Positions 1 through 64,000 of a stretch of DNA of 64,000 bases are shown here, piece by piece. Origin of the DNA: Umezawaea endophytica. Its GTDB lineage: Bacteria > Actinomycetota > Actinomycetes > Mycobacteriales > Pseudonocardiaceae. Location: contig NZ_JANYMP010000008.1 of the NCBI RefSeq assembly GCF_025061645.1, forward strand, positions 14,680 to 78,679, read 5' to 3'. The notes under the pieces were generated by a model. It did no database searches. It saw only the letters and a list, made by a program, of their open reading frames with translations, and was not told the origin of the DNA. The first letter of the stretch is position 1; each line of letters opens with the position of its first letter. The translations under genes were made by a program, and so were the position numbers.

Positions 1-27
1 AGCCACGGCTGGGGGCGCTTCGTGCGT

Positions 28-2421
28 TCAGGCCTCGGCGACCGTGCCGTCGGGGGTGAGCCCGAACCGCACGAGCCGCTCGCCGTCGGGCAGGCCGCCG
101 CGGTGCGCGAGCCGCACCAGCCACTCCCCGCTGTACCGGTCACCCGCGGCGGTCCGCTCGCGCAGTTCGGCGAACCGCCGCCTCCCGGCGAGGACGTCGG
201 CCAGTTCGATCGCCACCAGGTCGTCCTGCGCCGCGAACCGCCTCAGGACGTCCACCGCCTCGTCGGGCGGGAGCAGGTCGGTGAGCAGGAGTTGGGCGTG
301 CGGGTTCCCGCGCTCGGCCGCTTCGCGCAGCTTGGCGGTGTTGCCCACCTCGGCCAGCCGCTGCGGGATCCACCAGTAGGCCCACGCGGGGACCGTCCCC
401 ACGAGTGCCACCGCCTCCTCCCAGCGGGATCGCGCCACCAGGAAGTCCGCGAGCAGGTTTCGGTCGGTGTCGTGGACGGTGAGCAGCCGCAGAGCTCGCT
501 CCTCCTGCCCGAGCGAGACCAGGCCGTCCACCAGCGCCTTGAGCTCCAGCGGGTGCTGGTCCTCGACGAACTGCACGACGGTCTCGACCTGACCCCGCTC
601 GATCAGCAGGGTGACCAGGTCGGCGTCCAGCCGGTGCCTGGACCGGCGGAGTGCGGTGAGCCCCTCCAGCGCGTCGTCGAGCCTGCCGTGCCGGAGGTCG
701 TCGGCGACCAGGTGGGCGACGGCCTCGACGCAGTTCGTGGCCGCGAGTCGACGCAGCCCGGTGATGTTGCCCGCGGCGGCCAACCGGTCGGCGAGCCACC
801 GCGGCACCCAGGTGACGCTGCCCTCCCGCACGATCGCGAGGGCCTCGTCCCACCGGCCCCGGTCGGCCAGCGCGGTGGCGAGCGCGGCGCACGACTCCGG
901 GGCGCGCCGCCCCACGTCCAGCGCCTCGTCCAGCAGATCGAGGTCCACGAGGTGCTCCACCAGCAGCGGACCGACCCGCGCGGGACGCTGTTCCCGCCGG
1001 ACCAGCGCCTCCAGCAGGGCCCGGTACTCGGTGGTCCGGCCCTCCGCGCCGATCTCCTCCACGGTGTCCAGCAGGCGCTCCCACGGCCCGTGCGGTCCGC
1101 GCGACCGGCCGAGCACCAGCAGCACCGCCTCGGTCCTGCCGTGGCGCACCAGCATCGCCAGCAGCCGCGACCAGTGCGGGTCCGCCAGGTCGACGCCCTC
1201 GCGCAGCGGGTCGGCGTACCGGTAGAGCAGGCGGTCGTACGCGCTCGTCGCCAGGCGGGCCCGGTCGTCGTGCTCCTCGGCGTGGTCGACCAGCGCCTGC
1301 CAGAGCGACGCCGGAGCGGGGGTCGAGCGGCGGGCGGCCCGGCCCTGCTGGTCGACGTAGTCGTGCAGGTCGTAGCCCTCGGCCGGGCCAGGGCCGGGAC
1401 TCACCCGCTTGGGGATCAGCGCGGTGATGCCGTGCGAGTCACCCCTCGCGGCCCGGTCCAGCCCGCGCCCGAACCAGTCCTCCGGCACGTCTACCTGGTC
1501 CTCGGCGGCCAGGTACCCCTCGGCGGCGTCGGCGAGCAGGGCCCCGGTGAGCAGGCCCTGGTAGCCGAGCCTGCGCGCGTCCAGCGCGGCCGACAGGATC
1601 GCCGTCGCGTAGCGGTCGTCGGCGCTGTCGGGGTGCCGGTACCGCTCGACGAGCGCGGGTCCGCCCGCGATGGTCTGGATGACCCGGCGGCTGGGACCCG
1701 AGGTCGTCACCGCGGTGACCAGGCGCGGGTCGGCCCGCTCGTCGGCCATGAGCGTCGCCACGTCGCGGCCGTCGAAGCGGTCGGCTACCCGGATCCGCAC
1801 GACCCGGTGCACCAGCAGGCTCCTGGCGTGCTCGTGGCCCGCGGTGAACTCGGACCAGAACTGCGGCCACAGCGTTCCGAGCACCACCACCGGACCCGGC
1901 CGCTCCAGCAGGGCGCGCAGGGTGCTGACCGCCTGGACACCGCTCAGGTGGTGCTGGGTCTCGTTCAGCCACAGCACCGTGCCCGCGCGCAGCCGCCCGG
2001 CGGTGCTGACCAGGTCGTCGGCCGTGCGCGGGTAGACCAGGGGCCAGTCGCGCAGCACCTCGTGCCGCCGCACGGCCTCGTAGAGCGCACGGGTCTTGCC
2101 GGTGGACGACTCGCCGGTCAGCACGACCATGGTGGTGCGGTCGAGGGTCGCCAGGTGTGCGTCCAGCTCGTCGTCGTGGCCGCGCCGCAGGTAGGCGGGC
2201 AGCGCGGGGAGCCCGGTGGTGGCGACCGTGATCGCCCGGTGGACGTCCAGGTCGAACGGGTCCCACAGCCCGATGGGCCGGGCGGTGCCGGGACGACCGG
2301 GACCCGCGGTGCCGTGGAAGTGCACGCCGCCGGTGACGGTCCCCGCCTGCACGACGTTCGAGGCCTCGCCGGACAGGTCGTTGTGCACGCGGGGCTGCTC
2401 GCTGCTTCCGTCCGGAGGCAC
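28..2421 (-). CDS. P-loop NTPase with C-terminal helical repeats and N-terminal RHIM-like amyloid motif
   Basis: This is a 797-aa STAND/NLR-like protein. Residues 14-36 are a Gly/Val/His-rich stretch with core NVVQAGTVTGGVHFH. It resembles the RHIM/PP/BASS3 class of amyloid signalling motifs, which have a V-Q-x-G core in a pseudo-palindrome. A Walker A (GESSTGKT, residues 103-110) and a Walker B-like segment (VLWLNE, about 149-154) follow. The second half is Leu/Ala/Arg-rich helical repeats of TPR/HEAT type (for example GRWDEALAIV). In known systems such motifs sit at the N-terminus of an NLR and recruit an effector carrying the same motif. No partner with this motif is in the window; the flank beyond position 1 is not visible. 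The NTPase call is firm; signalling is inferred. Upstream lies the divergent SDR gene. Confidence 0.75.
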   Translation of the reverse strand: MPPDGSSEQPRVHNDLSGEASNVVQAGTVTGGVHFHGTAGPGRPGTARPIGLWDPFDLDVHRAITVATTGLPALPAYLRRGHDDELDAHLATLDRTTMVVLTGESSTGKTRALYEAVRRHEVLRDWPLVYPRTADDLVSTAGRLRAGTVLWLNETQHHLSGVQAVSTLRALLERPGPVVVLGTLWPQFWSEFTAGHEHARSLLVHRVVRIRVADRFDGRDVATLMADERADPRLVTAVTTSGPSRRVIQTIAGGPALVERYRHPDSADDRYATAILSAALDARRLGYQGLLTGALLADAAEGYLAAEDQVDVPEDWFGRGLDRAARGDSHGITALIPKRVSPGPGPAEGYDLHDYVDQQGRAARRSTPAPASLWQALVDHAEEHDDRARLATSAYDRLLYRYADPLREGVDLADPHWSRLLAMLVRHGRTEAVLLVLGRSRGPHGPWERLLDTVEEIGAEGRTTEYRALLEALVRREQRPARVGPLLVEHLVDLDLLDEALDVGRRAPESCAALATALADRGRWDEALAIVREGSVTWVPRWLADRLAAAGNITGLRRLAATNCVEAVAHLVADDLRHGRLDDALEGLTALRRSRHRLDADLVTLLIERGQVETVVQFVEDQHPLELKALVDGLVSLGQEERALRLLTVHDTDRNLLADFLVARSRWEEAVALVGTVPAWAYWWIPQRLAEVGNTAKLREAAERGNPHAQLLLTDLLPPDEAVDVLRRFAAQDDLVAIELADVLAGRRRFAELRERTAAGDRYSGEWLVRLAHRGGLPDGERLVRFGLTPDGTVAEA

Positions 2422-2478
2422 GGGATCACCCTACGCCGCCGGGGCCTCACGGAGAGGGACGTCGACGAGGAAGTAATA

Positions 2479-2492
2479 TGCATGCGCACGCA
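2479..2492. promoter_or_regulatory. Candidate MarR operator upstream of the SDR gene
   Basis: TGCATGCGCACGCA is an imperfect 14-bp palindrome (6 of 7 half-site positions pair) located 38 bp before the SDR start. It matches the palindrome before the neighbouring marR-type gene at 11 of 14 positions (consensus TGCnTGnGCAnGCA). A shared operator is inferred from this match. Confidence 0.4.
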
Positions 2493-2530
2493 GATAGTTT
2501 ACCGGTGTGGACCGCACGAGGGAGACAGCG

Positions 2531-3292
2531 ATGGGTAGCAGGTTCGACGGCAAGGTTGTCATCGTGACCGGCGGCGGATCGGGGATCGGGGCCGCCGCCG
2601 CACGGCGGTTCGCGGCCGAAGGCGCCCGCGTGGTGGTGGCGGGCCGGACCAGCGCGACGCTCGACGCCGTCGCGGGCAGCCCCGGCGACATCGGCACCAG
2701 GGTCGTCGACGTGTCGGACGAGGCGGCCGTGACGGAGCTGGTGGAGGACGTGGCGAGCACCTACGGGCGGCTGGACGTGCTGGTCAACAACGCGGGCGCG
2801 GCGGCGCTCTCCACCGTCGAGGAGACGACGACGGAGCTGTGGCGGCACATCACGGGCACCAACCTGGACTCGGTGTTCTTCGCCTCGCGGGCCGCGGTGA
2901 AGCACCTCCGGGTGACGCGCGGGAACATCGTCAACGTCTCGTCGGTGGCGGGCATCGGCGGCGACTACTCCGCCGTCGCCTACAACGCCGCCAAGGGCGC
3001 GGTGTCGAACATGACCCGCGCGATGGCGCTCGACCACGGGCGGGACGGGATCCGGGTGAACGCGGTGTGCCCGAGCCTGACCGTGACCGCGATGACGGAG
3101 GCGTTCCGGGCCACCGAGGGCGTGTCCGAGGCGTTCGCCAGGGCGATCCCGATGGGGCGCGCGGCGGAAGCCGAGGAGGTCGGGGACGTGGTCGTGTTCC
3201 TGGCCAGCGACGACGCGCGGTTCGTGACGGGCGTCAACCTGCCGGTCGACGGCGGGCTGACGGCGTCGGACGGGCAGCCGGAGCTGTTCTAG
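2531..3292 (+). CDS. Short-chain dehydrogenase/reductase (SDR)
   Basis: This 253-aa classical SDR has the Rossmann motif TGGGSGIG near the N-terminus, the NNAG segment, and the catalytic Ser plus YxxxK (residues in SSVAGIGG and YNAAK). It is a cytosolic NAD(P)-dependent oxidoreductase; the substrate cannot be read from sequence. ATG 2531 is preferred over an upstream GTG because GAGGGAG precedes it at good spacing. Its stop codon overlaps the stop of the convergent MarR gene in a shared CTAG. The similar palindromes in front of both genes suggest that the MarR protein controls this enzyme. Confidence 0.88.
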   Translation: MGSRFDGKVVIVTGGGSGIGAAAARRFAAEGARVVVAGRTSATLDAVAGSPGDIGTRVVDVSDEAAVTELVEDVASTYGRLDVLVNNAGAAALSTVEETTTELWRHITGTNLDSVFFASRAAVKHLRVTRGNIVNVSSVAGIGGDYSAVAYNAAKGAVSNMTRAMALDHGRDGIRVNAVCPSLTVTAMTEAFRATEGVSEAFARAIPMGRAAEAEEVGDVVVFLASDDARFVTGVNLPVDGGLTASDGQPELF

Positions 3293-3744
3293 TCGCCGAC
3301 GATCTTCCGCAGCGTCCGCGTGAGCACCTCGTAGTCGGCTTCGTCGACGTGGTCGAGCACGGTGCGGCGGACGTTGTCGACCTGGTGCGGCCAGGCCGCC
3401 TCGATCCTGGTCAGGCCCGCGTCGGTGATCGTGAGCCGGTAGCCGCGGGCGTCGTCGGGGTCCTGGTGGCGGGCGACCTCGCCGCGCCGCACGAGGCCGT
3501 CGGCCAGCCTGCTGACCCGGCTGGCCGACAGGCCGACGCGGGCCGCCAGCTCGTTGATCCGCAGGCCGTCCGGGCGGGCGTCGCCGAGGCTCGACAGAGC
3601 CGTGTACTCGGGTGCGGTGATGTTGGCCTTGGTCTGGAGCTCGACGTCGATCACCCGCGGCAGGACGTTCAGGATCCGGGCGAACGCGCGCCACAGCTCT
3701 TCTTCGGGCGGGGTGAGGGCGCGCGGGGTGTCCACGGCCCGCAT
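3289..3744 (-). CDS. MarR-family transcriptional regulator
   Basis: This 151-aa winged-helix protein has the MarR layout: an N-terminal dimer helix, recognition helix region LAARVGLSASRVSRLADGLV (about 66-85), wing residues DPDDARG (about 95-101), then C-terminal helices. Members are usually dimeric repressors released by small aromatic ligands. It is convergent with the SDR gene, with overlapping stops. A perfect 6-2-6 palindrome lies 7 bp upstream of its ATG, consistent with autoregulation, and a relative of that site precedes the SDR. Confidence 0.88.
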   Translation of the reverse strand: MRAVDTPRALTPPEEELWRAFARILNVLPRVIDVELQTKANITAPEYTALSSLGDARPDGLRINELAARVGLSASRVSRLADGLVRRGEVARHQDPDDARGYRLTITDAGLTRIEAAWPHQVDNVRRTVLDHVDEADYEVLTRTLRKIVGD

Positions 3745-3750
3745 TTTAGC

Positions 3751-3764
3751 TGCCTGTGCAGGCA
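3751..3764. promoter_or_regulatory. Candidate MarR operator (autoregulatory palindrome)
   Basis: TGCCTGTGCAGGCA has perfect TGCCTG/CAGGCA arms around two bases. It lies just upstream of the marR-type ATG (minus strand), where a bound dimer would block initiation. A related site precedes the SDR gene. Confidence 0.45.
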
Positions 3765-3835
3765 CACATGTCGGTTGACCTGCGCGTCCACCCAACCCGG
3801 ACCGGTGGGCGGAGCGGCTCGGGCAGACTGGTCCC

Positions 3836-4819
3836 GTGGTCGACACCGAAGTGCGCAGGCGGCGGCGGGTGGGCGGCGGTGCGCTGTCGACGTTCATCGT
3901 GCTGCTGACCGTCGTCTTCCTCGGCGCGGCGGGGCTGCGGCTGCTCGGGATCGACGGCACCCGGTACATGGTCGCGGCGACCGCGCTGACGCCGTACACG
4001 ACCGCGGCCGGTGTGCTGCTGGGCTGCCTCGCGCTGCTGCTGCGGCGCTGGGCGGCGGGCACGGTGGTGCTGCTGGTGGCCGTCGTGCTGGTCGCGGCCG
4101 TGGCGCCCAGGGCGTTCCCCGACTCGCGGCCGAACGGGGTGGGCACCGAGGTCCGGCTGATGTCGGTGAACATGCTCTTCGGGCAGGCCGACGCCGTCGA
4201 CATCGTGACCGCCGTGCGGGAGAACGACGTCGACGTGCTGAGCCTCCAGGAGCTCTCGCCGGAAGCGGTCGTGGCCCTGGACCGGGCCGGGCTCCGGGGT
4301 CTGCTGCCGCACCGGGTGTTCCAGGACGAGGCGGACGGGCTGGGGTCCGGGATCGCCTCGCGCCACCCGCTGACCGCCAAGACCCTGACGCCGCCGTCCA
4401 CGATGCGGCAGCCGGGCGCGGTCGTCGACCTGCCGGGCAGGCAGGACATCGAGGTCGTCGCCGTGCACACGAGCCCGCCGGTCGAGCTCGCCGGACCGGA
4501 CGCGTGGCAGCGCGAGATGGCCGGGCTGCCGAAGCGGGACCTCAACGGGCCGCCGCGCGTGCTGGCGGGCGACTTCAACGCCACCCTGGACCACGTCACC
4601 CTCCGCAGGCTGCTCTCCAACGGCTACGTGGACGCGGCCGACGAGGTAGGCGCCGGGCTGGAGCCGACGTGGCCCGCGGGCCGGTTGTGGCCGCCGCCGG
4701 TGACCATCGACCACGTGCTGGTCGACAGCCGCTGCCCGGTCGACACCTACGCCGTGCTGGCCATCGCGGGCACCGACCACCGCGCGGTGGTCACGAAGTT
4801 CGTCGTGCCAGCTCTGTGA
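3836..4819 (+). CDS. Membrane-anchored endonuclease/exonuclease/phosphatase (EEP) family protein
   Basis: This 327-aa protein has three predicted N-terminal membrane helices (about residues 17-36, 42-65 and 70-92) followed by an EEP/DNase I-like domain. Visible catalytic elements are the asparagine region SVNMLFG, glutamate in LQELS, GDFNATLD, IDHVLVD and the terminal GTDHRAV histidine. The domain is probably exposed outside the membrane. It could be a phosphodiesterase or nuclease; the substrate is unknown. The start is GTG. Its 3' end overlaps the convergent Sir2 gene by 29 bp. Confidence 0.82.
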   Translation: MVDTEVRRRRRVGGGALSTFIVLLTVVFLGAAGLRLLGIDGTRYMVAATALTPYTTAAGVLLGCLALLLRRWAAGTVVLLVAVVLVAAVAPRAFPDSRPNGVGTEVRLMSVNMLFGQADAVDIVTAVRENDVDVLSLQELSPEAVVALDRAGLRGLLPHRVFQDEADGLGSGIASRHPLTAKTLTPPSTMRQPGAVVDLPGRQDIEVVAVHTSPPVELAGPDAWQREMAGLPKRDLNGPPRVLAGDFNATLDHVTLRRLLSNGYVDAADEVGAGLEPTWPAGRLWPPPVTIDHVLVDSRCPVDTYAVLAIAGTDHRAVVTKFVVPAL

Positions 4820-5591
4820 GCGCCTCGGCGGCCCCCATCGGCAGCGACACCCCGCGCCCGTGCCGCACCTCGGGCTCGCGCGGGTTGATCCGGATCAGCG
4901 CCCCGGTGGCCGCGCTGGCCAGCTCGGCCTGACGCCGCACGGTCGGGACGGCGCTGCCCGCGCCGATCTCCACGACCACCAGCGACTTCCCGCGCAGACC
5001 GCGCCGCCACGCCGTCAGCTCGTCCAACGCCCGCTGGCTCCGCGTGCCGACCCAGGAGTAGTCGTCGAACATCAGGATGTTCGGCCGCGCCAGCCCACCG
5101 CAGTTGCGGCAGCTCGGCAACGGGTCCAGCGCGCGCATGGTCTCGGAGTCGACCACCACGGACACGCCGTCGGCGGGCCAGACGTCGTCCGTGCACGGCT
5201 CCACGCACTGGAGGTGGTGGATCGACCCGTGCACCTCGGCGACGTCGATGAACCCGGCCCGCTGGAACTGCCCGTCCACGTTGGACGTGAACACCCGCTG
5301 CTCGGCGCCCCACCCGCGCAGCAGGTCGAACCCGACGTGCGGGACGGTGTCGCGGTACAGGTGCATCCGGTGCCCGTAGAAGCCCCAGGCCAGGCCGGGG
5401 TCGTCGGCGAAGTGCACCGGGTCGGCCAGTTCCACGAAGCTCAGGCCGAGCCGCTCGTACGGCGGGTACGCCTGCCAGAACCCGCGGTCACCGCGGAAGT
5501 CCGGCAGACCGGAGTCGACGCCCATGCCCGCGCCGGCGCAGACGAGGACCGCGTCGGCACGGGCGAGCAGCTCGGCTGCCTGGTCAAGCAT
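4791..5591 (-). CDS. Sir2-family NAD-dependent protein deacylase
   Basis: This 266-aa sirtuin has the NAD-binding motif GAGMGVDSGLPDFRG (residues 20-34), TSNVDGQ (102-108), catalytic His121 in EVHGS, and a zinc-binding set Cys129/Cys133/Cys161/Cys164. It removes acyl groups from lysines using NAD. ATG 5591 is chosen because it falls in an ATGCTTGA overlap with the stop of the upstream mhuD gene (8 bp), implying translational coupling. Longer in-frame extensions into mhuD are low-complexity read-through. The 3' end overlaps the convergent EEP gene. Confidence 0.88.
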   Translation of the reverse strand: MLDQAAELLARADAVLVCAGAGMGVDSGLPDFRGDRGFWQAYPPYERLGLSFVELADPVHFADDPGLAWGFYGHRMHLYRDTVPHVGFDLLRGWGAEQRVFTSNVDGQFQRAGFIDVAEVHGSIHHLQCVEPCTDDVWPADGVSVVVDSETMRALDPLPSCRNCGGLARPNILMFDDYSWVGTRSQRALDELTAWRRGLRGKSLVVVEIGAGSAVPTVRRQAELASAATGALIRINPREPEVRHGRGVSLPMGAAEALTELARRTS

Positions 5592-5898
5592 CCTTTTTGG
5601 GCGTGGAGCCGAGCACGACCTCGAACTCGAGCAGGTCGGCACCGCTGGCCACCGGCTTCGCCCGCTCGCCCGCGTGGGCCTCGCGCGCGCCGCCGTTCTT
5701 CCAGTTCTCGAAGTCCTCGTCCGTCTCCCACTTGGTGTAGACGAAGTACCGGTCGTCACCCGCGACGGGCCGGAGGAGTTCGAAGCCGAGGAAACCGGGG
5801 GAGGAGTCCACCGTGCCCAGCCGGGCGGCGAACCGCTTCTCCAGCTCGGGGCCCGCGCCCTCGGGAACCTTGATCGCGTTGATCTTCACGACTGCCAT
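5584..5898 (-). CDS. mhuD: MhuD-type haem-degrading monooxygenase
   Basis: This 104-aa ABM-fold protein is very close to M. tuberculosis MhuD (Rv3592), starting VVKINAI and keeping SPGFLGFELLRPV. The residues used by MhuD are present at the same numbers: Asn7, Trp66 and His75. MhuD opens haem to release iron without CO. The start is the ATG at 5898; an upstream in-frame extension is low complexity. It is coupled to the sirtuin gene downstream by an 8-bp overlap. The nearby Rv3591c-like hydrolase matches the mycobacterial neighbourhood. Confidence 0.88.
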   Translation of the reverse strand: MAVVKINAIKVPEGAGPELEKRFAARLGTVDSSPGFLGFELLRPVAGDDRYFVYTKWETDEDFENWKNGGAREAHAGERAKPVASGADLLEFEVVLGSTPKKDA

Positions 5899-5908
5899 GG
5901 TTCCCAGC

Positions 5909-7387
5909 CTATCGGCGCAGCGCGCCCGGCAGCAGGTACTCGTCGGAGGGACGCTGGTCACCCCGGAACCAGGCCGCGAAGAACCCGTCGAGGTCCTGGC
6001 CCGCGATCTTCTCCACGTGCTCCTCGAACTGCGGCCACGACGCGTTGCCGTCCTTGTGCTGGGACGTCCAGCCCTTGAGCACCTGGTCGAACGCCGGGTC
6101 GCCGATCTGCCTGCGCAACGCGTGCAGCGCCAGGATGCCCTTGTCGTACACGCCGCGGAACTCGTTGCCGCGCCCCATGTCGTAGAGCTTGCGGCTCCAG
6201 TAGTTGGTGCTGTCCTTGCGCTTCTCGACCTCGGCGCGGAAGCGGTCGTCGAGGTTCGCGCCCTCCTTGGCCTCGGCCCACAGCCATTGCGAGTAGCTGG
6301 CGAAGCACTCGTTCAGGCAGATGTCCGCCCAGTTCTCCAACGACACCGAGTCGCCGAACCACTGGTGCGCGTTCTCGTGCACCACGGTCTCCAGGTCGGC
6401 CCACTGCGCGTAGATCGGCCGCGTCTGCGTCTCCAGCGAGAACCCGATGTTGTCGGCCAGGTAGATGCCGCCCGCCTCGTCGAACGGGTACGGCCCGAAC
6501 TTCTCCGACAGGAACGCCAGGATCTCCGGCAGCCGGTTCTGCTGCGCCCTCTTGCCCTCCGCGCCGGGCGCGTACGCGTTGACCACCTTCGTGCCGTCCA
6601 CCAACTGCGACCGGTCGAATTGCCACTTGTCGATCGCCACGGTCGCCAGGTACGTCGCCAGCGGCGTGTCCTCGGTCCACTTGAACGTCGTCCAGCCGTT
6701 CGCGGTGGACGAGCCGTCCTCACGGCCGTTGGAGACGACCGACCAGCCGTTCGGCACCCGTGCGGAGAGGGAGAACTTCGCCTTGTCCTTGGGGGTGTCG
6801 TTCGCCGGGAACCACGAGGTCGCGGAGTGCGGCTCGCCCGCCGCGAACGCCCCGCCGGACGCGGAGATCTGCCACCCGCTCGTGCCCAGCGCCTTATCGT
6901 CGAACATCTGCGGCTCACCGGCGTACGTCACGACCGCGGTGAACGGCTGGTTCGCGCGCAGCTCCGAGGCGGGCGTGATCACCAGTTCGTGGTCGCCCTC
7001 CTGGGTGAACTTCGCCGCCTGGTCGCCCACCCGCACCTCGCTGACCTTCAGCGCGTGCAGGTCCAGGTTGAACCTGGTGAGGTCGGAGGTGGCCTTCGCG
7101 GTGATGGTGGCCTCGCCCTCCAGCAGCTTCGTCGCCGGGTCGTAGCTGATCGCGACGTCGTACCGGTCCACGTCGTACCCCGTGTTGCCGTCCGTCGCGT
7201 AGTACGGGTCGCCCGCGCCGTCACCGCCCTGGCCCGCGAGCGCTCCCGCCGAGGACGGAGGCGCTGACGTCGTCGACCCGGCGGACCCACCGGTCTTCTC
7301 CGGGATCCTGGCGACCACCACACCGGCGACCACCAGCACGACGGCGACGATCAGCAGGTACGGGCGTGCCTTGGAGCTGATAGCCAT
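5909..7387 (-). CDS. Secreted or membrane-anchored M1-family metallopeptidase
   Basis: This 492-aa protein has an N-terminal hydrophobic segment (about residues 8-26, YLLIVAVVLVVAGVVVARI), a Ser/Gly linker, a beta-rich M1 N-domain and the zinc site HENAH followed after 18 residues by Glu (HEXXH-X18-E). The usual GxMEN exopeptidase loop reads GFSLET here, so exopeptidase activity may differ. It lacks the large C-terminal domain of aminopeptidase N. ATG 7387 is preferred over an in-frame ATG at 7402. The divergent hydrolase starts only 17 bp away. Confidence 0.85.
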   Translation of the reverse strand: MAISSKARPYLLIVAVVLVVAGVVVARIPEKTGGSAGSTTSAPPSSAGALAGQGGDGAGDPYYATDGNTGYDVDRYDVAISYDPATKLLEGEATITAKATSDLTRFNLDLHALKVSEVRVGDQAAKFTQEGDHELVITPASELRANQPFTAVVTYAGEPQMFDDKALGTSGWQISASGGAFAAGEPHSATSWFPANDTPKDKAKFSLSARVPNGWSVVSNGREDGSSTANGWTTFKWTEDTPLATYLATVAIDKWQFDRSQLVDGTKVVNAYAPGAEGKRAQQNRLPEILAFLSEKFGPYPFDEAGGIYLADNIGFSLETQTRPIYAQWADLETVVHENAHQWFGDSVSLENWADICLNECFASYSQWLWAEAKEGANLDDRFRAEVEKRKDSTNYWSRKLYDMGRGNEFRGVYDKGILALHALRRQIGDPAFDQVLKGWTSQHKDGNASWPQFEEHVEKIAGQDLDGFFAAWFRGDQRPSDEYLLPGALRR

Positions 7388-7404
7388 GCCGCAATGATGC
7401 ACGC

Positions 7405-8136
7405 ATGGGCACCATCGAGTTCGGCGGATCGGGTCAAGGCATCCTCCTCCTGCACGGCCTGATGAGCCGCGCCACCACCTGGTGGACGGTCGCGCAGTGG
7501 CTCACCCGCTACGGCCGGGTGGTCGCGGTGGACGCCCGCGGTCACGGCCGGAACGCGCGCGGCGGCCCGTGGCGCACCGAGGACTTCGTCGCCGACGCCG
7601 CCGAGGCGGTGGTGGAGCTGGGACTCGGGCCCGCCGTCGTGATCGGCCACTCGATGGGCGGCCTGCACGCGCTCGGGCTGGCCGCCACCCACCCGGAACT
7701 GGTGCGCTCGATCGTCGTGGAGGACGTCGTGCCGGACAACACCGGCAAGTCCGTCGACGACTGGAAGTGGTACTTCGACGCCTGGCCCGTCCCGTTCCGC
7801 TCGCTCGCCCACGTCCGCTCGGTGGTCGACGTGCCGAGGGTGGAGGAGTTCTTCGAGGAGCGCGACGACGGCTACCACCTGTTGGCCCGCCTGGAGGACC
7901 TGTACGAGATCGCCGCCGAGTGGGGTGTCCGCGACTACTGGCACTACGTGGACGCGGTCCGCTGCCCGCTGCTGGCGATCGAGGCCGGGAAGGGGGGCAT
8001 GCGGCCCGGTCAGATGGCCGAGATGGCCCGCAGGGCCGGTGGGCGGCACCTGCTCGTGCCCGAGTCCGGTCACGTCGTCCACGACGAGGCGCCGCACGTG
8101 TTCCGCGGCGCCGTGGAGGCGTTCCTGGCTAGGTGA
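7405..8136 (+). CDS. Alpha/beta hydrolase (Rv3591c-like)
   Basis: This 243-aa alpha/beta hydrolase has the oxyanion region LLHGLMS, the nucleophile elbow GHSMGG and a late histidine in ESGHVVHDE. A lid-like insert follows the elbow. It is probably a cytosolic esterase or C-C bond hydrolase; the substrate is unknown. The position beside mhuD parallels Rv3591c/Rv3592. It starts 17 bp from the divergent M1 peptidase, so promoters must lie inside the neighbouring gene. Its 3' end overlaps the convergent 2H gene by 8 bp. Confidence 0.85.
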   Translation: MGTIEFGGSGQGILLLHGLMSRATTWWTVAQWLTRYGRVVAVDARGHGRNARGGPWRTEDFVADAAEAVVELGLGPAVVIGHSMGGLHALGLAATHPELVRSIVVEDVVPDNTGKSVDDWKWYFDAWPVPFRSLAHVRSVVDVPRVEEFFEERDDGYHLLARLEDLYEIAAEWGVRDYWHYVDAVRCPLLAIEAGKGGMRPGQMAEMARRAGGRHLLVPESGHVVHDEAPHVFRGAVEAFLAR

Positions 8137-8635
8137 GGTCGTCGACCTCGCCGGTCGCCGTGTCGACCACGCACACCCGCGCCACCTTGGCGCGGATCGG
8201 CCGCACCGGGTACAGCGCGGCGAACCCGGCCACCATCTGCTCGTCCGTCACGCCCAGCGCCAGCGTGCAGTGCGGCACCCAGTGGCCCGGCAGGTAGTAC
8301 GCCGACGGGTTCTTCACCTTGCGCGCCAGCACGTCGTGGATCGCCGAGTGCACGGCCAGCAGTTCGCCGTCCACGACGGCGGCGAGCATCAGGACGTTCT
8401 CGCTGGTCGCGAACGACGACAGGTTCTCCAGCGGCAGTCCGGGGAGCCAGAGCCTGCCCAGTTCCTCGCGCAGCGCGGCCCGCGCCTTGGCGGGGATCGA
8501 CGTCGCCACCGCGTAGGTCAGGTGCGGCGGGAACTTCTCGTCCGTCGGCACGCCGACGGCCCGCAGCCGCCGCCACAGCTCCCGCACGGCCGCGTCCGCC
8601 TCGTCGTCGAAGAAGGCGACCACGCCCTGCGCCAT
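8129..8635 (-). CDS. 2H phosphoesterase (2'-5' RNA ligase-like)
   Basis: This 168-aa protein has two HxTx motifs (HLTY and HCTL) about 70 residues apart, the hallmark of 2H phosphoesterases such as ThpR/LigT and cyclic phosphodiesterases. Such enzymes act on 2'-5' or cyclic phosphodiesters; the substrate here is unknown. ATG 8635 overlaps the mutY stop by one base (TGATG), so it is the third coupled gene of DUF998-mutY-2H. Confidence 0.82.
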   Translation of the reverse strand: MAQGVVAFFDDEADAAVRELWRRLRAVGVPTDEKFPPHLTYAVATSIPAKARAALREELGRLWLPGLPLENLSSFATSENVLMLAAVVDGELLAVHSAIHDVLARKVKNPSAYYLPGHWVPHCTLALGVTDEQMVAGFAALYPVRPIRAKVARVCVVDTATGEVDDLT

Positions 8636-9507
8636 CAGCGGTGCTCGCCGGGAAGCGCGAACAGCCCGCCCGCTGTCTGCTCGACCAGCCCGTCCACCAG
8701 CAGCGAGTGCAGGCACTTGTCGCGCTGCCCGGCGTCGGACCACACCACGTCGAGCTTCGCCTTCGGCACGGCCTCGCTGGTGCCGCGCAGCACGTCCAGC
8801 AGCAGGCCGCGCACCTGTCGATCGGTGCCCGCGAACTTCTGCGCCACCTTCACCGGTCCCGCGTACGCCGGTCGGCCGGCGATCTGCCAGGCGCACTCGC
8901 CGAACACCGGGCAGTCCGCGCACTTCGGCGCCCGCGCCGTGCAGATCAACGCCCCGAGCTCCATCAGCGCGGCCGAGTACACCGCCGCGCCCTCCTCCGG
9001 CAGCAGCGCGTCGACGTCCGCGAGGTCCCGCGTCGTCGACGGCGGCCCCGCGTCCGCGGCCCCGTGCACCGCCCGCGCGACGACCCGCCGCACGTTGGTG
9101 TCGACCACGGGAACCTTCTGCCCGTAAGCGAAAGCCGCCACTGCACGAGCCGTGTACGCGCCGATGCCCGGCAACCCGAGCAGGGTGTCCACATCGGACG
9201 GGACCACGTCGTCGTGCTCGGCCTCGATCACCGCTGCGGCCGCGTGCAGCCGCAGCGCCCGCCGCGGGTACCCGAGCTTCCCCCACGCCCGCACGACCTC
9301 GCCCTGCGAGGCGGCGGCCATCGCGGACGGCACCGGCCACCGCTCCAGCCACTCGCGCCAGATCGGCTCCACGCGGGCGACGGGCGTCTGCTGCAACATG
9401 ATCTCGCTGACCAGCACACCCCACGCCGTGCACTCCGGCCGCCGCCATGGCAGGTCGCGGGCGGTTTCGGCGAACCAGTCGAGGACCAACTCCGTATCCA
9501 GGCTCAT
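8635..9507 (-). CDS. mutY: A/G-specific adenine DNA glycosylase MutY
   Basis: This 290-aa HhH-GPD glycosylase removes adenine paired with 8-oxoguanine. It shows EIMLQQT with the catalytic Glu, helix-hairpin-helix LPGIGAYTA, catalytic Asp in VVDTNVRR, and the 4Fe-4S ligands in CTARAPKCADCPVFGEC (C-X6-C-X2-C-X5-C). It lacks the C-terminal Nudix-like domain, as usual for the short actinobacterial form. ATG 9507 overlaps the DUF998 stop by 4 nt. Rv3589 in M. tuberculosis occupies the corresponding neighbourhood. Confidence 0.93.
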   Translation of the reverse strand: MSLDTELVLDWFAETARDLPWRRPECTAWGVLVSEIMLQQTPVARVEPIWREWLERWPVPSAMAAASQGEVVRAWGKLGYPRRALRLHAAAAVIEAEHDDVVPSDVDTLLGLPGIGAYTARAVAAFAYGQKVPVVDTNVRRVVARAVHGAADAGPPSTTRDLADVDALLPEEGAAVYSAALMELGALICTARAPKCADCPVFGECAWQIAGRPAYAGPVKVAQKFAGTDRQVRGLLLDVLRGTSEAVPKAKLDVVWSDAGQRDKCLHSLLVDGLVEQTAGGLFALPGEHR

Positions 9508-10094
9508 AACGCCGGTGATTCTCCCAGGCGCCGACCGGACGGCTCCCGGCGGTTCACCAGGAGCAGCACGCCGAAGGCGATCTCCCACAGCGTGATCGAG
9601 TAGACGCTCCCGCGCTCCCACAGCCCGTGGAACTCGCTCCGACCGATCAGCGGCGCGCACAGCAGCCCCAGCACCGGCAGGACGCCCAGCCACCGGAACC
9701 GCCCGTGGGACGCGGCGAACGCGGCGGCGTTGCCACCCACGATCGCCAACACCGCCCCGACGAGGTGCAGACCGGAGCCGGACGAGCTGGGGAACGCGGC
9801 GACCAGCACGTTGCCGACGGCGTGGGCGACGGTGAACGCGGCGACCAGGTACCGCCGCGGCCCGCCGACGTGCGCCGCGACCACCAGCCCGACCACCAGG
9901 AACCCGAGGCCCTGCAAGACGAACGCGGTGTTCATCACCGCCGCCGACGGCGAACCCGCCGCACCGAGGTCGCTGATGTAGTCGACGGCGTACCGGTACG
10001 ACGGGGTCGTCCACGCGGCCGCGGCGACCGCTTCGAGCACGAGGTACTGGACCCCGGTCACCAGCGCGACGAGACCCGCCCACCTGGGGTTCAT
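9504..10094 (-). CDS. DUF998-family integral membrane protein
   Basis: This 196-aa protein has about six hydrophobic helices and the DUF998 features YISDLGA near the N-terminus and AFPSSSG in the middle. The function of the family is unknown. It is the first gene of a tight minus-strand run and overlaps mutY by 4 nt (ATGA); the CPBP protease gene ends 12 bp upstream of it. Confidence 0.75.
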   Translation of the reverse strand: MNPRWAGLVALVTGVQYLVLEAVAAAAWTTPSYRYAVDYISDLGAAGSPSAAVMNTAFVLQGLGFLVVGLVVAAHVGGPRRYLVAAFTVAHAVGNVLVAAFPSSSGSGLHLVGAVLAIVGGNAAAFAASHGRFRWLGVLPVLGLLCAPLIGRSEFHGLWERGSVYSITLWEIAFGVLLLVNRREPSGRRLGESPAL

Positions 10095-10106
10095 CGCTCC
10101 AGCATG

Positions 10107-10913
10107 TCAGCGACGCCGGGTAGTGGCCCGATGGAGGACGAACACGACGACGACCTGCACCGCCAGGACGAACGCCTGCGTGACGGGCGACTTCACGGTC
10201 AGCACCGCGACGGTCGCGTTGACCCCGAAGTGCACCGCGACCGCCGCGACCACCCCAGCCCGCTCGTAGGCGTATCCGGTCAGCAGCGCCATCGGCAGCA
10301 CGGTGAGCGTGAACATCAGCCCGCTCCAGGTGAACAGCCCCAGCTCGGACTGCACGGTGCCGCTGATGAAGAACAACGGCAGGTGCCACACCGCCCAGAC
10401 GGCACCCAGCAGCAGCCCGGCCCGGACCCGGCCCATCGTCGCGAGCAGCCTCGGGTAGGCCGTGCCACGCCACCCCGGCTCCTCGGCCAGCGGCCCGCCG
10501 ATCACCATGCCGATCAGGAACGGCGCGGGCCCGCCGAGGGCCGCGATCAACTTCTGCCCCTCGGTGAGGCTCACCGCCGGACCACCCAGCAGGTCGGCGA
10601 GCAGCGCGGCCCCCACCACGCTGCCCGAGGCCAGCACCAGCAGGGGCAGCACCCACAGCATCCGCGCGCCCAACCGGAACCGCACGGTGTGCTCGGGCAC
10701 GGGCTCGCGCCGACGGCCGCGACGCACCCGCACGACGATCGCCCCGAACACCGGGCCGAACCCGCCGAGCAGGTAGGGAATGGCGGTGGGGGAGCTGGTC
10801 GGCGATCCGCCGAGCGCCATCGCGAGGAACCAGAAGGCCCAGGTGGTCACGAACGTGACGGTCCAGAAGACGGCGAGGTCGCTCTTCTGCCGAACGGGGG
10901 TAGCGGTGGTCAT
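10107..10913 (-). CDS. CPBP-family intramembrane metalloprotease (CAAX/Abi type)
   Basis: This 268-aa membrane protein has the CPBP motifs EEPGWR (EExxxR) and a His in AVWHLPLFF, plus a further conserved Asn in NATVAV, within about eight helices. Family members include Rce1-type proteases and bacterial bacteriocin-immunity proteins; the bacterial role is often unknown. It lies 12 bp upstream of DUF998 on the same strand and may be co-transcribed with the mutY run. Confidence 0.82.
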   Translation of the reverse strand: MTTATPVRQKSDLAVFWTVTFVTTWAFWFLAMALGGSPTSSPTAIPYLLGGFGPVFGAIVVRVRRGRRREPVPEHTVRFRLGARMLWVLPLLVLASGSVVGAALLADLLGGPAVSLTEGQKLIAALGGPAPFLIGMVIGGPLAEEPGWRGTAYPRLLATMGRVRAGLLLGAVWAVWHLPLFFISGTVQSELGLFTWSGLMFTLTVLPMALLTGYAYERAGVVAAVAVHFGVNATVAVLTVKSPVTQAFVLAVQVVVVFVLHRATTRRR

Positions 10914-11015
10914 GACTTCTTCCCTTTCACGGGGAGCAGGGGTTGCGCGGGCGCGCCGAGGAGAGCCGGTGATCAGTCGAACGACGACCGGCTTGGTGCA
11001 GTCAGGGGTTTTTCG

Positions 11016-11912
11016 CTACGCGCCGAGCTTGCGGGCGAGCCAGTCCGTCACCTGCGCGAGCAGGTCGGCGTCGACGGGCCTGCGGAGCTGCGCGGGGTAG
11101 GAACGAACGGACGAACGGCCTTGATCGCGGCGCAGCAGGTGGGTCAGGTCCGGGATCCGGTGCACCTCCACCTCACCGGGCACCAGTTCGCGGATCCGGT
11201 CGAGGTCGGCCGGGTCCACCTGGACGTCCTTGCCGCCGGTGATCGCCAGTACGGGCACGCGCACGTTCGCCAGGTCCGACCGCGAGTCGTGCACGAGCAT
11301 CTCCCGCATCCACCGCGCGTTCAGCTTCGTCCCGACGACCCGCACCACATCACCACCGGACGCCTTGATCCGCGCCAACTGCCGATTCCCGATCCCCCGC
11401 AGCACGGACCGTACGGGCGCGGGCAACCCACCCGTGACAGTCCTGGCCTGCCACCGCAACGCGTCCTCCCCGGTACGCGCGAACCCGGCCAACAACACCA
11501 CCGCCGCCACCTCGGGCCGCGAACCGAGCGCCATCGCGTGAACGGCCCCTTCACTGTGCCCAACCACCCCAACGGCCTCAGCCCGAACGTCGTCCCGACC
11601 AGCCAACGCCCGCAACGCGGCAACAGCGTCCCGCCGGTTGTCGACGAACCCGGTGGACAGCCAGTCCCCAGCCGTAGCACCAACCCCACGCCGGTCGTAC
11701 CGCAACACAGCAATCCCCACCGCGGCCAACGCAGCCGCCACAGCAGGCCCGAACCCCATCCGCAACCGCCCGGCGTTGGCATCCCGATCAAGCCGCCCAG
11801 ACCCGTGCAACAGCAAGACGGCCGGATGCGGCCCAACACCCACGGGCAACGTCAGCGTCCCCGCCAACAGCACCCCGTCATCAGCGGCGATCGCCACATC
11901 GACCTCCCGCAT
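11016..11912 (-). CDS. Alpha/beta hydrolase (dienelactone hydrolase/peptidase S9-like)
   Basis: This 298-aa hydrolase has the oxyanion segment LLLHGSGRLDRD, the nucleophile elbow GHSEGA, an acid in ITGGKDVQVDP and a terminal His in PDLTHLL. It resembles the alpha/beta hydrolases often annotated as dipeptidyl aminopeptidase-like esterases. No signal peptide is seen. It is divergent from an HTH regulator, and the 77-bp gap carries three copies of TGAGAAC, which suggests control by that regulator. CPBP lies downstream. Confidence 0.8.
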   Translation of the reverse strand: MREVDVAIAADDGVLLAGTLTLPVGVGPHPAVLLLHGSGRLDRDANAGRLRMGFGPAVAAALAAVGIAVLRYDRRGVGATAGDWLSTGFVDNRRDAVAALRALAGRDDVRAEAVGVVGHSEGAVHAMALGSRPEVAAVVLLAGFARTGEDALRWQARTVTGGLPAPVRSVLRGIGNRQLARIKASGGDVVRVVGTKLNARWMREMLVHDSRSDLANVRVPVLAITGGKDVQVDPADLDRIRELVPGEVEVHRIPDLTHLLRRDQGRSSVRSYPAQLRRPVDADLLAQVTDWLARKLGA

Positions 11913-11927
11913 GAGCCAACTCCCATC

Positions 11928-11981
11928 GTTCTCAGTCTTGCGATCATTCTCGTATGTGAGAACGTTATCGTATGTGAGAAC
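11928..11981. promoter_or_regulatory. Repeat operator between hydrolase and HTH regulator
   Basis: Two direct copies of TCGTATGTGAGAAC start at 11950 and 11968 (18-bp period), and an inverted half copy GTTCTCA lies at 11928-11934. The second copy ends 8 bp before the regulator ATG. The arrangement in a divergent promoter region fits an operator for the HTH protein. No functional data support it. Confidence 0.5.
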
Positions 11982-11989
11982 ATTCGTCC

Positions 11990-12526
11990 ATGGCTACCGC
12001 GGATCTCCTCCTGCATCCCGTGCGGATGCGCATCCTGCAAGCGCTGTTCGACGCCGACCCGCTGACGACGGCGCAGTTGCGGGAACGCTTGCCGGACATC
12101 GCCCCAGCCACGATGTACCGCCACATCGCCGTACTGGCGGAAGGCGGAGTGCTGGAGGTGGTGGAGGAGAAGAGGGTCCGGGGGACCGTGGAGCGCAGCT
12201 ACCGCGTGCGCAAGGAGGAGGCCGTCGTAGACCCCGCCGCCAGGGCCACGATGACGCGGGACGACCACAGGAGGTCGTTCACCACGTTCGCGGCATCACT
12301 GATGGGCGACTTCGACCGGTACTTCGCACATGGGGACGCCGACCCGAACGTCGACGGGGTCGTCTACCGCCAGGCAGCGGTATGGCTGACGGACGAGGAA
12401 TTCGCGGAAATGGTACAGGAAATCGAACACGCCGTCGTATCCCGAATGGACCATGACAGGGACGGCCGCACCCGACGGGTAGTAAGCCTGGTCGTCGTAC
12501 CGGACAACCCCCCGCAAAAAGCGTGA
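11990..12526 (+). CDS. ArsR-like winged-helix transcriptional regulator
   Basis: This 178-aa protein opens with an HTH domain (HPVRMRILQAL, then TTAQLRERLPDIAPATMYRH as recognition region, then a wing near KRVRGTVERSY). A C-terminal alpha/beta part of unknown role follows (about residues 80-178). It lacks obvious metal-binding Cys/His pairs, so it is probably not a metal sensor. It is divergent from a hydrolase across a repeat-rich 77-bp gap. The transcript would run into the palindromic element at 12573. Confidence 0.78.
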   Translation: MATADLLLHPVRMRILQALFDADPLTTAQLRERLPDIAPATMYRHIAVLAEGGVLEVVEEKRVRGTVERSYRVRKEEAVVDPAARATMTRDDHRRSFTTFAASLMGDFDRYFAHGDADPNVDGVVYRQAAVWLTDEEFAEMVQEIEHAVVSRMDHDRDGRTRRVVSLVVVPDNPPQKA

Positions 12527-12572
12527 TCCAAAAATACCGACCACCTACGAAACCGGACGCCGCCTACGCAAC

Positions 12573-12691
12573 GTGGCCGATTTTACTTGGGGGATTTGCC
12601 CCTTAAACTTGCGTCGGACGGCGGCTTCACCTTCCCGCCGTTTTGGTCCGACGAAGGGGCAAATCTAGGGGCCCCAAGTCAAATCGGCCAC
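12573..12691. repeat. 119-nt palindromic repeat element, copy A
   Basis: A long imperfect inverted repeat begins GTGGCCGATTTTACTTGG and ends CCAAGTCAAATCGGCCAC. Its arms also pair through ATTTGCCCCTT/AAGGGGCAAAT, GTCGGAC/GTCCGAC and GGCGG/CCGCC. A second copy in reverse orientation lies at 29900-30018 with 114 of 119 positions identical. It carries no gene of its own. Both copies sit downstream of a gene in the same relative orientation. It resembles a MITE/REP-type or 3'-end element; the function is unknown. Confidence 0.85.
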
Positions 12692-12790
12692 CCCCACGCT
12701 GGATCTCCGGTACGGCACCCAACCACGCTGTGACCTACGGGTATGTCTTCAAGGGGCTCCCCCGCCACCCCGCTCGCGCAATTATTTCAA

Positions 12791-12845
12791 TGTCCCGTTT
12801 GCTTTGTCAAGGCGGGAAAGATGCCTTGACAAAGCAAACGGGACA
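12791..12845. terminator. Perfect 23-bp hairpin between convergent genes
   Basis: The arms 12791-12813 and 12823-12845 are perfectly complementary over 23 bp, around the 9-nt loop GGGAAAGAT. It lies between the ends of the HTH gene (+) and the carbonic anhydrase (-). No T-tract follows, so it may be a bidirectional terminator or another palindromic element. The remainder of 12527-12934 has no gene. Confidence 0.6.
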
Positions 12846-12934
12846 CGAAGGGCGCTGGGGATGGGGCCGGCGGGGGAGGTCTGTGCCGGGGTCAGTTACG
12901 CGGTCCACTCCCGCGCCGTAGTCATCCAGCCCCG

Positions 12935-13426
12935 TTAGACGACTTCAGTCAAAACCCCACTACGCACATCATAAACAAACCCCCGCACGTTCTCCTTAAA
13001 AGGCAAGAACGCACTATGCCGCAACCGATTCATAGACCCACGCACGCTATCCTTGACCTCCCGAAACGCCTCCACAGCCCAAGTGGGCCGCATTCCGGAG
13101 TCAGTCTCCAGCTCGTCCTTGAACCCGTCCTCGGTCACCAGTTCCAACCCGCAGTTCGTGTGGTGCACCAGGAGCACCTCCCTGGTCCCCAGCTTTCGCT
13201 GCGACAGCGCCAACGACCGGATCATGTCGTCCGTCACGACGCCGCCCGCGTTGCGCAGCACGTGTGCCTCGCCCTGCTTCAGCCCGAAGATCTCGAAGAC
13301 CCGGATGCGCGAGTCCATGCAGGTCAGGATCGCTACCTGCATCGAGGGTTTGGGTGTGGAGCGGTCACCTGGCACGACGTTGCCCAGCTCGTCGTTCCGG
13401 CGCAGCAACTCGTCGATCGCGGTCAC
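12935..13426 (-). CDS. Beta-class carbonic anhydrase (Rv1284-like short form)
   Basis: This 163-aa enzyme interconverts CO2 and bicarbonate. Zinc ligands are the Cys of CMDSR, the His and Cys of HHTNCG, with the Asp/Arg dyad in CMDSR. The segment GEAHVLRNAGGVVTDDMIRS and the RGFVYDV end match the short M. tuberculosis Rv1284 (CanA) type rather than the longer CanB. The position near mutY and the Rv3587c-like gene corresponds to canB in M. tuberculosis. The 3' end of the gene is noticeably less GC-rich. Confidence 0.9.
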   Translation of the reverse strand: MTAIDELLRRNDELGNVVPGDRSTPKPSMQVAILTCMDSRIRVFEIFGLKQGEAHVLRNAGGVVTDDMIRSLALSQRKLGTREVLLVHHTNCGLELVTEDGFKDELETDSGMRPTWAVEAFREVKDSVRGSMNRLRHSAFLPFKENVRGFVYDVRSGVLTEVV

Positions 13427-13573
13427 GGCACACCTCCTGTCCTGGTCTGTCCCAGATCTATTGCAACGGTTCCCGCTCCGGGTGCCAAGGGCTTTCGGTG
13501 AACGTCACCTTTCACCGCATCGAGTTACGTCCGCGTCCCGCCTGCGGAGGTGTCCCCCGGTTACGGTCGGTTG

Positions 13574-14239
13574 GTGATCGAGCCCACAGGGCCGCGGCCG
13601 GCCTCGGTGTACTGGCGTCGTCGAGCGATAGCGCTCGGCGTGTCCCTCGTCGTCCTGCTGCTCACGATCTGGCTGGTGGCGAGTCTCGTCGGGCGTTCGG
13701 ACGCGCAGCCGGAACAGCAGGCCGCCGTGTCCACGCCGCCGTCGACCCCGCCGTCCACCGCGGCGCCGAGCAGTTCCGCCACGGCTCCGCCGTCGGTGGC
13801 GGCGGTGGCCGCGACGTCGTCGGCACCCACGGCACCGCCGGGGCCGCCCGCGCCTTGCGACGACGCGTCGATCAACGTCGTCGCGGAGGTCGGGAAGGCG
13901 AGCTACGAGAGCGGGCAGCAGCCCGAGTTCAAGTTCCACGTGGTGAACGTCGGGCCGCTGCCGTGCACGAAGGACATCGGGCGTTCGACGCGCGAGCTGA
14001 TCGTGACCAGCGCGGACGGGGCGACGCAGTTGTGGTCGGGGAACCACTGCTTCGCGACCGAGGGCAACGAGGTCCGGGTGATGCAGCCGCGCGAGAACTT
14101 CACGTTCGGCCTGAACTGGGCGGGCAGCACCTCGGACGAGGGCTGCCGCACCCACAGCAGGGTCGGGCCTGGTGACTACCTGCTGATCGCGAAGGTCGCG
14201 GGCAAGGCCAGCAACCCCGTGGTGTTCAGGTTGAACTGA
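13574..14239 (+). CDS. Single-pass membrane protein with Pro/Ser/Thr linker (Rv3587c-like)
   Basis: This protein of about 221 aa has a short basic cytosolic tail, one transmembrane helix (ALGVSLVVLLLTIWLVASLV), a long Ala/Pro/Ser/Thr linker and a C-terminal extracytoplasmic beta-type domain (about residues 95-221) with four Cys. The start is uncertain: GTG 13574 is used, while GTG 13550 has GGAGG too close. Synteny with mutY and a carbonic anhydrase supports equivalence to Rv3587c. The function is unknown. Confidence 0.7.
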   Translation: MIEPTGPRPASVYWRRRAIALGVSLVVLLLTIWLVASLVGRSDAQPEQQAAVSTPPSTPPSTAAPSSSATAPPSVAAVAATSSAPTAPPGPPAPCDDASINVVAEVGKASYESGQQPEFKFHVVNVGPLPCTKDIGRSTRELIVTSADGATQLWSGNHCFATEGNEVRVMQPRENFTFGLNWAGSTSDEGCRTHSRVGPGDYLLIAKVAGKASNPVVFRLN

Positions 14240-14254
14240 TCACGACTTGACTGA

Positions 14255-15358
14255 TCACGGCCCGAACCAGCGCTCCTCGGCGATCGTCCGGGGAGCCGCC
14301 GCGGTCGTACCGGTGATGAGTTCCGTGCTGAGGTTCACCGAGCGGGGGCGGGTGCGCTCGCCGACGTCGAGCAGGAGCTTGCCCGCGGCGCGGCCCTTCT
14401 CCAGCACCGGCTGCCGGACCGTGGTGAGGCCCGCGCGCTCGGCCTCCTGGATGCCGTCGAACCCGGTGATCGTCAGGTCCTCCGGTACGCGCAGACCGCG
14501 GCGCTTGGCCTCGTTCATCGCGCCGAGAGCCAGTATGTCGGAGGTGCAGATCAGCGCGGTGATGCTCGGGTCGCGGTCGAGGACCTGGGCGGCGGCGGCC
14601 TCGCCGGACGCGGTGTTGTGGTCGAACCGCTCGACGACGGGCACCTTCGACCAGTCGACGCCCGCTTCGCTGAACGCCATCGCGAGACCCGCGAGGCGGG
14701 CGCGCTGGACGTGGAAGTGGGCGGCGTGCTGGCGGTCGACGGACACGTAGCCGTCGTTGCGGTCGCGCGCCAGGCGCATGCAGACGACGCCGACGCGGCG
14801 GTGGCCCATCGCGATCAGGTGCTGCGCGAGCTCGTACATGGCCGACCGGTCGTCGATGCCGACCCGGTCGACGTTGCCGATGTCCGGCTGGTCGCAGACG
14901 ACCGTCGGCACCGGCCGTTCGAGGACCGCCGCGAGGTGCGGGTCGTCGTCCGGCACGGAGTAGACGACGAAGCCGTCCACGCCCGCGCGGTGCACCGCCG
15001 CCACGTCCTCGCGCTCCGGGCTCGCCGGGATCAGCATCAGACCGGTCCCCGCGTCCTCGCACGCCAGCGCGAGGCCCTCCAGGAAGCCGAGAGCCGCCGG
15101 GTCGCGGAACGCGTACGAGAGGTTCTCGGTGAGCAGGAGCCCGACCGCGCCCGCTTTCCGGGTTCGCAGTGACCGGGCCACGGGGTCCGGGCCCGGATAT
15201 CCGAGTCGCCTAGCTGTCTCCAACACCCGTCGACGCAGCTCTGGCGAGAGCTGGTCGGGCCGGTTGTACGCGTTGGACACCGTTGTCCGGGAAACGCCCA
15301 GCTCAGCGGCCAAGGAGGCCAGCGTCGCAGGACGTCGCACATGCATCGACCGCGCCAT
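14255..15358 (-). CDS. LacI-family transcriptional regulator
   Basis: This protein of about 367 aa has the LacI HTH (TLASLAAELGVSRTTVSNAY) at residues 11-30, hinge region LRTRKAGAVG and a periplasmic-binding-protein-like sensor domain with TSDILALGAM. It is probably a sugar-responsive repressor. The start at 15358 (ATG) is chosen because the HTH begins shortly after it; ATG 15346 is possible. No catabolic gene adjoins it except the mal-type locus. Overlapping palindromes at 15365-15383 precede the start and may be its operator. Confidence 0.85.
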   Translation of the reverse strand: MARSMHVRRPATLASLAAELGVSRTTVSNAYNRPDQLSPELRRRVLETARRLGYPGPDPVARSLRTRKAGAVGLLLTENLSYAFRDPAALGFLEGLALACEDAGTGLMLIPASPEREDVAAVHRAGVDGFVVYSVPDDDPHLAAVLERPVPTVVCDQPDIGNVDRVGIDDRSAMYELAQHLIAMGHRRVGVVCMRLARDRNDGYVSVDRQHAAHFHVQRARLAGLAMAFSEAGVDWSKVPVVERFDHNTASGEAAAAQVLDRDPSITALICTSDILALGAMNEAKRRGLRVPEDLTITGFDGIQEAERAGLTTVRQPVLEKGRAAGKLLLDVGERTRPRSVNLSTELITGTTAAAPRTIAEERWFGP

Positions 15359-15364
15359 GGAGTG

Positions 15365-15383
15365 ACCGTAACGGTTCAGAACC
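15365..15383. promoter_or_regulatory. Overlapping palindromes upstream of LacI gene
   Basis: ACCGTAACGGT (15365-15375) and GGTTCAGAACC (15373-15383) are both perfect 5-1-5 palindromes and overlap by three bases. They lie 7-25 bp upstream of the assumed ATG, a position expected for an autoregulatory site. Confidence 0.35.
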
Positions 15384-15461
15384 AATTACAGAAGCAAGTC
15401 GGGACGCGCGTCACCAGGTTACTGCGTATGCGCAGGTGGGACCGTCTTGCGTGGAGAGAAT

Positions 15462-15475
15462 TTGGTCCAGACCAA
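15462..15475. promoter_or_regulatory. Palindrome resembling a DasR (dre) site
   Basis: TTGGTCCAGACCAA is a 6-2-6 perfect palindrome. Its core differs at one base from TGGTCTAGACCA, the centre of the known Streptomyces DasR site. It lies just after the malR-type stop and about 105 bp upstream of the downstream LacI start. Confidence 0.35.
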
Positions 15476-15476
15476 T

Positions 15477-16526
15477 TTAGTGGCGCCGAGGAGGGGCCGT
15501 CGACTCCCTCACCACCAGCTTAGGGCGGAAGACCCGCGTGTAATTGCCCGATCCGCGCCTCCGCCTGTCCGGATCGAGCCTGTTCACCAGTTCGTCGACG
15601 GCGGCGCCCGCCATCTCCTCGATCGGCTGCGCCAGCGTTGTCAGCGCCGGGGAGCAGTACGACGCCAGCGGGATGTCGTCGAACCCGACGATCGACAGGT
15701 CGTCCGGCACCGAAAGCCCACGTAGACGGGCCTCCCGCAGCACGCCGAGCGCCATGTGGTCCGACGAGCAGATCACCGCGGTCGGCCGGACGGTGTCCAG
15801 CAGGGCGGCCACGGCCGACGCGCCGCCGTGCGGCGCGAACGGGCCGTGCGCGACGAACTCCGACTCCGCGGGCAGCGAGTGCTCCTCCAGCGCGGCGGCC
15901 CAGCCCGCGCGCTTCAGCCGTGACGGCAGCGACCGCGACGGGCCCGACACGAAGCCGATCCGCCGGTGCCCCAGCTCGATCAGGTGCTTGGTCGCCGCGT
16001 ACCCGGCCAGTTGCTCGTCCACGGTCACGTCCGGCACGTCCAGCGACGGCGTGGCCCCGTTGAGGAACACCATGTGCACGCCGTCGGCCAGCAGTTTGGC
16101 GTAGTAGCTCGGTTGCGGCGCCCGGCCGAGCGGCACCTCGACGTTCGTGATCTCCGGCGACACGAACACCATGCCCTCGACGCCCCTGGCCAGCAGCATC
16201 CGGACGTACTCCTCCTCGCCCATCGCGGCCGTGCCGGTGCCGCGGGTGTTGCACAGCAGCGACGAGTAGCCGAGCCGGGCCGCGCGCGTCTCCAGGGCCT
16301 CGGCGAACGCCGGGAACACCGGGTTCGACAGTTCGGGCACGAGCAGGCCGATCACGCCGGTCCGCTGGAGCGCGCCGAGCCCGCGCGGGGTGTACGGCAT
16401 CTCGGTGAGCACGGCGAGCACCCGTTGCCTGGTCTCCTCGTTGACGCCCGCCCGGCGGTTCAGCACCCGGCTGACCGTCGAGATGCTCACCCCCGCCGCC
16501 CTGGCGATCTCCGACAGACCCGACAC
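15477..16526 (-). CDS. malR: LacI-family repressor of the adjacent maltose-type importer
   Basis: This 349-aa LacI protein has HTH LSEIARAAGVSISTVSRVLN at residues 4-23, a hinge, and a sugar-sensing domain with SSDHMALGVL. GTG 16526 is chosen because AAGGAGG lies directly upstream; a longer in-frame extension lacks an RBS and would run through the operator. It is divergent from malE. The palindrome GCAAGTTCTTGC lies 40 bp upstream, a variant precedes malE and another precedes the ATPase gene, consistent with one regulon. Assignment to the MalR group rests on locus context. Confidence 0.75.
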   Translation of the reverse strand: MSGLSEIARAAGVSISTVSRVLNRRAGVNEETRQRVLAVLTEMPYTPRGLGALQRTGVIGLLVPELSNPVFPAFAEALETRAARLGYSSLLCNTRGTGTAAMGEEEYVRMLLARGVEGMVFVSPEITNVEVPLGRAPQPSYYAKLLADGVHMVFLNGATPSLDVPDVTVDEQLAGYAATKHLIELGHRRIGFVSGPSRSLPSRLKRAGWAAALEEHSLPAESEFVAHGPFAPHGGASAVAALLDTVRPTAVICSSDHMALGVLREARLRGLSVPDDLSIVGFDDIPLASYCSPALTTLAQPIEEMAGAAVDELVNRLDPDRRRRGSGNYTRVFRPKLVVRESTAPPRRH

Positions 16527-16565
16527 GCGTGCCTCCTTCTTCCGGCGCCAAGACTGCTCGCGGTA

Positions 16566-16577
16566 GCAAGTTCTTGC
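16566..16577. promoter_or_regulatory. MalR-type operator before malR
   Basis: GCAAGTTCTTGC is a perfect 5-2-5 palindrome 40 bp upstream of the malR GTG. It is the best of three related sites in the locus. Confidence 0.5.
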
Positions 16578-16650
16578 AACCGAAACACCCGAACGGTCGC
16601 GGATTAACACACATGGCGTCGTCCGTTAAGGCACAACTACGGGGAAACCC

Positions 16651-16678
16651 TTGACCAGCGGGGGTTCGCGGGTATGAA
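16651..16678 (+). promoter_or_regulatory. malE promoter
   Basis: TTGACC (16651-16656) and TATGAA (16673-16678) are separated by 16 bp and resemble a vegetative sigma promoter. The operator at 16697-16708 lies just downstream of the expected transcription start, where a repressor would block elongation. Confidence 0.5.
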
Positions 16679-16696
16679 ATCCGCGTCAACCTTGAT

Positions 16697-16708
16697 GCAA
16701 ATCCTTGC
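16697..16708. promoter_or_regulatory. MalR-type operator before malE
   Basis: GCAAATCCTTGC matches the malR-side palindrome GCAAGTTCTTGC at 10 of 12 positions. It lies downstream of the malE promoter and upstream of its RBS. Confidence 0.45.
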
Positions 16709-16763
16709 AACATCCTCGTCGTCGACTCGTCGGTGAGGCAAGCAGGAGGGAACGACAGCAACG

Positions 16764-18026
16764 ATGCGACGGACAACCCTCGTGACAGCCACGGCCGCCT
16801 GTCTCACCGGCGCTCTGGTCCTCACCGCCTGCGGCGGTGGCGGCTCGACGGACGCGGGTTCTGACACCGGCGAGGTCACGTTCTGGGACACCAGCGGTCC
16901 CAACGAGAGCCCGGTGTTCACCAAGATCGCGGAGGAGTGCGCGACCAAGGGCGGGTACAAGGTCAAGACCGAGACGGTCGCCTTCGACGCGGCGCTCAAC
17001 AACTACAAGACCGCCGCCCAGGGCGGTCAGGGCCCGGACGTGTTCCGCGCCGAGGTCGCGTGGGTGCCGCAGCTCGCGAAGAACTCGCTGGTCGTCGACC
17101 TCACGGACACGGACCTCGCCAAGGACACCGGCGACTTCCTGGAAACCCCGCTGGGGTCCACCAAGTTTGAGGGCAAGTCCTACGGCGTCCCCCAGGTCAC
17201 CGACTCGCTCGCCCTGTTCTACAACAAGAAGCTGCTCGCCGCGGCTGGCGTGCAGCCGCCGAAGACGTGGGCTGAGCTGAAGGACGCCGCCGCCAAGCTC
17301 GGCGGTGAGAAGTCGTTCTTCCTCAACAACGACGCGTACTACGCGCTGCCGTTCATCTACGGCGCGGGCGGCGACCTCGTGGACGCCGACGCGAAGAAGA
17401 TCGTGGTCAACTCGGCGGCGAACGTGAAGGCGCTGGAGACCGCGAAGGGCCTGCTCGACGCGAAGGCCGCGTCCACCGCGCTGGACCCGAGCAACTCCTA
17501 CAACAACATGCAGGCGGGCTTCTCCTCCGGTGAGGTCGCCATGGTCGTCAACGGCCCGTGGTCGGTGGCCGACTACCTCAAGGGCACGGCGTTCACCGAC
17601 GCCGCGAACCTCGGCATCGCCCCGGTCCCCGGCGACAGCGCGGGCAAGGGCAGCGCTCCCGTCGGCGGCCACGACTACGTCATCCGCCAGGGCACCAAGG
17701 CGAAGGCGTCGTCGATCAAGTTCATCCAGTGCATGAGCGGCACGGACGCCCAGGTGCGGGTCGCCAAGGAGCTGGGGCTCCTGCCGACCCGCAAGACCGC
17801 GTACGAGAACGCCGACGTGAAGGCCCAGCCCGTCGTGGCCGCCTTCGAGCCCGTTGCCAAGGCCGCCCACGCCCGCCCGTGGATCCCCGAGGGCGGCCAG
17901 CTCTTCGACCCGCTGAAGATCGCTTACGCGGACTTCCTCGCGGGCAAGAAGGACGCCAAGACCGCGCTCGACGAGGTCGCCAAGGCGTACAAGGACCAGG
18001 TCGTCACCGAGTACTCGATCGGCTGA
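16764..18026 (+). CDS. malE: Maltose/maltodextrin-type ABC transporter substrate-binding lipoprotein
   Basis: This 420-aa family-1 solute-binding lipoprotein has a signal peptide ending in lipobox LTAC (Cys near residue 23). The mature part starts with TFWDTSGPNESP and contains TAAQGGQGPDVFRAEVAWVP, strongly reminiscent of Streptomyces MalE. It should bind alpha-glucosides outside the membrane and deliver them to the two permeases downstream. AGGAGG precedes the ATG. A GC-rich hairpin separates it from malF. The substrate is inferred from similarity and the regulator context. Confidence 0.78.
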   Translation: MRRTTLVTATAACLTGALVLTACGGGGSTDAGSDTGEVTFWDTSGPNESPVFTKIAEECATKGGYKVKTETVAFDAALNNYKTAAQGGQGPDVFRAEVAWVPQLAKNSLVVDLTDTDLAKDTGDFLETPLGSTKFEGKSYGVPQVTDSLALFYNKKLLAAAGVQPPKTWAELKDAAAKLGGEKSFFLNNDAYYALPFIYGAGGDLVDADAKKIVVNSAANVKALETAKGLLDAKAASTALDPSNSYNNMQAGFSSGEVAMVVNGPWSVADYLKGTAFTDAANLGIAPVPGDSAGKGSAPVGGHDYVIRQGTKAKASSIKFIQCMSGTDAQVRVAKELGLLPTRKTAYENADVKAQPVVAAFEPVAKAAHARPWIPEGGQLFDPLKIAYADFLAGKKDAKTALDEVAKAYKDQVVTEYSIG

Positions 18027-18032
18027 TGGGCC

Positions 18033-18057
18033 CGCCGCGGGCCCCGGGCCCGCGGCG
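18033..18057 (+). repeat. Intercistronic hairpin between malE and malF
   Basis: CGCCGCGGGC, loop CCCGG, GCCCGCGGCG form a perfect 10-bp stem 6 bp after the malE stop. Such hairpins commonly stabilise the binding-protein part of the mRNA or attenuate permease expression; this role is inferred here. Confidence 0.55.
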
Positions 18058-18083
18058 CCCCCCGGTCAGGGAAGGGGTTTTCG

Positions 18084-19004
18084 GTGCGCAGGTTCCTGGA
18101 ACGCCACTGGTACGCCTACGCGATGGTGCTGCCGGTCGTGGTCGTCATCGCCGTGCTGGTGCTGTACCCGCTCGCGCAGGGCGTGTTCTTCACCTTCACC
18201 AACATCAACGAGGGCAACATCGCCAACCCGGTCCTCGACCGGGCCGCGACGTTCGTCGGGGTGGGCCTGCGCAACTACCTCAACGTCCTCTCGGGCGACC
18301 CCAGCTTCGGCAGCTTCTGGTCGACGCTGGTCCGCACGCTCGTCTGGACGTTCTCCTGCGTCTTCTTCCACTACACGATCGGCCTCGGCCTGGCCCTGCT
18401 GCTCAACCGCGAGGTCAAGGGCCGCGCCGTTTACCGGGTGCTGCTGATCCTGCCGTGGGCGGTGCCCGCGTTCATCAGCGCGTTCACCTGGAAGTACATG
18501 TTCAACGCGCAGTACGGCATCATCAACCAGGCCCTGCGCGCCATCGGCGTGGACAACCCGCCGGTCTGGCTGGGCCAGAACGACTGGGCCCTGGTCGCGG
18601 TCGTCATCGTCAACGTCTGGCTGGGCGTCCCGTTCATGATGGTCGCGCTTCTCGGCGGCCTCCAGGCCATCCCCGGCGACCTCTACGAGGCGGCCGAGGT
18701 GGACGGCGCCACGCCGTGGCAGCGCTTCCGCCACATCACCCTGCCGGGCCTGCGCTCGGTCTCCAGCACGGTGGTGCTGCTGGGCATCATCTGGACGTTC
18801 AACATGTTCGCGATCATCTACCTGATCACCGGCCCGAACCCCAACACCAGGATCCTGGTCACCTACGCGTTCGAACGCTTCTTCTCGGGCGCGTCGCGCG
18901 ACTACGCCATCGCCTCCACCTACGGCGTGCTGATCCTCTCGGTGCTGCTCGTGTTCGCGGCCGTCTACCGGCGCGCGCTGCGCAAGCAAGGCGAGGTGTG
19001 GTGA
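18084..19004 (+). CDS. malF: ABC sugar permease, MalF-type
   Basis: This 306-aa inner-membrane permease has about six helices. The EAA loop that contacts the ATPase is YEAAEVDGATPWQRFRHITLP. It starts at GTG with a GGGAAGGGG RBS. The stop overlaps the start of malG (GTGATG), so the two permeases are translationally coupled. It forms the importer with malE, malG and an MsiK-type ATPase. Confidence 0.85.
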   Translation: MRRFLERHWYAYAMVLPVVVVIAVLVLYPLAQGVFFTFTNINEGNIANPVLDRAATFVGVGLRNYLNVLSGDPSFGSFWSTLVRTLVWTFSCVFFHYTIGLGLALLLNREVKGRAVYRVLLILPWAVPAFISAFTWKYMFNAQYGIINQALRAIGVDNPPVWLGQNDWALVAVVIVNVWLGVPFMMVALLGGLQAIPGDLYEAAEVDGATPWQRFRHITLPGLRSVSSTVVLLGIIWTFNMFAIIYLITGPNPNTRILVTYAFERFFSGASRDYAIASTYGVLILSVLLVFAAVYRRALRKQGEVW

Positions 19005-19900
19005 TGACGCTGGACGCCGGTTCACTCCAGGTGGTCCGCCCGGACCGCGTGGCCCCCAAGCGCAAGGCGAGGTCCAAGGGCGCCAGCGCGGCCCTGCACG
19101 CGACCTTGGCGGTGGCGTCGCTGATCGCCGTCTTCCCGGTCTTCTGGGTCCTCGTCACGTCCTTCAAACCGGACGCCCGAGCGGTCGAGACGACCCCGAA
19201 GCTGGTCAACGAGTCCTCTTTGGACAACTACACCAGGATCCTGTCCGGCGACAAGGGCAGCTTCCTCACCTGGTTCGCCAACTCGGTGACCATCGCGCTG
19301 ATGACCACCGTGGTCGCGGTGTTCCTCTCCGCCACGACGGGCTACGCCGCGAGCCGCTTCCGCTTTCCCGGTAAGCGCTCGCTGATGATGTCCTTCCTGG
19401 TGGTCCAGATGTTCCCGTTCGCGGTCCTCATCGTCCCGCTCTACAACATCCTGCTGACCCTCGGCCTGCAAGGCCAGCAGTTCGGCCTGGTGCTCGTCTA
19501 CTGCACCACCGCAGTCCCGTTCTGCACCTACATGCTCAAGGGCTACTTCGACACCGTCCCCGCGGACATCGACGAGGCGGGCAGGGTGGACGGCCTGTCC
19601 CCGTTCGGCGTCTTCTGGCGCCTGATCCTCCCGCTGGCGAAACCGGGCCTGGCGGTCACGGCGTTCTACGCCTTCATCACCGCCTGGGGGGAGGTGGCCT
19701 TCGCCTCGGCCTTCCTCTCGGCGGCGGACGAGTCCAAGACCCTGGCGGTCGGCCTCCAGGTCTTCGTGCAGCAGAACCGCACCGAGTGGGGCCACCTGGC
19801 GGCGGCCTCGATCCTCGTGGCGATCCCGGCCGTCGCGGTGTTCTACCTGGTGCAGAAGTTCCTGGTGGCGGGAGTGGCCTCGGGAGCGGTGAAGGGCTGA
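19004..19900 (+). CDS. malG: ABC sugar permease, MalG-type
   Basis: This 298-aa permease has about six membrane helices and the EAA loop DEAGRVDGLSPFGVFWRLILP. ATG 19004 overlaps the malF stop by one base (TGATG); an in-frame GTG at 19001 is an alternative. It pairs with MalF in the importer. A 116-bp gap with another operator-like site separates it from the ATPase gene. Confidence 0.85.
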   Translation: MTLDAGSLQVVRPDRVAPKRKARSKGASAALHATLAVASLIAVFPVFWVLVTSFKPDARAVETTPKLVNESSLDNYTRILSGDKGSFLTWFANSVTIALMTTVVAVFLSATTGYAASRFRFPGKRSLMMSFLVVQMFPFAVLIVPLYNILLTLGLQGQQFGLVLVYCTTAVPFCTYMLKGYFDTVPADIDEAGRVDGLSPFGVFWRLILPLAKPGLAVTAFYAFITAWGEVAFASAFLSAADESKTLAVGLQVFVQQNRTEWGHLAAASILVAIPAVAVFYLVQKFLVAGVASGAVKG

Positions 19901-19958
19901 CCGGCGGTTCGACCCCCCCGGATCGAGACCCTGGAACTAGACCAATCCCCCCATTCCC

Positions 19959-19970
19959 GTAAGCGCTTGC
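19959..19970. promoter_or_regulatory. MalR-type operator before the ATPase gene
   Basis: The minus strand reads GCAAGCGCTTAC, which fits GCAAGnnCTTGC with one mismatch. It lies 47 bp upstream of the ATPase ATG. A weaker dre-like sequence (GGAACTAGACCA, 9 of 12 to the DasR core) lies at 19933-19944. Confidence 0.4.
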
Positions 19971-20016
19971 AATCAATACCTTCGACGCCAACGCTTGCGT
20001 AGGAAAGGTGCGTCAC

Positions 20017-21123
20017 ATGGCTGAGGTCGCGTACGTCAAAGCTTCGCGGATCTTCTCCGGCAACCCGCCGGTCCGCGCGGTGGACGAGTTGTCCCTGGAC
20101 GTCGCCGACGGCGAGTTCCTGGTCCTGGTGGGCCCCTCCGGGTCCGGCAAGTCCACCGCGCTGAGGATGCTCGCCGGCCTGGAGGACATCGACGAGGGCG
20201 CCATCGAGATCGGCGGCAAGGACGTCACCAACGTCCCGCCGAAGGGCCGCGACATCGCGATGGTGTTCCAGTCCTACGCCCTCTACCCGCACATGACGGT
20301 CGCCGAGAACATGGGCTTCGCGCTCAAGCTCCGCGGCGTCAACAAGGCCGAGATCAAGGAGAAGGTGGGCGAGGCGGCCAAGCTGCTCGACCTCACCAAG
20401 TACCTCGACCGCAAGCCGAAGGCCCTCTCCGGCGGCCAGCGCCAGCGCGTCGCGATGGGTCGCGCGATCGTCCGCGAGCCCGCCGTGTTCCTGATGGACG
20501 AGCCGCTGTCCAACCTGGACGCGAAGCTGCGCGTGGAGACCCGCGCGAACATCGCCGCCCTCCAGCAGCGCCTCGGCACGACCACGATCTACGTGACGCA
20601 CGACCAGGTCGAGGCCATGACCATGGGTCACCGCGTCGCGGTGCTGAAGGACGGCCTGCTCCAGCAGTGCGACACCCCGCGCGCGCTGTACGACAAGCCC
20701 GCCAACGCGTTCGTGGCCGGGTTCATCGGCTCGCCCGCGATGAACCTCAAGACCGTCCCGCTGACCGCCGAGGGCGCGAAGCTCGACGGCATCGTGGTGC
20801 CGCTGCCGCGCACCGCGCTGGACGTGGCGTCCGGCGCGAACCTGTCCGAGGTCACCTTCGGCATCCGCCCGGAGGCGCTGGGCATCATCCCGTCGTCGTC
20901 CACGGAGGACGGCCTGGCGATGACCGTGGAACTGGTCGAGGAGCTCGGCGCCGACGCGCTCGTGCACGGCGCCGTCCGCATCGGCGACTCGTCCGAGCGC
21001 TTCGTGGTCCGCGTCGACGGCCGCACGCCGCCCACGCTCGGCCAGGAGGTCAAGGTCGCTGTGCGTGACGCCAGCGAGATCCACCTGTTCCACCCGGAGA
21101 GCGGCGACCGCCTCACCGACTGA
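20017..21123 (+). CDS. msiK: Sugar ABC transporter ATPase, MsiK/UgpC type
   Basis: This 368-aa ATPase has Walker A GPSGSGKST, Q-loop FQSYALYPHM, signature LSGGQRQR, Walker B VFLMDEP and the H-loop THDQVEA, then a C-terminal MalK-type regulatory domain (about 240-368). MsiK proteins energise several sugar importers; neither sugar operon in this window has another ATPase, so it may serve both. ATG 20017 is preferred over GTG 20008 because AGGAAAGG is well spaced. It may have its own promoter and operator. A strong hairpin follows. Confidence 0.85.
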   Translation: MAEVAYVKASRIFSGNPPVRAVDELSLDVADGEFLVLVGPSGSGKSTALRMLAGLEDIDEGAIEIGGKDVTNVPPKGRDIAMVFQSYALYPHMTVAENMGFALKLRGVNKAEIKEKVGEAAKLLDLTKYLDRKPKALSGGQRQRVAMGRAIVREPAVFLMDEPLSNLDAKLRVETRANIAALQQRLGTTTIYVTHDQVEAMTMGHRVAVLKDGLLQQCDTPRALYDKPANAFVAGFIGSPAMNLKTVPLTAEGAKLDGIVVPLPRTALDVASGANLSEVTFGIRPEALGIIPSSSTEDGLAMTVELVEELGADALVHGAVRIGDSSERFVVRVDGRTPPTLGQEVKVAVRDASEIHLFHPESGDRLTD

Positions 21124-21137
21124 CCCTCCCGTTGCAC

Positions 21138-21177
21138 CGACGAAGGCCACCCGTTCGAGGACGGGTGGCCTTCGTCG
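21138..21177 (+). terminator. Terminator hairpin after the sugar ATPase gene
   Basis: A perfect 17-bp stem (21138-21154 with 21161-21177) encloses the 6-nt loop TCGAGG, starting 15 bp after the stop. It has no long T-tract, which is common in high-GC actinobacteria. Confidence 0.75.
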
Positions 21178-21225
21178 CATGTGGGTCGGTGGACAAGATG
21201 GTCGCGTTCCGTTCTAAGATGAACT

Positions 21226-21240
21226 CGACAACGGTTTCCA
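21226..21240. promoter_or_regulatory. Candidate Zur box in the znuA promoter
   Basis: CGACAACGGTTTCCA matches a Zur-type palindrome (TGAAAACGATTTTCA) at 11 of 15 positions. It lies just downstream of a TAAGAT -10-like hexamer (21215-21220) and 34 bp before znuA. Control by zinc is inferred. Confidence 0.45.
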
Positions 21241-21274
21241 TCCCCAAAGCTTCACCCCGCCGAGGAGTTCACTG

Positions 21275-22180
21275 ATGACGCTGCGTCACCTTCGCGCGGG
21301 CGCGGCAGTCGCCGTCGCCCTGCTCGCCCTCACCGCCTGCGGCGGCGGCGCCGAGACACCCGCGGCAACCGACGGCAAGGTCGCCGTCGTGGCCTCCACC
21401 AACGTCTGGGGCAGCGTCGTGCAGGCCGTCGGCGGCGACGCCGTGACGATCCACTCGATCATCGACGACCCGTCGGCCGACCCGCACTCCTACGAGAGCA
21501 AGCCCGCCGACGTCGCCGCGCTCGGCAAGGCGAAGCTGGTCGTGTTCAACGGCGGCGGCTACGACGACTTCTTCACCAAGCTGATCGGCGACTCCGGCGC
21601 GGACGGCGCCAAGCAGGTCGACGCGTTCGCCCTGTCCGGCAAGGCCGACGGCGTCAACGAGCACGTCTGGTACGACCTCCCGACCGTCAAGAAGGTCGCC
21701 GACAAGGTCGCCGAGGAACTCTCCGCCGCCGCGCCCGACCAGAAGGACACCTTCACCGCCAACGCCAAGGCGTTCGACGGCAAGCTGGACGAACTCGGCA
21801 CGTCGATCACGAAGCTCGGCACCGACCACCCAGGGGCCAAGGTCGTCGTCACCGAACCGGTGCCGCACTACCTCCTCGAAGCCGCGGGCATCACCGACGC
21901 CACGCCCGCCGAGTTCAGCGAGGCCATCGAGAACGAGACCGACGTCCCGGTCGCCGCACTGACCGAGACCACCGGCCTCATCACCGGCAAGCAGGTCAAC
22001 GCGCTGGTCAACAACACCCAGACCGAGAACAGCGTCACCCAGCAACTCGTTTCCGGCGCGGGCACGGCGGGCATCCCCGTCGTCGGGGTGACCGAGACGC
22101 TGCCCGCCGGGGTTTCCGGATACCTTGACTGGATGACGAAGCAGGTGGGCGAACTGTCCTCCGCCCTCAGCCGGAATTGA
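21275..22180 (+). CDS. znuA: Zinc/manganese ABC transporter substrate-binding lipoprotein
   Basis: This 301-aa cluster A-I metal-binding lipoprotein has signal peptide and lipobox LTAC (Cys about 22). Metal ligands are likely the His of DPSADPHSYE and the His of NEHVWYD, with later residues in VTEPVPHYLLE and TETTGL. It captures Zn or Mn and passes it to ZnuB. GAGGAG precedes the ATG. Its ATPase and permease genes lie downstream beyond a TnpB relic that starts 3 bp after its stop. A Zur-like box favours zinc. Confidence 0.85.
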   Translation: MTLRHLRAGAAVAVALLALTACGGGAETPAATDGKVAVVASTNVWGSVVQAVGGDAVTIHSIIDDPSADPHSYESKPADVAALGKAKLVVFNGGGYDDFFTKLIGDSGADGAKQVDAFALSGKADGVNEHVWYDLPTVKKVADKVAEELSAAAPDQKDTFTANAKAFDGKLDELGTSITKLGTDHPGAKVVVTEPVPHYLLEAAGITDATPAEFSEAIENETDVPVAALTETTGLITGKQVNALVNNTQTENSVTQQLVSGAGTAGIPVVGVTETLPAGVSGYLDWMTKQVGELSSALSRN

Positions 22181-22182
22181 CC

Positions 22183-23172
22183 TCATCCGCCGCTTCGAAG
22201 AGCAGGGAGTCCGGACCTCGCGGTCCGGGTTTCCTGCTTCACCGAGCCGTGCCGTCGCCGCTGACGCGGTTCGGGTCTGACCAGCCCTCCACAGGCGTTT
22301 CGCCTCTCCGCCAGCCCGGCGGCGAGGATGTTGCGGGCCGCGTTCACGTCCCGGTCGTGGACCGCACCGCACGGGCACGTCCATTCCCGGACGCGCAACG
22401 GCAACGACTCGACCTGGACGCCGCAGGCGGAACAGAGCTTGGACGACGGGAACCACCGGTCGACCACCACCACGGTCCGGCCGTACCAGCCGGCCCTGTA
22501 CTCCAGCATGGTGCGGAACTGGGACCAGGACGCGTCACCGATCGCGCGGGCCAGGTTGTGGTTCTTCATCATGGTGCGAACGCTGAGGTCCTCGATCACG
22601 ATCGTTTGGTTGTCGCGGACGAGTCGAGTGCTCAGCTTGTGCAGGTGGTCCTGGCGTCGATCGGTTGTTCGAGCGTGGACCCTGGCGACCTTCGAACGGG
22701 CTTTCGCGCGGTTGGCGGAACCCTTGACCTTCCTGGCCAAGGCCTGTTGCGCCTTGGCGAGCTTCTTGCGTTCCGCCTGTTCGTGGCGCGGATTTTCGAT
22801 CTTCTCGCCGGTGGACAGAGCCACCAAGGAGGAGATGCCCGCGTCGATTCCCACCGACTCACCGTCGGGTTGGAGGAACCGCACGGTCGGGTCGTCGACC
22901 AGGATGGCCACGTGCCAACGGCCCGCCGCGTCACGCGACACCGTCACCGTGGACGGTTCCGATCCGCCGGGCAGGGGGCGGGACCACACGATGTCCAGGG
23001 GATCGGTCTGCTTCGCGAGGGTGAGTCGTCCGTCGCGGTACTTGAACGCGGACGCGCGAGTTCGTTCATCCAACGCCCAGATGTAAACCAGTCAATCGCA
23101 CCCGAAGGTGCGATTGAGTTGATCAACCTGCTCCGTGGTGGGGTAGAAGCGATACTTGAACGCCCGCTTCAC
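22183..23172 (-). pseudogene. Decayed TnpB (IS200/IS605-type RNA-guided nuclease) gene
   Basis: The remnant begins at GTG 23172 with the TnpB N-terminus (KRAFKYRFYPTTEQ), meets an in-frame TGA at 23092-23094 where related proteins have Arg, and continues in frame as [13 protein letters not shown]. It then jumps to the segment [10 protein letters not shown], so a stretch of several tens of residues is deleted. The RuvC acidic residues ([23 protein letters not shown]) and zinc finger CSACG/CPCG remain. An ATG at 23073 would give a 296-aa fragment. No TnpA is nearby. It splits znuA from znuC. Confidence 0.82.
22201..22238 (-). repeat. Terminal hairpin of the TnpB element (end/omega-RNA-like)
   Basis: AGCAGG...CCTGCT outer arms and the CCGGACC/GGTCCGG inner stem around TCGC form a hairpin at the 3' end of the tnpB remnant. 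In IS200/IS605 relatives this end contributes to the guide RNA scaffold; here it lies 21 bp past the znuA stop. Confidence 0.45.
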
Positions 23173-23288
23173 GCCCCCGGTGCCCACGCCTTACATCATA
23201 CCGTGTTCCAATGCAAGTACACGTCCACAGAAAGGAGCGGGCGCCTCCTCCTCCACTCGAAAGCGGGGGTAACGCGCTCAACACAGCC

Positions 23289-24155
23289 ATGACGACCGCA
23301 CCGTCGACCACCACCGACGTGACACCGGCAGACCGTCCCGCGCAGCCGCGCGGGGCGGTCTCGCTGCGCGGAGCCGCCCTCGCCTACGGCAGGCGCGTGC
23401 TCTGGAACGGCCTGGACCTCGAAGTCCAGCCCGGTGAGTTCCTCGCCGTCCTCGGCCCGAACGGCTCCGGCAAGACCAGCCTCATGCGGGTGCTGCTCGG
23501 CCTCCAGCCGCTGTCCGGCGGGAGCGTCGAGGTCGCGGGCAGGCCGCCCGGCCGGGGCAATCGCGAGATCGGGTACATCCCGCAGCAGCGCTCGCTCGAC
23601 CCGACGCTGACGCTGCGGGGCCGCGACCTGGTCGGTCTCGGCCTGGACGGGCACGCGTGGGGGCTCGGCCTGCGCGGTCGCAAGGACCGCAAGGCGCGTG
23701 TGGACGAGGTGCTGGCCGCTGTCGGCGCCACCGACTACGCGGACGCGCCCATCGGTCTGCTCTCCGGCGGTGAGCAGCAGCGGCTGCGCGTCGCGCAGGC
23801 GCTGGTCGGTGATCCGCGGGTGCTGCTGTGCGACGAGCCGCTGCTGTCGCTGGACCTCGCGCACCAGCGCGTCGTGAGCGACCTGATCGACACCCGCCGC
23901 AAGGCTGCCGACACCGCGGTCCTGTTCGTCACGCACGAGATCAACCCGGTCCTGCCGCTCGTCGACCGCGTCCTGTACCTGGTGGACGGTCGCTTCCGGA
24001 TCGGTCCGCCGAGCGAGGTCATGACGTCGGAGACGCTGTCGGAGCTGTACGGCACGACGGTCGACGTCGTGCGGGTGCGCGACCAGGTCCTGGTCGTCGG
24101 CGCCACCGGCAAGCTCTGCGAGGACCAGCCGCACCACGTCGTGCAGGAGAGCTGA
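23289..24155 (+). CDS. znuC: Metal ABC transporter ATPase
   Basis: This 288-aa ATPase has Walker A GPNGSGKTS, Q-loop IPQQRSLD, signature LSGGEQQR, Walker B VLLCDEP and the switch His in THEINP. It powers Zn/Mn import with ZnuA and ZnuB. ATG 23289 is used. The region upstream is the flank of the TnpB relic, so the original leader may have been replaced. It overlaps znuB by one base (TGATG). Confidence 0.87.
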   Translation: MTTAPSTTTDVTPADRPAQPRGAVSLRGAALAYGRRVLWNGLDLEVQPGEFLAVLGPNGSGKTSLMRVLLGLQPLSGGSVEVAGRPPGRGNREIGYIPQQRSLDPTLTLRGRDLVGLGLDGHAWGLGLRGRKDRKARVDEVLAAVGATDYADAPIGLLSGGEQQRLRVAQALVGDPRVLLCDEPLLSLDLAHQRVVSDLIDTRRKAADTAVLFVTHEINPVLPLVDRVLYLVDGRFRIGPPSEVMTSETLSELYGTTVDVVRVRDQVLVVGATGKLCEDQPHHVVQES

Positions 24156-25018
24156 TGGACACCTTCTTCGACCTCGCCACGACGTTCGACCTGCTGTCGC
24201 TGGACATCGTGCACCGCGCGCTGATCGCCGGGGCCGTGCTCGGCCTGCTCGCGGGCGTGCTGGGGCCGCTCGTCGTGACGCGCAAGATGTCGTTCGCCGT
24301 CCACGGCACCAGCGAACTCGCGTTCACCGGCGGCGCGGCGGCGCTGCTGCTCGGCGTCAGCGTCGGCTACGGCGCCGTCGGCGGCGCGGTGCTGGCCGCG
24401 CTGCTGCTCGGCCTGCTCAGCCAGAAGGACTCCGAACGGGACTCGGTGATCGGCGCGGTGCTCGCGTTCGGACTGGGCCTCGGCGTGCTGTTCCTGGCCC
24501 TCTACGACGGCCGCGCCACGACCAAGTTCGGTCTCCTCGTCGGCCAGCCGTTCGGGGTGGCGGCGGACAACGTGTGGCAGCTCGTCGGCATGGCGGCGCT
24601 GGTGCTGGTCGTGCTCGCGTTCCTCTACCGGCCGCTGCTGTTCGCCAGCGTCGACCCCGACGTGGCCGCCGCGCGCGGCGTGCCGGTGCGGGTCCTGACG
24701 CCGGTGTTCGCCGTGCTGGTCGGCATCGCCACGGCGCTGAGCGTGCAGATCGTCGGCGCGCTGCTGGTGCTGGCCCTGATGATCACGCCCGCCGCGGCGG
24801 CGTGCCGCGTCACGTCGAGCCCCGGTCGGGCGACGCTGCTGTCGGTCGTGTTCGCCGAGGTGGCCGTTCTGGGCGGGATCGTGCTCTCGCTGGCGCCAGG
24901 TCTGCCCGTGAGCGCCTTCGTCACCGCGATCTCGTTCGCGATCTACGTCGGCTGCCGGGTCGTCGGGGGCGTCCGCGTCCGCCGGATCGGCAGCCGCCGG
25001 GTGGCTGCCGCGGCCTGA
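24155..25018 (+). CDS. znuB: Metal ABC transporter permease
   Basis: This 287-aa ABC-3 family permease has about eight helices. It contains the family segment FAVHGTSELAFTGGAAALL and VQIVGALLVLALMITPAAAA. It forms the membrane channel with ZnuC. The start codon overlaps the znuC stop. The gene ends 9 bp before the convergent diguanylate cyclase. Confidence 0.87.
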   Translation: MDTFFDLATTFDLLSLDIVHRALIAGAVLGLLAGVLGPLVVTRKMSFAVHGTSELAFTGGAAALLLGVSVGYGAVGGAVLAALLLGLLSQKDSERDSVIGAVLAFGLGLGVLFLALYDGRATTKFGLLVGQPFGVAADNVWQLVGMAALVLVVLAFLYRPLLFASVDPDVAAARGVPVRVLTPVFAVLVGIATALSVQIVGALLVLALMITPAAAACRVTSSPGRATLLSVVFAEVAVLGGIVLSLAPGLPVSAFVTAISFAIYVGCRVVGGVRVRRIGSRRVAAAA

Positions 25019-25027
25019 CCCAGGCCC

Positions 25028-26539
25028 TCACGCCGAGCGGCTGACCTGCGAGTCGTCGGCCACCACGACCTGGTGGTCGGTGCGTGGCGAGGGCAGCGGC
25101 ACCGGGAGGCGGGTCGCGGCGGAGCCGATGTCCAGGCCCGCCACCTGCACCTGGTTGCGGCCGTTCTCCTTCGCCACGTACAGCGCGGCGTCGGCGCTGT
25201 GCTGGGCGAGCGCCAGGCTGTCGCCGTTGTCCGGCACGACCGCGACGCCGATCGACGCCGAGATCGACCGCACGTCCGGGCCGTCCTCGTCGCCCGGCGG
25301 CAGCGCCCGGCCGCGCAGGGTCACGGTGTTGCGGTGTTTGTCCGTGGTGGACACCGTCGCCTCGGCGATGGCCTCGCGGATGCGCTCCGCGATGGACACC
25401 CCCTGCGCGAGCCCTGTGTCGGCCAGCACGACGACGAACTCCTCGCCGCCATCACGTCCGGCCACGTCGCCCGGTCGGAGCTTCTCGCGCAGGATGCGGC
25501 CCACTTCCGCGAGCACGGCGTTGCCCGCCGGGTGCCCCCAGGTGTCGTTGATCCGCTTGAAGAAGTCGAGGTCGATCGCCAGCACGGTCACGGGCTGACC
25601 GTCGTGCCTGGACCGTTCGGCGAGCCGGTTCGCGTACTCGGCGAGGCCGTTGGTGTTGAGCAGGCCCGTCCGGTAGTCGGTGTGGGCGTCCTCGGCGAGC
25701 TGCTGGTGCAGTTGTTCCTGCTCGCTCAGCAGCCGTTCCAGGTGGGCCCGCCGTTCTGCGGCGTTGTTCAGCAGGGCGTTGACCAGGATTACCGGGGCGA
25801 CCAGCAACAGCGGACCGACCCAGTGCGATGTGATCAGCATGCCCAGCATCGCGCCCGCGCCCAAGGTGGTGACCTCGAGCATGTTGTCGGCCTTGGAACC
25901 GAGGAACTCGACCAGCCTGGTGTGCGGGGTGACGATCTTCAACGCGACCGCGATCGTGGCGACCTGGGCGAACCAGTTCAGCGCGGCGGCCAGCGCGAGC
26001 ACCAGCACCAGGCCGAGGTCGGTCGGGATGTTGCCGGTGGCGGCGAGCGAGAAGCCGGAGAGGTGCACCACGGCCCACGCGAGCATGGTGCTGCCCAGGA
26101 TGCTGGTGGAGCTGAAGACGAACCGGTACGGCCTGCGGCGGGCGATGGGCTGGATGAGGATCCTCATCCAGAGCGTCACGATGACCGCCAGCCCGCCGGG
26201 GAGCGCGATGGCCGCGGCGAAGGTCCACACGGACGTGAGGTCGATGTGCGGGCCGGACGACTCGTCGCGGCGCGACTCCTCGGCGCGCCGGACCATCGTC
26301 AGGTGGACCGTGATCGCCAGGGTGATCGTGCCGAACCGGAGCCACTCCGTTGACGAGACGGAACCGATCGTGCCGAACAGCGACGTGAGCAACCAGATGG
26401 CCGCTCCGGCGACGGCCGCCTCGGCGACCAGGAAGAACGCCAGTGCCGCCGGGCGCAGGCTCCACAGCTCCCAGTTCCGGATTGGTACCCAACGGGTTGC
26501 CCTGGGAGGCTTGTCGTCAGTCAAACTGTTCTTCACCAC
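25028..26539 (-). CDS. Membrane-bound diguanylate cyclase (GGDEF)
   Basis: This 503-aa protein has an N-terminal half with six to eight hydrophobic helices (about residues 30-245), a coiled-coil-like linker rich in Gln/Glu, then a GGDEF domain. The active-site loop is RDGGEEF (GGEEF), compatible with cyclase activity making c-di-GMP. LFKRIND/GHPAGN segments of the family are present. An RxxD inhibitory site cannot be assigned with confidence. The start is GTG 26539. Its signal is unknown. Confidence 0.85.
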   Translation of the reverse strand: MVKNSLTDDKPPRATRWVPIRNWELWSLRPAALAFFLVAEAAVAGAAIWLLTSLFGTIGSVSSTEWLRFGTITLAITVHLTMVRRAEESRRDESSGPHIDLTSVWTFAAAIALPGGLAVIVTLWMRILIQPIARRRPYRFVFSSTSILGSTMLAWAVVHLSGFSLAATGNIPTDLGLVLVLALAAALNWFAQVATIAVALKIVTPHTRLVEFLGSKADNMLEVTTLGAGAMLGMLITSHWVGPLLLVAPVILVNALLNNAAERRAHLERLLSEQEQLHQQLAEDAHTDYRTGLLNTNGLAEYANRLAERSRHDGQPVTVLAIDLDFFKRINDTWGHPAGNAVLAEVGRILREKLRPGDVAGRDGGEEFVVVLADTGLAQGVSIAERIREAIAEATVSTTDKHRNTVTLRGRALPPGDEDGPDVRSISASIGVAVVPDNGDSLALAQHSADAALYVAKENGRNQVQVAGLDIGSAATRLPVPLPSPRTDHQVVVADDSQVSRSA

Positions 26540-26641
26540 GTTCCACCAACCTCACGACGGTGTCCGCACACCGTGGTGCCGTTGGGGTACCCGCTACTTG
26601 CACCAGTCGCTGCTCGACGGCCATGCGAAGGAGGGTTTGCC

Positions 26642-26662
26642 ATGCGCAACCGCGACATGTGA
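26642..26662 (+). CDS. Mini-ORF MRNRDM
   Basis: ATG plus five codons and TGA encode MRNRDM. A strong AAGGAGGG lies 8 bp upstream. A second mini-ORF with the same NRDM end follows 80 nt later. It is on the plus strand between two minus-strand genes, so it is not an obvious leader of a known gene. Translation is inferred only. Confidence 0.4.
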   Translation: MRNRDM

Positions 26663-26742
26663 GCTCCCCCTCCCTTCACTTCGGGGCCGAATTCTCACCG
26701 TACGCAACCGAATCCTCGCTGGACGCGCACGAAAGGTCCGTC

Positions 26743-26766
26743 ATGATTGACAATCGCGATATGTGA
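26743..26766 (+). CDS. Mini-ORF MIDNRDM
   Basis: ATG plus six codons and TGA encode MIDNRDM, with GAAAGG upstream. The last four residues equal those of the first mini-ORF while the codons differ (CGC GAC versus CGC GAT, AAC versus AAT). It ends 10 bp before the stop of the antisense MFS gene. Confidence 0.4.
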   Translation: MIDNRDM

Positions 26767-26776
26767 TGAGTCCGTT

Positions 26777-28012
26777 TCAGCTCACCACCACCTTCTGGTC
26801 GCCGCGCACCCGCGCTCGGCGCCAGGACACCGCGGCCTGGGCTGCGAGAAGCAGGCCGATGCCTCCCGCGCCCGCGATGGTCGCGGTGATGGAGCCCACA
26901 GCGTGGGCGACCACGCCTGCCAGCGCCATGCCACCGCCCTGGCTCGACCGCAGGGCGGCCCTGCCGATGCCGTACGCCCTGCCGCGGTACGCGTCGGGCA
27001 GCATCCTCATCCAGGCCGACCGCGCGGGCGTGTGGTACGCGCCCGCCATGCCCGCGATGACGAGGAGCGCGATCGTCCAGGTCAGGTTCGGGTCGAGCGC
27101 GAACAGGACCAGGGGTGCCAACGACAGGATAGCGAGCGGTCCGATCAGCCGCTCGCGTTTGGCGGGTTCCCGAACCCAGCGGAACAGCACGGCCACGCCC
27201 AGCACGTTCGCCGCGGGCTCGATCGCCAGGATGAGGCCGACGGCCCACACGGCGTCGAGGCTGGCGGCCAGCGGCACGGCCAGACCCTCCGGCACCATGG
27301 CGAGACCGGCGAGCAGGCGCATGCCCATGAGGCTGCGCAGCCGCGGCTCCGTGACGAGGAGCGTGAACACGCCCTGGCGGGGCGGTTCGCCCGAGGTGTC
27401 GACCCTGCGGTGCCGTCGCGGGTCGGCGGCGGGCCGGTGCTTCACCGACGTGTGGACCAGGATCGCGACGAGGACGAACGTGACGGCGTCGATCGCCAGC
27501 GCGACGCTCGGGCTGGCGGCGGTGACGATGAACCCCGCGGCGGCGAGCCCGGCCATCTGCGCCACGTCGACCGAGGTGCCGAACAGCGCGACCCCGTCGT
27601 CGTAGCGCTTGTCCGGCAGCACCGACGGCAGGCTCGCCTCCTGGGCGGCGAGGAACGGCGAGGCCGCGAACTGCACGGCCACCAGCAGGGCGATCATCAG
27701 CCAGAGCGGCGTGCCCGGCACCGCCATCACCCCGACGATCCCGGCCTGGAGCCAGGCGCAGATGATCATCACGGTGCGGCGGGGGAAGCGGTCGGCGAGC
27801 CAGCCGAGCAGCGGGCCCGCGATCAGCGGCGGGAAGAGCGTCAGCGACCACGTGAGCGCGGTCCAGAGGGGGGACCCGGTCCGTTCGAACACCAGGAGTG
27901 ACAGGGCGACGGCGGCGAGCTGGTCACCCGCGGTGGACACCGTCGAGCCGATCCACAGGCCGCGGAACTCGCGGTCGCTCACGAGCGCGCGCAACGTCCC
28001 CTGGGAGGTCAC
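26777..28012 (-). CDS. MFS transporter
   Basis: This 411-aa protein has twelve predicted helices and the MFS loop GWLADRFPRRTVM between helices 2 and 3. It resembles the enterobactin/macrolide-exporter-like MFS group common in actinobacteria; the substrate is unknown. It starts at GTG 28012. Two NRDM mini-ORFs lie on the opposite strand just beyond its stop. Confidence 0.85.
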   Translation of the reverse strand: MTSQGTLRALVSDREFRGLWIGSTVSTAGDQLAAVALSLLVFERTGSPLWTALTWSLTLFPPLIAGPLLGWLADRFPRRTVMIICAWLQAGIVGVMAVPGTPLWLMIALLVAVQFAASPFLAAQEASLPSVLPDKRYDDGVALFGTSVDVAQMAGLAAAGFIVTAASPSVALAIDAVTFVLVAILVHTSVKHRPAADPRRHRRVDTSGEPPRQGVFTLLVTEPRLRSLMGMRLLAGLAMVPEGLAVPLAASLDAVWAVGLILAIEPAANVLGVAVLFRWVREPAKRERLIGPLAILSLAPLVLFALDPNLTWTIALLVIAGMAGAYHTPARSAWMRMLPDAYRGRAYGIGRAALRSSQGGGMALAGVVAHAVGSITATIAGAGGIGLLLAAQAAVSWRRARVRGDQKVVVS

Positions 28013-28350
28013 AACCCCTCCAGGTCGTTCGGCCCCGAAGAGCGAGTCACGTTACCCCCACCCGAAGTAACCTATTTCTCCGTTAGACGGTAGAAGCTGC
28101 CGGTAGTGCAATCTCTGTCCTACCACAGTGTGTACCTGAACGGAGTAGGTCGGTTACATAAAGTAGTTATGATACGAATTTAGCCCTGGTTATTATTGAC
28201 AGTTGACCGTCGCCGTGATGTGGTGAAGCCATCCGTGATTACGCTCTGTCGAAGTCCCCATGGCGCGCGTCTGTCGTGTTGCGCCGAGTGGGCCAGTTCG
28301 GTACCTGCTTATCGCCCAATGTACCGGGCGGTACCGTTATTCGCCTGACA
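28013..28350. other. AT-richer intergenic region without a recognisable gene
   Basis: This gap between MFS and MBOAT (both minus strand) contains the window's most AT-rich run, around 28140-28200, including CATAAAGTAGTTATG (5-5-5 inverted repeat, 28157-28171) and TTGACA (28196-28201). GTTAC/GTAAC arms lie near 28050-28075. No ORF with convincing codon use is seen; promoters for MFS are expected here. Confidence 0.5.
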
Positions 28351-29787
28351 TCAGAACTGGTAGTAGAGGAACGGGCTGAAGGTCCCTCCCGCGACCAGGA
28401 TTGCCGCGTAGGCCAGGCCAACCGTCATCAGCGAGACGCGGGCGACGGTGGCGATCTTGTCCCTTGAGGACTCCAGATACGGGCCGCTCACCGGGGATGT
28501 GGGCAATACGACAATGACCAGCGCGACCACAAGGATCACGAGTCGCTGATTCGTTGTGGCGACGCTCACAGCTTCGGATACGCCGGAGAAATCCGGCAGC
28601 AGCAGATGACCCAGCATCACGAACGCGGAGCCGAGGTCGGCCGACCGGAAGAACACCCAGCCGACGACCACGAGCAACATCGTCAATGCCCGCCTGCCGA
28701 TGCGGGCATTTTTCGACGCGGGTGTGGAATCCCATCCAAAACCGCGTTCTATAACCAGCAGCGCCCCGTGGAACAAACCCCACACGAGGAACGTCCAGTT
28801 CGCCCCGTGCCAAAAACCGGTGAGCACGAACACGATCCCGAGGTTCCGGTACGTCTTCGCCACACCGTGCCTGTTGCCGCCCAACGGGATGTACACGTAG
28901 TCGCGGAACCACCGGGAAAGCGACATGTGCCAACGCCGCCAGAACTCGGTGACCGTGACGGAGGAGTAGGGGCGGGCGAAGTTCTCCGGGAGGCGGAAGC
29001 CGAGCATCCTACCGAGGCCGATGGCCATGTCGGAGTAGCCGGAGAAGTCGAAGTACAACTGCAAGGTGTAGCCGACGGCCCCCAACCAGGCGATGCCGAA
29101 GGTCATCTCGTCGGACGGGGTGGCGAAGCAGGCGTCGACCATCGGGGCCAGGGAGTCCGCGATGATCACTTTCTTGCAGAGGCCCAGCGCGAACCTGGGG
29201 AAGCCCGCCGCGATGTCGTCCAGGCGGTGGGTGCGGTGCTGGGGGAGCTGGTCGGAGATCTCCCGGAAGCGGACGATCGGGCCCGCCACGAGCTGCGGGA
29301 ACATCGCGATGTAGGTGATGAAGGAGACGGGGTCCTTCAGCGCCTTGCGCTCGCCGCGGTAGATGTCCACCACGTAGGAGATGTGGTGGAAGGTGTAGAA
29401 GGAGATGCCGATGGGGAGGGCCAGGTGGACCACCGGGAAGTCGCCCCCCAAGGCGGTGGCGATGGTCTCCAGTTGTTCGGTGGCGAAGCCCAGGTACTTC
29501 CAGACGACCAGGATGCCCAGGTTGAAGGTGATGACGGCCAGGAGGATCTTGCGCCTGGTTCCGGGGGCCTGCTTGGGGTCCTGGTGGGGTTCGAGGCGGG
29601 GGCCTGCGAGGTAGTTGACGAGCATGCAGGTGAGGAGGAGGACGGTCGTGCCGCCTGCTCCGCTGGCGTAGAAGAGGAGGCTGGCCACCGCTACCACGCC
29701 GTTGCGCCAGGTCCTGGGTGTGGTGAGTAGTGCCGCTAGGAGTAGCGGCATGAAGAACCACAGGAAGAGGGGGCTGGCGAATGACAT
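28351..29787 (-). CDS. MBOAT-family O-acyltransferase (AlgI/DltB-like)
   Basis: This 478-aa membrane protein has about ten to twelve helices. It shows the MBOAT elements FDFSGYSDMAIGLGRMLG, FWRRWHMSLSRWFRDYVYIPLGG and the invariant His in TGFWHGANWTFLVWG. Such enzymes transfer acyl groups across the membrane to polysaccharides or teichoic acids. The usual AlgJ/DltD/SGNH-type partner gene is not adjacent, so the acceptor is unknown. Its upstream region holds copy B of the palindromic element. Confidence 0.88.
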   Translation of the reverse strand: MSFASPLFLWFFMPLLLAALLTTPRTWRNGVVAVASLLFYASGAGGTTVLLLTCMLVNYLAGPRLEPHQDPKQAPGTRRKILLAVITFNLGILVVWKYLGFATEQLETIATALGGDFPVVHLALPIGISFYTFHHISYVVDIYRGERKALKDPVSFITYIAMFPQLVAGPIVRFREISDQLPQHRTHRLDDIAAGFPRFALGLCKKVIIADSLAPMVDACFATPSDEMTFGIAWLGAVGYTLQLYFDFSGYSDMAIGLGRMLGFRLPENFARPYSSVTVTEFWRRWHMSLSRWFRDYVYIPLGGNRHGVAKTYRNLGIVFVLTGFWHGANWTFLVWGLFHGALLVIERGFGWDSTPASKNARIGRRALTMLLVVVGWVFFRSADLGSAFVMLGHLLLPDFSGVSEAVSVATTNQRLVILVVALVIVVLPTSPVSGPYLESSRDKIATVARVSLMTVGLAYAAILVAGGTFSPFLYYQF

Positions 29788-29899
29788 CGCCGGGAACCCT
29801 AGCTGGCTCGGGTGGGTGGGTGTGCACGGTCCTGGGTGAATAGGGGTGCGTGCGGGTTCGCTGGGGGGTCGGGTTGGGTGCCGGGGGTGCGTTGGTGGG

Positions 29900-30018
29900 G
29901 TGGCCGATTTGACTTGGGGCCCCTAGATTTGCCCCTTGGTCGGACGAAAACGGCGGGGAGGTGAAGCCGCCGTCCGACTCGAGTTTAAGGGGCAAATCCC
30001 CCAAGTAAAATCGGCCAC
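29900..30018. repeat. 119-nt palindromic repeat element, copy B
   Basis: This is the reverse complement of the element at 12573-12691, with 5 differences in 119 positions. The differences cluster in the central part, while the outer arms are unchanged. About 16 bp beyond one end also match (GACGCCGCCTAC). It lies beyond the terminator of rlmB and upstream of MBOAT. The rest of 29788-30142 contains no gene. Confidence 0.85.
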
Positions 30019-30085
30019 GGTTGGGTAGGCGGCGTCGCGTTGAGAGGGTCGCGGGCTGTCTAGCAGGGAAAACGTGGAGATGGGG

Positions 30086-30117
30086 CCGGCCGGGTCCCTG
30101 GTGTGGGGCCCGGCCGG
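30086..30117 (-). terminator. Terminator hairpin after rlmB
   Basis: CCGGCCGGG (30086-30094) and CCCGGCCGG (30109-30117) form a 9-bp stem. Read on the minus strand, a TTTT run follows about a dozen bases later. It lies 26 bp past the rlmB stop. Confidence 0.65.
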
Positions 30118-30142
30118 TGTGAGTTAGCTCTGTGGGTGGCTG

Positions 30143-31114
30143 TTAGGCCTTTGCGGCTACGCGGCGGCGGCGGGCTACCTCGGCCAGTACCACGCCTGCT
30201 GCTACTGAGGCGTTGAGTGATTCGACGCCTGCTGCCATGGGGATGGAGACCGTTTGGTCGCAGGTTTCGCGTACCAGGCGGGAGAGGCCGCGGCCTTCTG
30301 AGCCGACCACTACCACCAAGGGGCCGGTGGCCAGTTCCAGGCCGTCCACGTCCACGTCGCCGTCGGCGTCCAGGCCGACGATCATGAAGCCCTCGTCCGC
30401 CCAGTCCCTGAGGGTGCGGGTGAGGTTGGTGGCCATGGCGATGGGGACCTTGGCCGCCGTGCCCGCGCTGGAGCGCCAGGCGACCGCGGTGATGCTCGCC
30501 GAGCGGCGTTGGGGGAGGAGTACTCCCTGTGCGCCGAAGGCGGCTGCCGAGCGGACGACCGCGCCCAGGTTGCGGGGGTCGGTCACGCCGTCCAGGGCTA
30601 CCAGCAGTGGCTGGTCGCGGGTCTGGCGGGTGAATTCGACCAGGTCGTCCGGGTGGGCGTAGCTGAACGGGGGGACCTGGAGGCCCAAGCCCTGGTGGAG
30701 GGCGCCGCCGGTGATGCGGTCCAGTTCGCCGCGCGTCACCTCCAGCACGGAGATGCCGCGGTCCGCCGCCAGCGAGACCGACTCGGCCACGCGGTCGTCG
30801 GAGTCGATGCCGATGGCCACGTACAGCGCTGTGGCGGGGATGCCCGCGCGCAGGCACTCGACCACCGGGTTGCGGCCCGCCACCGTTTCGGCCTGGCCCT
30901 CGTTCTTGCGGCGGGCCCTCGCCTTCTCGGTGTTGGCGGCCTTGGCGGCGTTCGTCGCCCGGCGGTACGCCGGGTGGTTCGGGCGCTCCACCGCCTTCGG
31001 GGTCGGGCCGCGACCTTGCAGGCCCTTGGACTTCTGCCCGCCGGAACCGACGACCGCACCCTTCTTCGTACCGGGGTTGCGCATCGCGCCCTTGCGCTTG
31101 GAGTTACCAGCCAC
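30143..31114 (-). CDS. rlmB: 23S rRNA 2'-O-methyltransferase RlmB (SpoU/TrmH family)
   Basis: This 323-aa SPOUT methyltransferase has a Lys/Arg/Gly-rich N-terminal extension (1-75), a substrate-binding domain starting [14 protein letters not shown], and SpoU motifs [28 protein letters not shown] and [15 protein letters not shown] that form the knotted SAM site. It probably methylates G2251 (E. coli numbering) of 23S rRNA. It starts at GTG 31114, 4 bp after cysS, so the two are co-transcribed. It is equivalent to Rv3579c. Confidence 0.9.
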
Positions 31115-31118
31115 GAGC

Positions 31119-32513
31119 TCAGTCGTCCCTCAATGTCCACTGCGAACCGTCGGGGTTGTCCTCGACGGCGATGCCTGCGGCCTTCAAGCGGTCGCGCAAC
31201 GCGTCCGCCTTGGCGAAGTCCCGATCCTTGCGGGCCCGCAGGCGTTCTTCCAAGACGTGCTCCACCAGCGCGACGAGCGCCTGGCGGGCACCGGTGTCCG
31301 TGCTCGTGGACTCGTTCCACTTGGGGGACAACGGGTCCAGGCCGAGCAGGTCGGCCATGCCGCGCACGCAGGCCGCTGCCTCGCGTGCCGCGGCGTCGTC
31401 ACCCGCGTCGAGCGCGGTGTTGCCCTCGCGGACCTTGTTGTGCAGCGAGCCGGTCGCCTGCGGGGTGCTCAGGTCGTCGTCCATCGCGGCGACGAACTCC
31501 GGGCAGAGGTCCTCGCCCAGCGGCACGACGCCCGTGCGCTGCGCGACGCGGCGCAGGAACGCCTCGATGCGGCGGTACGCCGACACCGACTCCTCCAGCG
31601 CGCCATCGGAGTACTCGATGGTCGACCGGTAGTGCGGCGTCACGAGGTAGTAGCGCAGTTCCGGCGCGCGCACCCGGTTCAGCATCTCCGGGATCGACAC
31701 CACGTTGCCGAGCGACTTCGACATCTTCTCGCCGCTCATGGTGACCCAGGCGTTGTGCATCCAGTACCGCGCGAAGCCGTCGCCGACCGCCCGCGACTGC
31801 GCCTGCTCGTTCTCGTGGTGCGGGAAGATCAGGTCGATTCCGCCGCCGTGGATGTCGAACTCGCTGCCGAGGTACTCCGTCGCCATCGCCGAGCACTCCA
31901 GGTGCCAGCCGGGACGGCCCGCGCCCCACGGCGTCGGCCACGACGGCTCGCCGGGCTTCGCGCCCTTCCACAGCGTGAAGTCGCGCGGGTCGCGCTTGCC
32001 GCGCACCTCGCCCTCGCCCTGGAACACCTCGTCCAGCTTCTGCCCGGACAGCGCCCCGTACTCGGGGAACGAGCGCACCGCGAAGTAGACGTCGCCGTCC
32101 GCCGCGTACGCGTGCCCCTTGTCGATGAGCCGGTGCATCAGGTCGACCATCTGCGTCACGTGGCCGGTCGCGCGCGGCGAGTACGACGGCGGCAGGCAGC
32201 CCAGCGCGTCGTACGCGTCCTCGAAGGCGCGCTCGTGCGTCAGCGCCCACTCCCACCACGGCCTGCCGTGCTCGGCGGCCTTGGCGAGGATCTTGTCGTC
32301 GATGTCCGTGACGTTGCGCACCAGCCGCACGTCCGCGCCGTCGCGCGCGAGCCAGCGGCGCAGCACGTCGAAGTTCAGCCCGCTGCGCACGTGGCCGATG
32401 TGGGGTACGCCCTGCACGGTCGCCCCACACACGTAGATCGACGCCGTACCGTTGACCAGCGGGTGGAACTCCCGCATGGACCGGGTCGCGGTGTCGTACA
32501 GGTGGAGGCTCAC
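31119..32513 (-). CDS. cysS: Cysteinyl-tRNA synthetase
   Basis: This 464-aa class I synthetase charges tRNA-Cys. Visible are the zinc Cys in YVCGATV, HIGH-type PHIGHVRSG, the HEN-type [10 protein letters not shown] metal-site region and KMSKS in [10 protein letters not shown], followed by the C-terminal anticodon domain (about 370-464). It starts at GTG. It is the gene upstream of rlmB, as in M. tuberculosis (Rv3580c). Confidence 0.95.
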
Positions 32514-32559
32514 ATCACGAATGGTACGGGCGAAGGCGTGAGCGGGGTGAATCGACCGC

Positions 32560-33207
32560 TCAAACGGGGATAATGCCGTGCTTCCGCAGCGAGTCGACCA
32601 GCGCGGTAGGCCGTTCGCCCGTCCGCAGCGGCTCCACGATCGCCACCTTGCTCCCCACCGCGGCCGCCCCGCCGTCGGCCTCCTCGCTGTCCCCGACCAT
32701 CAGCACCTCGGACGGGTCGACCCGCAGCCGCTCGCAGGCCAGCAGGAAGATCTTCGGATCCGGCTTGATCAGCCCCTCCTCGTAGGAGAGCACCACCTCG
32801 TCCACCAGGTGGCTCACCCCGAACCGGTCCAGGACGGCCCGGATGTTCCAGCCGGTGTTGCTCACCACGGCCACCCGCAACCCGGCCTCGGACACCGTCC
32901 GCAACGCCTCGAAGGTGTCCGGGTAGGTCTGCCAGAACGCGGCGCTCACCAACCGCTCGTAGAACGCCAGCGCGGCGCCCGGCTCGGTCAACCCGGCCGC
33001 CTGCAACGCGACCACGTGCACGTCCCGGTGCACGTCCGCGTCGAGGTCCCGCCGCAGCCAGAGCGCCTCGGTCTCCGGGTCCAAGCCCTCGGCCATGCCG
33101 ACCGGAGCGGTCAACGCCCGCATCAGGTCGCCGTGCTCCTCCAGGGCCTCGTGTTCGAGGCGGAAGAGCGTGCCGGAGAAGTCGAAGAGCACCGCGCGGA
33201 GGGCCAT
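32560..33207 (-). CDS. HAD-superfamily hydrolase with atypical motif I
   Basis: This 215-aa HAD protein with a helical cap has motif I DFSGTLF, motif II VVSNTG, Lys in [12 protein letters not shown] and motif [10 protein letters not shown]. Motif I keeps the nucleophile Asp but has Ser where phosphatases carry the general acid Asp (DxD). This may indicate a different substrate, a slower phosphatase or a non-phosphatase role. A TGGTCTGGACCA palindrome lies 16 bp upstream. It is not part of the mycobacterial cysS neighbourhood I know. Confidence 0.82.
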
Positions 33208-33221
33208 GCGCTCAACCTATG

Positions 33222-33235
33222 TTGGTCTGGACCAG
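33222..33235. promoter_or_regulatory. DasR (dre)-like palindrome before the HAD gene
   Basis: TTGGTCTGGACCAG contains TGGTCTGGACCA, matching the DasR core TGGTCTAGACCA at 11 of 12. It lies 15-28 bp from the start codon and would overlap the promoter of a probably short-leadered or leaderless mRNA. Confidence 0.4.
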
Positions 33236-33271
33236 TTAGGGGAGTGATTCTGGCCGCTTCGGCGCGAACGC

Positions 33272-33661
33272 CTACGCGACGTGGCCGGTGACCTTCGTCG
33301 GGGTCAGGCGGAGGACGACCCGGACGTGACCCTCTGGAGCGGGTTCGTGGTCCTGGCCGGTGTACTTCCGGGCCAGCAGGTGGCCGACGACCAAGCCCTC
33401 GTCCTCGGTGATGGTGACGGTGCCGCGGATCTCCGCGTACTGCTCCGGATCGGCCAGCGAGAAGACGCTGACGCTCGCCCTGGGGTCGCGGCGGAGGTTC
33501 AGCTCCTTGCGGCGGTCGCGGAGCGTCGAGAACAGCAGGTCGTCGCCGTCGCGGGCCACCCAGAGGACGGACGACTGGGGGCTGCCGTCGGGGTTGGTGG
33601 TGCAGAGGACGGCGTAGTTCTTGGCGTCCAGGAGGGCTTGGACGGCGGCGTTGAGGATCAC
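33272..33661 (-). CDS. PPOX-class (F420/FMN) oxidoreductase
   Basis: This 129-aa split-barrel protein has features of the pyridoxamine 5'-phosphate oxidase-like superfamily: [19 protein letters not shown] at the N-terminus and [17 protein letters not shown] in the middle. Actinobacterial members of this size often use F420. The substrate is unknown. GTG 33661 overlaps the ispF stop by 4 nt (GTGA), so it is coupled to the isoprenoid genes. Confidence 0.8.
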
Positions 33662-34122
33662 GCGACCACCAGCAGCGCGGTCGCGATGGCGGCGATGCCC
33701 TCGCCGCGGCCGGTGAGGCCCAGGCCGTCCGTGGTGGTGCCGGAGACGGAGACGGGGCCGCCGACGGCGTCCGAGAGGGTCTGCTCGGCTTCGGAGCGGC
33801 GCTTGCCGATCTTCGGGTTGTTGCCGATGACCTGCACGGCGGCGTTGCCGACGCGGAAACCGGCCTCCTCGACCAGCCTGCGGACCTCCTTGAGGAGCGT
33901 CACACCGCGCGCGCCGGACCAGCGGGGGTCGCTGGTGCCGAACACGGCACCGAGGTCGCCGAGGCCCGCGGCGGACAGCAGCGCGTCGCACAGGGCGTGC
34001 GCGGCGACGTCGCCGTCCGAGTGGCCCTCGCAGCCGTCGACGCCCTCCCACAGCAGCCCGGCGACCCAGCAGTCGCGGCCCGCCTCGACCGGGTGCACGT
34101 CGGTGCCGATGCCGACCCTCAA
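33658..34122 (-). CDS. ispF: 2-C-methyl-D-erythritol 2,4-cyclodiphosphate synthase
   Basis: This 154-aa MEP-pathway enzyme has metal ligands in GTDVHP (Asp8, His10) and [12 protein letters not shown], and the [10 protein letters not shown] and GRGEGIAA end. It cyclises CDP-ME-2-phosphate to MEcPP. The start is TTG, overlapping the ispD stop in TTGA; the protein would otherwise lack the GTDVH region. It lies between ispD and a PPOX gene. Confidence 0.93.
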
Positions 34123-34811
34123 GTGGTTCCTCCGGTGAGCAGCGCCTCGGCGACAGCGAGGTCGAACGGTGTGGTGATCTTCATGGCGTTCGCGTGGCCC
34201 TCGACGGTGGTGACGGGCACGCCGAGGCGTTCCACGAGACCGGCGTCGTCGGTGGCCTGGACGCCGGACGCGTGCGCGCGCAGCAGCACGTCGGCGGTGA
34301 AGCCCTGGGGGGTCTGGACGATCCGCAGCGCCGCTCGGTCCGGCGTCGCGACGACCGCGCCGTCCGCGTCGACCTGCTTCACGGTGTCCGCCATCGGCAG
34401 CACCGGGATGACGGCCGGATGACCTGCTCGAACGGCCTCGACGACCCGCCGGACGACGGCGCCGGGCGTGAACGCGCGGGCGGCGTCGTGGACGAGCACG
34501 ATCGAGGTGTCGGGGATCTCACGGAGCGCGTACTCCAACGCGAGACGAACGGAGTCGGTGCGCTCGGCACCCCCCGCAAGCACGTGCACCGCCCCGCCGG
34601 CCGAAGCCAGCGAGGCGGTCACGGTGCACATTGCGTCCACATCGGACGGTGGGGCGGCGACTACCACGTGTTGCACGCACCCCGCATCGAGCAGGCCGCG
34701 CACGGCACGAACCAGAAGCGGAACCCCGTTGACCGGCACGAGCGCCTTGGCCATCCCATAGCCGAGACGCTCACCCCGACCCGCCGCGGGCACGAGCGCG
34801 ACAACACTCAC
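34119..34811 (-). CDS. ispD: 2-C-methyl-D-erythritol 4-phosphate cytidylyltransferase
   Basis: This 230-aa nucleotidyltransferase has the CTP loop [24 protein letters not shown], and QTPQGF followed by TDDAGLVE. It makes CDP-ME from MEP and CTP in the MEP pathway. GTG 34811 starts the first beta strand ([11 protein letters not shown]). It lies 28 bp downstream of carD and overlaps ispF by 4 nt. Confidence 0.93.
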
Positions 34812-34839
34812 GTCCGCGGTCCGAGTGGAGTTCGTGCGA

Positions 34840-35328
34840 TCAGGACGCGGTAGCCAGGACCTCGTCGAGGAGCACTTCAGCCTTGTCCTCGTCGGTGCCC
34901 TCGGCCAGCGCCAGTTCGCTAACCAGTATCTGCCGAGCCTTCGCCAGCATCCGCTTCTCGCCCGCGGACAAGCCGCGATCCTTCTCGCGCCGCCAGAGAT
35001 CACGCACCACTTCGGCCACCTTGTTCACGTCGCCGGAGGCGAGCTTCTCAAGATTTGCCTTGTACCGCCGCGACCAGTTGGTCGGCTCCTCGGTGTGGGG
35101 AGCACGCAAGACCTCGAAGACCTTGTCGAGACCCTCTTGGCCGACAACGTCGCGCACGCCTACGATCTCGGCGTTGTCAGCGGGCACGCGAACGGTAAGG
35201 TCGCCTTGTGCGACCTTGAGGACGAGGTACTTCTTCTCCTCGCCCTTGATCACGCGGGTCTCGATCGCTTCGATGAGAGCGGCACCGTGGTGCGGGTAGA
35301 CGACGGTCTCTCCGACCTTGAAAACCAT
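34840..35328 (-). CDS. carD: CarD-family RNA polymerase-binding regulator
   Basis: This 162-aa protein starts [20 protein letters not shown], the Tudor-like RNAP-interaction domain (residues 1-55), and continues with a helical DNA-binding part containing [13 protein letters not shown], including the conserved Trp that wedges the -10 fork. It stabilises open complexes and affects rRNA transcription. It heads the carD-ispD-ispF-PPOX run and is divergent from lpqE, as in mycobacteria. Confidence 0.95.
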
Positions 35329-35623
35329 GTGTCCTCTGCCCCTTTCGCTACCCCCATCCTAACACGCCGGGCAATCCCCTCACCGGCCTCAGGAGTTGGG
35401 TAATGGCTGGTCAGGGCCATGCGGGGGGTTGACAAACCACCTGTTTACGTGCCACACCTATGGTCGGACGCTCTCCGCTCACGTCCCAGGTGCGGCCGAA
35501 CGCGCCCTCCGGGGCACCACGTTCCGCCTGTCGAACGCCACCCGGTTAGGCTCCTGCACTGGTGGTCGGCCCTGTTCCCGGGGCAGGCCCTATCGCCGGT
35601 ACACCAGGAAGGATCCTGCAACC

Positions 35624-36364
35624 GTGGGTCGCGCAGAGCAGAAGTCCCGCCTCGCCGTCGTGGTCGCGCTCGCTACGGGCCTCGGGCTCGCCGCGGCCGG
35701 GTGCAGCGCCGGGCAGATCACGCAGACCGACACCCAGGTCGCCACGGTCGACGGCGCCTCGGGCAACATCGGTGCCATCGCGGTGCGCAACGCGCAGTTC
35801 GCCTTCCCGGTCTCCGGCCACGAGTACAAGGAGGGTGACGAGGCCGCGGTCGTCGTGACGATCGCGAACAACGCCACCACCGCCGACAAGCTCCTCTCGG
35901 TCACCGGCGAACTCGGCGCGGCCGAGCTGAGCGGTGACGTCGACCTGGAGCCGCAGACCTCCGTCGCGTCGCTGTTCGCCGAGCTGGACCGCAGCAGCAG
36001 CGCCCCCTCGGTGACCCTGACCTCCGCCCCGTCGGGCAGCTCGTCGGCGCCGTCCTCGTCGGCCTCGTCGTCGTCGACGGCGGGCTCTTCCGTCACCGGC
36101 TCCTCGTCGGCGGGGTCGTCGTCCGTCACCGGCAGCAGCTCGCCGACGAGCGGCGTGTCGACCTCCGCTTCCAACCGGCCGACGTCCTCGGCCGCGCCCG
36201 CGAAGCCCGGCAAGATCGCCATCGTGGTCAAGCTGACGAAGGAACTCCGCCCCGGCCACACCGCCAAGGTCACCTTCCTGTTCGAGAAGGCTGGGCCGCT
36301 CACGCTGGACCTCCCAATCGGCGCCGACCCGAAGCCCCGCCCCGAAGGCAAGTCCGAACACTGA
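35624..36364 (+). CDS. lpqE: LpqE-like lipoprotein
   Basis: This 246-aa exported lipoprotein has signal peptide SRLAVVVALATGLGLAAAGC with the lipobox Cys near residue 26. A beta-sandwich with GNIGAIAVRNAQFAFP and a C-terminal strand region AKVTFLFEKAGPLTLDLPI flank a Ser/Thr/Pro-rich insert (about 125-190) not expected in the mycobacterial form. GTG 35624 follows AGGAAGGA. Function unknown; distant similarity to PCuAC-type copper proteins is possible. It lies between carD and radA as Rv3584 does. Confidence 0.82.
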   Translation: MGRAEQKSRLAVVVALATGLGLAAAGCSAGQITQTDTQVATVDGASGNIGAIAVRNAQFAFPVSGHEYKEGDEAAVVVTIANNATTADKLLSVTGELGAAELSGDVDLEPQTSVASLFAELDRSSSAPSVTLTSAPSGSSSAPSSSASSSSTAGSSVTGSSSAGSSSVTGSSSPTSGVSTSASNRPTSSAAPAKPGKIAIVVKLTKELRPGHTAKVTFLFEKAGPLTLDLPIGADPKPRPEGKSEH

Positions 36365-36427
36365 GTTCTTGGTCGCTGCTCCGCAGACTCCGGCTCGGCC
36401 GCCTGTAGTCGGCAGTTCGTGCCCCGA

Positions 36428-36474
36428 TTTTTTCGAGTTGGGCAGAGACTTCGTCACCGCCCAACTCGAAAAAA
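36428..36474. terminator. Bidirectional terminator after lpqE
   Basis: TTTTTTCGAGTTGGGC (36428-36443) and GCCCAACTCGAAAAAA (36459-36474) form a 16-bp perfect stem with a 15-nt loop. T/A runs lie at the ends of the stem on both strands. It separates lpqE from radA, which therefore probably has its own promoter. Confidence 0.75.
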
Positions 36475-36554
36475 TGGTGACCCGACCTACCGACGCGGCC
36501 TCGCGGGACTGAGGCCGTCCGCCGTTGTCGGTGCGGTGATCTAACGTCTGCGGC

Positions 36555-37928
36555 GTGCCAAACAAGGTTCGTGCGACTCGTCCGCAGTACCGGTGCGCGG
36601 AGTGCGGGTTCGAGTTCGCCAAGTGGGTCGGCCGGTGCTCTGAGTGCCAGGCCTGGGGGAGCGTCGAGGAGCGCGGGTCGGCCACGCCGCTCGCGCGGAT
36701 CGTGGCGGGTGCGCCGACGTCGAAGGCGCGGCCGATCGGCGAGGTCGACATCGAGTCCGCGCGGGCCACGAAGACCGGTGTGGACGAGCTGGACCGGGTC
36801 CTCGGCGGCGGCATCGTGCCCGGTGCCGTCGTGCTCATGGCGGGCGAGCCGGGTGTCGGCAAGTCGACGCTGCTGCTGGAGGTCGCCTACCAGTGGTCGT
36901 CGAAGGTGGGCCGGAGCCTCTACCTGACCGGTGAGGAGTCCGCGGGCCAGGTGCGGTTGCGGGCCGAGCGGACCGGCAACCTGCACGAGGAGATGTACCT
37001 CGCGGCCGAGAGCGACCTGTCGGCGGTGCTCGGGCAGGTCGACGAGGTCAAGCCGAGCCTGCTGATCATCGACTCGGTGCAGACCATGTCGTCGATGAAC
37101 GTCGACGGCGTGGCGGGTGGCGTCAGCCAGGTGCGGACGGTGGCGGCCGGCCTGATCGCGCTGGCCAAGGAGCGCAACCTGCCGGTCGTGCTGGTCGGCC
37201 ACGTCACCAAGGACGGTTCGGTGGCCGGGCCGAGGGTGTTGGAGCACCTGGTCGACGTGGTCCTCCAGTTCGAGGGCGACCGGCACTCCACGCTGCGGCT
37301 CCTGCGCGGCATCAAGAACCGCTACGGCGCGGCCGACGAGGTCGGCTGCTTCGAGCTGCGCGACGACGGCATCATCGGCGTCCCCGACCCGTCCGGGCTG
37401 TTCCTGAGCCGCCGCGACCAGGCCGTCGAGGGCACCGCCGTGACGGTGATCGTGGAGGGCAAGCGGCCCATGCTCGGCGAGGTGCAGGCGCTCGTCGCGA
37501 AGACGAACCTGCCCGCGCCCCGCCGCGCGGTCAGCGGCCTGGACTCGGCGCGGATCGCGATGGCGCTGGCCGTGCTGGAGAAGCGCGGCAAGGTCAACCT
37601 GTTCCAGAAGGACGTGTTCACCGCGACCGTCGGCGGCATGAAGCTCACCGAACCCGCGGCCGACCTGGCCGTGGTGCTCGCCGTGGCGTCGGCGGAACGC
37701 GAGATCGCCCTGCCCGCCGACCTCGTGGTGCTGGGCGAGGTCGGCCTGGCGGGCGAGATCCGCCGCGTCAACGGCGTCGGCAAGCGGCTCGCGGAAGCGC
37801 TGCGCCTGGGCTTCACGAAGGCCCTGGTCCCCCCGGACGCGGGCCCGCTGCCGGAGGGGGTGCGCGCGCTGGTGGCGCACGACCTGTTCACGGCGCTGGA
37901 CGTCCTGGGGCTGAACAAGGGGAAGTGA
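36555..37928 (+). CDS. radA: DNA repair protein RadA
   Basis: This 457-aa protein has an N-terminal zinc finger (CAECGFEF...CSEC), a RecA-like core with Walker A GEPGVGKST, the RadA motif KNRYG, and a C-terminal Lon-protease-like domain (about 270-450). It acts as a branch-migration helicase in recombination. It starts with GTG. In many actinobacteria disA follows directly; here the next 3' region holds only a short antisense ORF and a terminator. Confidence 0.95.
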   Translation: MPNKVRATRPQYRCAECGFEFAKWVGRCSECQAWGSVEERGSATPLARIVAGAPTSKARPIGEVDIESARATKTGVDELDRVLGGGIVPGAVVLMAGEPGVGKSTLLLEVAYQWSSKVGRSLYLTGEESAGQVRLRAERTGNLHEEMYLAAESDLSAVLGQVDEVKPSLLIIDSVQTMSSMNVDGVAGGVSQVRTVAAGLIALAKERNLPVVLVGHVTKDGSVAGPRVLEHLVDVVLQFEGDRHSTLRLLRGIKNRYGAADEVGCFELRDDGIIGVPDPSGLFLSRRDQAVEGTAVTVIVEGKRPMLGEVQALVAKTNLPAPRRAVSGLDSARIAMALAVLEKRGKVNLFQKDVFTATVGGMKLTEPAADLAVVLAVASAEREIALPADLVVLGEVGLAGEIRRVNGVGKRLAEALRLGFTKALVPPDAGPLPEGVRALVAHDLFTALDVLGLNKGK

Positions 37929-37934
37929 AGGCGC

Positions 37935-38066
37935 CTACCGGCTGCTGGTCGCGTCCGGACGGCCCTTCGGGGTCGTGGAGCGGCCGGTGGAGCGGCCCGT
38001 TGCGGAGCGGGAGGAGCGGCGGGCGCGGGTGGGGCGGAGCTGGTGGCCGTGGCGGTCTTCGTTCAT
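37935..38066 (-). CDS. Candidate small basic protein (43 aa)
   Basis: ATG 38066 with GAGG about 8 bp upstream opens a 43-codon ORF rich in Arg, Ser and Thr (MNEDRHGHQLRPTRARRSSR at the start, then repeated GRST units). It lies between the otsB-GH15 terminator and the 3' end of radA (opposite strand). The composition is of a nucleic-acid-binding type, but random GC-rich DNA can look like this. I do not recognise it. Confidence 0.3.
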   Translation of the reverse strand: MNEDRHGHQLRPTRARRSSRSATGRSTGRSTTPKGRPDATSSR

Positions 38067-38144
38067 CGCTGGTCCTCGCTTGCTCTCCGGCTTGGCTGGG
38101 GCACCTCCAACACGGACGTGGGTCGGGAACGGTTCAACGGAAAC

Positions 38145-38181
38145 GCCGAAGGCCCCCGCGGCGTCGCCGTGAGGGCCTTCG
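38145..38181 (-). terminator. Terminator hairpin after otsB-GH15
   Basis: CCGAAGGCCC (38145-38154) and GGGCCTTCGG (38172-38181) form a 10-bp stem starting 13 bp after the minus-strand stop; on the minus strand a GTTTCC run follows. Confidence 0.65.
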
Positions 38182-38193
38182 GGACCGGGTGTT

Positions 38194-40725
38194 CTACTGC
38201 GCGGACAGCAACTGGGCGCAGCGGATCAGGCCCAGGTGGCTGTACGCCTGCGGGTGGTTGCCCAGCGAGCGCTCGGCGACCGGGTCGTACTCCTCGGGCA
38301 GCAGGCCCGTGGGGCCCGCGGCGTCGACCATCTGCGCGAACAGCTCCTCGGCCTCCGTGCGCCTGCCGGTGAGCAGGTAGGCCTCGATCATCCAGGCCGC
38401 GCACAGGTGGAAGCCGCCCTCGTCGCCGGGCAGGCCGTCGTCGCGGCGGTAGCGGTAGACGGTCGAACCGCTGCGCAGCTCGGCCTCGATCGCCGTCACC
38501 GTCGACTGGAAGCGCTCGTCCGCCGGGTCGATCAGACCCGACAGCCCCACGTGCAACGACGCCGCGTCCAGGTCGTAGTCGTCGTACGCTGTGGTGAACG
38601 ACTGGGCCTCGTCCTTCCACCCGTTCTTCAGCACGTCGGTGGAGATGGTGTCCCTCAGCACGGGCCACGACGGGTCGACGGTACGGCCGTAGGTCTCCGC
38701 CAGCTTGACCGCGCGGTCGATCGTGACCCAGCACATGACCTTCGAGTACACGTGGTGGCGCGGCGCGTGCCGCTCCTCCCAGATGCCGTGGTCCGGCTCG
38801 TGCCAGCGCCTCGCGACGGCTTCGGCCATGGCCTGCACCATCAGCCAGTCCTGGTCGGTCACCGAGCCGCGGGCCTCCGCCAGCGCCACGACGAGGTCGA
38901 CCACGGGGCCGAAGACGTCGAGCTGGACCTGCTGGTTCGCGAGGTTGCCCACGCGGACCGGGCGGGAACCGGCGTAGCCGGGGAGGGTGTCGATCACGGC
39001 TTCCGCGCCGAGCATGGTGCCCTGCAACGTGTACAGCGGGTGCAGCCGCTCCGGGCCGGGCAGCGTGGCGAGGACGCCGTGCACCCAGCCGAGGAACGCC
39101 TCGGCCTCCGCCGTGGAACCCACCGACACCAGCGCCTGCGCGGTCAGCGCCGCGTCGCGCAGCCAGCAGTAGCGGTAGTCCCAGTTGCGGATGCCGCCCA
39201 GCTCCTCGGGCAGCGACGTCGTCGCGGCGGCCATGATCGCGCCGGTGTCGGCGTGCACGAGGCCTTTCAACGTCAGCGCCGAGCGGGACACCAGCTCGGT
39301 CTGCAACGGCGGGAGCTTGAGCGTCGCCGCCCAGTCCGACCAGTAGGCGCCCGCGCGTTCACGGCGGTCCGCCTCGCTGAGCGTGGCGTCGGACAGGTCG
39401 TCCGTGCCGCAGCGCAGCTCCAGCAGCACCGGTGCGCCCTCGCGCGGCCGGACGACCGCGCGAGCGGTCTCCTGGAGGCCGTCCGAGGTGATCTCCCAGT
39501 CGACGCCGGGGGACCGCAGCACCATCGGGTCGGACGTGCCGACCACGCGCAGGCCGTCGCGCTCGCGCAGCAGCCGCACGGGCACCTGGCCGAACTCCGG
39601 CCGCGGCGCGAACGTGATCACCGCGTTGGTGGAGCCGCTGATCCGCCGGACCAGGTCCGTGCGGTGCGAGGCGCTGAAGTGGTCCAGGTAGTCCGACACG
39701 AGCAGCCGGGACCACCGGGTCTCCACGATCATGGTTCCGGGCACGTAGCGCTGGCCAAGCGGCAGCGAGCCGTGCTCGGGCTTGATCGAGAAGTGGCCCG
39801 CCTCCGGGCCGCCGAGCAGGTCCGCGAAGACCGCGGCCGAGTCCGGCTCCGGGTGGCACAGCCAGTTGATCCGCGCGTCGGGCGTGACCAGCGCGACGGA
39901 CCGCTCGTTGGCGAGCATCGTCAGCCGCTCGATCGGCACGGCCTGGTCGCCGTGCAGCCAGTTCCGCCGCTCCTCCAGGAGGAACGCCAGCACCGTGGCG
40001 ACGTCGGTCGTGTCGTCGATCGTGTACTCGGCCAGTGACTCGCCCTCGCCGACCTTGATGCCGACGTCCGGCCCGGACAGCCGGGCGAACGCCTTCTCGT
40101 CGGTCACGTCGTCGCCGACGAACACCGCGGCGGTCGCGCTGACCCGGTGGCGCAGCACGTCGAGCGCGTGGCCCTTGTCGGTCTGCACGACGGCCAGCTC
40201 GACGACGGCCTTGCCCTCGGTGACGTGGACGCCGTCCCAGGTGCACGGGCCGGAGCGGACCGCGTCGAGCACGGACTGGCCGACGGAGGCCTCGGCGCGG
40301 CGGACGTGCACGGCGATGCTGGCGGGCTTGACCTCCAGGCCCACGCCCTCGTTGCCCGCCACCAACTGCTCCAGCTCGGCTTCGAGCCTGCGGTGCAGCG
40401 CCTTGGCGTCGGCGTCGAGCGCGTGCACGAAGCCGACGTCGAACTCGGAGCCGTGCGATCCGACCAGGTGCACCTCGGACGGGAGTCGCGAGAGCGTCGC
40501 GAGGTCCCGCAGGGCGCGGCCGGAGATGACTGTCGTGGTGGTCTCGTGGAGCCCGGCCAGTGAGCGCAGCGCGCCCACCGACTCGGGCAGCGGGCGGGCC
40601 TGTTCGGGGTCGGCGACGATCGGTGCAAGTGTCCCGTCGTAGTCGCACGCCACGAGCAGTCGTGGGGTGCGAGCCAACTGCACGATCGCTCGGCGCAGGT
40701 CCGCGGGGAGGGCCTCGGCGGTCAA
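38194..40725 (-). CDS. otsB: Fused trehalose-6-phosphate phosphatase and GH15 glycosidase
   Basis: This 843-aa two-domain protein. Residues 1 to about 250 are OtsB: HAD motif DYDGTLAPI, then SGR, GSHGSEF and the metal site GDDVTDE, releasing phosphate from trehalose-6-phosphate. About 260-843 is a GH15 (glucoamylase/trehalase-like) module with RNWDYRYCWLRDAALT, WVHGVL and a late LLPEEYDP carrying candidate catalytic Glu residues. Actinobacterial GH15 proteins include trehalases, so one chain might make and then cleave trehalose; activity is inferred. It starts at TTG with GAGGAGGGG upstream. otsA is 51 bp upstream. Confidence 0.88.
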   Translation of the reverse strand: MTAEALPADLRRAIVQLARTPRLLVACDYDGTLAPIVADPEQARPLPESVGALRSLAGLHETTTTVISGRALRDLATLSRLPSEVHLVGSHGSEFDVGFVHALDADAKALHRRLEAELEQLVAGNEGVGLEVKPASIAVHVRRAEASVGQSVLDAVRSGPCTWDGVHVTEGKAVVELAVVQTDKGHALDVLRHRVSATAAVFVGDDVTDEKAFARLSGPDVGIKVGEGESLAEYTIDDTTDVATVLAFLLEERRNWLHGDQAVPIERLTMLANERSVALVTPDARINWLCHPEPDSAAVFADLLGGPEAGHFSIKPEHGSLPLGQRYVPGTMIVETRWSRLLVSDYLDHFSASHRTDLVRRISGSTNAVITFAPRPEFGQVPVRLLRERDGLRVVGTSDPMVLRSPGVDWEITSDGLQETARAVVRPREGAPVLLELRCGTDDLSDATLSEADRRERAGAYWSDWAATLKLPPLQTELVSRSALTLKGLVHADTGAIMAAATTSLPEELGGIRNWDYRYCWLRDAALTAQALVSVGSTAEAEAFLGWVHGVLATLPGPERLHPLYTLQGTMLGAEAVIDTLPGYAGSRPVRVGNLANQQVQLDVFGPVVDLVVALAEARGSVTDQDWLMVQAMAEAVARRWHEPDHGIWEERHAPRHHVYSKVMCWVTIDRAVKLAETYGRTVDPSWPVLRDTISTDVLKNGWKDEAQSFTTAYDDYDLDAASLHVGLSGLIDPADERFQSTVTAIEAELRSGSTVYRYRRDDGLPGDEGGFHLCAAWMIEAYLLTGRRTEAEELFAQMVDAAGPTGLLPEEYDPVAERSLGNHPQAYSHLGLIRCAQLLSAQ

Positions 40726-40776
40726 CGCCCCTCCTCAGTCTTATTCGATGGGACAGGTCATGGTGTCTGAAATGAT

Positions 40777-42213
40777 TCAGATCGCCGTCTGCGTGCCGAG
40801 CGCTTCGAGGAACGACCGCGCCCAACGGTCGACGTCATGGGTCAGAACTTGGCGTCGCAGGGCGCGCATCCTACGGCGGCCTTCGGCGGGGTCGATGGTG
40901 AGGGCGGACTCCAGCGCGTTCTTCACCCCGTCCAGGTCGTGCGGGTTCACCAGGTACGCGCTGGTGAGTTCGGCGGCTGCTCCGGCGAACTCGCTGAGCA
41001 CCAGTGAACCACCGAGGTCGTACCTCGTGGCCACGTACTCCTTGCAGACCAGGTTCATGCCGTCGCGTACAGGGGTCACCACCATGACGTCCGCGGCGCT
41101 CATGAACGCGGCCAGCTCCTCGCGGTCGACCGACTGGTGCAGGTAGTGCACGACCGGCCGCCCGACCCTGGCGAACTCCCCGTTGATCCGGCCGACGATC
41201 TGCTCGATGTCGCCCCTCATCTGCTTGTAGTGCTCGACGCGCTCGCGGCTCGGGGTGGCGAGCTGCACCATCGCCACGTCCTCCGGGTCGATCCGGCCGT
41301 TCTCCAGCAGCTCGTGCAGCGCGCGCAGCCGGACGTCGATGCCCTTGGTGTAGTCGAGGCGGTCCACGCCCAGCAAAATCTTCTTCGGGTTCCCGAGGTC
41401 GGACCGGATCTGCTTGGCCCGCGCCTGTACGTCCTTCTTGCGCGCCAACGCGTCCAGCCCGGCCGAGTCGATCGAGATGGGGAACGCGCCCACGCGCACC
41501 GTGCGGTCGCCGACCTGCACGACACCGGGCCGGGTGCGCACGCCGACCGCGCCGCGGCTGGGCTCCAGGCCGACGAGGCGGCGGGCCAGCCAGAGGAAGT
41601 TCTGCGCGCCGCCGGGGCGGTGGAACCCGACCAGGTCCGCGCCCAGCAGCCCGCGGATGATCTCCGTCCGCCACGGGAGCTGCATGAACAGCTCTACCGG
41701 CGGGAACGGGATGTGCAGGAAGAAGCCGATCTTCAGGTCGGGGCGCTGCTCGCGCAGCATCGCCGGGACGAGCTGGAGCTGGTAGTCCTGCACCCACACC
41801 GTCGCGCCCTGCGCGGCGACCTTCGCGGTCGCGTCGGCGAAACGCTGGTTGACCCGCGTGTAGGCGTTCCACCAGTGCCGGTGGAACGCCGGGGGCGCCA
41901 CGACGTCGTGGTAGAGCGGCCAGAGCGTGCCGTTGGAGAAGCCCTCGTAGTAGTCCTGCACCTCGTCGGCGCTCAGCCGCACCGGGTGCAGTTGCAGGCC
42001 CGCCTCCTCGAACGCCTCGACCTCGGCGTCGGCGACGCCCGGCCAGCCGATCCACGCCCCGCTGTGCGTGCGCAGGAACGGCTCCAGGGCGCTGACCAGC
42101 CCGCCTGGGCTGTGCTTCCACCGCTGGGTGCCGTCCGGAAGCCGTTCAAGGTCGACCGGGAGGCGGTTCGCCACAACCAGGAAATCCGCCCCGTTCTCGC
42201 CAATGCCGCTCAC
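40777..42213 (-). CDS. otsA: Trehalose-6-phosphate synthase (GT20)
   Basis: This 478-aa glycosyltransferase makes trehalose-6-phosphate from a nucleotide-glucose and glucose-6-phosphate. It shows [57 protein letters not shown] and [17 protein letters not shown] 42213 is chosen for the AGGAGG upstream. It precedes otsB-GH15 on the same strand and follows a ThrE gene, a grouping also known from corynebacteria. Confidence 0.93.
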
Positions 42214-42296
42214 CGGAAAAGCGCCTCCTGTGCTCGATTCGCCCAGCCTGAGGGTAGAGGGCCGGTACCTCGGGGAATGCCCTCGCGTAGCACCTG

Positions 42297-43700
42297 TCAC
42301 ACCGAGTTCACCCGAGTCGACGAAGTGCGCGTCGTCACGAACCTCCGTTCGAGTCGGCTCAGCCCGCTGCGCACCGGCCGGGCGAGGTGCTCGCCGAGGA
42401 CGACGCCGCCCGCGAGCGCCAGCGCGATGCCGGTCGCCAGCACGAGCGTCGACAGGCCTTCGGAGTCGCCTTCGGCCGTGAGCTGGTAGAGCCCGCGGTA
42501 GATGGTCCAGCCGGGCAGCAGGGGCGTTATCCCCGCCACCGACACGACCAGCGTCGGGATCCGCAGCCGCCGCGACAGGACCGCGCCGCCGAACCCGACG
42601 AGCGTCGCCGCGACGGCCGAACTGGTGATCGCGTTGGTCCCGGTCACCGCGAGCAGCCCGTACGACGTCGTGCCCACCGCGCCCGCGACGGCCGCGACCA
42701 GCAGCGCCCTCGGCTGGGCGTAGCTCGCCATCGCGAAGCAGAACGACGTCGCCGCGCCCGCCGCGAACTGCACCGGCACGTCGGTGATCAGGGCGGGCAG
42801 CGGTTCGGCCAGCGATGTCCGGACACCGAACTGGACGCCCGCCCGCAGCGCCAGCGCGACCCCGGAGATGAGGCCCGCGGTCAGCAGGACGATCTCCATC
42901 GTCCGGCCCGCCGCGGTCACGTTGTATCCGCTGATCGCGTCCTGCACCGTGCTGACCAGCGACAGGCCCGACAGCAGCACGACGATGCCCACCGCCACCA
43001 GCATCGACGGCCGCACGGTCGGCAGCAGGTCCGTCGCGTACATCGCCAGCGCCACGACCGTCGCCAGCCCGCCGCCGACGACCTGCTGGAAGAAGAACGG
43101 CAGGTTCCGCCGGTTCAGCAGCCGCCCGACCCGGTCGATCACCGCGGTCACGACCGCCGCCAGCACCGCCAGCACCAGCCCGCCGCCCACGAGCACCGCG
43201 ACCGCAGCCGCCATCCCCGCCCACGCCGTCGTGGCGACCCAGCGCGGGTACGGGTGCGGCGCGGTGGTGATCCGGTCAAGCTCGGCGTACGCGTCGCGGG
43301 CCGTCACCGTGCCCGCCTTCATCCGGCCGATGAGGTGCTCCAGCTCCGCGAGCCGGGTGAAGTCCAGGCTCCGCGACCGCACCACCCGCAGTGTGGTGAT
43401 GGGCGCCGCCTCCGTGCCCCGGTGGCAGCACACCGTGATCGCGGTGAACGTCACATCCACCTCGGTGTGGGGAAGGCCATACGCGCCGGTCACGTCGATG
43501 ATCGTGGCCGTGACGTCCGCCGCCCCGACCCCGCTCGCCAACTGCGCCTCACCGACCCGCAGCGCCAGGTCCAGCACCAGGTGCACCGTCGCCTCGTCCA
43601 GAGGCTCGGGGCCGAACACCGCGCTGAGCGGTTCGTGCTGGTCAGCGCCAGTTTTCCTGGTGCGGCGCAGCCAACCGGCGCGTCCACGACCGAAGCCCAC
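42297..43700 (-). CDS. thrE: Threonine/serine exporter (ThrE family)
   Basis: This 467-aa protein has an N-terminal ThrE domain ([21 protein letters not shown], then [11 protein letters not shown] and [10 protein letters not shown]) followed by about ten helices. C. glutamicum ThrE exports threonine and serine by proton antiport. GTG 43700 is preferred because AGGAGG lies about 10 bp upstream; a longer extension lacks an RBS. A tRNA-Thr gene lies 306 bp upstream on the other strand, probably by chance. Confidence 0.85.
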
Positions 43701-44006
43701 CCGGAGCCACCTCCTCTGGTTCGTCCCGTGGCAAATCGGGTCGCCACGCCCGACCGTTGCACACTTCGGTCTGTGTTGTCGGACACCCCTGAACGGGTTA
43801 CCCAGGCAGGGGGATCCGGTCACGCAGAGTTGATCATGGAGTGGTGGTGGTCAGGGGGTCTGTGCAGGGGTTTCACGTTCTGCGGGAGACGTCCGAACGT
43901 GGCCGGTGACTCCATTCGGAGCAGTCGACGCGCACCTGGTCCACGACGTTCGCCGCAGGTAGCAGCCCCTGCGGGCGCTTAGGATGTCCCAGGCTCTTTT
44001 GGCCGC
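43701..44006. other. Intergenic region between thrE and tRNA-Thr
   Basis: No convincing gene is present. It should hold the promoters of thrE (minus) and tRNA-Thr (plus). TAGGAT (43980-43985) is a plausible -10 for the tRNA; no clear -35 is seen. Confidence 0.4.
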
Positions 44007-44079
44007 GCCGGTGTAGCTCAATTGGCAGAGCACTCGCCTTGTAAGCGAAAGGTTAGGGGTTCAAGTCCCCTCACCGGCT
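44007..44079 (+). tRNA. tRNA-Thr (anticodon TGT)
   Basis: The 73-nt cloverleaf has acceptor stem GCCGGTG/CACCGGC, D arm GCTCAATTGGCAGAGC, anticodon loop CTTGTAA with anticodon TGT (reads ACA), and T arm GGGGTTCAAGTCCCC. CCA is encoded directly after the discriminator (44080-44082). The outermost anticodon-stem pair is a C-A mismatch. Confidence 0.93.
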
Positions 44080-44153
44080 CCACTCCCGGTCAGCGCTGTG
44101 CGCGGGCCGGGACGCGGACCGATGATCCGATCGGGTTCCGCGCTCGCGGGTCC

Positions 44154-44191
44154 GCGGTCGACCGCACGCGGGAGCGGTTGACCGCATGCGG
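44154..44191. repeat. Tandem 18-bp repeats containing a GCGGTCGACCGC palindrome
   Basis: GCGGTCGACCGCACGCGG (44154-44171) is followed by GCGGTTGACCGCATGCGG (44174-44191), a 20-bp period with two C/T differences. The first copy holds a perfect 12-bp palindrome. This may be a regulatory site in the gap before the deoxyribonucleotidase gene. Confidence 0.5.
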
Positions 44192-44320
44192 TGTTTGCCG
44201 GAAGTGGTCGAACACCTGTTCACGTTGCTCTGCGCGTCGTGGGCATGGCCCTGCGCCGTGCGGGCGAAGAACTCGATTTCAGGTAACTCCTGACGGAGTT
44301 TGCGCGACCCACTAACCACC

Positions 44321-44349
44321 TGAACATGACACGTCGTGTCGAATAGTGT
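44321..44349 (+). promoter_or_regulatory. Promoter with embedded palindromic operator before the nucleotidase gene
   Basis: TGAACA (44321-44326) and TAGTGT (44344-44349) are 17 bp apart. The spacer holds GACACGTCGTGTC (44328-44340), a perfect 6-1-6 palindrome. An RNAP-blocking or MerR-like activator site between -35 and -10 is a reasonable reading; no regulator gene adjoins it. Confidence 0.45.
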
Positions 44350-44396
44350 TACGCGCTACTCATTGGCATGACGTGCCTCCCCAAGAGGAGGCTGAA

Positions 44397-45056
44397 ATGG
44401 TAAAAGATTTCGTATTTGGTGTCGATCTCGACGGAGTTTGCGCGGATTTCTATGGCAAGATGCGCGCGGTGATGGCGGAATGGCGTGGCGTCGACGTGGA
44501 GACGCTCACGCCGCACGTGTCCTACGGACTGCCCGAGTGGGGACTCCTGCCGAACGAGTACGGCAGGCTGCACAGGTTTGCCGTCACGCAGCGCGACCTG
44601 TTCCTGTCCGTCGACCCGGTACCAGGTGCCGCCCAAGCGATTCGCCGTCTCGGCACCGAGGGTGTTCGCATTCGGATCATCACGCACCGACTGTTCATCC
44701 GGTACTTCCACAAAATAGCCGTGGCGCAGACAGTGGACTGGCTGGACAGGCACGGAATCCCGTACTGGGACCTCTGCTTCATGCGGGACAAGGCATTGGT
44801 CGACGCTGATGTCTACGTAGAGGACTCGCCGGAGAACATCGAGCGCCTCCAGGAGGCGGGAAAAGTGGTCGTGGCGTTCACCAACTCGACGAACGTGCAC
44901 ATGCATCCGGGTCCGGTGCTGCGGGCGGACAACTGGACGTCGGTAGAGGAGATCGTCCGCGATCGCTACTACGGCTGGCTGCGCAAGGCGAACAAGAAAT
45001 TGCCGGAGGCGCCTGGCCACGAGCCACCCTGGCCGAACTGCCGGCACGTCTCGTGA
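44397..45056 (+). CDS. 5'-nucleotidase/deoxyribonucleotidase-like HAD protein
   Basis: This 219-aa protein has motif I DLDGVCADF (nucleophile Asp and acid Asp both present), IITHR as motif II, Lys in MRDKALVDADVYVEDSPENI as motif III/IV. It resembles the NT5C/YorS 5'(3')-deoxyribonucleotidase group. It could dephosphorylate dNMPs or a related small substrate. ATG 44397 follows AGAGGAGG. It seems monocistronic with its own palindrome-bearing promoter. Codon use is slightly less GC-rich than its neighbours near the start. Confidence 0.8.
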   Translation: MVKDFVFGVDLDGVCADFYGKMRAVMAEWRGVDVETLTPHVSYGLPEWGLLPNEYGRLHRFAVTQRDLFLSVDPVPGAAQAIRRLGTEGVRIRIITHRLFIRYFHKIAVAQTVDWLDRHGIPYWDLCFMRDKALVDADVYVEDSPENIERLQEAGKVVVAFTNSTNVHMHPGPVLRADNWTSVEEIVRDRYYGWLRKANKKLPEAPGHEPPWPNCRHVS

Positions 45057-45127
45057 GGTAGCAGCTCGTCCACACCAGTTGCCTCCCCGTCCGGGCCGGG
45101 CTGCTCGTCCCTGGTGGACATGACATC

Positions 45128-46162
45128 GTGAGCCCTATGGCCTACCTCCCGGAAGAGTCGCGCTACGACCGGATGTCCTACCGCAGGTCGGGGCGCAGTG
45201 GATTGAAGTTGCCCGCCATCTCGTTGGGCCTCTGGCACAACTTCGGTGACGACCGGCCGTACGAGTCCGGGCGGGCGATCGTGCGGCGGGCGTTCGACCT
45301 CGGTATCACGCACTTCGACCTGGCGAACAACTACGGCCCGCCGTACGGGTCTGCCGAGGCGAACTTCGGGCGGTTGCTGGTCGACGACCTGCGGCCGTAC
45401 CGGGACGAGCTGGTGGTCTCGACCAAGGCGGGCTACGACATGTGGCCGGGGCCGTACGGTGACTTCGGGTCGCGGAAGTACCTGCTGGCGTCGTTGGACC
45501 AGTCGCTGGGGCGGATGGGGCTGGACTACGTCGACATCTTCTACTCGCACCGGTTCGACCCGGAGACGCCGCTGGAGGAGACCGTCGGCGCGCTGGTGAG
45601 CGCCGTCCAGCAGGGCAAGGCGCTGTACGTCGGCGTCTCGTCCTACTCGGCGACGAAGACCCGCGAAGCCGCCGAACTGCTCCGCCAGGCCGGGGTGCCG
45701 CTGCTGATCCACCAGCCGTCGTACTCGATGCTGAACCGCTGGATCGAGCCGGACCTGCTGGACGCGCTGGAGGAGATCGGCGCGGGCTGCATCGCGTTCT
45801 CGCCGCTCGGCCAGGGGATGCTGACCGACAAGTACCTCGGCGGGGTGCCGGAGGGGTCGCGGGCGACGCAGGGCAAGTCGCTGTCGACGGACCTGCTGTC
45901 CGACGAGAACCTGGCCCGTGTGCGGGCGCTCAACGAGATCGCTTCTGGCCGCGGGCAGTCGTTGGCGCAGCTCGCGCTGACGTGGACGCTGCGGGACCCG
46001 CGGGTCACGTCGGCGCTGATCGGCGCCAGCTCGGTGGGGCAGCTCGAGGACAACGTCGCCGCGCTGGACGCGCCGCCGCTGACCGACGACGAGATCGCGG
46101 CGATCGACGAGCACGCCGTCGAGTCCGGGATCGACCTCTGGGCGCCGTCACACGCCGTCTAG
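45128..46162 (+). CDS. Aldo/keto reductase (YghZ/AKR14-like)
   Basis: This 344-aa TIM-barrel AKR shows catalytic Asp (FDLANNYGP), Tyr (YGPPYG), Lys (STKAGYDMW) and His (YSHRFDP). The GYDMWPGPYGDFGSRKYLLASLDQSL region is typical of the YghZ (L-glyceraldehyde-3-phosphate/methylglyoxal reductase) group. It is an NADPH-dependent aldehyde reductase. GTG 45128 or ATG 45137 may be the start. The 3' end overlaps the convergent kinase gene by 15 bp. Confidence 0.88.
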   Translation: MSPMAYLPEESRYDRMSYRRSGRSGLKLPAISLGLWHNFGDDRPYESGRAIVRRAFDLGITHFDLANNYGPPYGSAEANFGRLLVDDLRPYRDELVVSTKAGYDMWPGPYGDFGSRKYLLASLDQSLGRMGLDYVDIFYSHRFDPETPLEETVGALVSAVQQGKALYVGVSSYSATKTREAAELLRQAGVPLLIHQPSYSMLNRWIEPDLLDALEEIGAGCIAFSPLGQGMLTDKYLGGVPEGSRATQGKSLSTDLLSDENLARVRALNEIASGRGQSLAQLALTWTLRDPRVTSALIGASSVGQLEDNVAALDAPPLTDDEIAAIDEHAVESGIDLWAPSHAV

Positions 46163-47539
46163 GCGGATGGTGAACGCGGTGCGGCCGGGCTCGCCCGCCA
46201 GCTCCAGGGTGCCGCCGTGCGCGGCGACCAGGGAGTGCGCGACGGCGAGTCCGAGGCCGCTGCCGCCGCGGTTGCGGGCGCGGGAGTCGTCGACGCGGTA
46301 GAAGCGGTCAAAGATGCGGGACCGGTCGGCCTCGGGGATGCCGGGGCCGGAGTCCGCGACGACGACGCCGGTCCGGAACACGGTCACCGACACGGGCGTG
46401 CCGGGCGGGGTGTGCACGGCGGCGTTGGTGAGCAGGTTGTCGAGCACCTGCCGCAGCCGCATCGGATCGGCCCGCAGCCGGACCTCGCCCGTGCCGAAGT
46501 CCGTGGTCAGCGGGTGGTCCGGGTAGGCGGCGGCGAACGCGCTCGCGGCGTCCGACGCCAGCTCGGCGAGGTCCACGTCCTGGAGCCGCAGCGGTGCCTC
46601 GACCTCGGCGGAGTCCAGCCGCGCGAGCAGCAGCAGGTCGTCCAGCAGCAGGCTCATCCTGGCGGCCTCGCCGCGCATCCGCTCCAGGTGCGCCTCGCGC
46701 TCCGCGGGCTCGTTGGCCGCGGCGTAGCGGAACAGGTCGGCGTAACCGCGCAACGACGTCAGCGGGGTGCGCAGCTCGTGCGAGGCGTCCGCGACGAACC
46801 GGCGCAGCCGCTGCTCGGCCGCCGTGCGGGCCGCCAACGACGAGTCGATGTGGTCGAGCATCGTGTTGAACGCCGTCCGCAGCTCCTCGACCTCGACACC
46901 GCCGCCCTCCCCGGAAGCGCGCACCGGCAGCCGCCCGGAGTCGGTCAGGTCGCGCGTCGAGATGGTGTGCGCGGTGTCCGCCATGTCGCTCAACGGCCGC
47001 AGCCCGCGCCGCAGCACCCCGCGCCCGACCAGCACGAACGCGACCAGCGCCGCCAGGAACACCACGATCTCCAGGCTGATCAGCTCCCGCAGGATGCTGT
47101 CGCGGTCGCCGGTCGGGGCCGCGCTGACCAGCACCACGCCGTCGATGACGCCGCACGCCCGCACCCGGTACGTGCCCTCGCCGTCGAGGTGGACGGTCCG
47201 GTAGACGTCGCCGCCCCTGGCCTCCTTGGCGACCTCGGTGAGGTCCTCCACGTCACGGGGCCGCTCGCCGCTCTTGGGCTCGGCCCGGTCGTCCTCGACG
47301 GTGAAGACGATCGAGTACCAGCCCTGCGGCACCTTCTTCACGGTGCCGAGGTTCTTGACCGACTCGGTCTCCGCGAGCTGGGTGATCCGCATCTGTTCGT
47401 CGAGCTTGCCGTCCAGGTAGCTCCGCATGCTGGTCGCCATGACCGTGCCGACGGCCGCGAACACGACCAGCGCCAGCGCTCCGAGGCCCAGCACCAGCCG
47501 CGTGCCGAGGCTGAGCTTCCGCAGCCGCGGCCTCGTCAC
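46148..47539 (-). CDS. Two-component sensor histidine kinase
   Basis: This 463-aa kinase has a TM helix (LVLGLGALALVVFAAVGTVM), an extracytoplasmic sensor of about 120 residues, a second TM helix, HAMP, HisKA with DASHELRTPLTSLRGY, and HATPase with N box NLLTNAAVH, G1 DSGPGIP and GGSGLGLAVA. GTG 47539 overlaps the response-regulator stop by 4 nt, so the pair is coupled. Its position opposite the flavin electron-transfer operon suggests it senses an envelope redox, metal or stress cue controlling that operon. Confidence 0.92.
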   Translation of the reverse strand: MTRPRLRKLSLGTRLVLGLGALALVVFAAVGTVMATSMRSYLDGKLDEQMRITQLAETESVKNLGTVKKVPQGWYSIVFTVEDDRAEPKSGERPRDVEDLTEVAKEARGGDVYRTVHLDGEGTYRVRACGVIDGVVLVSAAPTGDRDSILRELISLEIVVFLAALVAFVLVGRGVLRRGLRPLSDMADTAHTISTRDLTDSGRLPVRASGEGGGVEVEELRTAFNTMLDHIDSSLAARTAAEQRLRRFVADASHELRTPLTSLRGYADLFRYAAANEPAEREAHLERMRGEAARMSLLLDDLLLLARLDSAEVEAPLRLQDVDLAELASDAASAFAAAYPDHPLTTDFGTGEVRLRADPMRLRQVLDNLLTNAAVHTPPGTPVSVTVFRTGVVVADSGPGIPEADRSRIFDRFYRVDDSRARNRGGSGLGLAVAHSLVAAHGGTLELAGEPGRTAFTIRLDGV

Positions 47540-48252
47540 GGAGACGCCTGCCGCAGCACGTAGCCGACGCCGCGGACGGTGTGGATCAGCGGCTCCTCGC
47601 CGTCGTCGAGCTTGCGCCGCAGGTGCGACACGACCAACTCCACCACGTTGGAGCGCCCGCCGAAGTCGTACTCCCACACGTGGTCGAGGATCTGCGCCTT
47701 GGTCAGCACGGCCGGGGAGCGGCGCATCAGGTAGCGCAGCAGCTCGTACTCGGTGGGTGTGAGCGTGACGGTCCGGGAGCCCCGCCGGACCTCGCGGGTG
47801 TCCTCGTCCAGCGCGAGGTCGCCGACCTTCAGCACCGACCGCTGCCACGCCGGGCCGGTGCTGCGGCGCAGGACGGCGCGGAGCCTCGCCATCAGCTCCT
47901 CGACGGAGAACGGCTTCACCAGGTAGTCGTCGCCGCCCCTGGTGAGACCGGCCACCCGGTCGGCCGTGCCGTCGCGCGCCGTGAGGAACACCACGGGCAC
48001 CATCGTGCCGGACTCGCGCAGCCGGTCCAGGACGGAGAACCCGTCGATGTCCGGCAGCATCAGGTCGAGCACCACGATGTCGGGGTGGAAGTCGATCGCT
48101 TCCTTGACGGCGGCCTGGCCCGTACCAGCGGTTACGGCCTGCCAGCCCTCGTAGCGGGCCACCGTGGCGACCAGGTCTGCGATGTGCGGCTCGTCGTCGA
48201 CGACGAGCAATCGAACCGAATCGGCCTTGTCCACGTGCACATGGTGCGGCAC
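47536..48252 (-). CDS. OmpR-family response regulator
   Basis: This protein of about 238 aa has receiver domain residues DDE, phosphoacceptor Asp in VVLDLMLPD, Thr in FLTARD and Lys in LVKPF, followed by a winged-helix domain with TPTEYELLRYLMRRSPAVLTK and HLRRKLDDG. The start is uncertain (GTG 48252 with GGAGG close by, or GTG 48240). It forms an operon with the kinase and is divergent from the ferric-reductase-like gene across 130 bp with repeated GTCGAC sites. Confidence 0.9.
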   Translation of the reverse strand: MPHHVHVDKADSVRLLVVDDEPHIADLVATVARYEGWQAVTAGTGQAAVKEAIDFHPDIVVLDLMLPDIDGFSVLDRLRESGTMVPVVFLTARDGTADRVAGLTRGGDDYLVKPFSVEELMARLRAVLRRSTGPAWQRSVLKVGDLALDEDTREVRRGSRTVTLTPTEYELLRYLMRRSPAVLTKAQILDHVWEYDFGGRSNVVELVVSHLRRKLDDGEEPLIHTVRGVGYVLRQASP

Positions 48253-48297
48253 CGCTCCTCCGGGGGCGAGACGATCGGGACCCTCCACGCCGATCAA

Positions 48298-48336
48298 CAG
48301 CTAGTCGACAGCATCTCCTCAGTCGACGCTTAGCTG
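48298..48336. promoter_or_regulatory. Repeated GTCGAC operator candidate between regulator and flavin operon
   Basis: AGTCGAC occurs at 48303-48309 and 48321-48327 (18-bp spacing). Together with flanks it forms an imperfect inverted repeat, CAGCTAGTCGAC (48298-48309) against GTCGACGCTTAGCTG (48322-48336). The location in the divergent gap fits a response-regulator site. Confidence 0.4.
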
Positions 48337-48382
48337 GGCCAACCAAGCTGCGAGGAGACAACGGCCAAGAGGAGTTCGCCCC

Positions 48383-49747
48383 GTGACCACCGTTCAGACA
48401 CCGCCAGGCGTGGCGCAGGTCCAGGCAACGGGCACCAGTCCCAAGACCGTCGCCAGGACCGGCCTGTACGCGCTGATGGGCGCCAACGTCGTCGCCGTGA
48501 CCTACTTCTTCGCCCAGAGCGGCTTCGGCACGAACGCCCTGCTGCTGCTCGGTCGCGTCACCGGCCTGTACGCCGCGCTGACGATGGCGTTCCAGTTCGT
48601 CCTGATCGCCCGGCTGCCGTGGTTCGACCGCAGGCTGGGGATGGACCGGCTGACGACGTGGCACCGCTGGACCGGCTTCACGCTGCTGTGGACGCTGCTC
48701 GCGCACGCCGTCTTCATCACCCTCGGGCTGGCGCAGCAGTCGGAGCTGTCGCCGGTCGACCAGTTCGTCGACCTGGCGACCACGGTCGAGGGTGTGCTGC
48801 GGGCGATCGTCGCGCTGGTGCTGATCATCGTGATCGGTGGCGCGTCCGCCAGGTTCGCCCGGCGCCGGATGGCCTACGAGACCTGGCACTTCATCCACTT
48901 CTACGCCTACGTGGCCGTGGTGCTGGCGTTCACCCACCAGGTCGCCGTCGGGTCGACGTTCGTCTCGTCGCCCGCCGCGACCGCCTACTGGTGGGGCCTG
49001 TGGGCGTTCGCGCTCGGCTCGGTGGTGCTCGGCCGGTTCGTCCTGCCGCTGTGGCGCAACCTGCGCCACCAGCTCCGGGTCGCCGCCGTCGTGCCGGAGG
49101 CGCACAACGTGGTGTCGATCTACATCACGGGCAAGGACCTGGACAAGATCCCGGCGAAGGCGGGCCAGTTCTTCCTGTGGCGCTTCCTGACCCCCGACCG
49201 TTGGTACAAGGCCAACCCGTTCTCGCTGTCCGCCGCGCCGGACGGCCGGTCGCTGCGGCTCACGGCGAAGGCGCTCGGCGAGGGCAGCGCGAGCCTGCGC
49301 GGCATCCGGGTCGGCACCCGCGTGTTCGCCGAGGGCCCGTACGGCGCGTTCACGTCGATGCACCGCACGAGGCCGAACACCGTGCTGGTCGCGGGTGGCG
49401 TCGGCATCACGCCGATCCGGGCGCTGCTGGAGGAGATCCGCGGCCACGTGGTCGTGCTGTACCGGGTCAGCAACCCGAACGACGCCGTGCTGATGAACGA
49501 GATGCGCAGCCTGGCCCACGCCCGCGGCGCGGTCCTGCACCTGCTGACCGGGCCGTCCAGCGCGCCGACGCCCCGCGGTCCGATGCTCGGCCCGCAGAGC
49601 CTGGTCGGGATGATCCCGGACATCCGCGACCGCGACGTGTTCGTCTGCGGCCCGCCCGCGATGACCCGCGCGGTGCTGGACAGCCTCCGGGAACTCGAGG
49701 TGCCCAAGCAGCAGGTGCACGCCGAACGCTTCAGCATGGCCGGTTGA
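48383..49747 (+). CDS. Ferric reductase-like transmembrane flavoprotein (NAD(P)H:FMN-protein electron transfer)
   Basis: This 454-aa protein has six helices (about 25-220) with haem-ligand-like His residues (TTWHRWTGF, LLAHAVF, ETWHFIHFYAY, FTHQV), then a flavodoxin-reductase-type FAD domain (FFLWRFLTPDRWYKANPFSLSAAPD) and an NAD(P) domain (VLVAGGVGITPIRALLEE, VFVCGPPAM). It moves electrons from NAD(P)H through the membrane, probably to the exported FMN-binding protein encoded next. GTG 48383 follows AGAGGAG. It is the first gene of the operon. Confidence 0.88.
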   Translation: MTTVQTPPGVAQVQATGTSPKTVARTGLYALMGANVVAVTYFFAQSGFGTNALLLLGRVTGLYAALTMAFQFVLIARLPWFDRRLGMDRLTTWHRWTGFTLLWTLLAHAVFITLGLAQQSELSPVDQFVDLATTVEGVLRAIVALVLIIVIGGASARFARRRMAYETWHFIHFYAYVAVVLAFTHQVAVGSTFVSSPAATAYWWGLWAFALGSVVLGRFVLPLWRNLRHQLRVAAVVPEAHNVVSIYITGKDLDKIPAKAGQFFLWRFLTPDRWYKANPFSLSAAPDGRSLRLTAKALGEGSASLRGIRVGTRVFAEGPYGAFTSMHRTRPNTVLVAGGVGITPIRALLEEIRGHVVVLYRVSNPNDAVLMNEMRSLAHARGAVLHLLTGPSSAPTPRGPMLGPQSLVGMIPDIRDRDVFVCGPPAMTRAVLDSLRELEVPKQQVHAERFSMAG

Positions 49748-49758
49748 GAGAGGACGAC

Positions 49759-50256
49759 ATGAAGATCCACAGGGCGATCCCCGTCGCCGTGCTGTCCGTG
49801 GCCGGGCTCGTGCCGCTCTGGCAGTACGAGGCGCACACCGCGACCACCACCGAGGCCGCCGCCGAGGTCGGCATCGTGCCCGAGGCGCAGACCCGGGCCA
49901 CGTCCGAGCCGCCCACGTCGAGCAAACCCGCCGACTCGGGCTACGGCACCGGGGCGCCACCCACGACCACGACCAAGCCGCCCGCCACGGCCGCCGCGAA
50001 GACGGTCAACGGCAAGCTGGTCAAGACCGTCCACGGCGACGTCCAGGTGCAGGTCACGTTCACCGGCGCCAAGATCACCGCGGTCAAGATGCTCAAGCAG
50101 CCCAACACCGGCCCGACGAAGTCGGCCGTGCCGACACTGGTCCAGGAGACCCTCCAGGCCGGGACCGCGGACGTCGACAGCGTGTCGGGCGCGACCCAGA
50201 CCAGCGAGGCCTACGTCCAGTCGTTGCAGTCCGCCATCGACGCCAAGGGGAACTAG
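49759..50256 (+). CDS. Exported FMN-binding domain protein
   Basis: This 165-aa protein has a signal or anchor helix (AIPVAVLSVAGLVPLW), a Thr/Pro/Ser-rich linker and a C-terminal FMN_bind domain (about 80-165). It ends with DVDSVSGATQTS, the D-x-x-SGAT motif in which ApbE attaches FMN to Thr. It is expected outside the membrane as an electron acceptor from the reductase. It is 11 bp after the reductase gene and 2 bp before apbE. GAGAGGA precedes the ATG. Confidence 0.88.
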   Translation: MKIHRAIPVAVLSVAGLVPLWQYEAHTATTTEAAAEVGIVPEAQTRATSEPPTSSKPADSGYGTGAPPTTTTKPPATAAAKTVNGKLVKTVHGDVQVQVTFTGAKITAVKMLKQPNTGPTKSAVPTLVQETLQAGTADVDSVSGATQTSEAYVQSLQSAIDAKGN

Positions 50257-50258
50257 CC

Positions 50259-51011
50259 GTGCTCACCGGTCTGCGCAGGGTCGAGCACATCATGGGGTTC
50301 CCCATCTCGGTGGACCTGCGCGACGGCGACGAGCGGTCGCACGACGCGGTGGAGGGGGCGTTCGCCTGGCTGCGCGAGGTGGACGCCCGCTTCAGCCCGT
50401 TCCGCGAGGACAGCGAGGTCGCCCGCCTCAGCCGGGCGGAGCTGGAGCCCGAGGAGCTCAGCGACGAGCTCACCCAGGTGATCGACCTGTGCGACTTCTA
50501 CGAGGAGAGCACCGGCGGCGCGTTCAAGTCGTGGCTGCCGGGGCGCGGGTTCGACCCGTGCGCCATCGTCAAGGGCTGGGCCGTGCAGGGCGCGGCCGAG
50601 ATGCTGCACGACGCGGGCGCGCGCCGGTTCTGCGTGAACGCGGGCGGCGACGTGGTCACGTTCGGCGAGTCCGAGCCGGGCGTGCCGTGGCGGGTCGGCG
50701 TGCGGCACCCGGAACGCGCGGACCAGCTCTGCGTGGTGCTCGAACTGCGCGACGGCGCCGTGGCCACGTCCGCGTCCTACGAGCGCGGCGACCACATCAT
50801 CGACGGCCGCACCGGCGAACCGGCCCGCGGCCTGATCAGCATCACCGTCGTCGCGGCGGACCTGACGACGGCCGACGCGGCGGCCACGGCCGCGTACGCG
50901 ATGGGCGTCGAGGGCATCACCTGGGCGGCGGCCCAACCCGGCTGCGAGGTGTTCGCGGTCGACTCGGAGCGCCGGGTGTTCCGCTCGCCGGGGCTGCCGG
51001 TGGCTAGCTAG
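50259..51011 (+). CDS. apbE: ApbE-type FAD:protein FMN transferase
   Basis: This 250-aa flavin transferase covalently attaches FMN to Ser/Thr in the SGAT motif of partner proteins. It shows MGFPISVDL, RFSPFREDSEVARLS, GWAVQGAAEML, NAGGDVV, VATSASYERGDHIID and TTADAAATAAYAMG with the metal-site Asp/Thr. No signal peptide is seen. Its likely substrate is the FMN-binding protein encoded directly upstream. It ends overlapping the convergent TetR gene by 8 bp. Confidence 0.9.
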   Translation: MLTGLRRVEHIMGFPISVDLRDGDERSHDAVEGAFAWLREVDARFSPFREDSEVARLSRAELEPEELSDELTQVIDLCDFYEESTGGAFKSWLPGRGFDPCAIVKGWAVQGAAEMLHDAGARRFCVNAGGDVVTFGESEPGVPWRVGVRHPERADQLCVVLELRDGAVATSASYERGDHIIDGRTGEPARGLISITVVAADLTTADAAATAAYAMGVEGITWAAAQPGCEVFAVDSERRVFRSPGLPVAS

Positions 51012-51582
51012 CCGTCCGGTACCGCATGCCGTCGAGCAGCAGGTCGAGCATCCGGCCCGCCTGCTCGCGGCGTTCCGGCGCGCCCGCGGCGAGCGCGACG
51101 CCGCTCAGGCTCAGCAGCACGTCGTCGGTGCTCACGTCCGTCCGGGTCACGCCCGCGCCGCCGGTCGCCGCGAGCAGCGTGCCGAGCGCGTCCAACAGGC
51201 GCTGCCTGCTGTGCGCGAACGGGTCGCCGCCCGAGGAGACCACCGCGTGCAGCGCGTCCTTCATGCCCATCTTCGTCGTCACGTAGTCGAGGAAGCGGTC
51301 CATCCACGTCCGCAGCGCCTCCTCGGCGCCGACCGAATCGACGAGGTCCGCCGCCGCGTCGCAGACCGCGTCCAGTTGCGTCCGGTACGCCGCTTCGATG
51401 AGCGCCTCCCTGGTCGGGAAGTGCCGGTAGAGCGTGCCCATCCCGACGCCCGCGTCCTTGGCGATCATGTCGACGGTCGCGTCCAGGCCCTGCTCCACGA
51501 ACAGGCGGGACGCGGACGCCAGCAGCCTGTCCCGGTTGCGCCGGGCGTCCGCGCGCAGCGGCTTCGGATCGGTTCCCGGCAC
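51004..51582 (-). CDS. TetR-family transcriptional regulator
   Basis: This 192-aa regulator has N-terminal HTH (RDRLLASASRLFVEQGLDAT, VDMIAKDAGVGMGTLYRHF) and a C-terminal ligand domain resembling the SbtR group (VVSSGGDPFAHSRQRLLDALG). GTG 51582 is supported by AGGAGG 7 bp upstream; longer extensions have no RBS. No divergent target gene adjoins it; it is convergent with the flavin operon. Confidence 0.87.
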   Translation of the reverse strand: MPGTDPKPLRADARRNRDRLLASASRLFVEQGLDATVDMIAKDAGVGMGTLYRHFPTREALIEAAYRTQLDAVCDAAADLVDSVGAEEALRTWMDRFLDYVTTKMGMKDALHAVVSSGGDPFAHSRQRLLDALGTLLAATGGAGVTRTDVSTDDVLLSLSGVALAAGAPERREQAGRMLDLLLDGMRYRTAS

Positions 51583-51638
51583 CGTGCCACCTCCTCTGCC
51601 GCTCGCGCGGAGTTCGCTCCGCTTCAGCCTACCGGCCG

Positions 51639-52244
51639 CTAGCTCGCGAAACGGGACAGCCGGAGCCCGGACAGCAGCAGGTGCAGGCCGTGCTCGAACC
51701 GCTCGTCGGGGTCGGAGCCCAGTTCGGCCCTCGCCCGCGCGGTCAGCGGGAAGCGGTCGTCCGACTCCGGTGTGGACTGATCGGTCCGCTCGGCCTGCTC
51801 CTCGATGGTGAAGCCCTGGACGTAGGAGTAGACGGACGTGATGCCGCGCGCCGCGTCCCGGACGGTGAACCCGGCGTCGCACAGGGTGCGCAGGGCGAGT
51901 TCCATGGGACGGCCGAGCGCGGCGTGGCTCAGGTAGGTGCCGGACAGGACGCGGGCGCCGTCGCGGTAGCGGAGCATCGTCGACCGGAGCCCGCGCGCGA
52001 TCTCGGCGGTCCACTCCACCCAGGACTCGCCGCGCCGCGGGGTCTCCAAACCGGACAGCGCGTCGGCGAAGATCGTCGCCGCCATGCCGTCGAGCAGTTC
52101 CCGCTTGTTCTTCACGTGCCAGTACAGCGCGGGCGCCTGGACGTCGAGCTCCGCGGCGATCCGGCGCAGGGTCAGGCCGTCCAGGCCGACCTCGTTGAGC
52201 TGGTCTAGCGCGGTCCTCACGACGACCGTCCGGTCCAGGCGCAT
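51639..52244 (-). CDS. TetR-family transcriptional regulator (TetR_C type)
   Basis: This 201-aa protein has HTH TLRRIAAELDVQAPALYWHVKNKRELLD and a C-terminal domain like that of the tetracycline repressor TetR (AARGITSVYSYVQGFTIEEQA, HGLHLLLSGL). It is probably a drug- or metabolite-responsive repressor. The ATG is at 52244. The usual divergent efflux or oxidoreductase gene is missing; upstream is a candidate small RNA. It lies 56 bp upstream of the other TetR gene on the same strand. Confidence 0.88.
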   Translation of the reverse strand: MRLDRTVVVRTALDQLNEVGLDGLTLRRIAAELDVQAPALYWHVKNKRELLDGMAATIFADALSGLETPRRGESWVEWTAEIARGLRSTMLRYRDGARVLSGTYLSHAALGRPMELALRTLCDAGFTVRDAARGITSVYSYVQGFTIEEQAERTDQSTPESDDRFPLTARARAELGSDPDERFEHGLHLLLSGLRLSRFAS

Positions 52245-52307
52245 CGGGACACCATAAGCGCGCCAACGGGAATCGGCCGGGAGGAGGTGTCGGAGCGTCG
52301 ACCGGGG

Positions 52308-52337
52308 GTGACGGTGCGCACAGGGCTCTGCTATCTT
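52308..52337 (+). promoter_or_regulatory. Promoter-like pair for candidate small RNA
   Basis: GTGACG (52308-52313) and TATCTT (52332-52337) with 18-bp spacing resemble a vegetative promoter reading rightward into a region without a normal gene. Confidence 0.35.
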
Positions 52338-52343
52338 GCTGTG

Positions 52344-52500
52344 CAAGGGAGTTCTGCTCCCGCTCCACGGATGTTGATCAAGAGCAAGTCGGGTTTCGCG
52401 CTCGGGGTGAGACCCGAACTGCTGTGGACCAACCCGTGGATGAACGGCCCCGCGCACTCGTCTTCGGGAGCTTGTGCGCAGGGGCCGTTCGCCTTTTCCG
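52344..52500 (+). ncRNA. Candidate small RNA or short transcript
   Basis: A promoter-like pair (52308-52337) and a strong terminator (52443-52489 followed by CTTTTCC) delimit about 155 nt with no good ORF of its own. Internal stems are visible, for example CGGGTTT/AGACCCG. The terminator could instead serve only the convergent ADP-ribosylglycohydrolase gene, which ends at 52507. No family match is recognised. Confidence 0.3.
52443..52489. terminator. Two-part terminator hairpin
   Basis: AACGGCCCC/GGGGCCGTT (outer 9 bp) and GCGCAC/GTGCGC (inner 6 bp, one bulged base) form a long hairpin, followed on the plus strand by GCCTTTTCC. It also lies 18 bp past the end of the minus-strand ADP-ribosylglycohydrolase gene. 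Confidence 0.65.
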
Positions 52501-52506
52501 CTGTGG

Positions 52507-53547
52507 TCAGACGTACCGCGACTCGTCGAACTCCTCGCCGGACGCGGACCTCCCGAGGTCGCGGCCGAGCTCGGTCAGCTCGTCGACGAGTTCCAGTCCG
52601 ACGAGCCAATCCCTTGGCAGCGCGGCGGTTCCGTGCAGCGCGCCGAGGATGTTGCCGGTGAGCGCCGCCGTCGCGTCACTGCCGCCCGAGTGGTTCGCCG
52701 CCGCGCGGAGCGCGTCCACGAACTCGGACTTGCGCGGGTACACGAGGACGGTGTGGACGGCTATCGCCAACGCCTCCGGCCCGGTCCACCCGCTGCCCAG
52801 CCGGTCGACGCGCACCGAGTCCAACCCGAGTTCGCGGTGCTCCTCGGCGAACACGACGGCGCGGTTCAACGCGTTCGCCGTGTACGGGTCGTCGCGCAGC
52901 ACCCGGCCGATCACCTGGTCCACCGCCTCGCGCACCGGTCTGCCGCGCACCGCGAGCAGGTGCACCAGCAGCGCCAGCGCCCCACCGGACACCCAGCCGC
53001 CCGTGCCGCCGTGCGTGAGCGCGGCGAACCGGCAGCCGAGGTCGTAGGCGATGGCCGCGCTCGGCGCGAACCCGGCGGGCGCGGTGCGCGTGACGCCGTT
53101 GCAGCCCGACGACTCGTTGTGCGGCGCCTCCGGCGTCGGCGGCACGTCCGCCGCCAGCGCGCGCAGGCACGTGAGGCCCGGCGACCGGCTGGAGTACAGC
53201 CGCTCGTTGGCCAGCAGGCCCGTGGCGCCCGGCTCGGGCGCGGCGATCTGCTGCGTGATCAGCCACCGCCGGTAGCTGTGCCAGACCGTCTCGATCGGCT
53301 CCCAGCCGCCCGTCTTGCGGCCGTGCACGTAGGCCCGCAGGTATCCGTCCGCGGTGAACAGGGTGAGCTGCGTGTCGTCCGTGATCAGCGCGGGCCGAGG
53401 AGGCGCCACCACCCCACCGGGACCGTGGTCGCGCTGGATGTCGGCCCAGCCCAGGTACTGCACCGGTGCGCCCAACGCGTCGCCGAGCGCCCCTCCGAGC
53501 AGGCACGCGGCTCCACGGTCGACCACCGCCAAAGGGTCGCGCGGCAC
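52507..53547 (-). CDS. ADP-ribosylglycohydrolase family protein
   Basis: This 346-aa all-helical DraG/ARH-type protein has GALGDALGAPVQY at the N-terminus, the metal motif DDTQLTLFT, and the second metal site NHSGGSDATAALTGNILGA. Family members remove ADP-ribose from proteins or small molecules using two Mg/Mn ions; the target here is unknown. The middle segment (about 130-170, rich in Pro/Ala/Ser with NESSGCNGV) is of the bacterial ARH type. It lies opposite the SARP regulator gene. Confidence 0.87.
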   Translation of the reverse strand: MPRDPLAVVDRGAACLLGGALGDALGAPVQYLGWADIQRDHGPGGVVAPPRPALITDDTQLTLFTADGYLRAYVHGRKTGGWEPIETVWHSYRRWLITQQIAAPEPGATGLLANERLYSSRSPGLTCLRALAADVPPTPEAPHNESSGCNGVTRTAPAGFAPSAAIAYDLGCRFAALTHGGTGGWVSGGALALLVHLLAVRGRPVREAVDQVIGRVLRDDPYTANALNRAVVFAEEHRELGLDSVRVDRLGSGWTGPEALAIAVHTVLVYPRKSEFVDALRAAANHSGGSDATAALTGNILGALHGTAALPRDWLVGLELVDELTELGRDLGRSASGEEFDESRYV

Positions 53548-53640
53548 ATGCCCTCCTGCTCTGCCGGTCGTGAGCCCAGAACCCTAGTCGTCCCGTCCAC
53601 GTCCGGTCAGGGGAGTCGTGCGTTACCGAACCAAGTTGAT

Positions 53641-53688
53641 GTGGCAGGTATCTGACAGAGGGGTTGCCACACCTGAACCAGTGACTGG
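53641..53688. promoter_or_regulatory. Inverted repeats upstream of the SARP gene
   Basis: GTGGCA (53641-53646) and TGCCAC (53665-53670) form 6-bp arms 18 bp apart, and CCAGTGACTGG (53678-53688) is a perfect 5-1-5 palindrome. They lie within 80 bp of the SARP start in the divergent gap with the ADP-ribosylglycohydrolase. The regulator is unknown. Confidence 0.3.
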
Positions 53689-53719
53689 TCGAACACCGGA
53701 GGCGGGGGTGGAGGTGGGC

Positions 53720-56527
53720 ATGGCGGACGGGGGGAGCGACGCCCGGAGCGGTACCGGACTGGAGTTCGGGGTGCTCGGGCCGCTCCAGGTGCTCGCCGAC
53801 GGCCGTGCGCTGGTGCTCGGGCGGAAGGGGATGCGCGGGCTGCTCGCCATGCTGGTGCTGGAGGCGAACCGGGTCGTGCCGATCGACGAGATCGTCGACC
53901 GGATCTGGACGGACGACCCGCCGGCCACCGCCCGCACCATCGTCCACGGGTACGTGTCGAAGCTCCGCAAGCTGCTGGAGGAGGCCGACCCGACCGGGTC
54001 CGCGGCCATCCTGACCAGCCCGCCCGGCTACCAGTTGTCGGTCGACCCGTGGCGGCTCGACCTGCACCGGGCCCGTCAGCTCATCTCCTCCGCGCGCGGC
54101 AAGCCCGCGCCGACGAGGGCCGGGCTGCTGCGCGAGGCGCTCGGGCTGTGGCGCGGTCAGGTGCTGGCCGACGTGCCGGGCAACCCGATCACCACCGACC
54201 TGGACGAGCTGCGGCTGTCGGCCGTCGAGGAGCGCATCGACGCCGAGCTGGAGCTCGGCCGCCACCTCGAACTCGTCGGCGAACTGCGGCAGCTCGTCAC
54301 CGAGCACCCGTTCCGCGAACGGCTCGTCGCGCACTCGATGCGCGCCCTCTACCGGTCCGGCCAGCGCGCCGACGCCCTGGAGGCCTACCAGCGGTTCCAC
54401 CGGCGCGCCGTGGAGGAGCTGGGCATCGACCCCGGCCCCGACCTGCGGCAGCTCCACGAGCAGGTGCTGCGCGACGACCCGGTGCTCAGCGACCCCGGAG
54501 GCACCGACCGCCGGGTCGTGGAACCGCGGCCGGGTGTCGTCGTACCGCAGCAGCTACCCGCCGCGGCGAGCGGGTTCATCGGCCGCGGCGCCGAACTGGG
54601 CTGGCTGGACCGGCTGTGCGAGCAGCGCGACCTGTCCGCGACCACGATCGCCGTGATCGACGGCGCGGCGGGCATCGGCAAGACCGAGCTGGCCGTGACC
54701 TGGGGCCACCGCAACGCCGAGCTGTTCCCCGGCGGGTCGCTGTTCGCGCCGATGCACGGCTTCGACGGCGACCGCAGGCCGGTCGAGCCCGCCGAGGTGC
54801 TGGCCCGGTTCCTGCACGCGCTGGGCGTGCCGTCCGACGCCGTGCCGAACGACCTGCCGGACCGCGTCGGCCTCTACCGCTCGCTGCTGGCCCGCCGCCG
54901 CGTGCTGGTCGTGCTGGACGACGCCTGGAGCCCGGACCACGTCCGGCTGCTGCTGCCGCCCGGCGCGGGCTCCGTGGTGCTGGTCACCTGCCGCCGCAGG
55001 CTCGAAGGCCTCGTGGTGAGCAACAGCGCGCGGATGCTCACGGTGGGGGCGCTCAGCGCCGCCGAGTCGATCAGGCTGGTGGACGAGGTCGTCGGCGAAC
55101 CCGTGTCGGAACGGGACCCGGTGGCGGCGCGCAAGCTGGTCGAGCTGTGCGGGTACCTGCCGCTGGCGCTGCGCATCGCGGCGGCCCGGCTGGCGATGAG
55201 TCCGGAGTGGACGGTCGAGGAGCTGGTCGCCGAGCTGTCCGACGACGACAACCGGCTGAGCGTGCTCGACCTGCCGGACGCGGGTGTCGGCGTCCGGCGC
55301 GCGCTGGAGGTCTCCTACCGCGCGCTGTCCCCGGAACTGGCGAGCTCGTTACGGGCGGCCGGCTTGGTGCCCGGCCGGTGGGTGAGCCCGCACGCCGTCG
55401 CCGCGGTCACCGGCGTCGACGTCGCCACCGCGGGTTCCCGGCTGTCCGACCTGGCGGACGCGCACCTGCTGGAACAGCCGTGGAGCGGCGGGTTCGTGCT
55501 GCACGACCTGGTCCGGCTGTTCGTCCGCGAGGTCGCGGGCGACCCGGAGGCCGCCCTGCGCGCGTTGATGCGGCACTACCTGGCGGCGTGCGACCAGGCC
55601 CGCAGGCTCATCCGGCCGAGCAAGGACGGCCTGGCGTTCACCGACGCCACGACCTCCGACGGACCTTCCTCGTCGGCGGGCGCGCTGGCCTGGTTCGACC
55701 GCGAGTGGCCCAACATCGTGGCGCTGGTGCACGCCGGGTCGGAAGCCGGTCTGCACCAGCAGGTCTGGCAGCTCGTGCGACTCGTCCACACCTACTGCTT
55801 CGCCAGGACCGTCGTGCGCGAGTGGGTCGCGCTCGTCGGGTTCGGGCTGGCGTCCGCGCGGGTCAGCGGCGACGAACTCGGCGAGATGCTGCTGCTGCAC
55901 GCCGTCAACGCCACCAGCGCCCGGCTGGGGATGCTGGCGTCGTCGTTACCCGAAGCCCGGCGCGCGCACCGGATCGCCGTCGCCCTCGGCGACCCCCGCT
56001 ACCAGGTGCTGACGCTGGGCCAGCTCGCCAACGCGCTCGCCGCCGTCGGCGACCACGAGGAGGCCCTGCTGCACCACTGGGCGTCCATCGACCTCGCCAA
56101 GCGCGAGGACGACGCGCTCGGCCAGGCCGCCGGGCTGAACAACGTCGCGCAGGTCGAGCAGGCCCTCGGCCGCCGGGAGATCGCCGCCGCCCACCAGTTC
56201 CAGGCGATGGAGATCTACCACCGCTCGGGCGACGAGCGCGCCTACGTGCTGGCGGTGAACAACCTCGCCGAGCTGTACGCCGAGCTGGGACGGCTCCGCG
56301 AAGCGGAGGAGTACGCCAGGCAGGGCGTCGAGCTGGCCCATTCGGGCGCGATGCCGTTCGAGGAGGCGTTCGGGCGGCAGGTGCTCGGCGCGGTGCTCGC
56401 CCGCCGCGCCGAACGGGTCGCCGCGCAGGCGGAGCTGACCGAGTCGCTGCGCCTGTTCGAGCAGGTCGGCTCACCCCGCGCGGTGCTGGTCAGAACCGCG
56501 CTGGAGGTCTTGAGCACCGAGGTTTAG
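53720..56527 (+). CDS. AfsR/SARP-family transcriptional regulator (BTAD, NB-ARC, TPR)
   Basis: This protein of about 935 aa has an OmpR-like winged helix (LGPLQVLADGRALVLGRKGMR onward, residues about 14-100), BTAD (about 105-250), NB-ARC ATPase with Walker A DGAAGIGKTELAV and VLVVLDDAW, then a winged-helix/helical linker and C-terminal TPRs (about 690-935, QLANALAAVGDHEEALLHH repeats). AfsR-type proteins activate secondary-metabolism genes on phosphorylation or ATP binding. ATG 53720 follows GGAGGTG. No biosynthetic cluster is in view, so the target is unknown. Confidence 0.88.
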   Translation: MADGGSDARSGTGLEFGVLGPLQVLADGRALVLGRKGMRGLLAMLVLEANRVVPIDEIVDRIWTDDPPATARTIVHGYVSKLRKLLEEADPTGSAAILTSPPGYQLSVDPWRLDLHRARQLISSARGKPAPTRAGLLREALGLWRGQVLADVPGNPITTDLDELRLSAVEERIDAELELGRHLELVGELRQLVTEHPFRERLVAHSMRALYRSGQRADALEAYQRFHRRAVEELGIDPGPDLRQLHEQVLRDDPVLSDPGGTDRRVVEPRPGVVVPQQLPAAASGFIGRGAELGWLDRLCEQRDLSATTIAVIDGAAGIGKTELAVTWGHRNAELFPGGSLFAPMHGFDGDRRPVEPAEVLARFLHALGVPSDAVPNDLPDRVGLYRSLLARRRVLVVLDDAWSPDHVRLLLPPGAGSVVLVTCRRRLEGLVVSNSARMLTVGALSAAESIRLVDEVVGEPVSERDPVAARKLVELCGYLPLALRIAAARLAMSPEWTVEELVAELSDDDNRLSVLDLPDAGVGVRRALEVSYRALSPELASSLRAAGLVPGRWVSPHAVAAVTGVDVATAGSRLSDLADAHLLEQPWSGGFVLHDLVRLFVREVAGDPEAALRALMRHYLAACDQARRLIRPSKDGLAFTDATTSDGPSSSAGALAWFDREWPNIVALVHAGSEAGLHQQVWQLVRLVHTYCFARTVVREWVALVGFGLASARVSGDELGEMLLLHAVNATSARLGMLASSLPEARRAHRIAVALGDPRYQVLTLGQLANALAAVGDHEEALLHHWASIDLAKREDDALGQAAGLNNVAQVEQALGRREIAAAHQFQAMEIYHRSGDERAYVLAVNNLAELYAELGRLREAEEYARQGVELAHSGAMPFEEAFGRQVLGAVLARRAERVAAQAELTESLRLFEQVGSPRAVLVRTALEVLSTEV

Positions 56528-56647
56528 CGGCTGTTTAGCCCCGTGGGCGCGGGGTCTGGCAATTTGGTCTTGGGCGCTGATCAAGCACTGGCTGCTCAGC
56601 GTCCGGGTGGCACTTGAGGGGGGAACTCAAGGGGGGAGCCACCCAAA

Positions 56648-56687
56648 CCGGTCGGCCGGCATTCGGGGGAGAGTGCCGGCCGACCGG
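56648..56687 (+). terminator. Terminator hairpin between SARP and SGNH genes
   Basis: CCGGTCGGCCGGCA (56648-56661) and TGCCGGCCGACCGG (56674-56687) form a 14-bp perfect stem followed by CCTTTTC. Upstream (56610-56645), GGTGGC/GCCACC and TTGAG/CTCAA arms may form a further structured leader or trailer. Confidence 0.75.
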
Positions 56688-56712
56688 CCTTTTCACGGGG
56701 AGCTGGGAATCG

Positions 56713-57480
56713 CTAGTCCGCGCTCACGGGGAGCAGCTCGGGGCGTTTCGGGGCGAGGCCGTCGCCGGTGGATTCGCCCCTGACGAGCCTGCCGACGAAC
56801 GGCATGACGTGTTCACGGGCCCACCTCAGGTCGCGGCGGCGCTGCGTCATCCAATCGGACTCCTCCGAAGGGGGCCACGGGGTGTCCCACGCCTCTTCGG
56901 TCTGGTAGCCGAGGACTTCGGCGGTCCGCAGCGCCACGCGGTGGTGGCCCTCCGGCGAGAGGTGGAGGCGGTCCTCGCTCCAGGCCCTCGGGTCGTGCAG
57001 GACGGACATCGCCCACAGGTCCACGACGTGGCAGTGGTAGCGGTCGGCGACGGACCACAGGTGCGTGTTGTAGATGGCGATCTTGCCGCGCAGCGAGCGC
57101 AGCAGCGGCGTGGTCTTGGTGTCGAAGCCGGTGAAGACGATGACCTCGCTGCCCGCGGCGCGGAGGTCGGCGACGGCGATCTCGTAGATCTCGGCCAGCG
57201 CGTCCGGGTCGGTGCCGGGGGTGAGGATGTCGTTGCCACCCGCGCAGAACGCGACCAGGTTCGGCTTCAACGCCGCGGCCAGCGGGAGCTGCTCCTCGAC
57301 GATCTCGTGCAGGGTCTTGCCGCGGATGGCGAGGTTGGCGTAGCGGAAACCGCTGTGGTGGGGGGAGATCAGCGCGGCGAAGCGGTCCGCCCACCCCAGG
57401 AAGTGGCCGTCGGGGCCGGGGTCGTCCATGCCCTCGGTGAAGCTGTCCCCGATTGCGACGAAGCTGTTCAAGTCCTGCAC
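56713..57480 (-). CDS. SGNH/GDSL-type hydrolase
   Basis: This 255-aa hydrolase has block I GDSFTEG (nucleophile Ser), block II NLAIRGKT, block III GGNDIL and block V DRLHLSPEGH with the Asp/His pair. There is no signal peptide, so it is probably a cytosolic esterase. GTG 57480 follows AGGGGA at good spacing; the longer reading frame to 57600 is Arg/Gly-rich and unlikely coding. The substrate is unknown. Confidence 0.85.
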   Translation of the reverse strand: MQDLNSFVAIGDSFTEGMDDPGPDGHFLGWADRFAALISPHHSGFRYANLAIRGKTLHEIVEEQLPLAAALKPNLVAFCAGGNDILTPGTDPDALAEIYEIAVADLRAAGSEVIVFTGFDTKTTPLLRSLRGKIAIYNTHLWSVADRYHCHVVDLWAMSVLHDPRAWSEDRLHLSPEGHHRVALRTAEVLGYQTEEAWDTPWPPSEESDWMTQRRRDLRWAREHVMPFVGRLVRGESTGDGLAPKRPELLPVSAD

Positions 57481-57688
57481 CTGCGATCCCCTCCCTCTGC
57501 GCGACCGGCCCCGATCCCCTCCGAGGTCGCGCGAACAGCGTGCCTCCGGCTCGTACGACCGCGCCACTGAGGTGGGAGCACCGTAGTCGGCGGTCGCCAC
57601 CGAGGTAAACCCGATTGGCCGGGAATGGATTCCCGTGTGCGACCTTGGTTATGCGGTCGTGTCTTTCACTCACTCTTTCGAGGGAGGG

Positions 57689-57727
57689 ATGCGCTTGTTG
57701 GGCGGTTTATCGCAATTCGCACCCTAG
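57689..57727 (+). CDS. Candidate 12-aa leader peptide MRLLGGLSQFAP
   Basis: ATG 57689 has an almost ideal GAGGGAGGG upstream and encodes MRLLGGLSQFAP before TAG. It lies 38 nt before the likely TTG start of the next gene and partly uses rarer codons (TTG, TTA). It may be a regulatory uORF; translation is not shown. Confidence 0.35.
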   Translation: MRLLGGLSQFAP

Positions 57728-57765
57728 GATTTGCCGTTCCGCAGCCGATCGCGCCTGGAGAGGCC

Positions 57766-58191
57766 TTGCCTGTTCGTTTCCCCCTGCCCGTCATCTCCGT
57801 AGGGGCACTCGCCGTGCTGATGGGCCTCGCGCTGGGCATCGGGCTCGGCAGCGCCCCGGACCACCCTCAGGGCGAGAGCGGCGACACGGGCCCGACCCGC
57901 GGCGGCGAACCGGAACCGCGCCAGAGCGGCGGCGACCTGCCCCCGATGGACTTCGAGGGGCGGGTGCAGTCGACGTCCCCGCGCCCGTCGAAGGCGTCCA
58001 CGACGACCGCGCCGTCGGCGTCGGCCGAGACGTCGGTCGCCCAGTCGTCCGAGCCGCGGCGCACCGAGGAGGTGCCAAGCGCGGTCGGGGTCACGCCGAC
58101 GCCCGCGCTGCCGACGCTGCCGTCGGTCCCGGAGGTCTCGGCCAGTTCGCTCGTCGAGATGCCGTCGACCTCGGTGTCCGCCGGCACGTGA
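57766..58191 (+). CDS. Small membrane-anchored or exported Ser/Thr/Pro-rich protein
   Basis: This protein of about 141 aa has one N-terminal hydrophobic helix (FPLPVISVGALAVLMGLALGIGLG) and a low-complexity Ser/Thr/Pro/Glu-rich tail with no recognised domain. TTG 57766 is chosen because GGAGAGG precedes it; a frame open from ATG 57625 lacks an RBS. The stop lies 3 bp before a three-hairpin array. The function is unknown. Confidence 0.45.
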   Translation: MPVRFPLPVISVGALAVLMGLALGIGLGSAPDHPQGESGDTGPTRGGEPEPRQSGGDLPPMDFEGRVQSTSPRPSKASTTTAPSASAETSVAQSSEPRRTEEVPSAVGVTPTPALPTLPSVPEVSASSLVEMPSTSVSAGT

Positions 58192-58194
58192 AGG

Positions 58195-58377
58195 CCCGGT
58201 GCGGGGGAGCGCCGCCGCCGATCATCTCCCCCGCACCGGGGTCCGGTACCGGCGCCCGAGCGCCGGAAGTCTGGTGGGGCCCGGTGCGGAGCGGCGCCGC
58301 CGCCGATCAACCGCCCCGCACCGGGGTTCGAGGCCGACGCGGGGGAGCGCCGCCGCCGATCAACTCCCCCGCGTCGG
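58195..58377. repeat. Array of three hairpins with invariant loop
   Basis: Hairpins lie at 58195-58240 (15-bp perfect stem), 58280-58325 (14 of 15 pairs) and 58334-58377 (14-bp perfect stem). All three loops read CGCCGCCGCCGATCA plus T or A (16 nt). Stem sequences differ with compensating changes, for example GGTGCGG/CCGCACC against GACGCGG/CCGCGTC. The array fills most of the gap between the convergent small-protein gene and the amino-sugar kinase. Terminator function is possible; the conserved loop suggests more. Confidence 0.85.
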
Positions 58378-58420
58378 TGTACTGGGGGCCGGGGCACCGT
58401 CGTGCGCGCCCCGGCCGGGG

Positions 58421-59434
58421 TCAGCCGCTGGCCGCCACGTCGAGTTCCGGTTCCGCCGCCAGGTCCGCGTACGCCGAGCGCAGCCGCAGCTCGGCGGCCG
58501 GGCTCGTGCCGATGGCGTCGAGGCCCAGCAGCGCGGCACCGACGACCGGAGGCAGGTCCACCACGCGGATCCGGGCCATCGGGGCCGAGGTGGACAGGCG
58601 GTCGCGCACGGCGCCGACGACGACGTCACCGGTGCCGGTGAGCACGCCGCCGCCGAGCACGACGTCCACCCGCTCCTCCAGCAGGTCGAGCCGTCGCAGC
58701 GACACGTCGGCGAGCACGGTGATCTCCTCGACCAGCCGGTCCACGACCTCCAGCGCCACCCGGTCGCCGGAGGCGGCCACGTCGAACAGCACCCGGCACA
58801 GCGCGTGCTCGTCCGCTTCCGCCTCGCCGAAGTGGATGCGCTCCACGGCCTCCGCGATGGTCGCCGTGCCGAAGTGCGCGATCACGGCGGGCAGCAGCGC
58901 GGTGGGCTTCCCGCGGCCGTCCTCCGCCCGCACGGCGAGCCACAGCGCCTCGCTGCCGATGTGGCCGCCACCACCCCAGTCACCGGAGATCCGGCCCAGC
59001 GCCGGGAAGCGGTGCGTGCGGCCGTCCTTGGCGACGGCGACGCAGTTGATGCCCGCGCCGCACACCACCGCGACCCCGATGCCGTCGGTCGTTCCCGCCC
59101 TCAGCAGCGCGAACGTGTCGTTGCCGACGACCGTCGTCCCCGACCAGCCGTGCCGTTCGATCTCCGCCTTCAGCTCGTGCTCCTCGCGGGGCAGGTCCGC
59201 CCCCGCGAGGTAGGCGGCGGTGTGCCTCGCCACCCGCTCGTCCGGGGACAGCCCAGCCTGCCGGGCCGCCTCGCGGACGAGCCCGTCGAACACCTCCAGG
59301 CTGCGTCGCAGGCCGACGTTCTGCGGAGAGGCACCGGGCCCGCGCACCCGCGCGAGCACCTGCCCGTCCGCGTCGACCAGCAACACGGCGGTCTTGCTGT
59401 TCCCGCCGTCAATGGCGAGCACCCGGTCGGTCAT
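58421..59434 (-). CDS. BadF/BadG-type ATPase, probable N-acetylglucosamine kinase
   Basis: This 337-aa ASKHA-fold kinase has the phosphate-1 loop IDGGNSKTAVLLVD, the GDWGGGGHIG region with AGINCVAVAKDG upstream, and the adenosine loop LGGGVL. It resembles N-acetylglucosamine/glucosamine kinases. It is last in the sugar operon, 31 bp after the GH4 gene, and would phosphorylate the imported sugar or the released monosaccharide. The exact substrate is inferred. Confidence 0.82.
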   Translation of the reverse strand: MTDRVLAIDGGNSKTAVLLVDADGQVLARVRGPGASPQNVGLRRSLEVFDGLVREAARQAGLSPDERVARHTAAYLAGADLPREEHELKAEIERHGWSGTTVVGNDTFALLRAGTTDGIGVAVVCGAGINCVAVAKDGRTHRFPALGRISGDWGGGGHIGSEALWLAVRAEDGRGKPTALLPAVIAHFGTATIAEAVERIHFGEAEADEHALCRVLFDVAASGDRVALEVVDRLVEEITVLADVSLRRLDLLEERVDVVLGGGVLTGTGDVVVGAVRDRLSTSAPMARIRVVDLPPVVGAALLGLDAIGTSPAAELRLRSAYADLAAEPELDVAASG

Positions 59435-59465
59435 GCTTGCTGGCTCCTCGTGGGCCGGTGGCTGA

Positions 59466-60740
59466 TCAAGGACGGGAGTTCTTCGCCCACGGCAGGAAGT
59501 CCTCGTTCTGCGCGATCAGGTCGTCGGCCAGTCGTTCGGCGGTGGCGTACTGCCCGATCAGCGGGTGGGCGAGCAGCGCGTTCGCCACCCGGTCCCTCCC
59601 GCCGTGTACGGCGGCTTCCAGCGCCAGGTACTCGTACCCCGTCACGTTCGCGATCAACCCGGAGAACAGCGGTTCCACCGGCGGCACCGGCAACGGCACC
59701 GCGCCGTCGGAGGTGACCGTGGCGGGCACCTCGATCACGGCGTCGTCCGGCAGAAACGGCAGCGTGCCGTCGTTGCGCACGTTCACCACGTGCCGCTCGG
59801 CACCCGTGCCACCGGTGAGGGAGTGCACGAGCTGCACCGCCGCCTCCGAGTAGAACGCGCCGCCGCGCTGGGCGAGCTGCTCCGGCTTGGTCACCACCGC
59901 GGGGTCCGCGTAGACGTCCATCAGCTCCTTCTCCACCGCCGCGACGGTTTCCGCCCGCGGCACCTCCACCTTCTGCCTCTCGACGACCTCGTCGTGGTGG
60001 TAGAAGTAGTTGAGGTAGTAGGACGGGACGGCGTTGAGCCGCCGCATCAGCGGGAGCGGCAGCCGCATGTGCTCGGCCAGGTCCTCCCCGTGCTCGCCCA
60101 GCAGTTCAGGCAGCCGGTCGACGCCGCCGACCGTCACGCCGCGCACCCACGTCAGGTGGTTGAGGCCCACGTGGTCCAGCGCCACGGCGTCCGCTTCGAC
60201 GCCCAGTTGGGCCGCGGCCCAGCGCTGGAAGCCGATGGCCACGTTGCACAGCCCGACGGCCTTGTGCCCCGCCTGCTGGAGCGCGCGCGTCACGATGCCG
60301 ACCGGGTTGGTGAAGTTCACGATCCACGTGTCCGGCCCGGCCACGGCCCGCACCCGGTCCGCGATGTCCAGCACCACCGGCACGGTCCGCAACGCCTTCG
60401 CGAGACCACCGGCACCGGTCGTCTCCTGTCCAACGCACCCGCAGGCCAGCGGGAACGTCTCATCGGTCCGCCGAGCCGCCTGACCACCGACCCGCAACTG
60501 GAGCAGCACCGCCGCGGCCCCGTCGACACCCTCCTCCAGGTCCGCGGTGGTGGTGATCCTGGCCGGGTGATCCGCGTGCGCCAGCAGCCGCTGGGCGAAC
60601 GGGCCGATGACCGACAACCGGTGCGCGTCCGGGTCGACGAGGACGATCTCGTCCACGTCGAGGCTGGTACGACGACCGGCGATGCCGTCGATCAGCTCCG
60701 GCGTGTAGGTCGAACCGCCGCCTACAACGGTGAGCTTCAT
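59466..60740 (-). CDS. GH4-family glycosidase (6-phospho-beta-glucosidase-like)
   Basis: This 424-aa NAD- and metal-dependent glycosidase has Rossmann start KLTVVGGGSTYTPEL, FTNPVGIV, the metal Cys in GLCNVAIG, the His in GLNHLTWV and the catalytic-Tyr region YYLNYFYHHDE. GH4 enzymes cleave by an oxidation-elimination mechanism, often on 6-phosphoglycosides. ATG 60740 overlaps the permease stop by 4 nt. With an ABC importer rather than a PTS, phosphorylation would need the kinase encoded downstream, or the enzyme may accept unphosphorylated sugar. Confidence 0.87.
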   Translation of the reverse strand: MKLTVVGGGSTYTPELIDGIAGRRTSLDVDEIVLVDPDAHRLSVIGPFAQRLLAHADHPARITTTADLEEGVDGAAAVLLQLRVGGQAARRTDETFPLACGCVGQETTGAGGLAKALRTVPVVLDIADRVRAVAGPDTWIVNFTNPVGIVTRALQQAGHKAVGLCNVAIGFQRWAAAQLGVEADAVALDHVGLNHLTWVRGVTVGGVDRLPELLGEHGEDLAEHMRLPLPLMRRLNAVPSYYLNYFYHHDEVVERQKVEVPRAETVAAVEKELMDVYADPAVVTKPEQLAQRGGAFYSEAAVQLVHSLTGGTGAERHVVNVRNDGTLPFLPDDAVIEVPATVTSDGAVPLPVPPVEPLFSGLIANVTGYEYLALEAAVHGGRDRVANALLAHPLIGQYATAERLADDLIAQNEDFLPWAKNSRP

Positions 60741-61630
60741 CCTTTGACTCCTGTGAAGGTAATGCCCCGCACGAACGACTTCTGGGCGAAGAGGAACAGG
60801 ATCAGGACCGGGACCAGCACGAGCACGGTGGCGGCCATGGTGAGGTTCCACTGGGTGGTGCGGTGCATGCCGCGGAACGACGCGAGTGCGATGGACAGCG
60901 GCCAGCTATCCTGGCGTTCGCCGACGTACAGCAGCGGGCCGAAGTAGTCGTTCCACGTGTAGAGGAACGTGAACAGCGACGCGGCGGCGATGCCCGGTCT
61001 GGTCATGGGCAGCAGGACGCGGTAGAGGATCTGGAACTCGTTGCAGCCGTCGATCCTGGCCGCGTCGAGGTAGTCCTCCGGGATGGTCAGGAAGAACTGG
61101 CGCAGCAGGAAGATGCTGAACGCGTCGCCGACCAGGTACGGGACGATCAGCGGCCACAGCGTGCCGGTCAGGCCCACGCCCGCCCACATGCTGTACAGCG
61201 GGACTGCGACGACCTGCGGCGGCAGCATCATGGCGGCGATCAGGACCATGAACGCGGCGCTGCTGCCGCGGAACCTGAAGCGCGCCATGGCGTACGCCGC
61301 CGGGATGCTGGAGAGCAGCATGCCGACGGTCGCGAAGCCCGAGTACAGCAGGGAGTTGCCGAGGTACGTCCACATCGGGGCCTGTTCGAACACCGACGCG
61401 AAGTTGTCGAAGTGCCACTCGGTCGGCCACATGTTCGCCGTCAGCGCCTGCTGGTCGGACATCACCGACGTGAGGAACACGAACAGCAGCGGCACGGTGA
61501 AGATCACGCCCATGACGAGCGCGACGCTGTGCACCGCGATCCAGTTGAGGACCTGGACCTTGTTCCTGCGCCGCTTGGGGGTCTGCTTCGCCGACAGGAC
61601 CTTCGGGGGTTCGCTGAGCAGAGCGGTCAT
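60737..61630 (-). CDS. Carbohydrate ABC transporter permease (MalG-type)
   Basis: This 297-aa permease has six helices and the EAA loop LDAARIDGCNEFQILYRVLLPMTRP. Its ATG overlaps the previous permease stop by one base (TGATG), and its stop overlaps the GH4 start by 4 nt, so the operon is tightly coupled. It forms the channel with the other permease; the ATPase is not encoded here and may be the MsiK-type protein at 20 kb. Confidence 0.88.
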   Translation of the reverse strand: MTALLSEPPKVLSAKQTPKRRRNKVQVLNWIAVHSVALVMGVIFTVPLLFVFLTSVMSDQQALTANMWPTEWHFDNFASVFEQAPMWTYLGNSLLYSGFATVGMLLSSIPAAYAMARFRFRGSSAAFMVLIAAMMLPPQVVAVPLYSMWAGVGLTGTLWPLIVPYLVGDAFSIFLLRQFFLTIPEDYLDAARIDGCNEFQILYRVLLPMTRPGIAAASLFTFLYTWNDYFGPLLYVGERQDSWPLSIALASFRGMHRTTQWNLTMAATVLVLVPVLILFLFAQKSFVRGITFTGVKG

Positions 61631-62628
61631 CAGCTCTTCGCCTCCTCGGAGTTCGCGGCGCGGAGCTGGCGGATCAGGATCGCGGTGAAGGCGAAGGACA
61701 CGACGAACAGCACCACGGCCATCGCCGACGCGTAACCCATGTGGTATGCCCGGAAACCCTGCTGGTAGAGCCAGATCGGGAACGTCAGCGTCGAGTTGTT
61801 GGGGTAGCCCATGATCTGGCTGTTGCCGACCAGGCTGGCCGACCCCGACGCCACCGACCCGGCGACGACCGCCTGGGTGAAGTACTGGAGGGCGAAGATC
61901 ACCGAGTTCACCACGCCGAACAGCAGCACGGGCGCGATGGTCGGGAGCGTGATCTTCCGGAACTGCATCCACGGGCCGGCGCCGTCGAGCTGCGCGGCCT
62001 CGTAGAGGTCCTTGGGGACGTCCAGGATCGCGGCCAGGATGATGATCATGATCTCGCCGGAGCCCCACAGGGTGAGCAGCGTCAGCGCGGGCTTCGACAG
62101 GGCCGGGTCGTTGAACCACAGCGGACCGTCGATGCCGAACCAGCCGAGCACGGTGTTCACCGGACCGGTGCCGGGGTTGAACACGAAGACGAATGTCAGC
62201 GTGGCCGCGACCGGCGGGATCAGCGAAGGCAGGTAGCAGAGCGTGCGGAGCAGGCTGTTGCCCGTGGTGACGCGCGCCAGGATCGAGGCGACACCGAGTC
62301 CGAACGCGACCCGCAGGACCGTGATGACCACGACCAGCCACAGCGTGTTCGCCGCGGCCGTCTTGACCACCGGGTCGCCGGTGAACAGGTACACGAAGTT
62401 GCGGAGGCCGACGAAGTCGGCGGTGTCGAGCCCGTTGTAGTTGGTCAGCGAGAAGTAGACCGTCGCCAACAACGGGTAGACGAAGAAGACCGCGACGCCG
62501 ATCGCCCACGGCGCCAGGAAGAGGATCACCCACTTGCGGTTGCGGCCGCGGACCCGAGCCCGCCCCCTGGTGGGGGCGGGACGGGTGGTCGCGGGCTCCG
62601 CTGTCCGACCAGCCAGGGTCGTGGTCAC
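61630..62628 (-). CDS. Carbohydrate ABC transporter permease (MalF-type)
   Basis: This 332-aa permease has a basic Arg-rich N-terminal tail, six helices and the EAA loop YEAAQLDGAGPWMQFRKITLP. It starts with GTG 62628, 10 bp after the binding-protein gene. It partners the second permease downstream. Confidence 0.88.
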   Translation of the reverse strand: MTTTLAGRTAEPATTRPAPTRGRARVRGRNRKWVILFLAPWAIGVAVFFVYPLLATVYFSLTNYNGLDTADFVGLRNFVYLFTGDPVVKTAAANTLWLVVVITVLRVAFGLGVASILARVTTGNSLLRTLCYLPSLIPPVAATLTFVFVFNPGTGPVNTVLGWFGIDGPLWFNDPALSKPALTLLTLWGSGEIMIIILAAILDVPKDLYEAAQLDGAGPWMQFRKITLPTIAPVLLFGVVNSVIFALQYFTQAVVAGSVASGSASLVGNSQIMGYPNNSTLTFPIWLYQQGFRAYHMGYASAMAVVLFVVSFAFTAILIRQLRAANSEEAKS

Positions 62629-62638
62629 GGTGCCCGCC

Positions 62639-63979
62639 CTACTTGCCGAGTGCCTTGGCGTCGTCGATCTGCTTGTCCAGCGTGGTCAGGCCGCCGCCGA
62701 GGTCGGTGTTGGAGCCGGACTGCCAGGCCTCGCCGAAGTCGGACACGATCTTGAGGTACTGGTCGCCGATGGTGCTGGCGGGGTTGGACGTCAGGTTCTT
62801 GTTCTGGAAGGCGTCCAGGAACGGCTTGAACGTGTCGCCCAGCTTCAGGTCGGGGCTGCTCAGCGAGGTCTTGGTGCTGGGCACGTTGTGCAGGCCGTTC
62901 GCCAGGCCGACCAGCGCGTCGGTGTCGGACGTCAGGTACTTGATCAGGTCCCACGCCGCGCCGGGGTTCTTGGCGCCCTTGGGGATGCCGATGATCGTGC
63001 CGGTGGTGTAGCCGCCGCCGTAGTTCTCCGGTTTCGACGTCGGGAGCGCCGTCGTCCCGTAGTTCAGCGCGGGCGTCTGGTCGGCGAGGAACGCCGTGCG
63101 GTACTCGCCGTCGATCGCCATGGCGACCTTGCCCGCGTGGAAACCGTTGTCGGCGCTGTACTCCTGGCCGAGACCGGCGGTGAACTTCTGGAGGTTGTCC
63201 CAGCCGTAGAAGTCGATGAGCTCCTTCTGCCAGGTGAACATGTCCTTCCAGCCCTGGTCCTGGCCGAGGATGGACTTGCCGTCCTTGTCGATCCACTTGG
63301 CGCCGAACATCGTCGCCACGATCTGCGGCTTGAACGCGTAGAAGCCCATCTGGGGCAGGAAGCCCGCGACCTCGATGGAGCCGTCGGCGGCCTTGACGGT
63401 CGTCTTCTTGGCGAAGTCGAGCAGTTCGGCCGTGGTCTTCGGCGGGCTGGTCAGGCCTGCCTTCGCGAGCAGGTCCTTGTTGTAGTACAGGCCGTAGACG
63501 TCGGCCAGCATCGGCAGCGCGACCCGCTTGCCGTCGTACTCGGTGTAGTCGCGCACCGCCTGGGGGATGTCGTCCAGGTTGTACTTGTCCCGCTCGATGT
63601 ACGGCTTCAGGTCCTGCCACGCGCCGCTGGACGCGAACTGGCCGATGTTGTCCGTGGTGAACGAGATCGCCACGTCCGGCGGGTTGCCGCTGCGGATCGC
63701 CTGGGTGATCTTGTCGTCGTCCTGGCTGCCCTGGTTGTCGATCGTCACGTTCGGGTGCTTGGCGTGGTACTTGTCCAGCGCGTCCTTGACGAGACCCAGT
63801 TCGCGGTCGGCGAAGGCGCTCCAGACCTGGATGGTCACGGCCTGGTCGGAACTCGGGGCTTCGGCGGGGCCCGAGGCCGCGCCGCCGCCCGCGGTGCACG
63901 CGGCGGCCATGACGCCCGCCGTGGCGACGACGAGTGCTGACCGGAGGCGAAGCCGCGAACGGCCTGGCTTGGTGCGCAT
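62639..63979 (-). CDS. Sugar ABC transporter substrate-binding lipoprotein
   Basis: This 446-aa family-1 binding protein has a signal peptide (ALVVATAGVMAAAC, lipobox Cys near residue 29), a short Gly/Ala/Ser linker and the mature start VTIQVWSAFADRELG. VYGLYYNKDLLAKAGL is the usual hinge region. Downstream GH4 and amino-sugar kinase genes suggest a beta-linked or amino-sugar oligosaccharide, chitobiose-like, as ligand. ATG 63979 follows CAGGAGG. The promoter region lies beyond the window edge. Confidence 0.87.
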   Translation of the reverse strand: MRTKPGRSRLRLRSALVVATAGVMAAACTAGGGAASGPAEAPSSDQAVTIQVWSAFADRELGLVKDALDKYHAKHPNVTIDNQGSQDDDKITQAIRSGNPPDVAISFTTDNIGQFASSGAWQDLKPYIERDKYNLDDIPQAVRDYTEYDGKRVALPMLADVYGLYYNKDLLAKAGLTSPPKTTAELLDFAKKTTVKAADGSIEVAGFLPQMGFYAFKPQIVATMFGAKWIDKDGKSILGQDQGWKDMFTWQKELIDFYGWDNLQKFTAGLGQEYSADNGFHAGKVAMAIDGEYRTAFLADQTPALNYGTTALPTSKPENYGGGYTTGTIIGIPKGAKNPGAAWDLIKYLTSDTDALVGLANGLHNVPSTKTSLSSPDLKLGDTFKPFLDAFQNKNLTSNPASTIGDQYLKIVSDFGEAWQSGSNTDLGGGLTTLDKQIDDAKALGK

Positions 63980-64000
63980 TGGCCCTCCTGGGAGATTCAA

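Follow-up and report, generated by a model that had tools for sequence, protein, structure and literature searches.

A candidate structured RNA of three hairpins with one conserved loop past the last gene of a sugar operon in Umezawaea and related genera

Introduction

The titrating RNAs of the CsrB/RsmZ type have several hairpins in a row with one short motif, GGA, in each loop, and CsrA is the best-known protein titrated by such hairpin arrays. The cuckoo RNAs CcsR1-4 of Rhodobacter lie in tandem downstream of a small gene and repeat one conserved loop motif, and REP/BIME repeats are palindromic intergenic units found in small clusters. The guanidine-II riboswitch sits in 5' leaders. Excerpts of one article describe this riboswitch (mini-ykkC) as tandem similar stem-loops with a conserved loop, in which two stem loops dimerise by their loops (PMC5486947). 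In passages of a second article the L17 downstream element (RF01708) is a structured RNA located in what may be the 3'-UTR of one particular gene, its strand is argued from G-U pairs, and gene regulation by a 3'-UTR RNA domain is called "highly unusual" in bacteria as of 2010 (PMC2864571).

The locus described here lies in a window (the whole stretch of Umezawaea endophytica DNA that was analysed, 64,000 nucleotides long) in which three hairpins at 58195-58377 carry a shared loop. It differs from CsrB/RsmZ in that the loop motif is GGCGGCGG and not GGA and that the array sits in a 3'-UTR; a search of the organism's own genome for CsrA gave none (the same search was positive in 3 of 14 control genomes), so that the two marks of such a titrating RNA, a CsrA/RsmA protein and GGA loops, are both lacking. 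The cuckoo RNAs have CU-rich loops, are separate small RNAs of Alphaproteobacteria, and are unrelated in sequence. Compared with the guanidine-II riboswitch as those excerpts present it, the array has three hairpins, a 3'-UTR position, a 16-nt loop and a core that is not self-complementary; it follows the last gene of its operon, and no Rfam model of that riboswitch matched. The nearest published situation that we met is the L17 downstream element, which in the passages cited is like the array in its 3'-UTR position and G-U strand argument, although the gene and the phylum are different, there is no Rfam match here, and the folds were not compared in detail. A search of 57000-59500 against Rfam 15 at E up to 10 found no family over its gathering score; the best of three matches, to a microRNA family, reached 27 bits against a cut-off of 50.

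Results

Geometry and strand of the array

Counted in RNA order from the stop codon of the adjacent kinase gene, hairpin 1 (58334..58377, minus strand) has a 14-bp stem and the apical motif UUGAUCGGCGGCGGCG, hairpin 2 (58280..58325, minus strand) has a 15-bp stem with one G.U on the RNA strand, and hairpin 3 (58195..58240, minus strand) has a 15-bp stem and the loop AUGAUCGGCGGCGGCG. The arms of each are separated by 16 nt, the RNA loop is UUGAUCGGCGGCGGCG in two of them and AUGAUCGGCGGCGGCG in the third, and in the plus-strand reading a 15-nt core, CGCCGCCGCCGATCA, is common to all three. Arrays of three hairpins are also present in two other genomes, G001 (Umezawaea) and G002. The earlier note, made from the letters of the window, had reported three hairpins with a common loop in this interval, and they are confirmed: the structure is beyond chance by shuffled folds and the loop is preserved in other genera. 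The minus strand folds at -132.2 kcal/mol (z = -4.2) with all three hairpins formed, and the plus strand at -123.7 (z = -3.3) with hairpin 2 absent from the lowest-energy fold; in neither case was any of 200 shuffles as stable. When five UTRs were folded whole, the kinase strand was the more stable in four, and in the exception, L038, the other strand was slightly more stable.

The strand is determined in silico from the imperfect pairs. Read in the kinase direction, 47 distinct stems contain 655 Watson-Crick pairs, 22 G.U, 1 A.C and 4 other pairs, and the 22 to 1 excess of G.U over A.C (19 to 1 in distinct contexts) has p = 4e-5. These stems were picked by Watson-Crick matches only, which is a strand-symmetric choice, and the count leaves aside 17 of 99 GGCGGCGG occurrences that have no stem, namely two L037 loop copies, one L061 copy at a gap of N, and others outside hairpins. 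The ratio in the hand-chosen hairpin set (below) is 15 to 1. A mutational bias in DNA that is transcribed might contribute to the G.U excess, but it would likewise indicate transcription in the kinase direction. From this excess and the terminator that follows on the same strand (below) we conclude that the predicted RNA is the minus strand and forms the 3'-UTR of a ROK/ABC/GH4/BadF operon. The earlier note had read the array on the plus strand; that reading has to be reversed, and the true loop is UUGAUCGGCGGCGGCG.

The operon and neighbouring genes

The operon runs on the minus strand in the order ROK-family regulator, solute-binding protein, permeases, family 4 glycosyl hydrolase (GH4) and BadF/BadG-type ATPase, and Pfam backs five of these genes. 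The regulator is just beyond the window edge (L145:8677-9918, minus strand, PF00480) and is followed by the solute-binding protein (62639..64000, minus strand, PF01547), an ABC sugar permease (61630..62628, minus strand; PF00528 on L145:6310-7308) and, between it and the GH4 gene, a second minus-strand permease recognised by eye from its translation and not by a Pfam scan. The GH4 gene is at 59466..60758 (minus strand; PF02056 and PF11975 on L145:4146-5438), with an uncertain start codon, the listed open reading frame extending to 60851. The BadF/BadG-type ATPase, a member of the sugar kinase family (58421..59434, minus strand, PF01869), is the last gene, and the array lies in its 3'-UTR. Synonymous conservation, which bears on the question of a dedicated promoter, is 0.70 at the 3' end of the kinase gene, 0.53-0.64 in most middle windows and 0.79 at the kinase start.

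The next gene in the kinase direction encodes a GDSL/SGNH hydrolase (56713..57483, minus strand, PF13472). A large regulator at 53618-56527 on the plus strand, convergent with the GDSL gene, has a C-terminal part that matches TPR repeats, and relatives of it adjoin many of the 80 kinase loci compared below. Convergent with the operon is a small Pro/Thr/Ser-rich protein, probably exported (57625..58191, plus strand, no Pfam match), whose reading frame ends 3 bp from the array. The earlier note had placed the array 3 bp past the stop of this protein, which is correct, but the neighbour that stays constant across species is the kinase gene. A relative of the exported protein was found by tblastn near 10 of the 80 kinase loci (it is a low-complexity protein, and some may be missed), once, in L072, at a locus that has no array, and we therefore rejected a tie between the two. 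In Saccharothrix L041 and L062 and in Solihabitans L076 a hairpin is present and the GDSL gene comes next in the kinase direction, with no detected relative of the exported protein.

Distribution among kinase loci

A comparison with the kinase as query gave 80 named loci, the best 80 of 193 relatives, in which a hairpin was counted if GGCGGCGG lay within a stem no more than 420 nt past the kinase stop. Three hairpins were found in 22 loci, two in 3, one in 5 and none in 50. The single hairpin of Kutzneria L058 (+237) lies in a repetitive stretch, looks like chance and was set aside, which leaves arrays just past the BadF-type kinase stop in 29 of the 80 loci: Umezawaea tangerina (whose kinase is 90% identical to that of the window), 20 of 21 labelled Lentzea, 'Nocardia' sp. 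NRRL S-836, 6 of 10 labelled Saccharothrix, and Solihabitans. Three hairpins are present in 22 of these 29. The distance from the kinase stop to the first stem is 5-78 nt overall and 5-16 nt in 26 of the 29. In the Saccharothrix loci L041 and L062, with one hairpin each, the stem is long and the core is kept, but the rest of the loop is altered. No array accompanies the kinase in Amycolatopsis, Saccharopolyspora, Crossiella, Nonomuraea and others, although the GH4 gene is nearly always present there too. The array is also absent from Lentzea fradiae (L052) and from four of the ten Saccharothrix loci (L063, L065, L069 and L072), all five of which retain the kinase and GDSL hydrolase genes; it is therefore dispensable and can be lost.

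Three individual loci deserve mention. Lentzea sp. NBRC 105346 (L037:5012-5310) has five loop copies rather than three, two of which carry a shared insert, GATACAGCGG, between the 5' arm and the loop and have lost the standard stem. In Kutzneria sp. 744 (L061:4991-5252) the kinase stop is followed by CAGACCCCGTGGGTAGGGAGTGACGGCGGCGG, much like the start of an array, and then by 223 N; the covariance model found no copy in this genome, whose assembly has the 223-N gap at that place. A lone 9-bp hairpin in another family of the order (G089, L026:1508) has a loop, GGCCGCCGCCGATCAT, close to that of the array, and is probably a chance occurrence.

Genome-wide searches

The organism's own genome contains nine exact matches to the 15-mer, yet the covariance model, with matches allowed up to E 1, hits no hairpins but the three of the array. 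Among 60 relatives, model R1 found the array in G000, G001, G002 and G009 at E < 1e-4, with all others at E 0.07 or worse, and the matches in these four genomes were confirmed to adjoin the kinase gene. Among 297 family genomes, a sample of a larger family, 34 match at E 0.01 or better: three of genus g1, 22 of g8 (Lentzea), seven of g22 (read as Saccharothrix from identical hairpin scores) and single weak ones in g33 and g20; the 34 include G134 and G148 (E 0.004 and 0.009), about what chance would give over 297 genomes. Each matching genome has one such place, save for near-threshold extras in G234 and G318 (E 0.006 and 0.009). Model R2, run at E 0.001 on 394 genomes of the class, matched the own genome and none of the 393 others. 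Searches of more than 40 genomes used stricter filters, with which weak copies may be missed.

The copies in relatives that the earlier note had looked to a covariance model to find thus exist, and the model separates the array from other GC-rich hairpins. The same note's suggestion of a locally expanded REP-like family or a transposase target fails, since strong matches occur at one place per genome; the array is not dispersed as REP/BIME repeats are, and a mobile repeat with many dispersed copies was rejected on the same ground.

Covariation and constraint

Structure was measured on 27 hand-chosen hairpins with distinct stems (alignment A3, which holds hairpins with exactly 16 nt between the stems, shorter and longer loops being excluded, so that the pairing figure is for that subset; A1 holds 12 of the 13 first-seen hairpins, L026 excluded, and A2 holds 23 of 30). 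Pairing is kept in 99.1% of 324 cells and 117 cells have changed on both sides, and no shuffle of 500 reached either value. The covariation score is 0.985 compared with 0.250 for shuffled alignments (0 of 500 reach it), and pairing falls to 48-56% when the partner is shifted by 1-3 columns. Eleven of the 12 pairs are double-changed somewhere, but 15 of 500 shuffles reach that, so this measure is not clear of the shuffles. An alignment of 59 distinct rows gave the same picture, with 243 double-change cells (0 of 500 shuffles), although it is model-fitted and such fitting leans to structure; its weaker measures were reached more often, the changing-pair count by 81 and the pair types by 21 of 500 shuffles. 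The covarying base pairs and the G.U pairs on the RNA strand are both what is expected of a structured RNA. The stems that the earlier note called compensating are so by this pairing, but on the plus strand hairpin 2 has an A.C mismatch (93% complementary) where the minus strand has G.U and is fully paired.

The stems vary both between and within genera with pairing kept, and other genera retain the loop behind the same kinase gene. In Lentzea the three stems are unlike one another and each is largely kept across species, while the loop core is common to all three. Mean pairwise identity in 19 of the 22 Lentzea-type loci (L037, L047 and L052 excluded) is 0.993 for the loop core (27 columns), 0.925 for stems, 0.87 for the terminator, 0.771 for the loop remainder, 0.657 for kinase fourfold sites (155 sites) and 0.606 for spacer and flank, a class that includes bases after the array. 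All 59 distinct model-found hairpins have GGCGGCGG in the loop, usually preceded by C, with the GAUC part variable, but the model that found them weights the loop and this conservation is partly by selection. Conservation of the loop while the stems covary supports the earlier proposal that the loop is probably recognised by something.

Loop fold and terminators

In the predicted fold most stems are capped by unpaired bases and a small UCG-GCGG-CGG stem-loop, so that chiefly GCGG and the neighbouring A are confidently predicted to be single-stranded. GGCGGCGG is partly self-paired in this fold, so that structure could account for some of its conservation. The two apical pairs of the consensus fold are invariant in 27 of 27 hairpins, and because they never vary the cap is a prediction beyond the reach of the covariation test. 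A G-quadruplex was rejected, as the folding program uses none in five UTRs when G-quadruplexes are allowed. By eye, several Lentzea loops carry UAG in the register of a putative short reading frame through the loop.

Of the 29 array loci, 16 Lentzea-type ones have past the array a separate same-strand hairpin of 16-17 bp with a short T run, and in most Lentzea loci the array precedes a terminator. By the same terminator definition none was found in the other 13, U. tangerina and Saccharothrix among them. The hairpins of the window array are not themselves intrinsic terminators of the usual kind, as no U run follows any of the three minus-strand stems; a terminator pattern scan of the array found none, and covers loops of 3-8 only and so not these hairpins.

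Discussion

A motif that recurs three times on interchangeable stems points to a multivalent site for binding. Where the array lies, behind the last gene and in many loci ahead of a terminator, is suggestive of a 3'-UTR platform or of a small RNA cleaved out of the 3'-UTR. The explanation that we favour, although we hold it to be somewhat short of probable, is a 3'-UTR RNA in which one motif is displayed three times for a trans-acting factor. The array would be transcribed with the sugar uptake and utilisation operon (ROK regulator, ABC transporter, GH4 hydrolase and BadF kinase) as a structured 3'-UTR and would accumulate, each hairpin presenting the apical motif GAUC-GGCGGCGGCG, with its core GGCGGCGG, on a rigid, GC-rich stem, the sequence of the stem being less important, and the three consecutive copies would make a multivalent platform for binding. 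The likeliest partner would be a trans-acting factor, probably an RNA-binding protein. The 3'-UTR may be set free as a small RNA and titrate the factor upon induction of the sugar operon, or the bound factor may set the stability of the operon mRNA.

The array could instead be a 3'-UTR-derived small RNA that acts by base pairing, its three loops being repeated seeds for C-rich stretches (CCGCCGCC) in target mRNAs. Such RNAs are common in some bacteria, the loops here are identical repeats, and there is a possible release site beside the terminator, but perfect 14-mer complements in G000, G002 and G009 gave no homologous target common to genera in 23 non-array places (perfect matches only were sought, and 23 of 30 non-array matches were read, 7 being without a locus). 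The only homologous pair is within Umezawaea, in the coding IGGG stretch of a LacI-type gene, and is antisense to the needed orientation; moreover the seed is common in GC-rich DNA, GGCGGCGG occurring 58 times on both strands of the window. We regard this alternative as unlikely. Equally improbable in our estimation is a plain module that stabilises or terminates the mRNA 3' end, with the loop constrained only by folding into a compact cap: it would account for the position past the last gene, the very stable stems and the predicted apical UCG-GCGG-CGG fold, and the Umezawaea span also separates convergent genes, but a normal terminator follows separately in 16 loci, and a loop 99% conserved, with a core conserved above the stems, is not expected of stabilising hairpins.

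The repetition of hairpins with one conserved loop in a sugar operon would also suit a ligand-binding tandem hairpin RNA (as guanidine-II) that senses the operon's sugar or product and affects the fate of the mRNA from its 3' side; we think this very unlikely, as the loop core is not self-complementary, the array is 3' of the operon genes and no expression platform was seen there. A DNA element (a REP-like repeat, a recombination or transposase target or a protein-binding cruciform) fits the near-perfect inverted repeats and is scarcely credible otherwise, given one place per genome, none in the 393 other genomes of the class sampled, and a set of mismatches that is almost entirely G.U on just one strand, a bias for which recognition of DNA offers no explanation.

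For the trans-acting factor, the absence of CsrA, of a perfect antisense partner shared between genera in the 23 places read, and of an Rfam family leads us to favour, with modest confidence, a putative RNA-binding protein. A more specific proposal, which we advance tentatively and consider doubtful, is that the array belongs to a class of bacterial RNA that is new: a "triple-loop" platform in the 3'-UTR of a single sugar operon, present in one branch of the Pseudonocardiaceae, by which an as yet undescribed RNA-binding protein of actinobacteria that recognises GGCGGCGG hairpin loops would be titrated or recruited. The sequence case for the array as a real structured RNA candidate is strong, and as far as Rfam 15 and the literature searched show it is unlisted; among the matches listed from open-licence PMC text, no paper describes it by title.

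To our knowledge little is known of the RNA-binding regulators of high-GC actinobacteria, and the genera that carry the array are known for antibiotics. With its loop fixed across genera and its stems rewritten, the array would be a ready bait for the protein or RNA that reads it. If the triple-loop proposal is true, these bacteria, which lack CsrA, would have sugar uptake tied into a broader network of post-transcriptional control.
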